DNA of 42,346 nt from Candidatus Pacearchaeota archaeon. GTDB lineage: Archaea > Nanobdellota > Nanobdellia > Pacearchaeales > GW2011-AR1. The first letter of the stretch is position 1, and every line of letters starts with the position of its first letter. Made by a program: the position numbers and the translations under genes. The notes under the pieces were generated by a model. The model saw only the letters and a list, made by a program, of their open reading frames with translations. It did not search any database and had not been told where the DNA came from. Location: assembly GCA_017609915.1 (NCBI GenBank), contig JAFCDA010000003.1, positions 1 to 42,346 of the forward strand. The letters are read 5' to 3'. Positions 1 through 42,346 of this stretch are shown here, piece by piece.

Positions 1-369
1 TATGAAAAAGAAAAATGTTTTGTTACTAGAGTTATTGATGGAGATACTTTAGTTTGTAATAATGATACTATACGGCTTTTGGGTATTGATACTCCTGAAA
101 AAGGAGAAGAATATTATCAAGAAGCAAAAGATTTTCTAAAACAAGTTGAAAATAAGGAGGTTGAAGTTTTAAGAGATTGGGAAGATTTGGGGAAATATAA
201 AAGAAAGTTAAGATATGTTTTTTATGATAATAGATTGATTAATATTGAACTTTTAGAACAAGGATTAGCTAAGGCATTTATTATTGAAGATTTGAAATAT
301 AAAGATAAAATACTCAAAGCTGAAAAGTTTGCAAAAGATAATTGTTTGGTGTTGTGGGAAGATTATTGA
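1..369 (+). CDS. Staphylococcal nuclease-like (SNase/TNase) protein, 5' end missing
   Basis: The reading frame is open from base 1, so the gene begins upstream of the window. The visible 122 residues carry the SNase hallmarks: TRVIDGDTL near the start, then RLLGIDTPE (the Arg and Asp/Glu surround the calcium and catalytic site in the family) and YKRKLRYVF, which matches the region of the second catalytic Arg. In the family this fold cleaves DNA or RNA phosphodiester bonds, usually outside the cell or at the envelope. Any signal peptide would lie before base 1 and cannot be seen. A TTG at 79 could be mistaken for a start, but conserved sequence upstream of it rules that out. The 3' end overlaps the convergent PIN-like gene by 7 bp. 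Confidence 0.85.
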   Translation, partial: YEKEKCFVTRVIDGDTLVCNNDTIRLLGIDTPEKGEEYYQEAKDFLKQVENKEVEVLRDWEDLGKYKRKLRYVFYDNRLINIELLEQGLAKAFIIEDLKYKDKILKAEKFAKDNCLVLWEDY

Positions 370-1049
370 TTACTACATTTTCTATACTCTGGAGACCTGA
401 CATATTCTTTAGTAGGAATTGTTCCTTCATATTTTTCTACTATCACATAAGTTAGTTCTAGTTCTGCTCTTGAATCTAAAGAACAATGAGTAAAAGTTGC
501 TAACAAGGAATCATCATTAGAAAAAATACTTGTTTTTTGTTTTCTTGCATTAAGAAGGGCATGAGATATAATTTTGCAATCCGTATTTTCTTCATTAGTC
601 TTTCCTTTTTTCTTTTTAAAAATTTTATTAACATATGGAAGGAGTTTATGTTCTATTGTCTTCTTTTCTTTTTCATTAAAGCTATTTATTATATTTCTGT
701 CTGGCTCCTTTAATAGTTCAAGGATTTCCTCTTCTCTGCCTATTAAATTTGCTAATGCACTAACTTGATTAGCTCTTTTAGTTGTTCTTATATGATTTAA
801 TAATTTATCCTGATTATTTATCATAGAAATATATTCTTGAATAACTTCTGGGATTGTTTTCCAATTTTGAGTGTTTGAAAGTTTGTTTATAAGGAAATCT
901 AGTCTTTTAGAACGCAAAGCTAAATTTTTTATATTTAGATCCTCTATTTTATAGCCTCTTTTGTTTCGTGAATAAGGATCTAAACTTAAGGCACAAGTAT
1001 CAATAAGGAATAATCCTTGTTTTGGAAAGAAATAAAAAAGATCATCCAT
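363..1049 (-). CDS. PIN-like domain protein (putative ribonuclease)
   Basis: This 228-aa protein has the spaced acidic residues expected of a PIN domain: D17 in LFLIDTCALSLD, E68/E72 in PEVIQEY, D157 in TDCKIISHAL and D179/D180 in SNDDSLL. PIN domains are metal-dependent RNases found in toxins and in RNA processing. It is longer than a typical VapC toxin (about 130 aa), with a Lys-rich middle, and no antitoxin-like gene lies next to it. A stand-alone RNA-processing or defence nuclease is therefore as likely as a toxin. It converges on the SNase-like gene with a 7-bp overlap. The fold call is fairly firm; the role is inferred. Confidence 0.7.
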   Translation of the reverse strand: MDDLFYFFPKQGLFLIDTCALSLDPYSRNKRGYKIEDLNIKNLALRSKRLDFLINKLSNTQNWKTIPEVIQEYISMINNQDKLLNHIRTTKRANQVSALANLIGREEEILELLKEPDRNIINSFNEKEKKTIEHKLLPYVNKIFKKKKGKTNEENTDCKIISHALLNARKQKTSIFSNDDSLLATFTHCSLDSRAELELTYVIVEKYEGTIPTKEYVRSPEYRKCSNQ

Positions 1050-1064
1050 GTTTTTTAAATATTT

Positions 1065-1517
1065 TTAATACTCCCTATAACTTTTTTCTAAATAATATTT
1101 TATTGGTAATAACATACCAATAATAAAAATAAGCCAGCCAATAAAACTTAAAGCCATTAGTAAAGGATTTTTAAAGAGAACTGAAATAATTAATAATCCC
1201 CCCCAACTGATAATTCCTGATGAAAATAAAATCGCCCAAGTCATTTTCTCTTTTCTTTTAAGAATAAAGTCTGAAAGATAAATAGTAGTGACTCCGCTAG
1301 ATATTAAAAAAAGTCCAATAATAACATTAAATAAATAAAATAAGTATGAAATTGCTGGGTTAAATTTTGCAAAAAATCCCCAAAGCTCTGAAATAGCATT
1401 AAAATTATACTCCATGTTAAATTTTATAAAAACTATATAAAAAATCCCAAATAAGATCATATAAATCCCATTGTAAAGAGTTATTCGTGCACCTTGTTTC
1501 ACTCTTTTTATATTCAT
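1065..1517 (-). CDS. Small four-helix membrane protein, function unknown
   Basis: The 150-aa product has four hydrophobic segments, around residues 11-33, 55-80, 93-113 and 117-137, separated by short Lys/Arg-rich loops such as LKRKEKM. I do not recognise the family. It lies 15 bp upstream of the PIN-like gene on the same strand, so the two may be co-transcribed. A dispersed repeat element begins 54 bp upstream of its start. Confidence 0.65.
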   Translation of the reverse strand: MNIKRVKQGARITLYNGIYMILFGIFYIVFIKFNMEYNFNAISELWGFFAKFNPAISYLFYLFNVIIGLFLISSGVTTIYLSDFILKRKEKMTWAILFSSGIISWGGLLIISVLFKNPLLMALSFIGWLIFIIGMLLPIKYYLEKSYREY

Positions 1518-1570
1518 TTTTTTTATTGTTTTTATTTTTTAACTGGAATCTGATAGATACTGATTTTTTA

Positions 1571-1655
1571 TTTATATCTTTATGAATCTTTAAGCTGAGT
1601 TGATGAGTAGCCTAATGTTTATTATTTTTATAAGATATTAGTATTTATTAATTAT
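1571..1655. repeat. Dispersed intergenic element, copy 1
   Basis: This copy reads TATATCTTTATGAATCTTTAAG, with a central GATGAGTAGCCTAAT, and ends TATAAGATATTAGTATT. It matches the general plan of the family: TATC-TATAAATCTTTAAG at one end and TATAAGATA at the other. It lies between the divergent genes starting at 1517 (minus) and 1747 (plus). Confidence 0.6.
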
Positions 1656-1736
1656 TTGAAGAATAATAGATTTAAAAGAATTTGTGGTTTTTGATATATT
1701 TTTTGAATATAGAAATCTTTAAAAATGGACTTAGAT

Positions 1737-1743
1737 AAGGAGG
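1737..1743 (+). promoter_or_regulatory. Strong Shine-Dalgarno site AAGGAGG
   Basis: AAGGAGG lies only 3 nt before the ATG at 1747, which is unusually close. Most genes in this window have no clear ribosome binding site, so this one stands out and supports the small downstream ORF. A TATA-like stretch (CTTTAAAAAT, about 1717-1726) lies some 25 bp upstream. Confidence 0.6.
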
Positions 1744-1746
1744 AGT

Positions 1747-1989
1747 ATGGCCAAAAAATCTAAATATCATCCTGGAGAGATATATGTTCCTGAGGCAGGG
1801 GTTATGGGGAGTTGTGTTCTTATCGCAGATAAAAAAGGAGTGCTTAAAGATATGGAGGGGAATCTAGCTCCTACTAATGAAAACTATCGTAGATTGCCTA
1901 AAGTAGAAAAGATAGCCTTAGCCAATATGTCAAGGAAAGAGGGTAAAAGGCAAATTGATTTAGCAGATTTTTTAGAAGAGCATACTTAA
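1747..1989 (+). CDS. Small protein of unknown function (80 aa)
   Basis: I do not recognise this protein. A strong Shine-Dalgarno site directly before the ATG supports it as a real gene. It starts with a Lys-rich stretch, followed by GEIYVPEAG and a C-terminal QIDLADFLEEHT. It shows weak collinear similarity to the next gene (GEIYV/GKLYV, LPKVEKIALANM/LNKIEAEKLAERL, LADFL/LANFL), suggesting an old tandem duplication. No Cys pair, signal peptide or membrane segment is visible. Confidence 0.6.
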   Translation: MAKKSKYHPGEIYVPEAGVMGSCVLIADKKGVLKDMEGNLAPTNENYRRLPKVEKIALANMSRKEGKRQIDLADFLEEHT

Positions 1990-2057
1990 TCACTTCTTAA
2001 CAATCTTATTTATTAAATCATATAAATATTTAAAAACATAATTAACTATGTGAAAAT

Positions 2058-2336
2058 ATGTCAACTGGAGGAACAAAACCTGAAGGATCTGTAAGATTTG
2101 AGGGACTTAAACAAGGAAAATTATATGTTCGTGCTGATGCTCATGAGGGGCATAGTGCTTATGTTGTAAATGGTTCTATGGTTTTGAACCAAGAAGGCAA
2201 AGAAGTGAGTTCTGATAATTCTTGGTATATGGAATTAAACAAAATTGAAGCTGAAAAATTAGCTGAAAGGTTGCAAACATCAGCTGAACATAAATCGACA
2301 CTTGCAAACTTTTTAAGAACTAACCTGCCAGAATAA
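2058..2336 (+). CDS. Small protein of unknown function (92 aa), possible paralogue of its neighbour
   Basis: The family is unrecognised. The body contains GKLYVRADAHEG, then NGSMVLNQEGKEV and an amphipathic C-terminal part, LNKIEAEKLAERL...STLANFL. The order of these blocks parallels the 80-aa protein just upstream. A TATA-like TATTTAAAAAC at about 2026-2036 sits some 22-30 bp before the ATG, which fits a leaderless or short-leader transcript. The 3' end overlaps the convergent U32 gene by 17 bp. Confidence 0.6.
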   Translation: MSTGGTKPEGSVRFEGLKQGKLYVRADAHEGHSAYVVNGSMVLNQEGKEVSSDNSWYMELNKIEAEKLAERLQTSAEHKSTLANFLRTNLPE

Positions 2337-3534
2337 ATTTAGAATTAATTTTCTTTTTTATTATTTTATAAACATCATCATTTTTTCTGCATAAAGGGAG
2401 TTTGATTGCAACATCTTGGGCTTTTTTTACTTGTTTAACTTGTTTGTTTTTGATTTCCATGCTTTTTATTTTATGTTTTAATAATCCTGTTGTTTTTCCA
2501 ATAATAAGAATTTCATCACCTAATTTTAATGTTCCAGTGTTTAATTTAAGTAAGCCTACTTTTAATTTAGGATAATAATAAGTAATTTTTCCAATAAATC
2601 TTTTTGATTGAGTTGCTGAGCTATGTTCTGTTTTTGAAAAATCATCTGAGGTTGGAGTTTTAAAAAGAAATCCAGATGAAAATCCTTTGTTGTAAACTTT
2701 TTTTAATTGTTCTATTCCTGCTTTTATTTCTTGTTTTGTTAATTTTTTATCAATAGCTTTTCTATAAACTCTTGTTACTGTACTAACATACTCTGGTTCT
2801 TTATTTCTACCTTCGATTTTAAATGCAGAAATATTTGCTTTTTTTAATTTGTTTATAAATGGGAGTGCACACAAATCTTTTGCAGAAAGAACATGTTTGT
2901 TTTGGATTTTTAATTCTTGTTCTTGATTATCTTTTATATGATATATTTTGTAAGGTCTTCTGCAAGGTTGAATACATGCTCCTCTATTTGCAGATTGATT
3001 AAATAAAAATTGAGAAGTAAAACATCTGCCTGAAACTGAAACACACATTGCACCATGAATAAAAATCTCAACAGGAATTATTTTTGATATTTTCTTAATT
3101 TGTTTTAGATTTAATTCTCTTGCAAGAACTATTCTTTTTGCTCCTAATTTTTTATAAAATTCAGCTGTTTTGGAGTTTGAAACAGAACATTGAGTAGATA
3201 TATGAAAATCAATATTATGTTTTTTACATAACATCATGACAGAAATGTCAGAACAGATTATTGCATTAATATAGGGTTTTGCTTTTTTGATTATTTTTTC
3301 AATTGTTTTTAATTCTTTATCGTAGATGATTGTGTTAAGTGTTAGGTATTTTTTGATTCTTCTTTTTCTACAGATTTTTTGTATTTTTGGCAAATCTTTA
3401 ATTGTGAAGTTTTTAGCTCTTGCGCGCATATTAAACTCCTGAAGGCCGAAATAAACAGCATCTGCCCCTGCATTTATAGCTGCTACTAAGCATTGAAAAT
3501 CTCCTGCAGGTGATAATAGTTCTGGTTTTCTCAT
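2320..3534 (-). CDS. Peptidase U32 family protein, probably an RNA-hydroxylation factor
   Basis: The 404-aa product begins PELLSPAGDFQCLVAAINAGADAVYFG, the usual start of U32 proteins. It carries the family signature around EIFIHGAMCVSVSGRCF and the following RGACIQPCRRPY, with the clustered Cys residues expected to hold an Fe-S cluster. Despite the name, characterised relatives (TrhP for tRNA wobble uridine, RlhA for 23S rRNA) act in prephenate-dependent RNA hydroxylation rather than proteolysis. The substrate here cannot be told from sequence. The C-terminal part resembles the extra beta-barrel of U32 proteins (LNTGTLKLGDEILIIG). A dispersed element starts 14 bp upstream and may carry its promoter. 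Confidence 0.88.
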   Translation of the reverse strand: MRKPELLSPAGDFQCLVAAINAGADAVYFGLQEFNMRARAKNFTIKDLPKIQKICRKRRIKKYLTLNTIIYDKELKTIEKIIKKAKPYINAIICSDISVMMLCKKHNIDFHISTQCSVSNSKTAEFYKKLGAKRIVLARELNLKQIKKISKIIPVEIFIHGAMCVSVSGRCFTSQFLFNQSANRGACIQPCRRPYKIYHIKDNQEQELKIQNKHVLSAKDLCALPFINKLKKANISAFKIEGRNKEPEYVSTVTRVYRKAIDKKLTKQEIKAGIEQLKKVYNKGFSSGFLFKTPTSDDFSKTEHSSATQSKRFIGKITYYYPKLKVGLLKLNTGTLKLGDEILIIGKTTGLLKHKIKSMEIKNKQVKQVKKAQDVAIKLPLCRKNDDVYKIIKKKINSKFILAG

Positions 3535-3547
3535 TCTTAGTTTTTAT

Positions 3548-3634
3548 CTGGAATCTTTATAAACCTTGAGTTTTGTAGATGAATAGCTTAATCTTTTGAT
3601 TGATTAGCTGTATTCTTATAAAGATATTTATAGG
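3548..3634. repeat. Dispersed intergenic element, copy 2
   Basis: The element reads CTGGAATCTTTATAAACCTTGAG, then GTAGATGAATAGCTTAATC, and ends TTCTTATAAAGATATT. The TATAAA end is closest to the start of the U32 gene, 14 bp away. Confidence 0.6.
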
Positions 3635-3688
3635 TTTATTATGGTAAGTTTTAAAAACACAAGAAAATTCCAATAATTAATACATTAT

Positions 3689-3759
3689 GCCCGCATAGTG
3701 TAGTGGCAACATAGGGCCCTGTCGCGGCCCAGCCCCGGGTTCGATTCCCGGTGCGGGCG
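3689..3759 (+). tRNA. tRNA-Asp (anticodon GTC)
   Basis: The cloverleaf folds cleanly: acceptor GCCCGCA pairs with TGCGGGC, the D stem is GTGT/ACAT, the anticodon stem GGGCC/GGCCC holds loop CTGTCGC, and the T arm is CCGGG-TTCGATT-CCCGG. The anticodon GTC is at 3721-3723. G is the discriminator base, CCA is not encoded, and there is no intron. Confidence 0.96.
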
Positions 3760-3819
3760 TTTTTATCTTTTAATTAACTTTATATAATTATATTTCTTTA
3801 AGAGCTAAAAGAGGTTAAG

Positions 3820-4815
3820 ATGAAAGATAAAATTGTTAAAGGTAAAATTAAAGAATCTGGAAAATCTTGGTTAAATAAGATTTTAGAATCAATTTTAACT
3901 TTTCTTATTTTAATTATCTTGTCAGTAATGATCTATTTTATTTATTTAAATTTCCCTTTTGGCATGCAAGGTCTTGATTTAGATATTAAAAACTTACCAG
4001 AGCTAGAAGGGCTTGGGGAAGCTGAGCAATTTTATCCAAATATGAAGTTTAACCATAAGCATATTTCTTATAAAATAGATCCTTTTTGTGATGAAAGTAA
4101 AAAAGATCGGGCTGTTTCTGCATTTAATGAGCTTTCTACTAAGGTTGGTTTGATTGAATTTTATGAAGTTTATGCTTCTCCAGATATTGATGTTCTTTGT
4201 TCTGAATATACAAAACAAACTCCTGGTGATTATTTTGTAGCAGGAGAAGGTGGAGCAAGAGAAATTATCCAAACTGGAAGATATAATGTAATCACAGATG
4301 GAGTAATTCTTTTACATAAAAATCCTCATGATTTTTATAAGTGTGATTGGCCAAATATTGAATTACATGAATTAACACATGTTTTTGGTTTTGATCATTC
4401 TGCAGATGAAAAAAGTTTAATGTACCCTTATCTAAATTCTTGCGACCAAAAATTAGATGAATCTATAATTGATACTTTAAAGGAGTTATATTCAGAAGAA
4501 AATTTGCCTGATTTATATTTTAAAAATCTTAGTGTAACTAAAAAAGGAAGATATTTAGATTTTAATTTAACTGTTAAGAACTCTGGGTCAAGTAGTGCAA
4601 GAGATGCTAGTTTTGATGTTTTAGATGATGGAAAATTAGTAAAAACATTTGATTTAGATGATTTATCTTTTGGTGCAGGAATGAAAGTAGAAATTCAAAA
4701 CCTTAAATTAATTCATAAAAATCCTGATGAAATTAGATTTGTAATAGATGGGAAGAATTTAATAAAAGAAATTGATGAAAAAAATAATATTGCTAAAACT
4801 AATTTTAATTCTTAA
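3820..4815 (+). CDS. Membrane-anchored metzincin (matrixin-like) protease with CARDB-like domain
   Basis: The 331-aa protein has one N-terminal membrane segment (about residues 20-47). Its protease domain carries a complete zinc site, HELTHVFGFDH (H183, E184, H187, H193), followed by SLMYP with Met-turn M201, the metzincin pattern. After about residue 225 comes a beta-rich domain (LPDLYFKNLSVTKKGRYLDFNLTVKN...) resembling CARDB, an extracellular adhesion-type module. The topology suggests an outward-facing, anchored enzyme. The substrate is unknown; envelope maturation or interaction with a partner cell is possible. A GAGGT-type ribosome binding site at about 3809-3813 precedes the ATG. Confidence 0.85.
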   Translation: MKDKIVKGKIKESGKSWLNKILESILTFLILIILSVMIYFIYLNFPFGMQGLDLDIKNLPELEGLGEAEQFYPNMKFNHKHISYKIDPFCDESKKDRAVSAFNELSTKVGLIEFYEVYASPDIDVLCSEYTKQTPGDYFVAGEGGAREIIQTGRYNVITDGVILLHKNPHDFYKCDWPNIELHELTHVFGFDHSADEKSLMYPYLNSCDQKLDESIIDTLKELYSEENLPDLYFKNLSVTKKGRYLDFNLTVKNSGSSSARDASFDVLDDGKLVKTFDLDDLSFGAGMKVEIQNLKLIHKNPDEIRFVIDGKNLIKEIDEKNNIAKTNFNS

Positions 4816-4817
4816 AC

Positions 4818-4896
4818 TAATATCTTAAGAAACTTTTAAGTTATGTTGTGAATAGCTTAATCAAGGTAGCCAACTCTTAAAGATGTAATAGAATAT
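4818..4896. repeat. Dispersed intergenic element, copy 3 (divergent)
   Basis: This degenerate copy reads TAATATCTTAAGAAACTTTTAAG, then GAATAGCTTAATCAAGG, then TCTTAAAGATG. It starts directly after the protease stop codon, between converging genes, so it cannot be a promoter of a neighbouring start. Confidence 0.45.
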
Positions 4897-4901
4897 TGAG
4901 G

Positions 4902-4980
4902 AATTTATATCTATAAATCTTTGAGTTATGTAGATGAGTTTTTTTAATTCTGATTGTATGGCATTATGATAAGAGATATT
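4902..4980. repeat. Dispersed intergenic element, copy 4
   Basis: It reads ATTTATATCTATAAATCTTTGAG, then GTAGATGAG, and ends ATGATAAGAGATATT. It sits in tandem with copy 3. The remainder of the space to 5071 is A-rich with no other structure I can see. Confidence 0.5.
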
Positions 4981-5071
4981 GGTTAACCTAATATAATACT
5001 AAATTCTAAAGGTTATAGTTTTAACAAAATAAATAAAAAAGAAAAAGTATAAAATAAATAAAAAATAAAAA

Positions 5072-5212
5072 TTATTCAGAACTTTCTTCTGAAGATTCTG
5101 CTTCTTCTGCAGGTTTTTCTTCTTCTGAAGATTCTGCTTCTTCTGCAGGTTTTTCTTCTTCTGAAGATTCTGCTTCACTAGTTTCTTCTTGTGTTTGTGT
5201 TTCTTCTTCCAT
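5072..5212 (-). CDS. 46-aa acidic tandem-repeat protein
   Basis: A short frame on the minus strand encodes MEEETQTQEETSE followed by tandem copies of a 12-residue unit, AESSEEEKPAEE, with two full copies and a partial third, ending SSEESSE. The DNA repeats with a 36-bp period and stays in frame, with an ATG and a TAA. More than half the residues are acidic, with only two Lys, so the product would be disordered and highly negative. AT-rich TATA-like sequence lies upstream (5220-5240). The alternative is a non-coding simple repeat, but the intact frame and the codon-phase 36-bp period favour coding. Confidence 0.55.
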   Translation of the reverse strand: MEEETQTQEETSEAESSEEEKPAEEAESSEEEKPAEEAESSEESSE

Positions 5213-5343
5213 TTTTTTAAACAAATTTATATTTAATTATAAAGGCATAATTCTCTTAGTTTTTAAAGGTTTGTATTATGTTTTTTTATGCTCAAAATAT
5301 CTTTTTTCAATAAATTTAAATACTTGTTTTTTCATAAATATAT
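5213..5343. promoter_or_regulatory. Divergent promoter region
   Basis: This 131-bp AT-rich spacer separates the acidic repeat protein (minus) and the LamG protein (plus). Candidate TATA stretches are AATTTATATTTAATTATAAAG (about 5224-5244) toward the minus gene and AATAAATTTAAATACTTG (about 5309-5326) about 25 bp before the ATG at 5344. Confidence 0.4.
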
Positions 5344-6351
5344 ATGGAAAAAAGAAAGGTCGTGGTTTATTTAGTTTTTTTAGTTGCAATAATAGTTGTT
5401 ATTAGTGTAAGTTTTGGGTTTTTTGATAAAATTACTGGAAATGTTATTTCTGAAAAAGGATTGCTTGCTCATTATAGTTTTGAAAATAATGTTGAAGATA
5501 TAACTGGTAATGGGTATGATGCAGTAGATTTTCCTTATATGATAAAATATGATTATGGAAGAGAAGGACAAGCTTTAGATTTTAATAAAGGAGGAGAGTA
5601 TATATTGATTGGAAATAAAGAAGGTTTAGATTTACAAGAGTTTACCCTTTCATTTTGGGCAAAACTTAATGATCCTTCTGCGATTTATCAAGGAGGGATT
5701 GGAAAGGGAATATTGTTTAGTCCTCCTGAAGAGTTTTCTTATGTAATGGAGTTTAGTGCAGGAAAACTTAAAGCAGCAATAACTACTCCTGTAAATCAGG
5801 AGTTTGCAGTAAAATCGTCTGTTACAGATAATTCTTGGCATTTTTGGTTAATGAGTGTAGGAAAGGGAAGACTTGAGTTATATAAGGATGGAGTCACTCA
5901 AGGGATTAAAGATTATGAAGGAAAAATAGATTATGTAAAAAGAAAAAATGATCTAGTAATTGGTACAAGCAGAGAGATACAATATCTTTTTGATGGAAAA
6001 ATTGATGAATTTAAAATTTGGAATTATGCATTAACTGCAGAAGATGTTTTAGAAGAATATAATTCTTATAGCGCTGAGAATTATTGTGGTAATACTGTTT
6101 GTGATATTGTTAATGAAAATAAAGAAAATTGTGCAGAAGATTGTTCATGCACAGATTCTGATAAGGGTATTAATTACTATGAAAAAGGAATGTGTGATGA
6201 TAAAAGCAAAACAATAGTAGATAATTGTGGTGGAGGAGATTGGTTAAATGAAGCTTATTGTGATGACTCTGGATCAGAAGTTATTTGTAAATTTTCGTCT
6301 CAGGGCTGTCCTTATGGCTGTTCTGAAGGTGCTTGTTTAGGTTCAGCTTAG
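5344..6351 (+). CDS. Membrane-anchored LamG/concanavalin-like surface protein with Cys-rich tail
   Basis: Residues 5-26 form a signal anchor. Residues about 38-235 match a LamG/jelly-roll domain: GLLAHYSFENNVEDITGNGYDA, ALDFNKGGEYI, FTLSFWAKL, IDEFKIWNYALTAEDV. The tail (about 247-335) is Cys-rich, including CGNTVCDIVNENKENC, a CGNxxCD...C.DC pattern often found in archaeal surface proteins. LamG folds usually bind carbohydrate, so an exported adhesin or glycan-binding role is likely but inferred. The many cysteines imply disulfides outside the cell. Confidence 0.8.
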   Translation: MEKRKVVVYLVFLVAIIVVISVSFGFFDKITGNVISEKGLLAHYSFENNVEDITGNGYDAVDFPYMIKYDYGREGQALDFNKGGEYILIGNKEGLDLQEFTLSFWAKLNDPSAIYQGGIGKGILFSPPEEFSYVMEFSAGKLKAAITTPVNQEFAVKSSVTDNSWHFWLMSVGKGRLELYKDGVTQGIKDYEGKIDYVKRKNDLVIGTSREIQYLFDGKIDEFKIWNYALTAEDVLEEYNSYSAENYCGNTVCDIVNENKENCAEDCSCTDSDKGINYYEKGMCDDKSKTIVDNCGGGDWLNEAYCDDSGSEVICKFSSQGCPYGCSEGACLGSA

Positions 6352-6441
6352 AAATTAATTCTATATTTTAATTTATAAAGATTGATAAGAGGTCATTCAT
6401 ATAATAATTTAATTTATAAACTAAGTATATTCTATATTAAA

Positions 6442-6591
6442 ATGGAAGAAATAGAAAAAGAAGATAAAGCATGTATTTTTCCAAGATGTCCAAAATGTAA
6501 ACAAGGTTATTTATTGCCTTTTTCATATCAAGAAGATGTTTTTGAGAAATGGAAATGTTCTGAATGTGGTTTTACTGTAGAAAAAAGATAA
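6442..6591 (+). CDS. Small zinc-ribbon protein (49 aa)
   Basis: The product has two Cys pairs, CPKC and CSEC, about 22 residues apart, giving a rubredoxin/zinc-ribbon-type knuckle in a very short protein. I place the start at the ATG at 6442 rather than the TTG 60 bp upstream, because TTTATAAA at 6414-6421 sits about 25 bp before that ATG as a TATA box for a leaderless mRNA, and the extra residues look non-conserved. Its partner and role are unknown. Confidence 0.65.
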   Translation: MEEIEKEDKACIFPRCPKCKQGYLLPFSYQEDVFEKWKCSECGFTVEKR

Positions 6592-6596
6592 AATAT

Positions 6597-6672
6597 TAAT
6601 ATTTTTATAATCTTAAAGCTTTGAAGAAGAGAAGTGCATATCTTTAATGTAAGAAGAGATACTAAGGAAATA
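6597..6672. repeat. Dispersed intergenic element, copy 5
   Basis: The sequence reads TATTTTTATAATCTTAAAGCTTTGAAGAAGAGAAG and ends AGAGATACTAAGGAAAT. This subtype shares the TTTGAAGA(A/T)GAGAAGTG block and the GATACTAAGGAAAT end with the copy at 14408-14482. It lies between a gene end and tRNA-Tyr. Confidence 0.55.
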
Positions 6673-6716
6673 CTTTCTAATAAACTTTAAAAACACTTAA
6701 TTCTCTATTCAATTAA

Positions 6717-6788
6717 CCCTCAGTCGTATAACGGTTATTACCTTCGGCTGTAGACCGAATGACGTAGGTTCGACTCCTGCCTGAGGGA
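6717..6788 (+). tRNA. tRNA-Tyr (anticodon GTA)
   Basis: Acceptor CCCTCAG pairs with CTGAGGG, with discriminator A. The anticodon stem TTCGG/CCGAA holds loop CTGTAGA (anticodon 6750-6752), and the T arm contains GTTCGACTC. The C1-G72 first pair is the archaeal/eukaryotic tRNA-Tyr identity feature. CCA is not encoded and there is no intron. It ends 2 bp before the stop of the convergent gene. Confidence 0.95.
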
Positions 6789-6790
6789 TT

Positions 6791-8158
6791 TCACTTCTTA
6801 GGCTCATTTATGAAAAAACTTCTGTTAGAAGTTGTTTCTTTGATTTTTCCTTGTTTTTCATAAACTGCTTTTGCAGAAGGAAGCTCAAACTTACCAATAA
6901 TCCCTATTTTTGAATAAATAATATAGGTAAATAATCTTTCTTCATCTTTATTTAATGATGGAACATTCCATTCCATTCTTCTATTTTTTAAATCAATTTT
7001 ATCAGGCCCTATTAAACCATATCTTTCATATAAATGAACTAAGGGAGGTAGTTTATCTATGACATTAATTCTTTCAATGAATTTTTTAGATTTTATTCTT
7101 AAACTTACTTTTAATGCAAATTGTCCTCCTCTTGTTTTAATAAAAGAAACTCTTTTTCTTAACATTAAATCTGTTTCTACAGATTTTTTAATTAACACAA
7201 ACAAACCAATTATTAAGATTATTATAATTAATGGGAAAAACCAATTAGTTTTTATAATTATTTTAAACTCTTCATTTGGAATAAGTTCTTTATCCCAATA
7301 ATAATTCATTGTAAAACCTTTTATTTTTGTTTTTGTTGGGGGTATATTTAATGTTGTGAATAAGTAAGAGACTATGTTTTTTTCAGAACTTATAGTTATA
7401 GTTTTACGAACATTGCCAAGATTTTTTTTAACAATTTCTTGTCTTTTTATAATTACTCCTTCAGCTGTTTCTGTTGTTTCAATATCTTCTTGCTCTAAAA
7501 ATTTAATTATAGATTCAACTTCTCCTGTTTTTCCTTGTGTTTTTATTCGAGTATTAAGTAAGTATGTTCCAGCATCTAACCTTTTTAGTTTTTCTTTATC
7601 AAGAGGTATTGCAATTTCTTTTGTTTCTTTTGGGTTTAAGAATAAGCTTGTTTCAAAATCAAAAAATGCAGAATTCATAATTAGTTCAAGATTAAAATTT
7701 ATGTTTGCTTTGTTTTGAATTAAAATTTTTGTTTGCTCTGCTTTTGGATTTATATTTTCAGAAGTGATAGAAAAAGCCCCTCCTAAATCAACAATATTTA
7801 TAGTTAAACTCTCTTTTTGGATTTCATTTAAAGAGTTTTTGATTCTGTATTCAAAGGTGGAAAAGCCTTTTGGTTTTGAATCTTGAGGCATTGCCATAAT
7901 TTGAATTTTTTTAGTTTCTCCAGAAAATATAGTAAATTTTTCTTCTGGAGAAATATCTACTCCAACTAGTGAATAAATCTCAAAACTTTCTGTTTCTCCT
8001 AAATTTCTTATTGTTAGTTCAAAGATGGCTGGTTCATCTAAATCTAAGATTGCTATATTTGAAATAGGCTTTGAACTAATATCTAAATCTATTGCTGAAA
8101 CTAATGTCAGTAAAAGAGAAAATACTATAATTACAATTAAAAGAGGTTTTTTTCTCAT
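6791..8158 (-). CDS. Large single-pass exported protein with Ig-like extracellular region
   Basis: The 455-aa product has a signal peptide (about residues 1-22) and about 280 residues of beta-rich sequence with repeated phrases typical of Ig-like/NEW3-type domains (SFEIYSLVGVDISPEEKFTIFSGETKKIQI; FETSLFLNPKETKEIAIPL). A strong membrane helix (about 307-328, PLIIIILIIGLFVLI) follows, then a basic region of about 120 residues that would be cytoplasmic. The last part (INVIDKLPPLVHLYERYG...WNVPSLNKDEERLFTYIIYSKIG) resembles a DUF11-like beta domain, so the topology could be the other way round. Function is unknown; a surface-layer or envelope role is inferred. Confidence 0.65.
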   Translation of the reverse strand: MRKKPLLIVIIVFSLLLTLVSAIDLDISSKPISNIAILDLDEPAIFELTIRNLGETESFEIYSLVGVDISPEEKFTIFSGETKKIQIMAMPQDSKPKGFSTFEYRIKNSLNEIQKESLTINIVDLGGAFSITSENINPKAEQTKILIQNKANINFNLELIMNSAFFDFETSLFLNPKETKEIAIPLDKEKLKRLDAGTYLLNTRIKTQGKTGEVESIIKFLEQEDIETTETAEGVIIKRQEIVKKNLGNVRKTITISSEKNIVSYLFTTLNIPPTKTKIKGFTMNYYWDKELIPNEEFKIIIKTNWFFPLIIIILIIGLFVLIKKSVETDLMLRKRVSFIKTRGGQFALKVSLRIKSKKFIERINVIDKLPPLVHLYERYGLIGPDKIDLKNRRMEWNVPSLNKDEERLFTYIIYSKIGIIGKFELPSAKAVYEKQGKIKETTSNRSFFINEPKK

Positions 8159-8211
8159 TTTTTATAAGGATTTAATAAAAGAATTGTATATAAAGATTTA
8201 TTTAGACTAAA

Positions 8212-8345
8212 ATATATTATTGGTTTTTGATTGATATTATAGTAATTATGGTGTTTCATAAACTAGAATCTTATTACTTCTTTAAGTTTTATTATGAGTA
8301 ATCTAAGTCAATCATCTACATAGCCTTAAATTTTTAAGATAAAAA
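8212..8345. repeat. Degenerate copy of the dispersed element, uncertain
   Basis: The gap from 8159 to 8364 holds TTTAAGTTTTATTATGAGTAATCTAAG and CATCTACATAGCC, which resemble pieces of the family, but the ends are poorly conserved. A TATA-like TATATAAAGATTTA (about 8188-8201) toward the gene starting at 8158 is the other visible signal. Confidence 0.3.
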
Positions 8346-8364
8346 GAAAATATCAACAAAAAAA

Positions 8365-8865
8365 TCATCTCTTTCCTTCAACTACTAAAAAAGATTTAGC
8401 TTGAGCAATAAGTTCATCTAATTCATCTCCTAAATCATCTTCATATTGGTTGATTCTGCTTTTAATTATGTATCTATCATAAACTCCTCTTAGAAATTTC
8501 CAAATTGGCTGATCTTCCCATCTGCTTTCATAATCTTTTACTAAAACTGCTTGAAATCTTAGCTCAACTGTTCCTGAGTTCATGTTTATTTCTTTGTTAT
8601 CTCTTTTAACTTTTACTTTTTTCATATTTAATATTAACCAAGTTATATTTATTGTAAACTTGAAATAATCAGAAACCTTCTTTTTAGCTTCCCAAATTAT
8701 TAATAGTTCTTTTGCATCTCCCATTACTTTTTCACCATAAGATTTTTCAACTACTTTATATCCTTCGTCTTTTAACCATTTATAAGCAAAGCTATAAAAA
8801 TCATTGAAATTAAATATTCCTTCTTGTTTAATTTTTCCTTTAAATACTGTGTCTTTTTCTGCCAT
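8365..8865 (-). CDS. Conserved-looking protein of unknown function (166 aa)
   Basis: The product is soluble with alternating helix and strand. Notable stretches are FNFNDFYSFAYKWLKDEGYKVVEKSYGEKV, an amphipathic VELRFQAVLVKDYESRWEDQPIWKFLRGVYDRYI, and an acidic helix QYEDDLGDELDELIAQAKSFL. I associate this pattern with uncharacterised proteins of DPANN archaea but cannot name a family. A well-formed dispersed element starts 25 bp upstream of the ATG. Confidence 0.6.
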   Translation of the reverse strand: MAEKDTVFKGKIKQEGIFNFNDFYSFAYKWLKDEGYKVVEKSYGEKVMGDAKELLIIWEAKKKVSDYFKFTINITWLILNMKKVKVKRDNKEINMNSGTVELRFQAVLVKDYESRWEDQPIWKFLRGVYDRYIIKSRINQYEDDLGDELDELIAQAKSFLVVEGKR

Positions 8866-8889
8866 GTTTTTTATTCTGGAATTTTTATT

Positions 8890-8994
8890 AATATCTCTAT
8901 AAATCTTTAAGTTCTGTTATGAGTGGCAAAGGCACATCCCTTCCGTAACCCTCTCTTCTCATCTGCATCCCTATGCTTATAAGATACTGATATT
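8890..8994. repeat. Dispersed intergenic element, copy 6 (GC-core subfamily)
   Basis: This 105-bp element has perfect 6-bp inverted ends (AATATC at 8890, GATATT at 8989). Inside are TCTATAAATCTTTAAG, then a GC-richer core (8921-8963) starting GAGTGGCAAAGGCACAT and closing GTAACCCTCTCTTCTCATC, then GCTTATAAGATACT. The core is shared with the copies at 37547 and 39562. Confidence 0.75.
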
Positions 8995-9039
8995 TATATA
9001 ATATTAAGAAAACTCTTATTTAAAAATTGTTTGGTTTCT

Positions 9040-9597
9040 TTACATTGCTTCTCTACAAGTAATGCAAATTAGTTTTCCATCTTGATTATAAATTATGTCA
9101 AAATTACCACATTCTTCACAAAGCCCTTCTTTAAATTGCTCTCCTGCTTGTTTTCTTTTTAGTTTTTCTGCTTGTTCTTTTATAGTGTAGCCTTCTTGAG
9201 AAATCTCAAATAATTCTGGCTGTATTCTTAAAAGGTCTTTTAAGGTTAAATAACCTATAACCTTTTTTTTAATAGTTACAGGTAATCTTCTAAATTTCTT
9301 TTTTTTCATTAATCTCATTGCATCATAAATATCTGTAGAAGGCTTTATTGTTATTATTTTTTTAGCACAAATATTATTTGCTTGAATATCTGCTAAATCT
9401 TTTTTAGATTTTTTGCTTAATGCCCACATTACATCTTTTTCTGTAAGAATTCCTTTTAAAACTTCATTTTCAACTAAAAGTAAGCTTCCAACTCTTTTTT
9501 TAACCATTAGTTTGACAGCATTTATCACAGATATATCTGGCTTTGCAGATACAAAGTTTCTTGTCATTATGTCTCCTACTTTTACACCAATTTTCAT
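9040..9597 (-). CDS. CBS-domain pair protein with C-terminal zinc ribbon
   Basis: The 185-aa protein starts with two CBS motifs: VGDIMTRNFVSAKPDISVINAVKLM...VGSLLLVENEVLKGILTEKDV (about 6-60) and NNICAKKIITIKPSTDIYDAMRLM...FRRLPVTIKKKVIGYLTLKDLL (about 72-130). A CEEC...CITC zinc ribbon closes the protein. CBS pairs bind adenine nucleotides and act as energy or ligand sensors; stand-alone CBS/zinc-ribbon proteins are common in archaea, but their targets are mostly unknown. No partner gene is adjacent. A dispersed element lies 23 bp upstream. Confidence 0.85.
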   Translation of the reverse strand: MKIGVKVGDIMTRNFVSAKPDISVINAVKLMVKKRVGSLLLVENEVLKGILTEKDVMWALSKKSKKDLADIQANNICAKKIITIKPSTDIYDAMRLMKKKKFRRLPVTIKKKVIGYLTLKDLLRIQPELFEISQEGYTIKEQAEKLKRKQAGEQFKEGLCEECGNFDIIYNQDGKLICITCREAM

Positions 9598-9619
9598 TTT
9601 TGTTGTTTTGTTTAATTTT

Positions 9620-9707
9620 AACTTAGATCTTTATGGGTTTTTAAGTTGTGTAGATGAGAAGATTAAGCTTTTCATCTTTATATTTTTCTGTGTTTATAAG
9701 ATATTAA
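9620..9707. repeat. Dispersed intergenic element, copy 7
   Basis: It contains GATCTTTATGGGTTTTTAAG, then the hairpin GATGAGAAGATTAAGCTTTTCATC read as GATGA(G/A)AAG...CTTTTCATC, and ends GTTTATAAGATATTAAT. The central hairpin is the best-formed in the family. Confidence 0.6.
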
Positions 9708-9785
9708 TTATAATGCCCTTTTATTTTTATAATTAACTATTATCTTTTAATATATATCTTAGAGAATATATATCTTTTCTTATTA

Positions 9786-10091
9786 ATGTTTAAAAATGGG
9801 TTGGTTGTTGAATTAAGTATGGTAAGTGGAGTTTATGTATTAGACGAAAAAGATAAATTTTGTTCTGATTTTAGAAGAAAATTTTTGATAGCTTCTGAAA
9901 CAAATAAGAATTATGAATTTGTTGACCAAATGGAGGCATTAATAGATGTTTATTATAATAGGGGGACTATGATTATAGTTAGTAATCGCGGGTTTTGCAT
10001 GGTTGGAAATGACAAAAAACGATTTGGTGTTATTCGTAATTATATAAAAAGAAAAACAAACGCTAATTTTACTATAATGAATTCAAAATGA
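9786..10091 (+). CDS. Unknown 101-aa protein translationally coupled to the thermosome
   Basis: I do not recognise the family. The ORF overlaps the thermosome start by 4 bp (ATGA), so it is probably translated on the same mRNA. The sequence looks alpha/beta: VVELSMVSGVYVLDEKDKFCSDFRRKFLIASE, RGTMIIVSNRGFCMVGNDKKRFGVIRNYIKRK. No membrane segment or metal motif is visible. Being first in the operon, it may be a chaperonin-linked factor; that rests on position only. Confidence 0.6.
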   Translation: MFKNGLVVELSMVSGVYVLDEKDKFCSDFRRKFLIASETNKNYEFVDQMEALIDVYYNRGTMIIVSNRGFCMVGNDKKRFGVIRNYIKRKTNANFTIMNSK

Positions 10092-11695
10092 CAGAAAAAC
10101 AACCAATTTTTATATTGCCTGAAAATACTGAAAGAACAATGGGCAAAGATGCTCAGAGAAATAATATTTTAGCTGCTAAGCTTGTTGCTGATGCTGTTAA
10201 AACTACCTTAGGGCCTAAAGGTATGGATAAGATGTTAGTTGATGCTATTGGAGATATTACTGTTACTAATGATGGAGTTACTATTTTAGATGAAATGCAA
10301 ATTGAGCATCCTGCTGCTAAAATGATGGTTGAGATTGCTAAAACTCAAGAAAGTGAGGTAGGAGATGGAACAACAACTGCTGTAATGCTTGCTGGAAAAT
10401 TGCTTGAAAATGCTGAGAAATTGTTGGATATGAAAATACATCCAACAGTTATAACAAAAGGTTATAATTTAGCTTCTGAAAAAGCAAAACAATTTTTAAA
10501 AGAATTAAGTGTTGAAACAACTCCTGATAAAGAAGATGTTTTAAAATATATTGCTATGACTGCTATGACTGGGAAAGGAGCAGAAAGTGTAAAAGAAAAA
10601 TTTTCAGAAATAATTGTTGAATCAATTAAGCAAGTACAGGAAAATGGAAATGTTAGTTTAGATAATATTAAGATTATAAAAAACAAGAGTAATGGTGTTG
10701 AAAATACAGAATTGATTAAAGGTATTGTTATTGATAAAGAAAGAGTTTCAATTGACATGCCTCAAAAAGTTCAAAGTGCAAAGATTGCTTTAATATCAGA
10801 TGCTTTAGAATTAAAAAATCCTGAAGCAGAAGCTAAAATTTCAGTCACTAATCCAGAACAACTTCAAGATTTTATTAATAGGGAAGAAGACACTTTGAAA
10901 AAGATTGTGGAAAAAGTTAAATCTTCTGGAGCAAATGTTATTTTTTGTCAAAAAGGGATTGATGATGTTGTTCAATATTATTTAGCTAAAGAAAATATTT
11001 ATGCTTGTAGAAGAGTTGCTAAATCAGATATAGAAAGTTTAGCTCGTGCTACTAGTGGTAAAATAATAAGTAATTTAAATGAATTAAATGAAAGAGAGCT
11101 AGGAAGGGCTCAAATAGTTGAGGAAATAAAACAAGGGGAAGAATCAATGACTTATGTTAGTGGTTGTGAAAATCCTAAGGCTTTAACTATTTTAATCCAT
11201 GGAGGAAGTGAACATATTATAGATGAAATGGAAAGAGCTTTAAAAGATGGTTTAGGAGATGTAGCTTCTGTTATTAAAAATAAAAGAATTGTTGCAGGTG
11301 CTGGAGCTATTGAAATCGAGCTTTCTAAAATGTTGAGGCAGTTTGCAAATACTCTTTCTGGAAGAGAGCAATTAGCTGTTCAAGAATTTGCAAGTGCTCT
11401 TGAATTTGTTCCATCAACATTAGCTGAAAATGCAGGTTTAGATCCTATTGATGTTTTAACTGGATTAAAATCAAGGCATGATAATGGGGAAAAATATGCA
11501 GGAATTAATATTTTGAAAAATAAGATTGAAAATTCTTTAGAAGAAGGCATTATTGAACCTATGAAAATTAAGATGCAGGCAATATCTTCTGCAACAGAAG
11601 TTGCTGTAATGATTCTTAGAATTGATGATGTTTTAGCTTCTAAAAGTGGTGGTTCACCTACAGGAACTGGAATGGGTTATCCAGGGATGGATTAA
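10088..11695 (+). CDS. Thermosome subunit (group II chaperonin)
   Basis: The 535-aa length and motifs are those of an archaeal chaperonin: [41 protein letters not shown] at the N-terminus, [12 protein letters not shown], the nucleotide-site [10 protein letters not shown] (about residues 92-101), and [12 protein letters not shown] in the C-terminal equatorial half. It ends in a Gly/Met-rich tail ([10 protein letters not shown]). It folds proteins in an ATP-driven double ring with a built-in lid. No second subunit gene is seen here, so whether the ring is homo-oligomeric cannot be decided. It lies in a tight operon, 4-bp overlap upstream and 1-bp gap downstream. Confidence 0.98.
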
Positions 11696-11696
11696 G

Positions 11697-13247
11697 ATGC
11701 CAAAGAAAAAAAATTTAAATAAAATAATCACTTCCCCCCCTTTTATAAGTAATAAAATTATTCATCGTGGGGATTATCATGGGCTTAGAAAATCCTCTTG
11801 GGAATTTTTGAAAAAAGGTGATGAAAAAGATTTTGCTAGATTTGAAAAAAAATATTTTGAAAGTTTAAGTAATAGGGCTGTTCCTCAAAGAACAAGGTAT
11901 GCTATTAATTTTCTTGAAGCTCATGGGTTTCAATCTCTTGGAGAATTAACATGCGGTAGTGATATAGGAGAAATGTTAGATAGGGGTTCTGATTTAGATT
12001 GGGTTGCAGGAGATAAATTTTATCTAACTTTTCAAGAAGATTGTGTTATTGCTTGTCAATTAGGAAAAAAGAAATTTAAAGAAGGGGTTAATTTTATTTT
12101 TGCACATACAGATTCACCATATGTTAAAGGAAAAGGATCTTTTAAGCAAGAAAACGGAATTGCATATATGTTAGCAGAGCCTTATGGGGATTTTGTTTCT
12201 TCAAATTGGTTTAGTGTTCCTTTAGCTATGCATTTTAAAGGATATGCAAGTAAAAATGGATGTAAACCTATAGAATTTGTAATAGGAGATAGGGATGGTG
12301 AACCACGATTTAGTATTCCTAATGAAAGTAAACACTTAGATGACAAGGAAGATTTAACAAGAAAACAACTTAAAGTTATTATTGGATCTAAACCTTATTC
12401 AAAAAAGGCTTATCCTTGTAAGACTGCTCTTTGGGGAGCACTTGAAATGTTTTATAAGGGATTTGGAGTAACTGAAAGTGATTTTAAGAAAGGGCAAACG
12501 ACTTTTTTTCATTCAAAAAAACCAGAAAGGACTGGGGTAAATTCTTCTAATATTTGTTCATTTGGGCAAGATGATTTGGCTTGTGCATTTCCTTCTTTGT
12601 ATGCTTTTTCTAAACTTGAAAATCCCACCTATACTTGTTTTTTACAATTACATCCAGGAGAAGAAATAGGTGATGAGGGAAGGGCTGCAGTAACTGGAAA
12701 TTTTATATCAGAAGTTGTTGTACCTGCTGTTGCTGAAATGAGGGGAGATAGTCTTGGAGCTCATTATCGTGGCCTTTTAACTAATAGTATTAGTATTTGG
12801 GGAGATGTTTCTGAAGCAACTCATGCTTGTAATCCTGAACTTCATGACCCTTATGATTCTTTTTATTTAAATTCAGGAATTGGTATTACTAGACAATCAG
12901 GAGATGAAGATCGTTGGAAAAGTTATACTCCCTCTCCGAGGGCCCTTCAAGGGTTTAGTAATTTATTTGATGAAAAAGGAATCCCTTATCTAATTGGAAC
13001 CATGGGACATTCAGAAGAAAGAATTCCAGGATGCAATGCAATTCATGGCCCTTTATTTGCTGCAGAAGGCATTGATTGGATTGTGCCTTTATTAGGTATG
13101 CATAGGGGTCAAGGAGAAACTACTTCCCCAATTGATATTTTCTTTTTTTATAAAGGACTTAAGGAATTTTTTAATCTGCCAAATCGCAGTATTTTCCCTA
13201 AAAAACATGATTTGAAAGCAGAACCTCAAAGATTAAAGCCAAGATAA
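11697..13247 (+). CDS. M18-like metalloaminopeptidase
   Basis: Translation from the ATG at 11697, one base after the thermosome stop, gives 516 aa. An upstream in-frame alternative at 11646 lies inside the thermosome gene and is rejected. The M18 plan is visible: AHTDSPYVKGKG near residue 137 (metal His and Asp), LHPGEEIGDEG near 321 (catalytic and metal Glu), SEATHACNPELHD (matching the SADxAHAxHPN block), and GMHRGQGETTSPIDIFFFYKGL near the end (metal His). M18 enzymes form dodecamers and trim N-terminal residues from peptides. Its place behind the chaperonin suggests a shared protein-turnover operon. Confidence 0.8.
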   Translation: MPKKKNLNKIITSPPFISNKIIHRGDYHGLRKSSWEFLKKGDEKDFARFEKKYFESLSNRAVPQRTRYAINFLEAHGFQSLGELTCGSDIGEMLDRGSDLDWVAGDKFYLTFQEDCVIACQLGKKKFKEGVNFIFAHTDSPYVKGKGSFKQENGIAYMLAEPYGDFVSSNWFSVPLAMHFKGYASKNGCKPIEFVIGDRDGEPRFSIPNESKHLDDKEDLTRKQLKVIIGSKPYSKKAYPCKTALWGALEMFYKGFGVTESDFKKGQTTFFHSKKPERTGVNSSNICSFGQDDLACAFPSLYAFSKLENPTYTCFLQLHPGEEIGDEGRAAVTGNFISEVVVPAVAEMRGDSLGAHYRGLLTNSISIWGDVSEATHACNPELHDPYDSFYLNSGIGITRQSGDEDRWKSYTPSPRALQGFSNLFDEKGIPYLIGTMGHSEERIPGCNAIHGPLFAAEGIDWIVPLLGMHRGQGETTSPIDIFFFYKGLKEFFNLPNRSIFPKKHDLKAEPQRLKPR

Positions 13248-13262
13248 TTTCTAAAAATAAAA

Positions 13263-14393
13263 ATGGTTGAAGAAAAAGATGTATTAAATGAGTTAGAGCA
13301 AAACCAAATAAAAGAAAATACAGCCAAAATTCTTGGAAATATTAGATATGAGCCTGCGGTTCCAATTCAATTAACAATAACTGGGGAAGGAGATAAAGGA
13401 ATGCAAGAGATAGAATTGTTTCTTAGTACTTTAAATAAGTTAAGAGAAATTAGAGAATTAGGGGAAGTTAATAAAGTATTAAATCACAAAAACCCAGTTG
13501 TAGAAGTAGAAATTCTAAGAAAAACAGGATATTATAATCCTAAGACTCTGAAACCAGATACTCAAAAATATGAAGTTCCTAAAGGTATGATATTAAAAAT
13601 ACTAAATAAGGGAGAAGGAGGGGTTGAAATGAGATTAAGTGAGGATTTATCTGGTGGTAAAACTAGTGTTATAAGAGAATTAATAAATGTTTTAGGGATT
13701 TGGACTGATTTTAGAGAGTTAAGTGATGATTATCTTAGGGATTGTAATGGTGGAATAGGGTCTAAAAAAGTTTTAAGAATTAATAAAATAAAACCAGTAA
13801 CTGATTTAGAAGAAAAATTATTAGCAGAAATAAAACTTTACCAAAACATGCAAAAATCACTTTTTAAGACAATGAAGAAAGTTGAGAGAAAAATAAAATT
13901 AAACCCTAAAGAATTATTAGATGATATACAATTTTATACTAACTTATGGGATGTTGATATAGAAAAACTAGAAAAAAGAACAAAATTAGCATATTTTTTA
14001 AGAGAAATTCATGGGATAATGAAAGCAGAAAATAATGTTACAATAGAGATTGTAAAATCTAATTTAAAATCAATGGAAATTGCAGCAAATAGGCGTGCTT
14101 TAATGTTTTTATGTCGTAATAAGTTTCCTTGGTTGAGCTCTTCAAATATAGCAAGAGTTTTTTCAAAATATGGTGAACCCCCAAAAAATCATGTAACTGT
14201 TCTTGTGGCTTGTAAGAAGTTTAATACAGAAGTTAGTGGCATTGAAATAGAGAATTATCCAAATGAAAAATATAGTGCTAAGGATTTGCTTTATGATGCT
14301 GAAAATAGGCATTTAGCTTATTTAAAAAAAACTAATAGGGAAAAGTATAGAAACAGCACTATAGAAGATATTTTTGTGCTTAAACTTAAATAA
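13263..14393 (+). CDS. Unknown protein with DnaA domain IV-like C-terminal helix-turn-helix
   Basis: The first 250 of 376 residues are not recognised: a mixed N-terminal part and a Lys-rich helical middle. Residues about 276-320 resemble the DNA-binding domain IV of bacterial DnaA. NRRALMFLCRNKFPWL aligns with its RQxAMYLxRELT helix, SSSNIARVFSKYGE with SLPEIGxAFGGR, and NHVTVLVACKKF with the signature DHTTVLHACRKI. No AAA+ ATPase or Walker motif is present, so it is not DnaA itself. A DNA-binding or regulatory role is inferred. It lies 15 bp after the aminopeptidase gene and ends the operon. Confidence 0.7.
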   Translation: MVEEKDVLNELEQNQIKENTAKILGNIRYEPAVPIQLTITGEGDKGMQEIELFLSTLNKLREIRELGEVNKVLNHKNPVVEVEILRKTGYYNPKTLKPDTQKYEVPKGMILKILNKGEGGVEMRLSEDLSGGKTSVIRELINVLGIWTDFRELSDDYLRDCNGGIGSKKVLRINKIKPVTDLEEKLLAEIKLYQNMQKSLFKTMKKVERKIKLNPKELLDDIQFYTNLWDVDIEKLEKRTKLAYFLREIHGIMKAENNVTIEIVKSNLKSMEIAANRRALMFLCRNKFPWLSSSNIARVFSKYGEPPKNHVTVLVACKKFNTEVSGIEIENYPNEKYSAKDLLYDAENRHLAYLKKTNREKYRNSTIEDIFVLKLK

Positions 14394-14407
14394 TCATTTC
14401 TTTAATC

Positions 14408-14482
14408 AATATTTCTATAAAACTTAGAGTTTTGAAGATGAGAAGTGTATAGCTTTAAGATGAAATAAGATACTAAGGAAAT
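14408..14482. repeat. Dispersed intergenic element, copy 8
   Basis: AATATTTCTATAAAACTTAGAG, then TTTGAAGATGAGAAGTGTATAGC, ending AATAAGATACTAAGGAAAT. It shares its middle and end with the copy at 6597. It sits between two converging gene ends, so it does not act as their promoter. Confidence 0.6.
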
Positions 14483-14628
14483 CACTTTTTTTTATCTAAA
14501 GCTGCTTTGCAAATAGCCCAAGCATTTGTTTTTTTCCTTTTTCCGCCTTCTTTATAGGTTTTAGGAATTTCTCCTTTTTTTATCTTTTTTTCAACAGCTT
14601 TCACGCATCTATCTAATTTTGCAGGCAT
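14482..14628 (-). CDS. 48-aa basic protein of unknown function
   Basis: The minus-strand frame encodes MPAKLDRCVKAVEKKIKKGE, continues IPKTYKEGGKRKKTNAWAICKA and ends ALDKKK. It has two Cys and about 16 Lys/Arg. Small basic proteins of this kind (a CVxxV start, KxNAWAIC near the end) recur in DPANN and other archaeal and viral genomes, but the function is not known to me. Nucleic-acid binding is a guess from charge. The stop is TGA at 14482-14484. Confidence 0.7.
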   Translation of the reverse strand: MPAKLDRCVKAVEKKIKKGEIPKTYKEGGKRKKTNAWAICKAALDKKK

Positions 14629-14734
14629 TTTTAAAATATCCTTAATATTTTGGAAATCCTAAAATTTGTGTTTAACAAATTTTTTGATTGTATTATGGAA
14701 AGGGCTTCTGAGTTTATATATTTTATGATTTAAC

Positions 14735-14824
14735 TTATATCTCTATAAAACTTAGAGTTTTGAAGAAGATTTGTTAAGCTTAATCTTGTCATCTGCATAT
14801 CTTTATTTTTAATAAGATATTGAG
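14735..14824. repeat. Dispersed intergenic element, copy 9
   Basis: CTTATATCTCTATAAAACTTAGAG, then TTGTTAAGCTTAATCTTGTCATCTGCATATC, ending TTTAATAAGATATTGAG. It lies about 107 bp upstream of the 48-aa gene start. The remaining bases between 14629 and 14734 hold nothing I can identify. Confidence 0.55.
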
Positions 14825-14849
14825 AATTATTTTTATGAGATTAGTTTTC

Positions 14850-15815
14850 TTACTCAAACAACTCACTTACAGAAATTCCATGACTTATTCTAAAAATTGT
14901 TTCTGCAAATAAATTTGTTAAACTTATGATTTCTATTTTTCCTTGAGTTTTCTGGGGGATTGAATCTGTTATAAAAACCTTATCTAATGATGAAGCTTGT
15001 ATTTTTTCTTTAGCATCTTTACTAAAAATTCCATGAGTTGCACAAGCAAAAATTTTCTTAGCTCCTTTTTGTTTTAAAACTCCTGCAGCTTTACATAATG
15101 TCCCTGCAGTATCAATCATATCATCAACTAAAATAATATTTTTTCCTTCAACCTCTCCAATAATATTCATGTCTCCTATAACTCCTGCCTCTTTTCTTGT
15201 TTTATGTGCTATTGCTACATTTAAATTTAATCTTTTTGCATAACTTTTTACTCTTTCTGCACTTCCTACATCTGGAGCAACAATTACTGCATTTTCTAAA
15301 AACTCAGAATGTTTTTCTTTTAAATAAAAAATAATAACAGGATAGGCTTTTAGATTATCAAAAGGAATTTTATAAGAACTTGTTGTTGCAGGATTATGTA
15401 AATCTGTTGTTATTATCCTATATGCTGATAAATTAATTAAATTAGCTACAACACTTGCACTTATTGGGGTTCTTGGCTCTGTCATTCTATCTTGTCTACT
15501 GTACTTCATATAAGGTAAGACATTACATATTTTTCCAGCAGAACTTCTCATTAGTGCATCGTTTATCTGAGCTAATGAAACTAGCCAATCTTGTGGTGGC
15601 ATTGAAGAATCATGGATAAAATAACATGTTTTTTTCCTTGTATTTGCATTAATTTTTACAAAAATTTCTCCATCATTAAATTTTTTTATTTCAACTTCTC
15701 CTAAACTATATTTTCTTTCTCTTTTTGAATTAGAGTTTAATTTTTGGTAGACTCTATGTGCAAAAGCCCATGCATTTCCCTTAGGGTCTGCAAGAATTAA
15801 GATTTCGTTGTCCAT
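14850..15815 (-). CDS. prs: Ribose-phosphate pyrophosphokinase (PRPP synthetase)
   Basis: It makes 5-phosphoribosyl-1-pyrophosphate from ribose 5-phosphate and ATP for nucleotide, His and Trp synthesis. At 321 aa it has the usual length. Key motifs are FNDGEIFVKI, MKYSRQDRM (ATP-site loop), TTDLHNPATTSSYKIPFDNLKAYPV, VAPDVGSAERVKSYAKRL and the PRPP-binding loop ILVDDMIDTAGTL. It stands alone in its direction. The start is a plain ATG with an AT-rich upstream stretch leading into the duplicated region at 15856. Confidence 0.95.
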   Translation of the reverse strand: MDNEILILADPKGNAWAFAHRVYQKLNSNSKRERKYSLGEVEIKKFNDGEIFVKINANTRKKTCYFIHDSSMPPQDWLVSLAQINDALMRSSAGKICNVLPYMKYSRQDRMTEPRTPISASVVANLINLSAYRIITTDLHNPATTSSYKIPFDNLKAYPVIIFYLKEKHSEFLENAVIVAPDVGSAERVKSYAKRLNLNVAIAHKTRKEAGVIGDMNIIGEVEGKNIILVDDMIDTAGTLCKAAGVLKQKGAKKIFACATHGIFSKDAKEKIQASSLDKVFITDSIPQKTQGKIEIISLTNLFAETIFRISHGISVSELFE

Positions 15816-15855
15816 TTTATAAGACTAGGGGGGCTTGTTGATTTATAAGAATTAT

Positions 15856-15940
15856 TAATATATAAGATATAGATAAATACGCAGTAGGTGGTTCTTATAA
15901 TATATAAGATATAGATAAATACGCAGTAGGTGGTTCTTAT
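15856..15940. repeat. Perfect tandem duplication, 42-bp period
   Basis: A 43-bp sequence (TAATATATAAGATATAGATA... to ...GGTGGTTCTTAT) occurs at 15856-15898 and again at 15898-15940 with no mismatch. It lies between the divergent prs and DUF5320 genes, so it may duplicate promoter or operator sequence. It includes a GCAGTAGGTGG block that is GC-rich for its surroundings. Confidence 0.9.
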
Positions 15941-16028
15941 TATGAATATTTATTCAAAACGAAACATTTAAATAGTATTATGCATATATATTCATAACTA
16001 AATAATGCCTAAAAAGGCAAGGAGTTAA
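15941..16028 (+). promoter_or_regulatory. Promoter, palindromes, 7-codon leader ORF and ribosome binding site for DUF5320/DUF134
   Basis: TGAATA-TT-TATTCA (15943-15956) is a perfect palindrome. TATGAATAT (15941-15949) and ATATTCATA (15988-15996) form a 9-bp inverted pair. TTTAAATA at about 15968-15975 is the TATA candidate. A seven-codon ORF (ATG at 16005, TAA at 16026) overlaps the Shine-Dalgarno AAGGAG just before the ATG at 16031, which could couple or attenuate translation. Operator use is inferred. Confidence 0.45.
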
Positions 16029-16030
16029 AA

Positions 16031-16195
16031 ATGCCAAATAGAGACGGAACAGGACCTGAAGGAAAAGGATCTAGAACTGGAAGACAAATGGGAAAATGCA
16101 AAGATGCCGAACCTAATGAAGATAGGCCTAGAAAGGGCCTAGGAATTAGAGCTGGAAGAAGGCCTAGAGGTTTTGGAAGAAGGCAAAATGCCTAG
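16031..16195 (+). CDS. DUF5320-like small Gly/Arg-rich protein (54 aa)
   Basis: The sequence MPNRDGTGPEGKGSRTGRQM opens with the P-x-x-DGTGPxGxGxxTGR pattern of DUF5320 proteins, then continues Arg/Gly-rich to GFGRRQNA with a single Cys. Family members are usually encoded beside DUF134 regulators and dinitrogenase-cofactor/NifB-type or Mrp-like Fe-S proteins; their role is unknown. An AAGGAG ribosome binding site precedes the ATG, and the stop overlaps the DUF134 start by 8 bp, indicating coupled translation. Confidence 0.75.
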   Translation: MPNRDGTGPEGKGSRTGRQMGKCKDAEPNEDRPRKGLGIRAGRRPRGFGRRQNA

Positions 16196-16469
16196 ACCAC
16201 GCATAAGAAGGAGAATTAGAGGTCGACCTAATTCTTCTTACTTTAAACCAGCAGGAATAAGAATGATTGAATTAGAAGAATCTATATTAACTATGCCGGA
16301 ATTTGAAGCAGTTCGTTTAGTTGATTTAAATGAAGTTGAGCAAGAAAAAGCAGGAAAACAAATGCAAATTTCACAATCTACATTATCAAGAATTTTAAAG
16401 ACGGGAAGAAAAAAAATAGCAGACGCTATTGTTAATGGAAAAGCTATAAGGATTGAAAAAGGTGATTAA
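16188..16469 (+). CDS. DUF134 family helix-turn-helix protein
   Basis: From the ATG at 16188 the product is 93 aa, MPRPRIRRRIRGRPNSSYFK, matching the conserved MPRPxxxRRI start of the family. That argues against the TTG start 15 bp upstream. Typical features follow: FKPAGIRMIELEESILTMPEFEAVRLVDLNEVEQEKAGKQMQISQSTLSRIL, the last part being a sigma-70 region 4-like helix-turn-helix. It is probably a transcription regulator. The usual iron-sulfur or cofactor genes are not next to it here. It may regulate its own operon through the palindromes upstream. Confidence 0.88.
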   Translation: MPRPRIRRRIRGRPNSSYFKPAGIRMIELEESILTMPEFEAVRLVDLNEVEQEKAGKQMQISQSTLSRILKTGRKKIADAIVNGKAIRIEKGD

Positions 16470-16510
16470 ATGTTCGGTAAGAGAATCAAAGATATTCTTC
16501 TTGGAACATT
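16469..16510. terminator. Hairpin between converging genes
   Basis: AATGTTC (16469-16475) pairs with GAACATT (16504-16510). Inside, AAGAGAAT pairs with ATTCTTCTT with one bulged base. It spans the end of the DUF134 gene and the last codons of the opposing transporter gene. A bidirectional terminator is plausible, but part of it is coding sequence and no T-run follows. Confidence 0.35.
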
Positions 16511-17454
16511 CTAAGAGTTAATAAGAAATAAGAAAGTAATAAAGGTCCTGCAACTATACCAAGAATTCCAAATATTGGGATTCCAATAAATATTCCTACT
16601 AAACTTATTATTGGGTGTATTTTTCCAATCTTTTTTTGTAAAAGTGGTTTGATAAGATTATCTATATTACTTAAGAATAATCCCCAAATTAAGAAACCAA
16701 TTCCAAGAGTATAGTTTCCTTGCACAATACTAAAAAGAGATATTGGAAGCCAAATTATTGCAGTTCCGATTATAGGTAAAAATGAAACTATTGCTCCAAT
16801 AAATCCCCATAATATTGCCCCTTTAAGTCCAAAAAATATAAATCCCAACCAAATTAAAAATCCTTGAATAATTGCTATGATTCCTGTGCTTATGACTCCT
16901 GAATTAATAATGTTTTTGAATTCATCTAAAAGTTTAATGGAGTTTCTTTTTCCAAAAGGAATAAACTCTATTATTTTATCATCTATAATATCTGAATTAA
17001 TTAAAAGATAAAATAAAATAAAATACATGATAGTTAAACTAATCATAATATGAGGGATGTTTTGTACTGTTCCTAAAAGCAGTTTTTCTATAAAATTACC
17101 TAATTCTGAAACATAAACTTGAAGATTGTATTTACTTATAAAAGTTTGAAGTCCTTCTGAAATAACTGCCCCACTTTTAAATAAATCTTGAGTTTGTCCA
17201 ATTGAAAAATTAATTAAAAGGATTAATGGAATCAGGAGTATTAATATTGAAATAAGGATTGTTAATATTGCTGATAAAGATTTATTCCATTTTAGCTTTT
17301 TAACAAAAATATTGTGCAAAGGTCTTAAAATAAAAAATATAATTAATGAACCAATAAACGCATTTACATAAGGCCATAATAGGTAGGCAAGAATTAGGGC
17401 TATTATTGTAATAAATCCAATTGCAAGTATTTTCTTTATTTTTCGTTCTTCCAT
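16486..17454 (-). CDS. AI-2E family (PerM/UPF0118) membrane transporter
   Basis: The 322-aa protein has about eight hydrophobic helices arranged as in AI-2E/PerM proteins. Two or three N-terminal helices (IGFITIIALILAYLLWPYVNAFIGSLIIFFIL) are followed by a soluble section (residues 85-125) and a C-terminal block with IIGTAIIWLPISLF, NLIKPLLQKKIGKIHPIISLVGIFIG and FGILGIVAGPLLLSYFLL, the conserved family end. Relatives export autoinducer-2 or act as Na+/H+ antiporters; the substrate here is unknown. Single gene, no visible partner. Confidence 0.85.
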   Translation of the reverse strand: MEERKIKKILAIGFITIIALILAYLLWPYVNAFIGSLIIFFILRPLHNIFVKKLKWNKSLSAILTILISILILLIPLILLINFSIGQTQDLFKSGAVISEGLQTFISKYNLQVYVSELGNFIEKLLLGTVQNIPHIMISLTIMYFILFYLLINSDIIDDKIIEFIPFGKRNSIKLLDEFKNIINSGVISTGIIAIIQGFLIWLGFIFFGLKGAILWGFIGAIVSFLPIIGTAIIWLPISLFSIVQGNYTLGIGFLIWGLFLSNIDNLIKPLLQKKIGKIHPIISLVGIFIGIPIFGILGIVAGPLLLSYFLLTLRMFQEEYL

Positions 17455-17507
17455 GTTTTAATATAATGAGGAAGGTTATATAAATTATTTGATTATAAAT
17501 GCTTAAA

Positions 17508-17578
17508 TGCGCGGTACGAGAATCGAACTCGTGTCCTATCGTTGGCAACGATATATTCTACCACTAAACTAACCACGC
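17508..17578 (-). tRNA. tRNA-Gly (anticodon GCC)
   Basis: Read on the minus strand, acceptor GCGTGGT pairs with ACCGCGC (one T-G wobble), with discriminator A. The anticodon stem TATCG/CGATA holds loop TTGCCAA (anticodon at 17544-17546), and the T arm is ACGAG-TTCGATT-CTCGT. CCA is not encoded and there is no intron. Confidence 0.95.
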
Positions 17579-17639
17579 ATGGTTAGTTTTAGGGTGTAAT
17601 TAGAAATTTATAAAGTTAATTAATCTGTATATCAATTCT

Positions 17640-17695
17640 AATATCTTTATAATATTAGAGCTTTGAAGATGAGTAATGTGTTTCTATTTGTTAAG
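17640..17695. repeat. Truncated dispersed element, copy 10
   Basis: AATATCTTTATAATATTAGAGCTTTGAAGATGAGTAATGTG matches one half of the family. The CTTATAAGATA end is missing. It lies upstream of tRNA-Gly. Confidence 0.5.
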
Positions 17696-17702
17696 TGCAG
17701 AA

Positions 17703-18383
17703 TTACACTCTTCTTAAAATCTTTCTAAAACCTCTGCCAAAAATAGACTTGTTTTCTATGATTAATTTTTTTATAAGAGTGTTAAAGATAAGGGTTTTTC
17801 TTGTTTTAAGATAAATATATCCTATTCCTGTAGCTAAAATAGCACCTAAGGCATCGACTATTAAATCCCACATTGTGTCTATTAATCCTGATTTTTGCAT
17901 ATTATATCCTAAAAGTTGGTCTACTGAAAATTCAAAAATCTCCCAAATTGCTCCAATAGCTATTGCAAATGTAAAAGAAAATATTGCAATTGCCCAGGGT
18001 CTTGCTTTAATATTATTTCTAGAATACATAAAATATAAAATAGTAAATCCTAAAAATCCAAATATAATTGCAGAGCCAGCATGTAAAAAAATATCCCACC
18101 ACCAAAATTTAATATAATAACTCTGAATTTCCCCTAAATAAAGAGAGGAATAAATAAACAAAACTATAATCATTTGGATTTCAGTAGGGATTCTAAGATT
18201 AAATTTCCAATTAAATATAAGTGGAAAAAAAGTTATAGCAAGAACAATTATAGAAAAAAACAAGGTAAGATAGTTAATGTTTTTAATAGATTGATAAATT
18301 GCTATTAAAAGAGTTATTCTAATAACCCAGTTTATTAAAAAATAAACTTTTCTAACTAACTTTAATTTCCCCTTTTTTTGCAT
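17703..18383 (-). CDS. YjdF/DUF2238-like integral membrane protein
   Basis: The 226-aa product has about six membrane helices. The conserved-looking core is WWWDIFLHAGSAIIFGFLGF and GAIWEIFEFSVDQLLGYNMQ, followed by SGLIDTMWDLIVDALGAILATGIGY. This is the charged-residue pattern (D..H, WE..E, D..D) of YjdF/DUF2238 proteins. Their activity is unknown; the buried His, Glu and Asp hint at catalysis or ion handling in the membrane. Single gene. Confidence 0.7.
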   Translation of the reverse strand: MQKKGKLKLVRKVYFLINWVIRITLLIAIYQSIKNINYLTLFFSIIVLAITFFPLIFNWKFNLRIPTEIQMIIVLFIYSSLYLGEIQSYYIKFWWWDIFLHAGSAIIFGFLGFTILYFMYSRNNIKARPWAIAIFSFTFAIAIGAIWEIFEFSVDQLLGYNMQKSGLIDTMWDLIVDALGAILATGIGYIYLKTRKTLIFNTLIKKLIIENKSIFGRGFRKILRRV

Positions 18384-18460
18384 GTTTAATTAAGAGATTA
18401 AGGGTATAAAAGTTTTGTTGATTTCGATAGGTTTTTAAGTGGTGTTGTTGGCTGGTTTTT

Positions 18461-18673
18461 ATGGGAAATAAAGATAAACCAATAGAAGTTAGAACTAAAA
18501 GGCTAACTACACGGCCTGAAATAAATTTTATTATTGAAGACCTGGACACTATAATTTATAAAAGGCCTAAATTCCAATTTAAAGCACCCATATCTGTTAA
18601 AACTTTTTTTTATTTGATTAGTGCTCCCCCTCATTTTAATTCTGGAGATTTAGGATTAGATTATATGGCTTAA
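18461..18673 (+). CDS. Unknown 70-aa protein
   Basis: I do not recognise this protein: it starts GNKDKPIEVRTKRLTTRPEI and ends FNSGDLGLDYMA. A TTTTTAAG TATA-like stretch at about 18431-18438 lies some 25 bp before the ATG, as in leaderless genes. A minus-strand frame overlaps its first part but has less convincing composition. It is probably real, with modest certainty. Confidence 0.45.
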   Translation: MGNKDKPIEVRTKRLTTRPEINFIIEDLDTIIYKRPKFQFKAPISVKTFFYLISAPPHFNSGDLGLDYMA

Positions 18674-18691
18674 TTTTATATTTTTCTGGAA

Positions 18692-18775
18692 TTTAATAAG
18701 CATAGGGAGAGATATTATCTGATTGGTTTAAAATATTGCACTCATCTTCAAAGCTCTAAAATTTATAGAAATATT
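18692..18775. repeat. Dispersed intergenic element, copy 11 (reverse orientation)
   Basis: Read on the minus strand it begins AATATTTCTATAAATTTTAGAGCTTTGAAGATGAG, like the copies at 14408 and 17640. The plus-strand left end has AATAAGCATAGGGAGAGATATTATC. It lies between converging gene ends. Confidence 0.55.
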
Positions 18776-18793
18776 GATATTTGTTTTTAATAT

Positions 18794-19228
18794 TTATCTC
18801 CCAGTAGAAGAATTCCAAGCCTCGCCTCTTTTTGAATCTGCTAATTCTTCAACTTCTTCAAATTCTGGTGTATAATAATCTTGAATAACTCCTTGAGCTA
18901 TTCTATCTCCTTTTTTTATTTGATAAGGTTCTTTTTTGTGATTACATAGGATTAGTTTAAATTCTCCCCTATAATCTGAATCAATAAGTCCTGCAAATTT
19001 GTGAATTCCTTTAAATCCCATTCCACTCCTATCCCATATAAAGGTGGCTTTTCCTTCTGGAACTTCTATTGTTATTCCAGTGCAGATTGCCTTTGTTTCT
19101 CCTGGCTGTAATTCATAATCTTCAACAGAATAAATATCAAATCCTGCAGCATTAGAGGTTGAAATTGTTGGGATTTTTGCATCTGGATGAATTCTCTTTA
19201 CTTTAATTTTTATTGGTTGGAGTGGCAT
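18794..19228 (-). CDS. dut: dUTP diphosphatase (trimeric dUTPase fold)
   Basis: It hydrolyses dUTP to dUMP, keeping uracil out of DNA. All five motifs are present in the 144 aa: AGFDIYS, DRSGMGFKG, GLIDSDYRGEFKLILCN (with the catalytic Asp), GDRIAQGVI, and a C-terminal motif RGEAWNSSTGR. The last differs from the common RGxxGFGSTG by carrying Trp-Asn where Phe-Gly is usual. The C-terminal arm that closes over the substrate in the trimer is therefore present but variant. Single gene, with a repeat element beginning about 17 bp upstream. Confidence 0.9.
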   Translation of the reverse strand: MPLQPIKIKVKRIHPDAKIPTISTSNAAGFDIYSVEDYELQPGETKAICTGITIEVPEGKATFIWDRSGMGFKGIHKFAGLIDSDYRGEFKLILCNHKKEPYQIKKGDRIAQGVIQDYYTPEFEEVEELADSKRGEAWNSSTGR

Positions 19229-19244
19229 TTTATTATTGTTTTAA

Positions 19245-19412
19245 TTTATATCTTTATAATAATTTAAGTTTGGTTGATGAAAAACTTAGGTTTTGTTATG
19301 GGTAGCTTAATCTTCTCATCTGTATATCGACCTATTTTATAACTTATAAGTTAGATTATTTGAGTAGCTTAGTCTTTTGATTATCTCTCTTTGTTCTGAT
19401 AAGAGATTAATT
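19245..19412. repeat. Compound dispersed element, copies 12 and 13
   Basis: Two copies are merged. The first has TATATCTTTATAATAATTTAAG, then GGGTAGCTTAATCTTCTCATC and CTTATAAG. The second has TTATTTGAGTAGCTTAGTC and ends CTGATAAGAGATTAAT. The first TATAAT end faces the dUTPase start. Bases 19413-19483 lead into tRNA-Val and include a TTTAAAAATCTC TATA-like stretch. Confidence 0.55.
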
Positions 19413-19483
19413 ATTTTCATTTAAAAAGATAATTATACAAACAAATAACTTTAAAAATCTCAATTTTCTTAAGTTTTTATAAC

Positions 19484-19554
19484 GGACGTATAAGCTAGTG
19501 GCAAACTTTCTCGCTTACATCGAGAGCTCCCCAGTTCGATTCTGGGTACGTCCA
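19484..19554 (+). tRNA. tRNA-Val (anticodon TAC)
   Basis: Acceptor GGACGTA pairs with TACGTCC, with discriminator A. The anticodon stem TCTCG/CGAGA holds loop CTTACAT (anticodon 19516-19518), and the T arm is CCCAG-TTCGATT-CTGGG. CCA is not encoded and there is no intron. Confidence 0.95.
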
Positions 19555-19608
19555 TATCCTTTTCTTTTACCACCACAATCTTAATAATATGTAATTCTAT
19601 GAAAAATC

Positions 19609-20856
19609 ATGGGAATTTTTGATTTTGTCAAAAACCAAGAACCCTCTAAAGGGTTTTTGAGCACTTCTAGAATTTTATTAAAGAAATTCTGGAGTTTAAA
19701 AAGAAAGAAAATAGAACAAGAAATTACAGAAACAATTGGTTTTACAGAAATTAATACATGGGTTGAGGATAAAAAACAATTAATAATAGAGGGCCATAAA
19801 CAACCAAAACAAGAAATAAATGAGACTCTTTCAAATACTGTGCAAGAATTTGAAAATAGTGTTGAAGTTCTTAGAAACTTAGATTTAACAAATAAAAAAG
19901 CACCAGAAAGGGCAAAACTAATTGTAGAAGAAAATCTTTCTAATTTTACTTATTATTTAGAAAAATTAATCTCAAACCTAAAAGAAATAAATCAGACTTT
20001 TGATTCTACATCTTTTGAAAAATTAATAAACAAGCTTAATTCAGTTTTTTCTAATTTTGAAAAAAAATCTATTATGAGTTTTCAAAAATCAACATTTTTA
20101 ATAGGTGAAGAATTAGGTAAAGTCAGAGATATTATTTCAAGTTTTTTTAAGTCATTTAATAAGATAATTAATGAGAATAAGCCTTCAATAGAAAAAATAA
20201 AAACTATTTCAATAATTAAAGAAAAACTAAAACAAATCAATGATTTAGAAAAAATAAACTCTGAAAATGAAGATAATATTTTAGGACTTCAAGAAAAAAT
20301 AAAATTTTTTGAACAAGATATACAAGAACTAGAAGATAAAATTAATCAAATAAAAGATACGCAAGAATATGCTGAGCAAGTAAACAATAAAAACGAACTT
20401 GAAAAACTAAAAACAACTTTAATAATTGAATTCCAAGCTCTAAAGGATTTAATTGATTTTAAAGCTCTTAGTAAGATATATCATTCTATTGAAAATAAAA
20501 TGAATCTTATCAAAGATTATAAAGAAAACTTTAAAGGAACTTTTGAAAAACATGAGCAAGAAAAATTTCTTGATTTAATAGATATAAAACAAATAAATAA
20601 AGAACCAATAAAAAAAAGAATTGACTCTATTAATAATCTTAAACAAAACATTAATGACATTAGTCTTAGTATTGAAAAAGATTTAACAAAAGACTTAGAA
20701 AAAGAAATCCAAGAGATTAATAGGAAAATAACAGAATTACATTTAGAAATATCAAAAAAACAAAGATTAAATAATAAATTCAAAGAAAATCAAGAGCAAA
20801 TAAAACAAGAAGTAATTAAACAAGCTGAAAGTTTGAATTTGATTGTGGAAGGGTAG
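19609..20856 (+). CDS. Long coiled-coil protein, unknown function (415 aa)
   Basis: Almost the whole protein is Lys/Glu/Asn/Gln-rich helix with heptad-like spacing (IIKEKLKQINDLEKINSENEDNILGLQEKIKFFEQDIQELEDKIN). It begins GIFDFVKNQEPSKGFLSTSRILLKKFWSLKRKK. There are no Walker motifs, so it is not an SMC-type ATPase, and there is no signal peptide or membrane helix. A scaffold or cell-structure role is possible. It is the first plus-strand gene after tRNA-Val. Confidence 0.65.
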   Translation: MGIFDFVKNQEPSKGFLSTSRILLKKFWSLKRKKIEQEITETIGFTEINTWVEDKKQLIIEGHKQPKQEINETLSNTVQEFENSVEVLRNLDLTNKKAPERAKLIVEENLSNFTYYLEKLISNLKEINQTFDSTSFEKLINKLNSVFSNFEKKSIMSFQKSTFLIGEELGKVRDIISSFFKSFNKIINENKPSIEKIKTISIIKEKLKQINDLEKINSENEDNILGLQEKIKFFEQDIQELEDKINQIKDTQEYAEQVNNKNELEKLKTTLIIEFQALKDLIDFKALSKIYHSIENKMNLIKDYKENFKGTFEKHEQEKFLDLIDIKQINKEPIKKRIDSINNLKQNINDISLSIEKDLTKDLEKEIQEINRKITELHLEISKKQRLNNKFKENQEQIKQEVIKQAESLNLIVEG

Positions 20857-20897
20857 AAGATATAATATTTTATAAATATTTCTTACTTCTTAATTTT

Positions 20898-21155
20898 ATG
20901 GTAAGTAAACCTACAGGATTAATAATTCAAAATAATACTGTTTATGTTAGTACATACCAAGATAATCAATCTAGAATGTGGTGTTTTAAAATTTCATGGT
21001 TTGATAGAGGTAAAATTTGCCCCTTGTTAGACTCTCCTGTAATGTATGCTTCTAAAACAATTGCTAAGGAAAAGGGAGATGGTCTTGTGAATTTAATAAG
21101 AAAAATAGATTTTAATCAAAAAGTAGAAATTAAGATTAAAAAAGGACCTAACTAA
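20898..21155 (+). CDS. Unknown 85-aa protein
   Basis: The predicted secondary structure is mostly beta (GLIIQNNTVYVSTYQDNQSRMWCFKISWFDRGKICPLLD), ending in a Lys-rich stretch. No family is recognised. A TATA-like ATATTTTATAAATATTTC (about 20864-20880) lies 20-30 bp upstream of the ATG, supporting a separate transcript. Confidence 0.5.
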   Translation: MVSKPTGLIIQNNTVYVSTYQDNQSRMWCFKISWFDRGKICPLLDSPVMYASKTIAKEKGDGLVNLIRKIDFNQKVEIKIKKGPN

Positions 21156-21197
21156 TTTTTATCATTAGCTTTTTAAAGAGACAAATTATCTATTTTT

Positions 21198-21608
21198 ATG
21201 CACATTAGAAATTATAAGAATGAAGATTTTCCAAGTTTGATTGAAATACTCAAAACTACAGGATTATATAAGGAACAGTATGATCTTAGAGAGGATTATC
21301 AGCGACAAATTAATCATGACCCTGAGTCTATCAAAGTAGCTGAATTAGATGAAAGAGTTGTTGGAGGGGTTTTTATATTATATAATCCTTGGGCATCATT
21401 TATATTTCATTTATGTGTGGATCCAGAAAATCAAAGAAAAGGTATTGGAACAAAGTTAATAGATACTGCAGAAAATGTTTTAAAAAGAAGGGGAATCAAA
21501 AATCCAGTAATATATCTAAGCAATAAGGGTCAACAAGCCCTTGGCTTTTATAGGCAAAGAGGATGGGAAGGGGATTCTTTTGTTATTCCTATAACCAAAG
21601 ATATATAA
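21198..21608 (+). CDS. GNAT family N-acetyltransferase
   Basis: The 136-aa protein has the GNAT pattern. IRNYKNEDFPSLIEIL is the first strand and helix. LCVDPENQRKGIGTKLIDTAENVLKRRG contains the acetyl-CoA-binding Q-x-x-G-x-G loop. YLSNKGQQALGFYRQRGWEGD is the final strand and helix. It transfers acetyl from acetyl-CoA to an amine; the acceptor (small molecule or protein N-terminus) is unknown. Single gene in a plus-strand series. Confidence 0.85.
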   Translation: MHIRNYKNEDFPSLIEILKTTGLYKEQYDLREDYQRQINHDPESIKVAELDERVVGGVFILYNPWASFIFHLCVDPENQRKGIGTKLIDTAENVLKRRGIKNPVIYLSNKGQQALGFYRQRGWEGDSFVIPITKDI

Positions 21609-21674
21609 TAGTTTTTTCACCAATTCTCAGTAATAACCCATAAGATTTAAAAAGGGTATGTTTTTAGAATAGAT

Positions 21675-23486
21675 ATGGCTGATGAAAATCAAAAACAAGA
21701 TACTGGAATGAGTTTAGATGCCCAAAAATATCAGACAGAAGATATGACTTCAGGGCAAGTAAAAGTTCCTACTCAGGCTTCTGCAAAAGATGAAAAAGAA
21801 ATGAAGAAGATGAGAGAAAAACTTGAAAATTTGAAAAAATTTATTATAAATAAATATAAATTTACAAAAGCCATTGGAATTATTCCTCCTCAAGCAGCTG
21901 AAATATTTGATGAAGAAAATGAATTAAGTGAAGAGGAAAAAAAGCAAAAACCAATGCATTTGGTTGTTATTCTTCCTGATGATAAAGAAAAACAATTTAA
22001 TGAAATAAAAGGGATTCTTATTAAAAAAATTCAAGATGCAAAACAAAAGATTTGGTTGAATTTATTTTTAGAAAAAGATTTGTGGGAGATGTGCATAGAT
22101 AGTAAGTATAGTATTGTAGAAGCTATTGGAATGAGCTTTCCTTTACATGATAAAGGGCTTTTAGGCTCTTTAAGAGTAGCAGAAATTCACAAGTCATTAG
22201 TTTTAAGAAAATTTGAAAAATATATTTATTCATATGTTATATGGGGGAGTTTAGTAAGAGGAGATGCAGTTAAAACAAGTGATGTTGATGTGGCGATTAT
22301 AATTGATGATACTGATGTTAAAAGAATGCCTCGTATTGAATTAAAAGAAAAATTAAGAAATATTATTTATTCTTATATTATGCAAGCAGGAGAACTTGCT
22401 GGTGTTAAGAACATATTAAATGTTCAAGTATGGTTATTAACAGAGTTTTGGGAAGGAATTAAAGATGCTAATCCTGTATTTTATGGTTCTTTAAGAGATG
22501 GTGTTCCATTATATGATAGGGGAGGATTTTTACCATGGAAATTATTATTAAAAATGGGAAAAATTAAACCATCTCCTGAGGCTATTGATGGTTATATGAG
22601 TGTTGGAGAGAAAACACAAGAAATAGCTAAAAGAAAATTATTAGATATTGTAATGAGTGATATTTTTTATGGAGTTTCTATGCCTACTCAGGGGATTTTA
22701 ATGCTATATGGATTACCTCCTACAAATATTCCAGAAACTGTTAAGGAGTTTAAAAGAATTTTTGTTGACAAAGAAAAATTAGTTGAGAAAAAATATGCAG
22801 ATATTTTAGAAGAAATTATGATTACATATTATAAAGGATATGAACATGAAAAGATCAAAGAAGTTTCTGGGAAAGATATTGATAAATTATTAAAAAATTC
22901 TGAAGCATATTTGAAAAGACTAAAAGAATTAAGAATTGAAATTGAAAAAACAATGGTTAAGAAAACTTTTTCAGAGATTTATACTAATGTGTTTAAGATT
23001 ATGAAAGCTTTGTTTGGAAATAAATCAGAAATCCAATTAATTAAGCAATATGAAAAAGAGATTGTAAATAAAGGGCAAGGAAATCCTAAATTCTTACATA
23101 CCTTAAATGAATTAATTAGTGTGAAAAAGAAATATAAAAGTAAAAAAGCCCCAAGTGCTTATGTTTTTGAAACATTAAGAAAAGAATGTATTTATTTGAT
23201 TGATAGTTTAGTTGAGTATGGGCAAAGAAAAGATTTGGGTTTGATTGAAAGAGCAAAAGTTGTTTTAACATTTAAAGGAAAACATGCTGAATTGTTTTTA
23301 ACAAAACCGGCGTTTTTAATTCAAGAAAATAAAATAAGAAAAATTGAAGGGGAAAAGATTAAAGCTTCTGATATGAATGAGTTTAATCAGATTATAAGTA
23401 AGTTTAAAGGAAAAAGAATTAAGATTGATAATAAAATGTTAGAAGTTTTAGAAAAAGAGTTTGGAGAGTTTGATGTTAATTTGTAA
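21675..23486 (+). CDS. Nucleotidyltransferase-HEPN-type large protein (603 aa)
   Basis: Residues about 185-240 hold a minimal nucleotidyltransferase core: WGSLVRGDAVKTSDVDVAII, with G191-S192 and the metal Asp pair D203/D205. Residues about 290-440 are helical and collinear with the HEPN-like half of the second NTase protein at 36563 (shared GGFxxxKxLLxxGKIKxxPEA and the following helices). Another helical part and a small beta end (KIKASDMNEFNQIISKFKGKRIKI) follow, with about 180 unplaced N-terminal residues. MNT/HEPN proteins often work as toxin-antitoxin or in defence, but the size and single-gene setting leave the role open. A TATA-like GATTTAAAAAGGG lies about 25 bp upstream. Confidence 0.75.
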   Translation: MADENQKQDTGMSLDAQKYQTEDMTSGQVKVPTQASAKDEKEMKKMREKLENLKKFIINKYKFTKAIGIIPPQAAEIFDEENELSEEEKKQKPMHLVVILPDDKEKQFNEIKGILIKKIQDAKQKIWLNLFLEKDLWEMCIDSKYSIVEAIGMSFPLHDKGLLGSLRVAEIHKSLVLRKFEKYIYSYVIWGSLVRGDAVKTSDVDVAIIIDDTDVKRMPRIELKEKLRNIIYSYIMQAGELAGVKNILNVQVWLLTEFWEGIKDANPVFYGSLRDGVPLYDRGGFLPWKLLLKMGKIKPSPEAIDGYMSVGEKTQEIAKRKLLDIVMSDIFYGVSMPTQGILMLYGLPPTNIPETVKEFKRIFVDKEKLVEKKYADILEEIMITYYKGYEHEKIKEVSGKDIDKLLKNSEAYLKRLKELRIEIEKTMVKKTFSEIYTNVFKIMKALFGNKSEIQLIKQYEKEIVNKGQGNPKFLHTLNELISVKKKYKSKKAPSAYVFETLRKECIYLIDSLVEYGQRKDLGLIERAKVVLTFKGKHAELFLTKPAFLIQENKIRKIEGEKIKASDMNEFNQIISKFKGKRIKIDNKMLEVLEKEFGEFDVNL

Positions 23487-23518
23487 ATCCTTATAAACAA
23501 TAATTATTTCTACATATT

Positions 23519-23968
23519 ATGGATTTAATAAAAGAGTTGTTAAAAAATACTTATTTATTAAGATTAGATAAAATAGAAGAGATAATTGAGAGAATTTGGG
23601 AAGAATATCAGTTAATTCTTGATGATGCTAATGATATAGAAAAGTTATGGGAAGCAAGAGTATATCTTTATTTTGTTGGTTGGTTTTATCCTGAAAAATT
23701 TGGAATAGAAGCTATAGACAGAAGATTAAAACATCTGGAAAACCCTATATCTTTAGTAGAGTTCTTAGATATGATTGATAAAGAAAAAATTGATTTAAAA
23801 CAAAAAGAAGATTTACTTTTTGTTAAATTAGAAAGATTATATAGATTAATAAAAAAATACAAACAATTGATTATAAATAATAGTTATTTAGATGAACAAA
23901 GATTTAATCAAAAGGAAAAAGAGCTTATAGGTGATAAAACTTATAGGGATATATCTTTGGGTTTCTAA
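23519..23968 (+). CDS. Helical protein of unknown function (149 aa)
   Basis: The product is all helical, rich in Glu, Lys and Leu, with IEEIIERIWEEYQLILDDANDIEKLWEARVYLYFVGWFYPEKFG as the most distinctive part. No family is recognised. It lies 32 bp after the NTase-HEPN gene and may be its operon partner; a small helical neighbour would fit a regulatory or antitoxin role, but nothing in the sequence proves it. Confidence 0.55.
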   Translation: MDLIKELLKNTYLLRLDKIEEIIERIWEEYQLILDDANDIEKLWEARVYLYFVGWFYPEKFGIEAIDRRLKHLENPISLVEFLDMIDKEKIDLKQKEDLLFVKLERLYRLIKKYKQLIINNSYLDEQRFNQKEKELIGDKTYRDISLGF

Positions 23969-24019
23969 CATATTTCTATCACCCAAAGAGTTTTAAATCC
24001 CTTTTTTATTAATTTTTTA

Positions 24020-24663
24020 ATGGTTAGAAAAAGTCAGAAAAGGAAAAAATCATTGGATTCTAGCAAAACTGGTAAAAAGAACTCTGGGGAACAAGGACAA
24101 AATGTGCATGTAAATAAATATGCTTCAGATCAAAAGCTTGATAAAGGAGGTATAAAAAGAACTATTTCAGTTGGAAAAAAACAGCGAAGAAGAGGTCAAA
24201 AGAAAAAAATGTTGTTGTTATTAAAACGTCTGATTCTGAACTTGATCTTGGGACTTATGCTTTTCCTACAGGTTCTAGAAGGAAATATAGAACTTCTGGG
24301 AGGGATAAATATGTAACTATAACTTCTCGGTCTGGAAGAACATTGGAAGATGTAGATTTTAGAGGTTCTCCTGATTATATCTCTCCTTATTCAAGGGAAA
24401 CTACTTCTTTAGAAGGGGATGATGAACCTATGTTTAGTTTTGAAAAAGAGTCTGAAGGTTATATGGTTTCTTCGAATAATGGCAGCAGTATTATAAAATC
24501 TGTTTTTTGTGAAGAAGATTTTAAAGGAATTATGATTTTTACAAGAGATGGAGGTGTTTATAATTCGTTAAACCAAGTTAAAGAGTATTATTTTGATGAG
24601 CCTAGAAAAATAATCGATGAGATTGAAGCTATTAAAGAGGTTATTGCAAGAGGGAAACTTTAA
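24020..24663 (+). pseudogene. Frameshifted gene (-1 shift near an A-run), basic N-terminal part and unknown C-terminal domain
   Basis: The frame from the ATG at 24020 is Lys/Arg-rich and runs to 24316. After about 24210 its translation turns into implausible Leu-rich residues, while the -1 frame reads sensibly: KNVVVIKTSDSELDLGTYAF, PTGSRRKYRTSGRDKYVTIT, SRSGRTLEDVDF, joining the second ORF (annotatable from TTG at 24343) through to 24663. The -1 frame is closed upstream by TGA at 24139 and TAA at 24142, so the shift must fall between 24145 and about 24210. That interval has A-runs at 24175-24181 and 24203-24209. The first is a correctly phased A AAA AAA slippery heptamer (zero frame GGA AAA AAA CAG). 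The join would give about 214 aa. It could be a sequencing error, a broken gene or programmed frameshifting. Confidence 0.65.
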
Positions 24664-24694
24664 AAACCTGATTTTTCTTTGAATTTTAATAATC

Positions 24695-24760
24695 AATATA
24701 GTATCTTTATAAGCATAGAGATTTTGATTATCTGAATAGTTTAAGAGAACAGAAGAGTAT
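24695..24760. repeat. Dispersed element, half copy 14
   Basis: ATAGTATCTTTATAAGCATAGAG, then GATTATCTGAATAGTTTAAG. This is a degenerate left half, starting about 30 bp after the frameshifted gene. Confidence 0.4.
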
Positions 24761-24796
24761 AACTTGAAGACACATAAAATATAGATAAAACAAATA

Positions 24797-24885
24797 AATA
24801 TCTTATAAGCATAGGAAGAGATGCTCTACTGAGATTAAGATGATGAAACTCAGATAATTTCACTCTTATGAGCTTATAGAGATTC
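24797..24885. repeat. Dispersed element, copy 15 (reverse orientation)
   Basis: It begins AATATCTTATAAGCATAGG and has an internal hairpin CTGAG...CTCAG around GATTAAGATGATGAA. It ends GAGCTTATAGAGATT, 22 bp before the eL33 start codon; the TATAG end may serve as a promoter. Bases 24761-24796 are A-rich with no further signal. Confidence 0.5.
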
Positions 24886-24906
24886 CAAATAAATAATAAA
24901 ACAAAC

Positions 24907-25158
24907 ATGGCAAAAATTGTACAATTTCGTAGAGGATTAAAAAGGATCCATGAAAAACATTATATTATAGATGTAGATGTAAAATCAAGAGAAGAAGCTA
25001 GTAAATTTGTTGGTAAAGAAGTTACTTGGACATCTCCTGCTGGAAAAAAGATTAAAGGTAAAATAAGTTCTGCTCATGGTAATAAAGGAATGGTCAGAGC
25101 AATTTTTGAAAAAGGATTACCAGGACAAGCAAGAAATGATGAGGTTGAAGTAAAATGA
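24907..25158 (+). CDS. rpl35ae: Ribosomal protein eL33 (L35Ae)
   Basis: The 83-aa protein contains the family core GKEVTWTSPAGKKIKGKISSAHGNKGMVRAIFEKGLPGQA, the HGNKG-x-VRAxFxKxLPGQA signature of eL33. It is a large-subunit ribosomal protein found only in archaea and eukaryotes. The gene overlaps the next ORF by 4 bp (ATGA) and follows a repeat element. Confidence 0.95.
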   Translation: MAKIVQFRRGLKRIHEKHYIIDVDVKSREEASKFVGKEVTWTSPAGKKIKGKISSAHGNKGMVRAIFEKGLPGQARNDEVEVK

Positions 25159-25373
25159 AGAAAAGGCCGGTAGGGGTTGAGATGAATGGAATAACTGCGC
25201 TTCCTAAGTCATATTACCCTGATAAGAAATTAATAGAACTTATGACTTTTATAGGAAATTCAATAGATTTTGATAAAAAAAAAGGGCAAGGAGTATTTGA
25301 ATCAGATTGTTTTGGAAAAGTTTATTTTATAAATGATAGAAAACAAATGCAAATGGGGTCTGAAATGAATTAA
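25155..25373 (+). CDS. Unknown 72-aa protein coupled to eL33
   Basis: The ATG overlaps the eL33 stop, so it is probably translated from the same mRNA. The product MKKRPVGVEMNGITALPKSY...GQGVFESDCFGKVYFINDRK looks like a small alpha/beta protein. I do not recognise it. The overlap and the clean frame support a real gene. Confidence 0.55.
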   Translation: MKKRPVGVEMNGITALPKSYYPDKKLIELMTFIGNSIDFDKKKGQGVFESDCFGKVYFINDRKQMQMGSEMN

Positions 25374-25387
25374 AATGGGAAAAAATC

Positions 25388-25493
25388 AATATCTTATAAG
25401 GCAACCCTTTCAAAAAGGCTTGACCCAAAGGATAGTTATGCTCAACTGAGATTAAGCTATTCATCAACTCAGCTTAAAGATTATAGAAATATT
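25388..25493. repeat. Dispersed element, copy 16 (reverse orientation)
   Basis: It begins AATATCTTATAAGGCAACCC. An internal block CTCAACTGAGATTAAGC can pair with part of the end. It finishes CAGCTTAAAGATTATAGAAATATT, 22 bp before the uL16 ATG. The start shares TCAATATCTTATAAGGC with the copy at 27678. Confidence 0.65.
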
Positions 25494-25514
25494 AAATAAT
25501 ATAAAAACAATAAA

Positions 25515-26057
25515 ATGGCAACTGTAAGAAAAGCATTAGCATATTCAAAAAGAAAACCAATTGTTAATACTCGAAGATCTAAAAGACAGCAATTAAGTTA
25601 TATTAAAACAGTTCCCCCTCAAAAAATTGTGAAATTTAATATGGGAGATTATAAGAAATTTGAAAAAGACCGGTTTAAATTTAAAATTAGTGTTTCAACT
25701 GCTGAGAATATTCAAATTAGAGATTTAGCTTTAGAAGCATCAAGACAGTCTTTAAACAAAGATTTAACTAGGTTATTTCAAAAAAACTTTTTTTTAAGAT
25801 GTAATGTTTATCCTCATAATATATTAAGAAATAATAGGATTTTTTCTGGAGGAAGCAAAGGGGAAAGAATTCAAACAGGTATGACAAAGAGTTTTGGAAG
25901 CCCTGAAGGAAGAGCTGCTACAATAAAAAAAGGAAACCCAATTTTTACTGCTTATTTTTCAACAGAAAGTGCCATTTCTAAAGTGAGGAAGTTTTTTAAA
26001 AAAGTGGCTCCTAAATTACCTTGTAAAACAAAGATAGTTATTGAGAAGGTTAAATAG
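25515..26057 (+). CDS. rpl10e: Ribosomal protein uL16 (archaeal L10e)
   Basis: The 180-aa protein has the archaeal/eukaryotic L10e form of uL16: RKALAYSKRKPIVNTRRSKRQQLSYIKTVPPQKIVKFNMGD, ALEASRQSLNKDLTR, FFLRCNVYPHNILRNNR, and the loop GGSKGERIQTGMTKSFGSPEGRAATI near the peptidyl-transferase centre. It is an essential large-subunit protein that contacts tRNA and is among the last to be assembled. Confidence 0.96.
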   Translation: MATVRKALAYSKRKPIVNTRRSKRQQLSYIKTVPPQKIVKFNMGDYKKFEKDRFKFKISVSTAENIQIRDLALEASRQSLNKDLTRLFQKNFFLRCNVYPHNILRNNRIFSGGSKGERIQTGMTKSFGSPEGRAATIKKGNPIFTAYFSTESAISKVRKFFKKVAPKLPCKTKIVIEKVK

Positions 26058-26117
26058 TGTTATTCTTTAGTAGTTACAGATAGATAGTTTTAAATATGCA
26101 TATCGGTCATTAATTTT

Positions 26118-26822
26118 ATGGAAAATAAATATATTCAAGCTGAAAAAGCCCTTAAAACATGGTTGGAGTCATTTGGAAATATAGCCTGGGCAAAACCGAA
26201 TGATGAGAGTCTTGTTGTTCCTTATAAGAAATTGGTGGATATATTTGGAAATAGGTTAGGAAATAATTTAAGTGATGATGAAAAAAATGATTGGGTAAAA
26301 ACAATGATTAGAAATTCAGGATATTCTGAGGATATTGAATTTAAGAATAGAAATCCTCCTTTTTTAGGTGTCAGCAAACCCCCAATGACTATATCTGATA
26401 GTAAAGGACGAGGAAAAAGTTATCATATAGCTACATCTATTTATCCTTTAAAAAATGGATTTCCAAGTAAGATCCATGAAGGAATACATTTCTTGTCTCT
26501 TTATGGTCTTAAAAGAAAAAGAATTATTAAAAACAATAAAGATGCTCCCTTAGCAAACATAATGGGAAATTTTTTTAGATTTATGAAACACCCGAAATAT
26601 TTAAGGGAAATAGTTGGAATAACTAATGAAAATGAAATTGAATTTTTAGAACAAAATCCTTTTTTGTTTAAATATAATGAACATTCAGATGAAGAGCATT
26701 TTGAGGCAGGAATAACCGCTGCAAATGCTTACTTTATTGCTAAAAAACAAGGAGAACAAGCAGGAATAAATTATATTATTAATTTAATGGAAGAAGCAAT
26801 GTTATGTAAATCTGAAAAATAA
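26118..26822 (+). CDS. Orphan protein with HExxH zinc-protease motif (234 aa)
   Basis: KIHEGIHFLSLYG contains a HExxH motif (H120, E121, H124) in a helix-like setting. A later acidic/His cluster, EEHFEAGITAANAYF (about 192-206), could give a third ligand, as in gluzincin-type peptidases. No known peptidase family is recognised and there is no signal peptide or membrane segment, so any activity would be intracellular. Two bases separate it from the next gene, suggesting an operon. Confidence 0.6.
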   Translation: MENKYIQAEKALKTWLESFGNIAWAKPNDESLVVPYKKLVDIFGNRLGNNLSDDEKNDWVKTMIRNSGYSEDIEFKNRNPPFLGVSKPPMTISDSKGRGKSYHIATSIYPLKNGFPSKIHEGIHFLSLYGLKRKRIIKNNKDAPLANIMGNFFRFMKHPKYLREIVGITNENEIEFLEQNPFLFKYNEHSDEEHFEAGITAANAYFIAKKQGEQAGINYIINLMEEAMLCKSEK

Positions 26823-26823
26823 A

Positions 26824-27519
26824 ATGGTAATATTTGAGACAAGAGATGGAATAGAATATGTAATCAAGGAAAAAGGGAGTATAACTGTAGATAATCCTTT
26901 AGGAGCCATATTATATAAAAGAGCGGAAAAACAAAGACATAATCCTTTTCCTTCAAAAATTAATATTAATGGTAGACGTAGAACATATGAGGGATTGATG
27001 GATGATTTTGAATCTGGGCAAATGACTCGAGAAACTTATGAAGCTTTATTAAAAAGAATGACTGTTTTATCTATCACTGATGAAAAAAATATATTAAAAT
27101 CTAGACAAATAATGAAAACAGATTTGATTAAATATCTTTTTGGAGATATAAAGAAATTACCAGAACAACAAAGAGAATTGTTAACAAAATCAGCTGTTTC
27201 TGTTAAATCTTTTAAGAAATTTATACAATCTTATATCATAAGCAGAACAGCAAAGCTTCCTATTGATCTTAAACCTAATAAGATTAGGATACTTGAAAAA
27301 TTTAATTCAAAACCCCTAAAGGATTTAGAAAGGGAATTAGCTACTTTAAAAAATGTTGTTAATTTTAGAACTGATTTTAAATATCTGGGACCTACAGGCA
27401 ATTTAGATGCTCGAGGAGACAAAACCTTAACTGAAAAATTTAGGGAAGCTAATAGAATCGGAAGTGTTTTTGATTTAGGAGATGTTTTAGGAGAATTTCA
27501 ACATAAGTATGGATTATAA
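26824..27519 (+). CDS. Unknown protein (231 aa) next to the HExxH protein
   Basis: It starts almost immediately after the HExxH gene. The sequence opens with VIFETRDGIEYVIKEKGSITVDNP, has a basic middle (RRRTYEGLMDDFESGQMTRETYEALLKRM, a short SHOCT-like helix pair) and a helical C-terminal half. No catalytic motif is apparent. Co-location suggests it could be a substrate or partner of the putative peptidase; that is a guess. Confidence 0.55.
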   Translation: MVIFETRDGIEYVIKEKGSITVDNPLGAILYKRAEKQRHNPFPSKININGRRRTYEGLMDDFESGQMTRETYEALLKRMTVLSITDEKNILKSRQIMKTDLIKYLFGDIKKLPEQQRELLTKSAVSVKSFKKFIQSYIISRTAKLPIDLKPNKIRILEKFNSKPLKDLERELATLKNVVNFRTDFKYLGPTGNLDARGDKTLTEKFREANRIGSVFDLGDVLGEFQHKYGL

Positions 27520-27562
27520 CTAAGGCTTAAGGATTAATTAAATAATCTACTCAAATCCCACA

Positions 27563-27644
27563 AAGTTTAAATATAAACTGATTTTTCTTACTATAGCTTA
27601 TGAATGCCCCTTCTGCTCTCATTTGCAAAGAGTTAAAAGTTTAG
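27563..27644 (+). promoter_or_regulatory. TATA-like promoter with 14-codon leader ORF
   Basis: AAGTTTAAATATAAAC (27563-27579) lies about 25 bp before a 14-codon ORF at 27600-27644 (MNAPSALICKELKV). It could be a minor transcript or leader ahead of the PEP synthase gene. Weak support. Confidence 0.25.
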
Positions 27645-27677
27645 AGATAAATATAAAAATAAATAAGAACTTAAATC

Positions 27678-27791
27678 AATATCTTATAAGGCCGCCTTTT
27701 TAGAAAAAAGATGGTGACAAAAATTTAAGATAGAAGTAGATGAGTAGCTTAATCTTCTCATCAACTCAGCTTAAAGATTTATAGAGATACT
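27678..27791. repeat. Dispersed element, copy 17 (reverse orientation)
   Basis: It begins AATATCTTATAAGGCCGCC and contains GATGAGTAGCTTAATCTTCTCATC read as a near-palindrome. It ends CAGCTTAAAGATTTATAGAGATACT, 29 bp before the PEP synthase ATG. The TTTATAG end is well placed as a TATA box. Confidence 0.7.
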
Positions 27792-27819
27792 AGTTAAAAA
27801 CAATAATATAAAACACAAA

Positions 27820-30800
27820 ATGGTGATGAGAAAAAAAGAGAGGAAAACTGACTTCTCAGAGAAGTATATTCGGTGGTTTTCTCAATTAAATAACAAAGAT
27901 GTTCCACTTGTAGGTGGGAAAGGGGCAAGTTTATCTGAGATGTATAATAACAAATTTCCTGTTCCTCCTGGATATATGGTGACTTCTAAAGCTTTTGACT
28001 TTTTTTTAGAAAAAGAAAAATTAAAACCAGCAATTTCTGAGATTTTAAGTGTTGTTGATTTAGAAGATACAGAAGCATTAGAAAATGCATCTAAGAAAAT
28101 TAGGATGTTGATGGAAAGTAAAGAACTTCCTAAAGAACTTGAAGATGAAATTATTGAGTCATATCACTTCTTAAGTTCAGAAGAACTTAATGAAGAAGAA
28201 ATTTCTAAAGATGCTTTAAATATTTTAAGAAATGCACAAGAACCTATTTTTGTTTCTGTTCGTTCAAGTGCAACAACAGAAGATTTAGCTACTGCAAGTT
28301 TTGCAGGACAACAAGATAGTTTTCTTAATATTAAAGGAAGCGATAATTTAATTGAGCATATTAAAAAATGTTTTTCTTCTCTTTATACTTCAAGAGCAAT
28401 TTATTATAGAAATAAAAAAGGATTTAAAGAAGGAGAATCATTACTTGCAGTAGTTGTTCAAAAAATGGTTGATTCTGAAAAATCAGGGGTTGTGTTTTCT
28501 AGAAATCCTATGGACTTAAGTGAAGATATTATTATTGAAGCTGTTTTTGGATTAGGTGAAGGGATTGTTAGTGGAAGAATTCACCCAGATAATCATGTTG
28601 TTTCAAGAGATTTAAAAATTAAAAAAACTAAAGTTAGTGATAAGAAAATTGCTGTTGTTAGAAAAAGTAGTGGAAAAAATGCAGTTGTTGAATTAAGTCC
28701 TACGAAAAGTAAAGCCCAAGTTTTGACTAATGGGGAGGTTTTAGAGCTTGCTGATTATGCTATAAAACTTGAAAATCATTATAAAAAACCTCAAGATATT
28801 GAGTTTGCAATTGAAGAAAAAAAAGTTTATATTGTTCAGTCAAGGCCAATTACAACCCTTGATATAAAAGAGCAGATTGGAGAGATTACTGGAAAACCAA
28901 TTTTAGAAGGATTAGGTGCAAGTCCTGGAGTAGGAGTAGGGGTTGTAAAAATAATTGAAAATATTTCTGATTTACCTAAGATTAAGAAAGGAGATGTTTT
29001 AGTAACAAAAATGACTAATCCTGATATGGTAGTTAGTATGCAAAAATCAGTTGCAATTGTAACTGATGAAGGAGGAATGACTGCTCATGCGTCTATTGTT
29101 AGCAGAGAAATGGGTATTCCTGCAGTTGTTGGAACAAGACAAGCAACATCTTTATTAAAAGATGGAATGAAGATTACTGTTGATGGTTCAACAGGAAGAG
29201 TATTTGAAGGAGAAGTTGCTAAAACTTCTCAAGTAGAAATCAAACCTGCTGTTAAAACTCATAAAATTAAACTAAAAGTTATTGTTGATTTACCAGAATT
29301 TGCTGAAAGAGCAGCTGAATCTGAAGTTGAGCATATTGGTTTAACTAGGATAGAAGGAATGATTACAGAGTCTGGAAAACATCCTTTGCTTTTTGAAAAA
29401 CAAGATGAATTACATGAATATACAGAAATTTTGAAAAAAGGAATTACAAAACTTGTAGCACCTTTTGAATCTATTTGGATAAGAGCAAGTGATATTAGAA
29501 CAGATGAATTTAGTACATTAAAAGGAGCTCCTGAAAAAGAGATTAATCCAATGTTAGGTTTACATGGGATTAGATTTAGTTTAAAACACCCTAAAATATT
29601 ACAAGCAGAATTATTAGCTATTAAACAAGTTGCTGAGAAAAACACTGATAAAAAGTTTGGGATTATGTTTCCTCAGATTATTTCTATTGAAGAAGTTAAA
29701 AAAGCAAAAGAATATTTTAATGAAATCAAGACACATAATATGGAATTTGGAGTTATGATTGAAACTCCGGCAAGTGTTCAAATTATTGATGATATTTGCC
29801 CTTTGGTTGATTTTATTTCTTTTGGAACAAATGATTTAACTCAATATACTTTAGCTGTTGATAGAGGAGAAGACTTGGTCCAACATTTATATGATGAAAT
29901 ACATCCTGCTATTTTTTCTCAAATTGAAAAAGTTCTTGATTCTTGTAAAAAAAATAAAACAGAATCAAGTATTTGCGGACAAGCAGGAAGTAATAAGGAA
30001 ATGGTTGAATTTTTAATTAAAAAAGGAATTGATTCAATTTCTGTTAATGCAGATGCTGCTTATGAGATTTCTAATTTAATCAATCAAATGGAAGATTCTT
30101 ATAAGGTTTCAGAACCTGGAATAAAACAAGAAGAAGAAAGAATTGAAAAAAAGATAGAAGAAATAGATGAACCAAGAGAGGAGCCGAGAGTAGAACAAAG
30201 AATTGAAGAACCTAGTGTAGAACAAAGAGTAGAGCCAAAGCAGATAATAGAACCACAAGTAAATGATGAGTTTAAGATTCCTGAAGAAGATTGGAAAAGA
30301 TTGACTAGAAAAGAAAAAAGAAGATTTTTAAGAAAATTAAAGAAAAAGAAAAAAAAGCAAGAAAGACAACAAGCTATGGAACAAAAAGAACTAGTAGAAC
30401 CAGAAGAACAAAAATCAACCACAGAAGATCAAAACTTAACTGAGAATAAAGATATTGAGAAAAATAATATAGAAAATAAATCTCAACTCCCTCATCTTCC
30501 TAAACAAGATATTATTGATAGGCAAGATGTTGAAGATATTAAAGAAGATTATGAAGATAAACTTTTAGAAAATGTGCAAATTCCTGCTGAGATTGAAGAA
30601 CCAAAAGAACTTGAAAAAACAGAAGATTTACAAGAAAATATTGGAGCAGTTAAACCTTTTGATAGTCTTGATAGAATTGAAGATAAAGTCGAAGATATTA
30701 AGCAAGATGTTGAAGAAACTAAATTAGAAGAAATGCAAGAAAATAGGGAGATTGAGCAAAATATTGAAGCTGAAAGATTTGACTCTGAATCAAATCTTGA

Positions 30801-31122
30801 TAATATTGAAGAAGGAAGAGATAGGCAAGAACCTCAGGAAACACAAGAAGTACAAAAACCTGAAGAGCAAAACTTAACTGAGAATAAAGATATTGAGGAA
30901 AATATCAATAATATTAAACAAGAAAAAAGTATGGAAGAGAAGAGTGGAGGAATAGGGGATAAAGAGATAGAGGAAAATGATATAGACCAAGGGATAAGTG
31001 GGAAACCTGCAGTCCCAGAATCCATAGGGGTTTATAATCCTAATAATGAAGAAGATAATTCTCCTCAAAAAATGGAATATAGATTTGATGATGATGAGGA
31101 TATTTATAGTGATGTTTTTTAG
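27820..31122 (+). CDS. ppsA: Phosphoenolpyruvate synthase with a long acidic C-terminal extension
   Basis: Residues 1-757 are a full PEP synthase, making PEP from pyruvate and ATP. The ATP-grasp half has VGGKGASLSEM, SFAGQQDSFLNI, VFGLGEGIVSG and VQSRPITT. The swivelling domain has GGMTAHASIVSREMGIPAVVG with catalytic His423. The PEP-binding TIM barrel has MIETPASVQIIDDI, ISFGTNDLTQYTLAVDRG and the catalytic Cys719 in CGQAGS. Beyond about residue 760 an extra 340 residues follow, rich in Glu, Lys and Gln and apparently disordered, with a strongly basic patch (LTRKEKRRFLRKLKKKKKK, about 827-845) and repeated NLTENKDIE phrases. Known archaeal enzymes end near residue 760-820. The frame is uninterrupted through the tail. 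Confidence 0.95.
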   Translation: MVMRKKERKTDFSEKYIRWFSQLNNKDVPLVGGKGASLSEMYNNKFPVPPGYMVTSKAFDFFLEKEKLKPAISEILSVVDLEDTEALENASKKIRMLMESKELPKELEDEIIESYHFLSSEELNEEEISKDALNILRNAQEPIFVSVRSSATTEDLATASFAGQQDSFLNIKGSDNLIEHIKKCFSSLYTSRAIYYRNKKGFKEGESLLAVVVQKMVDSEKSGVVFSRNPMDLSEDIIIEAVFGLGEGIVSGRIHPDNHVVSRDLKIKKTKVSDKKIAVVRKSSGKNAVVELSPTKSKAQVLTNGEVLELADYAIKLENHYKKPQDIEFAIEEKKVYIVQSRPITTLDIKEQIGEITGKPILEGLGASPGVGVGVVKIIENISDLPKIKKGDVLVTKMTNPDMVVSMQKSVAIVTDEGGMTAHASIVSREMGIPAVVGTRQATSLLKDGMKITVDGSTGRVFEGEVAKTSQVEIKPAVKTHKIKLKVIVDLPEFAERAAESEVEHIGLTRIEGMITESGKHPLLFEKQDELHEYTEILKKGITKLVAPFESIWIRASDIRTDEFSTLKGAPEKEINPMLGLHGIRFSLKHPKILQAELLAIKQVAEKNTDKKFGIMFPQIISIEEVKKAKEYFNEIKTHNMEFGVMIETPASVQIIDDICPLVDFISFGTNDLTQYTLAVDRGEDLVQHLYDEIHPAIFSQIEKVLDSCKKNKTESSICGQAGSNKEMVEFLIKKGIDSISVNADAAYEISNLINQMEDSYKVSEPGIKQEEERIEKKIEEIDEPREEPRVEQRIEEPSVEQRVEPKQIIEPQVNDEFKIPEEDWKRLTRKEKRRFLRKLKKKKKKQERQQAMEQKELVEPEEQKSTTEDQNLTENKDIEKNNIENKSQLPHLPKQDIIDRQDVEDIKEDYEDKLLENVQIPAEIEEPKELEKTEDLQENIGAVKPFDSLDRIEDKVEDIKQDVEETKLEEMQENREIEQNIEAERFDSESNLDNIEEGRDRQEPQETQEVQKPEEQNLTENKDIEENINNIKQEKSMEEKSGGIGDKEIEENDIDQGISGKPAVPESIGVYNPNNEEDNSPQKMEYRFDDDEDIYSDVF
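31102..31122 (+). repeat. 21-bp direct repeat, left copy
   Basis: The sequence ATTTATAGTGATG followed by TTTTTTAG forms the last codons and stop of the ppsA gene. The identical 21 bp recur at 31732-31752, just past the MazF-type gene, so the two copies bracket the toxin-antitoxin module. Confidence 0.85.
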
Positions 31123-31126
31123 GAAT

Positions 31127-31153
31127 ATTTATAAACTATAGTCACCCTATAGT
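31127..31153 (+). promoter_or_regulatory. TATA box and palindromic operator candidate of the mazEF-type operon
   Basis: TTTATAAA (about 31127-31134) lies some 25 bp before the antitoxin ATG. It is followed by ACTATAG (31135-31141), five bases TCACC, and CTATAGT (31147-31153), a perfect 7-bp inverted repeat between TATA box and start codon. This is where an autorepressing ribbon-helix-helix antitoxin would be expected to bind. Function is inferred. Confidence 0.6.
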
Positions 31154-31156
31154 CTT

Positions 31157-31405
31157 ATGGTAACAACAATTCAGCTTAATGAAAATGTAAAAAAAGAGTT
31201 AGATAAATTTAATTCTGGTAAAGAAACTTATGAGCAGATTATTTTAAATCTTATGGATATTGCTGAAGAAAATAAAAGAAAACAAGAAGAATTATTAATT
31301 GAAGGATATAAGGAAATGGCTGAAGAAAGTCTGAAGATAGCTAAAGAATTTGAAGCAATAGAAAATTTAGATGAATGGGAATGGAATGAAAATGGAGATA
31401 AATAA
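31157..31405 (+). CDS. Ribbon-helix-helix-type antitoxin
   Basis: The 82-aa protein starts MVTTIQLNENVKKELDKFNS, the strand-then-helix pattern of RHH (CopG-like) antitoxins of archaeal MazF-type systems, followed by GKETYEQIILNLM and an acidic helical C-terminus (LDEWEWNENGDK) that would wrap the toxin. It lies directly upstream of and overlaps the toxin gene. RHH dimers bind palindromic DNA, and a perfect 7-bp inverted repeat sits just before its start codon. Confidence 0.78.
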   Translation: MVTTIQLNENVKKELDKFNSGKETYEQIILNLMDIAEENKRKQEELLIEGYKEMAEESLKIAKEFEAIENLDEWEWNENGDK

Positions 31406-31739
31406 AGGAGATATTTTTCTTGCTAATTTAGAGCCAATAAAAGGGCATGAACAAGGGAGGATAAGGCCTGTATTGATTATTCAAAATAATCTTGGAAACA
31501 GAACAAGTCCTGTAACAATTATTACCTCAATAACTTCAAGGAAATATTCTAAGGAATTTGCAACAAATGTTGATATTAAAAAAGAAGATTCTGGTTTAAA
31601 GGTAGATTCAACAGTCTTGTTAAATCAAATCAGAACAATAGACAAAACAAGAATTATTAATAAAATAAGTTCTTTAAATGAATTTGTTATGAGAAAGGTT
31701 GATTTAGCTATTAGGATTAGTTTAGGTTTGGATTTATAG
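31392..31739 (+). CDS. MazF/PemK-type endoribonuclease toxin
   Basis: From the ATG at 31392 the product is 115 aa, MEINKGDIFLANLEPIKGHE, the typical MazF start (GDIxxxxLxPxxGxEQ). It continues QGRIRPVLIIQNN (catalytic-region Arg), SPVTIITSITS (Thr/Ser of the active site) and DSTVLLNQIRTIDKTRI (the conserved Q-x-RT-x-D). ATGs at 31371 and 31386 are alternatives. MazF cuts single-stranded mRNA at short sequences and is neutralised by the upstream antitoxin, whose gene it overlaps by 14 bp. Confidence 0.9.
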   Translation: MEINKGDIFLANLEPIKGHEQGRIRPVLIIQNNLGNRTSPVTIITSITSRKYSKEFATNVDIKKEDSGLKVDSTVLLNQIRTIDKTRIINKISSLNEFVMRKVDLAIRISLGLDL

Positions 31740-31752
31740 TGATGTTTTTTAG
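31732..31752 (+). repeat. 21-bp direct repeat, right copy
   Basis: Identical to 31102-31122. It begins inside the last codons of the MazF-type gene and continues into the intergenic space before the DRG GTPase. Confidence 0.85.
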
Positions 31753-31761
31753 AGGATTATT

Positions 31762-32682
31762 TTATATCTTAGTTATTATTTCAACAACATCTTCATCTTT
31801 TAAAACATGTGTTAATCCTACTGTTTGATTTGGAAATTTTGAACTTGGTCCTGTTAATTTAGCTGATTTGAATTCCTTAAGCAAATCTTTATGGATTTTT
31901 TCTACAAAATTTTTTATAGTTGAACCATGTTCTAATATTATTGGCTCTTTATCTTTTTTATCAATAGTAAAAACCTTAATAAGATTACTCATTTTCCATA
32001 ATTCTTCCCCGAACTTGTTTAAACTATCATTATTAACAGAAAGCCCCAACACAGTTTTGTTTGAAAACCTTTTTTTTAGTTTTTTTAGGTTTTCTTTTGC
32101 TCCTTTTAAATCTATTTTATTTCCAATTATTAATTGTATATTTGCTTTTTCAAGTTCTTTTACTATTTTTTCAAATTCTTTTAATGATGTTGATAAATCA
32201 TGCATTAAAATTATTCCATCTGTATTTTTTATAATTCCAATTAATCTTTTACCTCCGCCCACATCTTCTCCTGCGCCTTCAACAATTCCAGGAAGATCAA
32301 CAATTTGGAAATATGCTCCATTAATGTTTACAACTCCTGGAATAGGTTTTAGGGTTGTAAAAGCATATGCTGCGACTTTTGTCTGAAGTCCTGAGAACTT
32401 TTTTATTAAAGAGCTTTTTCCTACACTTGGATATCCAACTAAAACAAACTGTCTAATCCCTTGTCTTTTAACTCCTAACCAATCTTGATGTTTTACATTT
32501 GATTTTGTTTTTGTTTTCTTTATTTCTTCTATTAACCATTGCCTTATTTTTACATAAGGGCCTGCATTAAAGTTAGGAAGTTCATCTTGAATTTTTTTTA
32601 TTTCATTAAGTTTTGGTTTTCCATCTAGATTTATTAATCTTTTCTTGATTTTCTGCATTTGTATTAAGTGTGGTAGTGCCAT
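31762..32682 (-). CDS. DRG/OBG-family GTPase with C-terminal TGS domain
   Basis: The 306-aa protein shows the G motifs VGYPSVGKSS (about 83-92), the switch region FTTLKPIPG, IVDLPGIVEGAG (about 127), and NKID (about 189). It ends in a TGS domain with FPNQTVGLTHVLKDEDVVEI. The archaeal DRG type is implied by the VNINGAYFQIVDLPG sequence and the N-terminal helices. DRGs are linked to ribosome function in translation. The gene sits 1 bp after the GNAT gene and is probably in one minus-strand operon with it and the ABC exporter. Confidence 0.9.
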   Translation of the reverse strand: MALPHLIQMQKIKKRLINLDGKPKLNEIKKIQDELPNFNAGPYVKIRQWLIEEIKKTKTKSNVKHQDWLGVKRQGIRQFVLVGYPSVGKSSLIKKFSGLQTKVAAYAFTTLKPIPGVVNINGAYFQIVDLPGIVEGAGEDVGGGKRLIGIIKNTDGIILMHDLSTSLKEFEKIVKELEKANIQLIIGNKIDLKGAKENLKKLKKRFSNKTVLGLSVNNDSLNKFGEELWKMSNLIKVFTIDKKDKEPIILEHGSTIKNFVEKIHKDLLKEFKSAKLTGPSSKFPNQTVGLTHVLKDEDVVEIITKI

Positions 32683-32683
32683 T

Positions 32684-33205
32684 TTATTTTAATCTCGCAT
32701 AAATACAATCATCTAAGTACTCACCATCCTTAAATTTATTTTTTCTTAAAACTCCTTCAAGTTTATATCCTGCCTTTTCAAGAGCTTTTCTTGAACCTTT
32801 GTTAAAAGTTCTAGTAAAACACCAAATCCTCTTTAATTTATATTTCCTAAAAGCATAATCAGTAATTAGTTTAATTGCCTTGCTTCCTATTCCTTTCCCC
32901 CTAAAATCTTTATGAATACAATATCCAATTTCAGCTTTATGTTTTGTATATTTTAGATTTAATATTTCTACTAAAATGTGTCCCACACATTTTCCATCCA
33001 CTTCTATAGCAAATTTTTCAACCCCTGATTTCTTTTTCTTTAATTCTAAAATATCTTTTTTAATCCCGTTTCTAACTTCCTTAACAGTTTTTGGTGTACT
33101 CATAAAGTTCCTTCTAGCTTCTTTATCCTGCTCACACTCAAAAAAGACTTTAGCATCGGAAAGTCTGGCATGCCTTAAAATAATTCCTTTTCCTTTTAGT
33201 TTCAT
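32684..33205 (-). CDS. RimJ/RimL-like GNAT acetyltransferase
   Basis: The start is placed at the ATG at 33205, which overlaps the upstream ABC gene by 4 bp (ATGA) and gives MKLKGKGIILRHARLSDAKV, a typical start; an upstream in-frame start adds 10 unlikely residues. The 173-aa product contains IEVDGKCVGHILVEILN, IGYCIHKDFRGKGIGSKAIKLITDYAF (the acetyl-CoA loop) and ALEKAGYKLEGVLRKNKFKDGEYLDDCIYARL, the end typical of RimJ/RimL. It may acetylate a protein N-terminus; the target is unknown. Confidence 0.9.
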   Translation of the reverse strand: MKLKGKGIILRHARLSDAKVFFECEQDKEARRNFMSTPKTVKEVRNGIKKDILELKKKKSGVEKFAIEVDGKCVGHILVEILNLKYTKHKAEIGYCIHKDFRGKGIGSKAIKLITDYAFRKYKLKRIWCFTRTFNKGSRKALEKAGYKLEGVLRKNKFKDGEYLDDCIYARLK

Positions 33206-35007
33206 TTTATATACCCACCTTTCTGTAAATTCCAAAGATGTTTATATTCTCCTTCTTGTCTGATTAAATCTTTATGTTTGCCCATTTGAACTATTTTTCC
33301 TTTTTTCATTACAATTATCTTATCAGCATGCATAATTGTTGATAATCTGTGTGCGATTATGATTGATGTTCTTCCTTGCATAAGCTTTGCTAAATCTGCT
33401 TGAATTTCATGTTCTGTTTGACTATCTAATGAAGATGTTGCTTCATCTAAGACTAAGATTTTCTTATCTGCAAGTATTGCTCTTGCTATACTTACTCTTT
33501 GTTTTTCTCCACCAGATAATTTTACTCCTCTTTCTCCAACAATTGTCTTTTCCTTTTTTGGAAAATCTTTAATCATCTTATCTAGTTGTGCAAACTTCAT
33601 TGCCCTTATAACTTCTTTTTTTGTTGCGTCTGGTTTTGAAAATGCAATATTATTATAAATAGTATCATCAAATAACATACATTCTTGAGGAACAATTGAC
33701 ATCTCTTTTCTTAAAGATTCTTGCTTAACTTCCCTAATATTTTGGAGGTCTATTAAAACTGATCCGGAATCAACATCATATAATCTATAAAGCAAATTTA
33801 CTAGAGTAGATTTACCACATCCAGAATGCCCAACTAAAGCATATTTCTTATTTTTAGGAACTTTTAAATTAAATTTTCTAAACATTTTTCTTTTTCCATA
33901 ATTAAAATCAATATTTTTAAATTCAACTTCTCCTTGTGTTATTTTTAATTTTTTAGCATCTGGATTATCTTTAATTTCCTGCTCTATTTTAGCATATTGA
34001 AATAATGATTCAAAATCAACCATTGCCTTGTAATACTGCCTTGTTCCATGAACAAAACCCCACAATGGTCCTGCAATATTTCCATAAATAGTGTATATAA
34101 AAACAACATCCCCAATACTAAGTGCTCCTTCTAAGAATTCTATCATTGGAAAATAAATTAAAAAGAAAAGTCCAAGACCAAGAATAAGAAGTTGTCCAGC
34201 AGTTAATTGACTAAAAAAGTTTTCATATCTAACAAAGGTTTTTTTAGAATTTTCACTTAATTTTTTAAATTTAGATTGAACCTTTTTTTCTTTACCAAAA
34301 TATCTTATAGAATCTATATTCATTAAAAAATCAGCAATGTTTGATTTTTCTATATCTTCTGTTTTATAATTAATTGCCCCAAGTGGTTTTGATTTATTTT
34401 GAGTATAAATACTATACCCAATAAATAATATGGCTGTTAAAAATATTACAAGTGCAGGAATTAAATTAAAATAAATTAAAGAAGCTGAAACAAGTATTAA
34501 TTGAAAAATTAAAGGGGCTGTATTAAATATTATAACATCATTCATTCTTTCAATCCCGCCTGCTCCCCTAATGATTCTTGAAATTAAACTTCCTGTTTTA
34601 TGTGTTGTATGAAAACTATGTGAGAGGTTTATAATGTGATCAAAAAATTTTCTTTTTAAATCTACAGTCATTTTACCAGAAAGATTAATTGCCATACGGA
34701 TTTGAGTAAAATTAAGAATAATTCTTATAATTAAAGAACTAAAAAAGACCCCAACTACAATCAACAAAATATTAATATATGCCTGGGAAGTCATAATCCC
34801 ATTTGCAAACTCTGTCCCATTGTCAATAACAACTTTAAATAAGAATTTCTCAACAACATAAGTTACAGCTATAATAAAAGTGATAAAAAGAGTGAAAATT
34901 GTTTGAGTTTTGTATTTTTTTAAAAAACTCCAGTATACACTAAGATTATACTTAGTATCAATTTCTTTCTTGTATTTTTTCTTGTTTATTTTTGATTTTT
35001 TTACCAT
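33202..35007 (-). CDS. ABC exporter half-transporter (membrane and ATPase domains fused)
   Basis: The 601-aa protein has a six-helix membrane domain (about residues 30-330; TIFTLFITFIIAVTYVVEKFLF, INILLIVVGVFFSSLIIRIIL) and an ATPase domain with Walker A GHSGCGKST (about 393), the Q-loop VPQECMLFDDTI, signature LSGGEKQR (about 496), Walker B ILVLDEATSSLD and switch AHRLST. It is the MsbA/Atm1-like exporter type, working as a dimer; the substrate is unknown (lipid, peptide or drug). The N-terminus is Lys-rich. Confidence 0.95.
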   Translation of the reverse strand: MVKKSKINKKKYKKEIDTKYNLSVYWSFLKKYKTQTIFTLFITFIIAVTYVVEKFLFKVVIDNGTEFANGIMTSQAYINILLIVVGVFFSSLIIRIILNFTQIRMAINLSGKMTVDLKRKFFDHIINLSHSFHTTHKTGSLISRIIRGAGGIERMNDVIIFNTAPLIFQLILVSASLIYFNLIPALVIFLTAILFIGYSIYTQNKSKPLGAINYKTEDIEKSNIADFLMNIDSIRYFGKEKKVQSKFKKLSENSKKTFVRYENFFSQLTAGQLLILGLGLFFLIYFPMIEFLEGALSIGDVVFIYTIYGNIAGPLWGFVHGTRQYYKAMVDFESLFQYAKIEQEIKDNPDAKKLKITQGEVEFKNIDFNYGKRKMFRKFNLKVPKNKKYALVGHSGCGKSTLVNLLYRLYDVDSGSVLIDLQNIREVKQESLRKEMSIVPQECMLFDDTIYNNIAFSKPDATKKEVIRAMKFAQLDKMIKDFPKKEKTIVGERGVKLSGGEKQRVSIARAILADKKILVLDEATSSLDSQTEHEIQADLAKLMQGRTSIIIAHRLSTIMHADKIIVMKKGKIVQMGKHKDLIRQEGEYKHLWNLQKGGYIK

Positions 35008-35423
35008 TTTCGTATTTTTACAGTTCTCCCTTAGAGTTTAGATAAATTAGTAAAAAATAGATAAACCTCTAAGAAAGACATTCAAGCTATATGCCCTAAA
35101 AAATAATAGGCTAAGTACTTGAACTTGCAGTATGATGAATAAATATAATACAGGGTATTTAAAATTTTTGGTTTTTTGGGGCATTTTAGGTCATATATTT
35201 GGCATTATATACTTTACAGTACCTTATTTTACGTGTCTTTTGTTTATAAATTTATGTTTGTCGTCGATAAACAGTAGAAAGATTTATATACTTGGCCTTC
35301 TTTTATGATATTAGTTCTAAATACATTTATATATTTGTTTTACATTTGTTTTTTAGCTAATATCAAAAAATTCGCTATGAAAACGAATTTTAGGATTTCC
35401 AAAACATTTGGTATATTTTGAAT
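35008..35423. other. 415-bp non-coding stretch with AT-rich promoter signals
   Basis: No gene is visible. Features are a PolyA/T-rich background, several TATA-like stretches (TTTATATACTTGG at 35283-35295, TTTATATATTTG at about 35325-35336), a short GTCGTCGATAAAC segment of higher GC, and two stem-loops listed separately. Upstream regulatory sequence or an unidentified RNA are both possible. It separates the divergent ABC gene and the small acidic ORF. Confidence 0.4.
35306..35391 (+). other. Two adjacent stem-loops
   Basis: TGATATTAG (35306-35314) pairs with CTAATATCA (35357-35365), extendable by a U-G and a U-A pair, with a loop of about 40 nt. Directly after it, AAAATTCG (35367-35374) pairs perfectly with CGAATTTT (35384-35391) across a 9-nt loop. 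They may be a structured leader RNA or an operator. Low certainty. Confidence 0.35.
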
Positions 35424-35537
35424 ATGGAAGATTTTGGCAATATTTTTCAAGCAAATGAAAGAATTCTTAAAGATTATGAAATATCTGATTCTGAAGATGA
35501 AGAAGGCGACTTAGAGGATAGAGAAGAAGATGAATAG
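35424..35537 (+). CDS. 37-aa acidic protein
   Basis: A short frame encodes MEDFGNIFQANERILKDYEI followed by an acidic tail (SDSEDEEGDLEDREEDE), ending in TAG at 35535. The acidic, Asp/Glu-rich end recalls other tiny acidic proteins in this window. No family is recognised and there is no clear ribosome binding site. Coding is plausible from its clean composition, but the length makes this uncertain. Confidence 0.45.
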   Translation: MEDFGNIFQANERILKDYEISDSEDEEGDLEDREEDE

Positions 35538-35632
35538 AGCCTTAATTACTTACTTCTTTATTTGTCGCCACTACACAATAACACCATAATGCAAGGGTTT
35601 ATAAATGGGTTTTATGTTGGAATATTAAGAAA

Positions 35633-36424
35633 ATGGTTACAACATATGAAGAAATAAACGGAAAATTAGATGTTTATCAACCTTACTTTGAAGCTCATGA
35701 AGAAGCTAAAAAGAATCGTGTAAATGATAGAACAAGACAATTAACTGCTTTCTTAACTAATGATAGATATCAACAAGAATTTTTTATGGATTATAATAGA
35801 TCAAAACCTGTTGATTTTAGAGCTCCATTAAAAGAAAAAACAAAGATAGAAAAGGAATCATTAGATGATTATATTTCACATAATCCTGTAAACTTTATTC
35901 TTAGAGAAGCTCCTGAACAAGATTTAATAAGTAATGGCCGTTTTATTCCTGGATTAAATTCACTTATAGAAGTTATCAGACCTATAACTAATTGTACAGG
36001 GGATGATGCAGATATACACAATAGGATAAGTCGTTTAAGACAAACAAAAGATACTATGGCAAAGACTATTAAAAAAAGAGATATTGGGCAAATGAAGGCA
36101 TATACCTCTACATTTTATGAGAATTATTTAAATGAACCTGCAAATAATGTATCAGAAGAAGAAAAAAGAATTACAAAAGCTGTAATAGATGCAAGTCCAA
36201 ATTTTGTTCCTGAATTTTATGGTAAAAGAAGTGAGGAAGTTTCATATGGTCTTGCTGTAGAATTAGAAGGAAAAAAGCCAGATTATTTAACAGCTATGAT
36301 TGCAAATAAATATAGAGATGCAGATGGTAATAACCTACCAATTCAAGATAATTTTACAAAATTTATGGTTAAATATAAAACTAAAGCACAAAAAGAAGCA
36401 GAAAGAGAAGACCCTTATATTTAA
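35633..36424 (+). CDS. Unknown protein (263 aa)
   Basis: The product is helical and soluble, Tyr/Asn/Gln-rich, starting MVTTYEEINGKLDVYQPYFE and ending AQKEAEREDPYI. No signal, membrane segment or catalytic motif is seen. The start ATG follows a TTTATAAATGGG TATA-like stretch by some 30 bp. I do not recognise the family. The gene converges on the NTase-HEPN gene. Confidence 0.6.
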   Translation: MVTTYEEINGKLDVYQPYFEAHEEAKKNRVNDRTRQLTAFLTNDRYQQEFFMDYNRSKPVDFRAPLKEKTKIEKESLDDYISHNPVNFILREAPEQDLISNGRFIPGLNSLIEVIRPITNCTGDDADIHNRISRLRQTKDTMAKTIKKRDIGQMKAYTSTFYENYLNEPANNVSEEEKRITKAVIDASPNFVPEFYGKRSEEVSYGLAVELEGKKPDYLTAMIANKYRDADGNNLPIQDNFTKFMVKYKTKAQKEAEREDPYI

Positions 36425-36458
36425 TTAGATTTTTAATTTATTTCTTAATTTTATTTTT

Positions 36459-36546
36459 GGTATCTCTATAAATCTTAAGTTTTGAAGAAGAGTGTAACTT
36501 AAACATATCATCTGTATCTCTCTCCATACATATAAAATATTGATAT
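36459..36546. repeat. Dispersed element, copy 18
   Basis: It begins GGTATCTCTATAAATCTTAAGTTTTGAAGAAGAG and ends TAAAATATTGATATT, with a degenerate second half. It lies between converging gene ends. Confidence 0.6.
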
Positions 36547-36562
36547 TTTTAGTTTTATAGAA

Positions 36563-37519
36563 TTATTGTATAATATTATCAATTAGCTTTAAAACTACTT
36601 TAAAGAAGTTTTCTGCTTTTTGCTGCCAAACATCAATAACATCTCCATCAAGATTCTTTATTTCTCCATGGGTTATGCTTTTGTGTAATTTATGTAACTC
36701 ACTTAAATCTGTAACATATCTCATTTTTAAAAGTCTTTTATCTACAAAATGTTGTTTTAATAAGATAGCTATGTGTTCTGGGCTTGGTGGAAGAACTTTT
36801 ACAGCCATTAATAATGCTTGTGCAGAATCTACCATTGCCCAATAACATCCTTCTATTGCTCCAATTTCTGCTAATCTGCTCCTTATAATATGTCCAGTAA
36901 CTCTGTTTAAACAAGTAAAAGTTGCTTCAGGAGTTGACTTAATTTTTCCTTCTTGTAAAAGTATTTTAAGAGGTTTGAAAAACCCTCCAAAATCTATAAG
37001 TGTTTCTCCATATCTTATTATATTAATTACTGTTGGGTCTCCTCTTGTTAAATCTTGCCACCAAGTTGTTAATTTAACTGTATTAATATGCAAATCTTTT
37101 TTATATGGATTTGATTGTACTAATTTTCCTAATTCTTCCCTATACCACGCAATTAATGTTTCATCAAAATTTACTGTTGCATCATCTACAATTAAAACAA
37201 TATCAATGTCAGAACTAAGTATACTCTGTCCTTTTGTTTGACTTCCAAACAAAACAATAGATTTAATTAATTTATCAAATCTTTGATAAGCCTTTTCTGC
37301 AAAATCCATTGCAATATCTCTTTCTGATTTAAGTTTTAATGAAGGAACATTTTTTGTACTAGTTTTTGGGGTTGTTTTTTTATGAGTTTTAATTTGTTTT
37401 TTTCTTGGTTTTTTATGAGTTTTTGATTTTTCTAAACTCTTTATGATTTTACGCCCTATAGTCTTATGAGCTTTAGATTTCTTACTATGTTCTTCTTTAG
37501 AAGTTTTTTCTTTTTCCAT
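36563..37519 (-). CDS. Nucleotidyltransferase-HEPN protein with basic N-terminal tail
   Basis: The first about 65 of 318 residues are Lys/Thr/His-rich and probably disordered. They lead into a minimal nucleotidyltransferase: KSIVLFGSQTKGQSILSSDIDIVLIVDD, with G92-S93 and the Asp pair D104/D106. Residues about 175-318 are helical HEPN-like sequence (GGFFKPLKILLQEGKIKSTPEA, RLAEIGAIEGCYWAMVDSAQALL, LHKLHKSITHGEI). NTase/HEPN units act as AMPylating or nuclease toxin-antitoxin pairs, here in one chain. The protein is collinear with the middle of the 603-aa protein at 21675. Confidence 0.8.
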   Translation of the reverse strand: MEKEKTSKEEHSKKSKAHKTIGRKIIKSLEKSKTHKKPRKKQIKTHKKTTPKTSTKNVPSLKLKSERDIAMDFAEKAYQRFDKLIKSIVLFGSQTKGQSILSSDIDIVLIVDDATVNFDETLIAWYREELGKLVQSNPYKKDLHINTVKLTTWWQDLTRGDPTVINIIRYGETLIDFGGFFKPLKILLQEGKIKSTPEATFTCLNRVTGHIIRSRLAEIGAIEGCYWAMVDSAQALLMAVKVLPPSPEHIAILLKQHFVDKRLLKMRYVTDLSELHKLHKSITHGEIKNLDGDVIDVWQQKAENFFKVVLKLIDNIIQ

Positions 37520-37546
37520 TTTCCTCTTTTTTGTATTTTATTTATT

Positions 37547-37654
37547 AATATTTCTATAAATCTTAAGTTTTATTATGGGTGGCAAGGGCACATGGCTTCT
37601 GTAACCCTCTCTTCTCATCTACACATCTTTCTATGCTTATAAGATACCAATATT
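37547..37654. repeat. Dispersed element, copy 19 (GC-core subfamily)
   Basis: AATATTTCTATAAATCTTAAG, then a GC-richer core (37576-37619), then TATGCTTATAAGATACCAATATT. Twenty-five bases of the core (37582-37606) match 39604-39628 exactly. The TATAAA end lies 28 bp upstream of the NTase-HEPN start. Confidence 0.8.
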
Positions 37655-37728
37655 TTCTTATTTATATTAATAAGTTTTAATTTTTAAATCTACGCTTTTT
37701 GATTAAATCTTTTTCTAAAAGATTTAGA

Positions 37729-39537
37729 TTATTGATTGGGTGTTCCTGAAAATCTGCTTTGGTCTCCTCCTGTTGGGCCACCTAACTCAGCTGGAAGAGT
37801 TGTAAATCCAGCTTGGAAAACTGAATGATGTATTGCAGGATTAACTGTTCCATGTCCTGAATAATATGTTCCAAGTCCAGATGTTGTATTCCAAGAGGGT
37901 CCTGCTTTCATTGCATAAGCTGGAGAATCAAAAGCCTGAATTGTTGGTTTAAATGGATTTCCTCCTCCTTTTTCTGAAAAATGCTGCCACCAATTTCCTG
38001 CTTCAATAATCTTTTTTCCTTCAAATCCTTTTTCACCTAATTTCTCCATCATTTCCTTAATAGGAACATTTCCCATACCCATTGGAAGTTCAGTATGTTC
38101 AAAACCAAAATTATCTGAAAGATGAACATGTTTTACAAAAGGAGCAATTATTTCTGTTTGTTTAATAATATCTTCTTCAGTATATCCACTTTTTCTCAAC
38201 ATATTTATATGTCCAACATCCCAAGTAGCACCAATCATTTGTTCAGAAATTCTTTTTGCTTCTGATTTTCCTATACCTTTATTTTTTCTTAGATTTTCAG
38301 CCAGTTTTTTTCTAGATTCTTCAATAAGATCTTTTAAATCTTCTGCTTTACTTAATCCTCCTCCTGCAGGAGGATTTTCAATATTTAACATTGGAGCTGT
38401 TTTTCCAAATTTATTATAAGCAGTTTCTGCCACATTTGCAAAAGTTTGTGAAGATTTATCTATAATAAAATCATTTAATGGCATAAACATTTTAGGACTT
38501 ATTTCTGTTAATGTTTTAAGCCCTTTTTCAACTATTTCTGCAAATTGACTTATTTTTTCAGGATTGTTCTCCATTCCCTCTTGTATATGAGGACTTACTT
38601 CTTTTGCAAACTTATCTAATTTTTTCCTATCTTCATCAGAAGCATTTTCATAAGCCATATCAAATAAGGTTCTCATATTTCTATAAGAATCTCTGAGATA
38701 TATTTGCCCATGATTTAATACTCTTTGAATTTCTTTAGTATGTTTTTTTACTAAGGGGTCTTCAATTTGTTCAATATTTGCATTTTGAATTTCTTTTAAT
38801 GCTTCATTAAATGCTTGTTTTCCCATCCCATTTTTAGTTTCTACTAATCTACTGACTATATCTTCTCCATAATTTGCTTGCCTATTTACATCAGATAATT
38901 GATTTACCCACATATCTTTGTTGAATTTTTCTAATTCTTTTTCAGGCTCAAAAGGTCTTTCTTTTTCAGGCTCAAATTTGCCTTTTTCTGGGAAATATCT
39001 TTTTTCAGGACGAATTACATTATATTTTCCTGTTCTTGGGTCAACAATCCAAAAAGTTGTTATTTTTTTATCTTTTCCTGTCCCAGTAGTTGGAATCATT
39101 TCAGGAAGTTGTGCTGTAGAATGGGTTGTTACAGAAATATTTCCTTTTGGATCTAATGCATGACTTCTTAATACAGCAGAAGTTAATTGTTTTTCAGCAC
39201 CTACCCTATTTGCTTCATTCCATCCATCTTGCCCAATTCCAGAAGCTTCTACTACAGGTATATGAACAGAAGGACTAACTCCTGTTAATTTTGTTAATCT
39301 TTCCATTTCTTTTAAATGATGCTCTGGGATAGATTCCCATACACTAGGGTCGACCCCTGTAACTTCTGCTACTTTTGTTCCAGGATTTATTTTTGTATTA
39401 AGTTCTCCTAATTGATTTGCAGTTCTAACATCAAGAGTTGTTCCAAAATCTTTTGTTTCTATTTGATATCCAATAGAGGTATAACTAGGTACTAAAAAAT
39501 CATCTGCTCCTGGATAAATTGTTTCATAAGTGGTCAT
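37729..39537 (-). CDS. Xylose-isomerase-like TIM-barrel protein with helical insert (602 aa)
   Basis: The N-terminal part has SPSVHIPVVEASGIGQDGWNEANRVG and GNISVTTHSTAQ, and the C-terminal part has ATWDVGHINMLRKSG, VKHVHLSDNFGFEHTELPMGMGNVPIKEMM and KKIIEAG. These are the strand and metal-ligand positions (Asp/His, His/Asp, Glu) of the AP-endonuclease/sugar-isomerase TIM barrel. Between them lies a helical insert (about 200-370). A Gly/Ser/Thr-rich tail of about 60 residues follows. The enzyme type cannot be fixed: sugar isomerase, epimerase and endonuclease IV-like are all possible. Confidence 0.7.
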   Translation of the reverse strand: MTTYETIYPGADDFLVPSYTSIGYQIETKDFGTTLDVRTANQLGELNTKINPGTKVAEVTGVDPSVWESIPEHHLKEMERLTKLTGVSPSVHIPVVEASGIGQDGWNEANRVGAEKQLTSAVLRSHALDPKGNISVTTHSTAQLPEMIPTTGTGKDKKITTFWIVDPRTGKYNVIRPEKRYFPEKGKFEPEKERPFEPEKELEKFNKDMWVNQLSDVNRQANYGEDIVSRLVETKNGMGKQAFNEALKEIQNANIEQIEDPLVKKHTKEIQRVLNHGQIYLRDSYRNMRTLFDMAYENASDEDRKKLDKFAKEVSPHIQEGMENNPEKISQFAEIVEKGLKTLTEISPKMFMPLNDFIIDKSSQTFANVAETAYNKFGKTAPMLNIENPPAGGGLSKAEDLKDLIEESRKKLAENLRKNKGIGKSEAKRISEQMIGATWDVGHINMLRKSGYTEEDIIKQTEIIAPFVKHVHLSDNFGFEHTELPMGMGNVPIKEMMEKLGEKGFEGKKIIEAGNWWQHFSEKGGGNPFKPTIQAFDSPAYAMKAGPSWNTTSGLGTYYSGHGTVNPAIHHSVFQAGFTTLPAELGGPTGGDQSRFSGTPNQ

Positions 39538-39561
39538 TTTGTTTTAATATTATTTTTTATT

Positions 39562-39675
39562 AATATCTTATTGCATCTTTAAGTTTGATTATCTAAATAG
39601 CTAGCAAGGGCACATGGCTTCTGTAACCTTATTCCTCATCTGTATGTCTTTCTATGCTTATAAGATACTGATGTT
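39562..39675. repeat. Dispersed element, copy 20 (GC-core subfamily)
   Basis: AATATCTTATTGCATCTTTAAG, the core GCAAGGGCACATGGCTTCTG (39604-39623) continuing TAACC, then TTTCTATGCTTATAAGATACTGATGTT. It begins 25 bp upstream of the TIM-barrel gene start. Confidence 0.8.
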
Positions 39676-39685
39676 TTCCTCTTTT

Positions 39686-40219
39686 TTAAAATCTTCTTCT
39701 ATCTTTTTTATTTTGTTCAAAATCTGATTGATATTTTTTTTCTTGTGGTTTAATTTGTTCTAGTTCACCAGATATATCTCTTTGTTGTATTGTTCCTGGA
39801 AGAGTGCTAAATTGAGATTGTAAAAGGTGTTGAGGTAAAGAAGGTGAAAAACTTTGAGAACTTGTATGTATTTGTTCTGGATATCCTGCTTCTGTTTGAC
39901 TTCTTCCTTCTTGTCTTGTTGGTTCTTGATAAGTAATTGAAGAATATTCTGGAGCATTTTCAGCTATTTGTGGTTCTTGAGTTGGTGTTGGAGTTTGTAT
40001 ATCTTGTAATCCTGTTTCTAAGGGTTCTTGAGGTTGTGAGAATTCAGGAGTTATTGAAGGACCAGAACTTGGCCAACGATTAGTTGCTGTTGATCTTGGA
40101 TAACTTGCTGCAGGAGTTTCTTGAATAATTTCTTCTAAAGGTTCAAAATCTTCTTCAGACCCATCTACATCTTCCTCTTCTTCAAGTTCTTCTAAATCTT
40201 CTTCATCCCAATCTTCCAT
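39686..40219 (-). CDS. Acidic, Pro/Gln/Ser-rich disordered protein (177 aa)
   Basis: The N-terminus is very acidic (MEDWDEEDLEELEEEEDVDG). The middle is Pro/Gln/Ser/Thr-rich low-complexity sequence and the end is basic (EQNKKDRRRF). No domain is recognisable. It could be a linker, an adaptor, or a partner of the neighbouring large proteins. It lies between two repeat elements and is transcribed like its neighbours. Confidence 0.55.
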   Translation of the reverse strand: MEDWDEEDLEELEEEEDVDGSEEDFEPLEEIIQETPAASYPRSTATNRWPSSGPSITPEFSQPQEPLETGLQDIQTPTPTQEPQIAENAPEYSSITYQEPTRQEGRSQTEAGYPEQIHTSSQSFSPSLPQHLLQSQFSTLPGTIQQRDISGELEQIKPQEKKYQSDFEQNKKDRRRF

Positions 40220-40235
40220 TTTGTTTTTTCCTTAT

Positions 40236-40328
40236 CTAAATCTTATAAGCTCATAAAAGTCTTATAGATGAGATGTATAGCTTAATCTCTTCTTCACATA
40301 CCCTTCTATGCTTACAAGCTATCAATTT
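40236..40328. repeat. Dispersed element, copy 21
   Basis: ATCTAAATCTTATAAGCTCATAAAAG, then GATGAGATGTATAGCTTAATC, ending TTCTATGCTTACAAGCTATCAATTT. It starts 17 bp upstream of the 177-aa gene. Confidence 0.55.
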
Positions 40329-40361
40329 CTATTAATTATTCTAAGAAAAAAGATTATTTAA

Positions 40362-41876
40362 TTATTTGGGTTTTCCAAATCCAAATACTTTTTCAGCTTC
40401 TGTTCTTGGAGGTTCTGCTTGAACATCATCAGTATATGGGAATGAAGCCATACCATGTGCTTTTTTATAAACATCAAAAATAAGAAAACAATTATTAATT
40501 GCACTTGCTTCTGCTAGATTCCTAATATAAGATTCTACATATTTATCTGGTTTAGCTCCTTTTTCCTTTAATTTTTTTAATTTTTCTTCGCCCTCTTTTT
40601 TTGATTTTTCTTCAGGAACTAATTTGTTGCCTTTTCTAACAAAAGAAAATAAAGCACCAAAAGGATTGATATCTTCACTTGATTTTTTATCTTCTTCTTT
40701 TTTATCTTCTGTAAATTCTTCTATATCTAATTTTAATTGACCTAAAGAATCATCAGTCATTCCTTGAACTAATTTTAATGAATCTTCTAAGTCAGATTCT
40801 GATAATTTATCTTTTAAAAGAACTAATTCATCTTCATTTAATACATAAGCTTTAAATTCTACATCTACTTTTCCCCCAAAAACATAATGAGATTGTTGTG
40901 CAGCTCTACTAGGTATTCCTCTAAAAGTAAAATCAATAAAAACAATTGAATAATACTTTCTTATTCCTTTTATTTTTTTAAAATCTTTTGGTAAATGGTC
41001 ATCTATAATTTCTTGTTCAACATTAACTGATTTTTTCCCCATTAAGACTAAATTTAATAAAAGAGTATTAAACACATTAACTAATTCTGGTTTTGTTCCT
41101 AGTTCATCTTTCATTGATAATTGTTGGGCTGCTTTAAGATAAGGTTTTGCCCATTTTGCATTTAATTTTAAACCAGCTATTTGGCTTTTAAGATATGTTT
41201 TTTCAATTTCAAATCTTCTTTTTAGTTCTTCTTCACTTCTTTTTCTCCATTCATTAAATTCTTGTATTCTTGGTTTTAAGATTCTTATAACCCGATCATT
41301 TAAATCTAGTTTATCTACTTCTTCTGCATTTTTTACTATCATAAATCCGTCTCTTAATGTTACAAATTGTAAGTTTCCACTAGCCATAGCATTTATACTT
41401 CCTGCTCCTCTTTGTATATCTACTTTATCCATCCAAATTTGCTTTAAAGATAATAATCCTGCTTCTGCTTTATTTTTCTCTTTAGATCTTGTTTGTTCAT
41501 AATGACTTAATCTTATTTTAAATTCTTTTAAATCATAAATCAATTGAATAATTCCTTTTAACATTGTACTAACAGTTCCTAATACTCTTGAAGCTTCTTG
41601 CTGCATTTGACTTGCTTTTCCTTGCAATTCTGAAAAATGCCCTGAACCAGGAGATGATGCAAAATTATCTACAATCTTTTCTATATCTCCACCAAAAATT
41701 CCACCCATAAAATCTAAAATCCAGAAATAAACTGGTTCAAGAGTTTCTGTTGTTGAATTATAAACAAGTTTGTGTTCTGAAGAAGCAATAGTTATATTTA
41801 CTCCTTTTTCTTTTTTCTTTTTTCTTTTTTCATAATAAGAACTTATTTCTGCAATTATATTATCTATTTCTGACAT
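40362..41876 (-). CDS. Large unknown protein with coiled-coil segments (504 aa)
   Basis: The start MSEIDNIIAEISSYYEKRKK is followed by a region with Gly/Phe-rich helix (FWILDFMGGIFGGDIEKIVDNFAS) and long helices around residues 80-250 (EFNEWRKRSEEELKRRFEIEKTYLKSQIAG). A beta-containing part (SIVFIDFTFRGIPSRAAQQSHYVFGGKVDVEFKAYVL) follows, then an acidic Lys/Glu stretch. There is no clear membrane segment and no ATP-binding motif. I have no name for this family; the length and composition suggest a structural or scaffold protein. Confidence 0.6.
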   Translation of the reverse strand: MSEIDNIIAEISSYYEKRKKKKEKGVNITIASSEHKLVYNSTTETLEPVYFWILDFMGGIFGGDIEKIVDNFASSPGSGHFSELQGKASQMQQEASRVLGTVSTMLKGIIQLIYDLKEFKIRLSHYEQTRSKEKNKAEAGLLSLKQIWMDKVDIQRGAGSINAMASGNLQFVTLRDGFMIVKNAEEVDKLDLNDRVIRILKPRIQEFNEWRKRSEEELKRRFEIEKTYLKSQIAGLKLNAKWAKPYLKAAQQLSMKDELGTKPELVNVFNTLLLNLVLMGKKSVNVEQEIIDDHLPKDFKKIKGIRKYYSIVFIDFTFRGIPSRAAQQSHYVFGGKVDVEFKAYVLNEDELVLLKDKLSESDLEDSLKLVQGMTDDSLGQLKLDIEEFTEDKKEEDKKSSEDINPFGALFSFVRKGNKLVPEEKSKKEGEEKLKKLKEKGAKPDKYVESYIRNLAEASAINNCFLIFDVYKKAHGMASFPYTDDVQAEPPRTEAEKVFGFGKPK

Positions 41877-41904
41877 TTTTTACTCCTTTTGTTTTATATT
41901 TTAT

Positions 41905-41997
41905 CTATATTTTTACAAGCTCAATAGATTTTTATTATCTGAGTAGCTTAATCTTCTCATCTTCATCTCTTTATTCTTTATAAGATGCCGATATTAA
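41905..41997. repeat. Dispersed element, copy 22
   Basis: CTATATTTTTACAAGCTCAATAG, then GAGTAGCTTAATCTTCTCATC, ending TCTTTATAAGATGCCGATATT. It lies about 29 bp upstream of the 504-aa gene start. Confidence 0.6.
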
Positions 41998-42025
41998 TAA
42001 GATTACCCTATTTTTAAAATTGTTG

Positions 42026-42328
42026 TTATGCTTTCTTTATGAAATCCATCATACTTTTTCTGTCAAATTTGATTATGTTCCCTGTATCACAATTTACTAA
42101 AATATTTAGAATAATTAATCCTTCTAACATACAAGTTAGATTCCAAACTTGTTGATTGTCATGTATTTGAAGAACTGCAATTATTTTATGAAATCTTGAT
42201 TTAATATTATTTTCAAGAGCTTGTTTTTCTGCTATTGCTCTTAATTCTTCAACTTCTGTTTTTGTATATGGTTGAATTTTTTGTAGTTCTGGTAGATTTG
42301 GGTCATTAATTAGTTTATCTTGTTTCAT
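42026..42328 (-). CDS. Unknown 100-aa protein
   Basis: The sequence starts MKQDKLINDPNLPELQKIQP, continues as helix (YTKTEVEELRAIAEKQALENN), then a hydrophobic stretch (WNLTCMLEGLIILNILVNC), ending RKSMMDFIKKA. It is helical overall; no family is recognised. A GAGGTAAT-type ribosome binding site lies directly before the ATG on the minus strand, supporting the start. Confidence 0.55.
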   Translation of the reverse strand: MKQDKLINDPNLPELQKIQPYTKTEVEELRAIAEKQALENNIKSRFHKIIAVLQIHDNQQVWNLTCMLEGLIILNILVNCDTGNIIKFDRKSMMDFIKKA

Positions 42329-42346
42329 TATTACCTCATTATTTTT

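Follow-up and report, generated by a model that had tools for sequence, protein, structure and literature searches.

Programmed −1 ribosomal frameshifting has been described in Archaea for the alpha-L-fucosidase gene fucA1 of Sulfolobus solfataricus (PMC8211752). Frameshifts in homopolymeric A/T tracts are known from the AT-rich genomes of the symbionts Blochmannia and Buchnera (PMC3017870). Here, we analysed a gene that shares features with both. It lies at 24020-24663 on the plus strand of a 42,346-nucleotide stretch of DNA (hereafter the window) from a Candidatus Pacearchaeota archaeon. Like fucA1 (PMC8211752), it consists of two ORFs, of which the downstream one is read in the −1 frame, and an A-rich heptamer lies where they overlap. 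Yet fucA1 combines rare codons and a putative stem-loop with full-length relatives and evidence at the protein level (PMC8211752), a set of features with no counterpart found here. Like the symbiont genes (PMC3017870), our gene belongs to a reduced, AT-rich genome and is open apart from a poly-A run that would differ in length by a single base. Unlike them, it is a non-conserved orphan, its tracts are just A7, and any corrected transcript would be hypothetical.

The window is one contig of a 521-kb genome in 27 contigs, which is 65% complete and has 28% GC. It encodes L35Ae and L10e-type ribosomal proteins (Pfam) and has leaderless starts with TATA-like boxes. From its translation, we take the ORF at 10088-11695 to be a thermosome-like gene. 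Together, these features mark the host as archaeal. The ORF at 27820-31122 resembles phosphoenolpyruvate synthase and carries a Glu/Lys-rich C-terminal extension of ~330 residues.

The coding signal of the 24020-24663 gene changes frame in its first third. The zero-frame ORF (24020-24316, plus strand) begins at ATG 24020 with MVRKSQKRKK...TISVGKKQRRRGQKKKMLLLL... and ends with the stop at 24314-24316. A TATA-like element, TTTTAAAT, lies ~28 nt 5' of this ATG, as it does at the window's other leaderless-looking starts. The −1 frame of the same strand is open from 24145 to its stop at 24661-24663, and its nearest upstream stops, TGA at 24139 and TAA at 24142, are those that the first-pass annotation had given as the upstream bounds of the site. 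That annotation also held that the zero frame reads well up to the A-run area (24175-24209) and that the −1 frame then gives a sensible protein through 24663. Codon log-odds bear this out. In the zero frame, 24020-24174 scores +23 bits; this is a stop-free, basic and Ser/Lys-rich N-terminal part of 51-52 residues, after which the signal is lost. In the −1 frame, 24210-24660 scores +67 bits. The C-terminal part (24210-24663) is an orphan of 150 codons and a stop, and the absence of internal stops means that no decay is seen in it. Past the best switch point, the zero-frame tail (24182-24316) has a codon score of about −17 bits and is probably non-coding. The −1 frame has no ATG, GTG or TTG before TTG 24343, by which point it has accumulated ~20 bits of coding signal. 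The switch of frame exceeds chance. Since the codon signals swap frame and the second part lacks a start, we infer that 24020-24174 and 24210-24663 were most likely once a single gene, which is now broken. The AlphaFold model of the C-terminal part, a beta-sheet and a helix, is of low confidence (mean pLDDT 54, with residues 81-150 at 66-72). With this low-confidence model as query, the best Foldseek match, to a polo-box-like fold, was not significant (E 0.08) and was rejected.

Where exactly the frame changes is less sharply defined. A model with a single switch places at least 95% of the posterior within 24169-24212. The first A7 run, the phased A AAA AAA heptamer at 24175-24181, receives 0.35; the seven codons between the runs (24182-24202), where all three frames are open, receive 0.43; and the second A7 run (24203-24209), whose zero-frame phasing is not X XXY YYZ, receives 0.18. 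Since the posterior is spread over both runs and the codons between them, the heptamer is one among several possible shift sites. In the stretch between the runs codon use slightly prefers the third frame (SEEEVK), and a two-step path through it has a codon-use likelihood ratio of ~14.5 over the single switch, a figure to which no prior penalty for the extra event has been applied. The heptamer is correctly phased, as had been proposed, the zero frame reading GGA AAA AAA CAG at 24173-24184. Its description as a "textbook" slippery motif has to be given up: the same phasing occurs at 30 of the 57 runs of A7 or longer in intact ORFs of the window, and hence is not beyond chance. In 225 kb of ORFs from the same assembly, phased A_AAA_AAA is found at 200 of 414 such runs and GGA_AAA_AAA occurs in frame 12 times. 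The motif is thus not special in the host genome. This calls for caution: when a genome of 28% GC has phased A AAA AAA at about half of its genic A7+ runs, the heptamer is so common that its coincidence with a frame break says little in favour of recoding.

The first-pass annotation left three readings side by side: a base missing from the assembly, a broken gene, or a −1 shift of the ribosome. The first two fit our results; the third fares worse. A ribosome shifting at A AAA AAA would make a 214-aa fusion alongside the 98-aa zero-frame product, and this would be in line with the phase of the heptamer, with the AGGAGG upstream of it (24145-24150) and with the −1 shift at an A-rich heptamer in Sulfolobus fucA1 (PMC8211752). 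Yet the heptamer is commonplace among intact ORFs of the assembly, and the downstream stimulatory structure that had been suggested as a check, and which would be expected 5-9 nt from the heptamer, was sought in vain. Pseudoknot-free folds starting at 24182, 24187 and 24210 were no better than those of shuffled sequences (z of 0.21, 0.74 and 0.05, respectively), and there is no Rfam match. In dnaX, the SD-like stimulator lies ~10-14 nt from the heptamer. Here, AGGAGG ends 24 nt before it, too far for a stimulator of this kind, and SD-like 4-mers are found at just 4 of the 35 starts in the window. Furthermore, the switch is not localised to the heptamer, the zero-frame tail looks non-coding, and no relative carrying a conserved two-frame layout was found in the collections searched. 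For this reading, as for the transcriptional correction discussed below, the motif is the one positive argument, and we regard programmed frameshifting as very unlikely. We give the least credence to two separate genes, in which case 24020-24316 would encode a short, basic protein ending in a hydrophobic tail and the other gene would start at a non-canonical codon around 24178-24220 or at TTG 24343. The 98-aa ORF does come with an ATG and a TATA-like box of its own, and TATAAAAA is present at 24151-24158, but so much −1-frame coding signal ahead of the first possible canonical start, together with the negative score of the zero-frame tail, is at odds with such an arrangement.

The gene is not the only broken one. 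Across 278 kb of the assembly we counted roughly twelve further frame breaks, most of them not at A-runs. Headless frame breaks in the same survey number 9 in 278 kb of the assembly (this gene included) versus 1 in 336 kb of relatives, a rough comparison since the sampled contigs differ in gene content and some of the 9 calls may be false. Among the relatives, G010 has 1 in 152 kb, G017 has 0 in 103 kb and the other loci of the genus have 0 in 81 kb. Among the clear calls, the break at ~15530 of L064 is an 11-base tandem duplication, and at ~7356 and ~8060 of L068 small indels break LamG-like surface genes, the latter at a non-homopolymer site; all of these are small indels in large surface-type genes, and none is at an A-run. 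Visual inspection of L050, L051 and L053 gave three more breaks at A-runs. The one in L050 (G000:C2, ~3630, minus strand) falls at GGA AAA AAA, the identical motif, and the homologue in G014, a genome of the genus, is one uninterrupted frame of ~300 aa. In L051 (G000:C3, ~12064, minus strand) a short gene that would bear a Tat-like RRNFLK signal is broken at A9, and in L053 (G000:C5, ~14763) a short gene that would encode a CxxC zinc-binding-like protein is broken at A8. We found no breaks in conserved genes by tblastn (at least 40% identity), either in the assembly or in the relatives, so errors are not a general feature of the assembly. Likewise, all 112 A/T7+ runs lying deep within conserved genes are intact, which shows that the breaks fall in accessory genes and fits relaxed selection.

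These breaks bear on the possibility that a real indel in an A-run is partly corrected by slippage of the RNA polymerase, as in Buchnera and Blochmannia, so that some transcripts would be full length. An AT-rich genome of 28% GC with dense A-runs, the further breaks at A-runs and the Blochmannia precedent (PMC3017870) would all favour such correction. Yet many other breaks of the assembly are away from A-runs, and the genes that are hit are orphan or surface-type, none being of an essential type. A7 is also a short tract for transcriptional slippage; the tracts counted in Blochmannia were reportedly of 9 or more. We think such correction very unlikely, and equally so that this lineage tolerates breaks at A-runs because its RNA polymerase or its ribosome slips on short ones often enough to restore full-length products. 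If it did, a phenomenon of symbionts would extend to Archaea, as a counterpart of Blochmannia.

By far the most probable explanation is that the sequence of an orphan accessory gene has an accidental indel at its A-runs or close to them. The two ORFs would then be one lineage-specific accessory gene of ~214 codons, in which a single base may have been accidentally gained or lost, once or twice, within the two A7 runs (28 nt apart) or in the stretch separating them. We infer an accidental cause because the coding signal changes frame exactly across the A-runs, because the second part lacks a canonical start and because unprogrammed frame breaks occur elsewhere in the same assembly. The chromosome might have mutated recently, in which case a pseudogene or a truncated product of 98 aa would remain; alternatively, an A might be miscounted in the consensus sequence. 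We consider natural mutation and consensus error about equally likely. Without a stop in 150 codons of the −1 frame, a natural break must be recent. What counts against an indel is that 0 of the 112 runs in conserved genes are broken, which holds homopolymer miscalls to at most a few percent per run; an error rate of ~1% per run would still be compatible with this count.

The gene lies in a slot (23487-24906) between a conserved nucleotidyltransferase-domain gene (21675-23486, plus strand; Pfam PF18765/PF01909), for which most genomes of the genus have an orthologue (65-87% identity), and rpl35ae (24907-25158, plus strand; Pfam PF01247, E 1e-15). In relatives, rpl35ae comes after the nucleotidyltransferase gene, and the latter is syntenic with rpl35ae/L10e across the genus. 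Across the loci compared (L031-L043), the slot varies from 0.2 to 3.5 kb, and its small genes, among them ORFs of methyltransferase-like and small membrane type, differ from genome to genome and are unrelated; in G017, the most similar genome at the flanks, it is empty. An adjoining 149-aa ORF in the slot (23519-23968, plus strand) is also an orphan, with 0 matches in 17 other genomes of the genus. As to the broken gene, a single-frame version was sought among relatives, as the first-pass annotation had suggested, with the C-terminal part and the X-masked read-through as queries. No real relative was found in 181 genomes of the family, 200 genomes of the order, GTDB contigs, viral contigs, phages, plasmids, Pfam, PHROGs or PDB. 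The best weak match (G058, E ~5e-4) lies on the strand opposite an RNA polymerase beta-like ORF and is interrupted by stops, and we attribute it to chance. Given the syntenic flanks, the genome-specific contents and the empty slot of G017, the broken gene and its 149-aa neighbour are probably lineage-specific cargo of a hypervariable slot, where selection against breakage may be weak. The nucleotidyltransferase gene of G017 is itself split (L042, G017:C64, ~6715). We considered an event at an A-run as the cause and discarded it, the split being instead a larger deletion, of a length of ~25-30 codons, that also shifts the frame.
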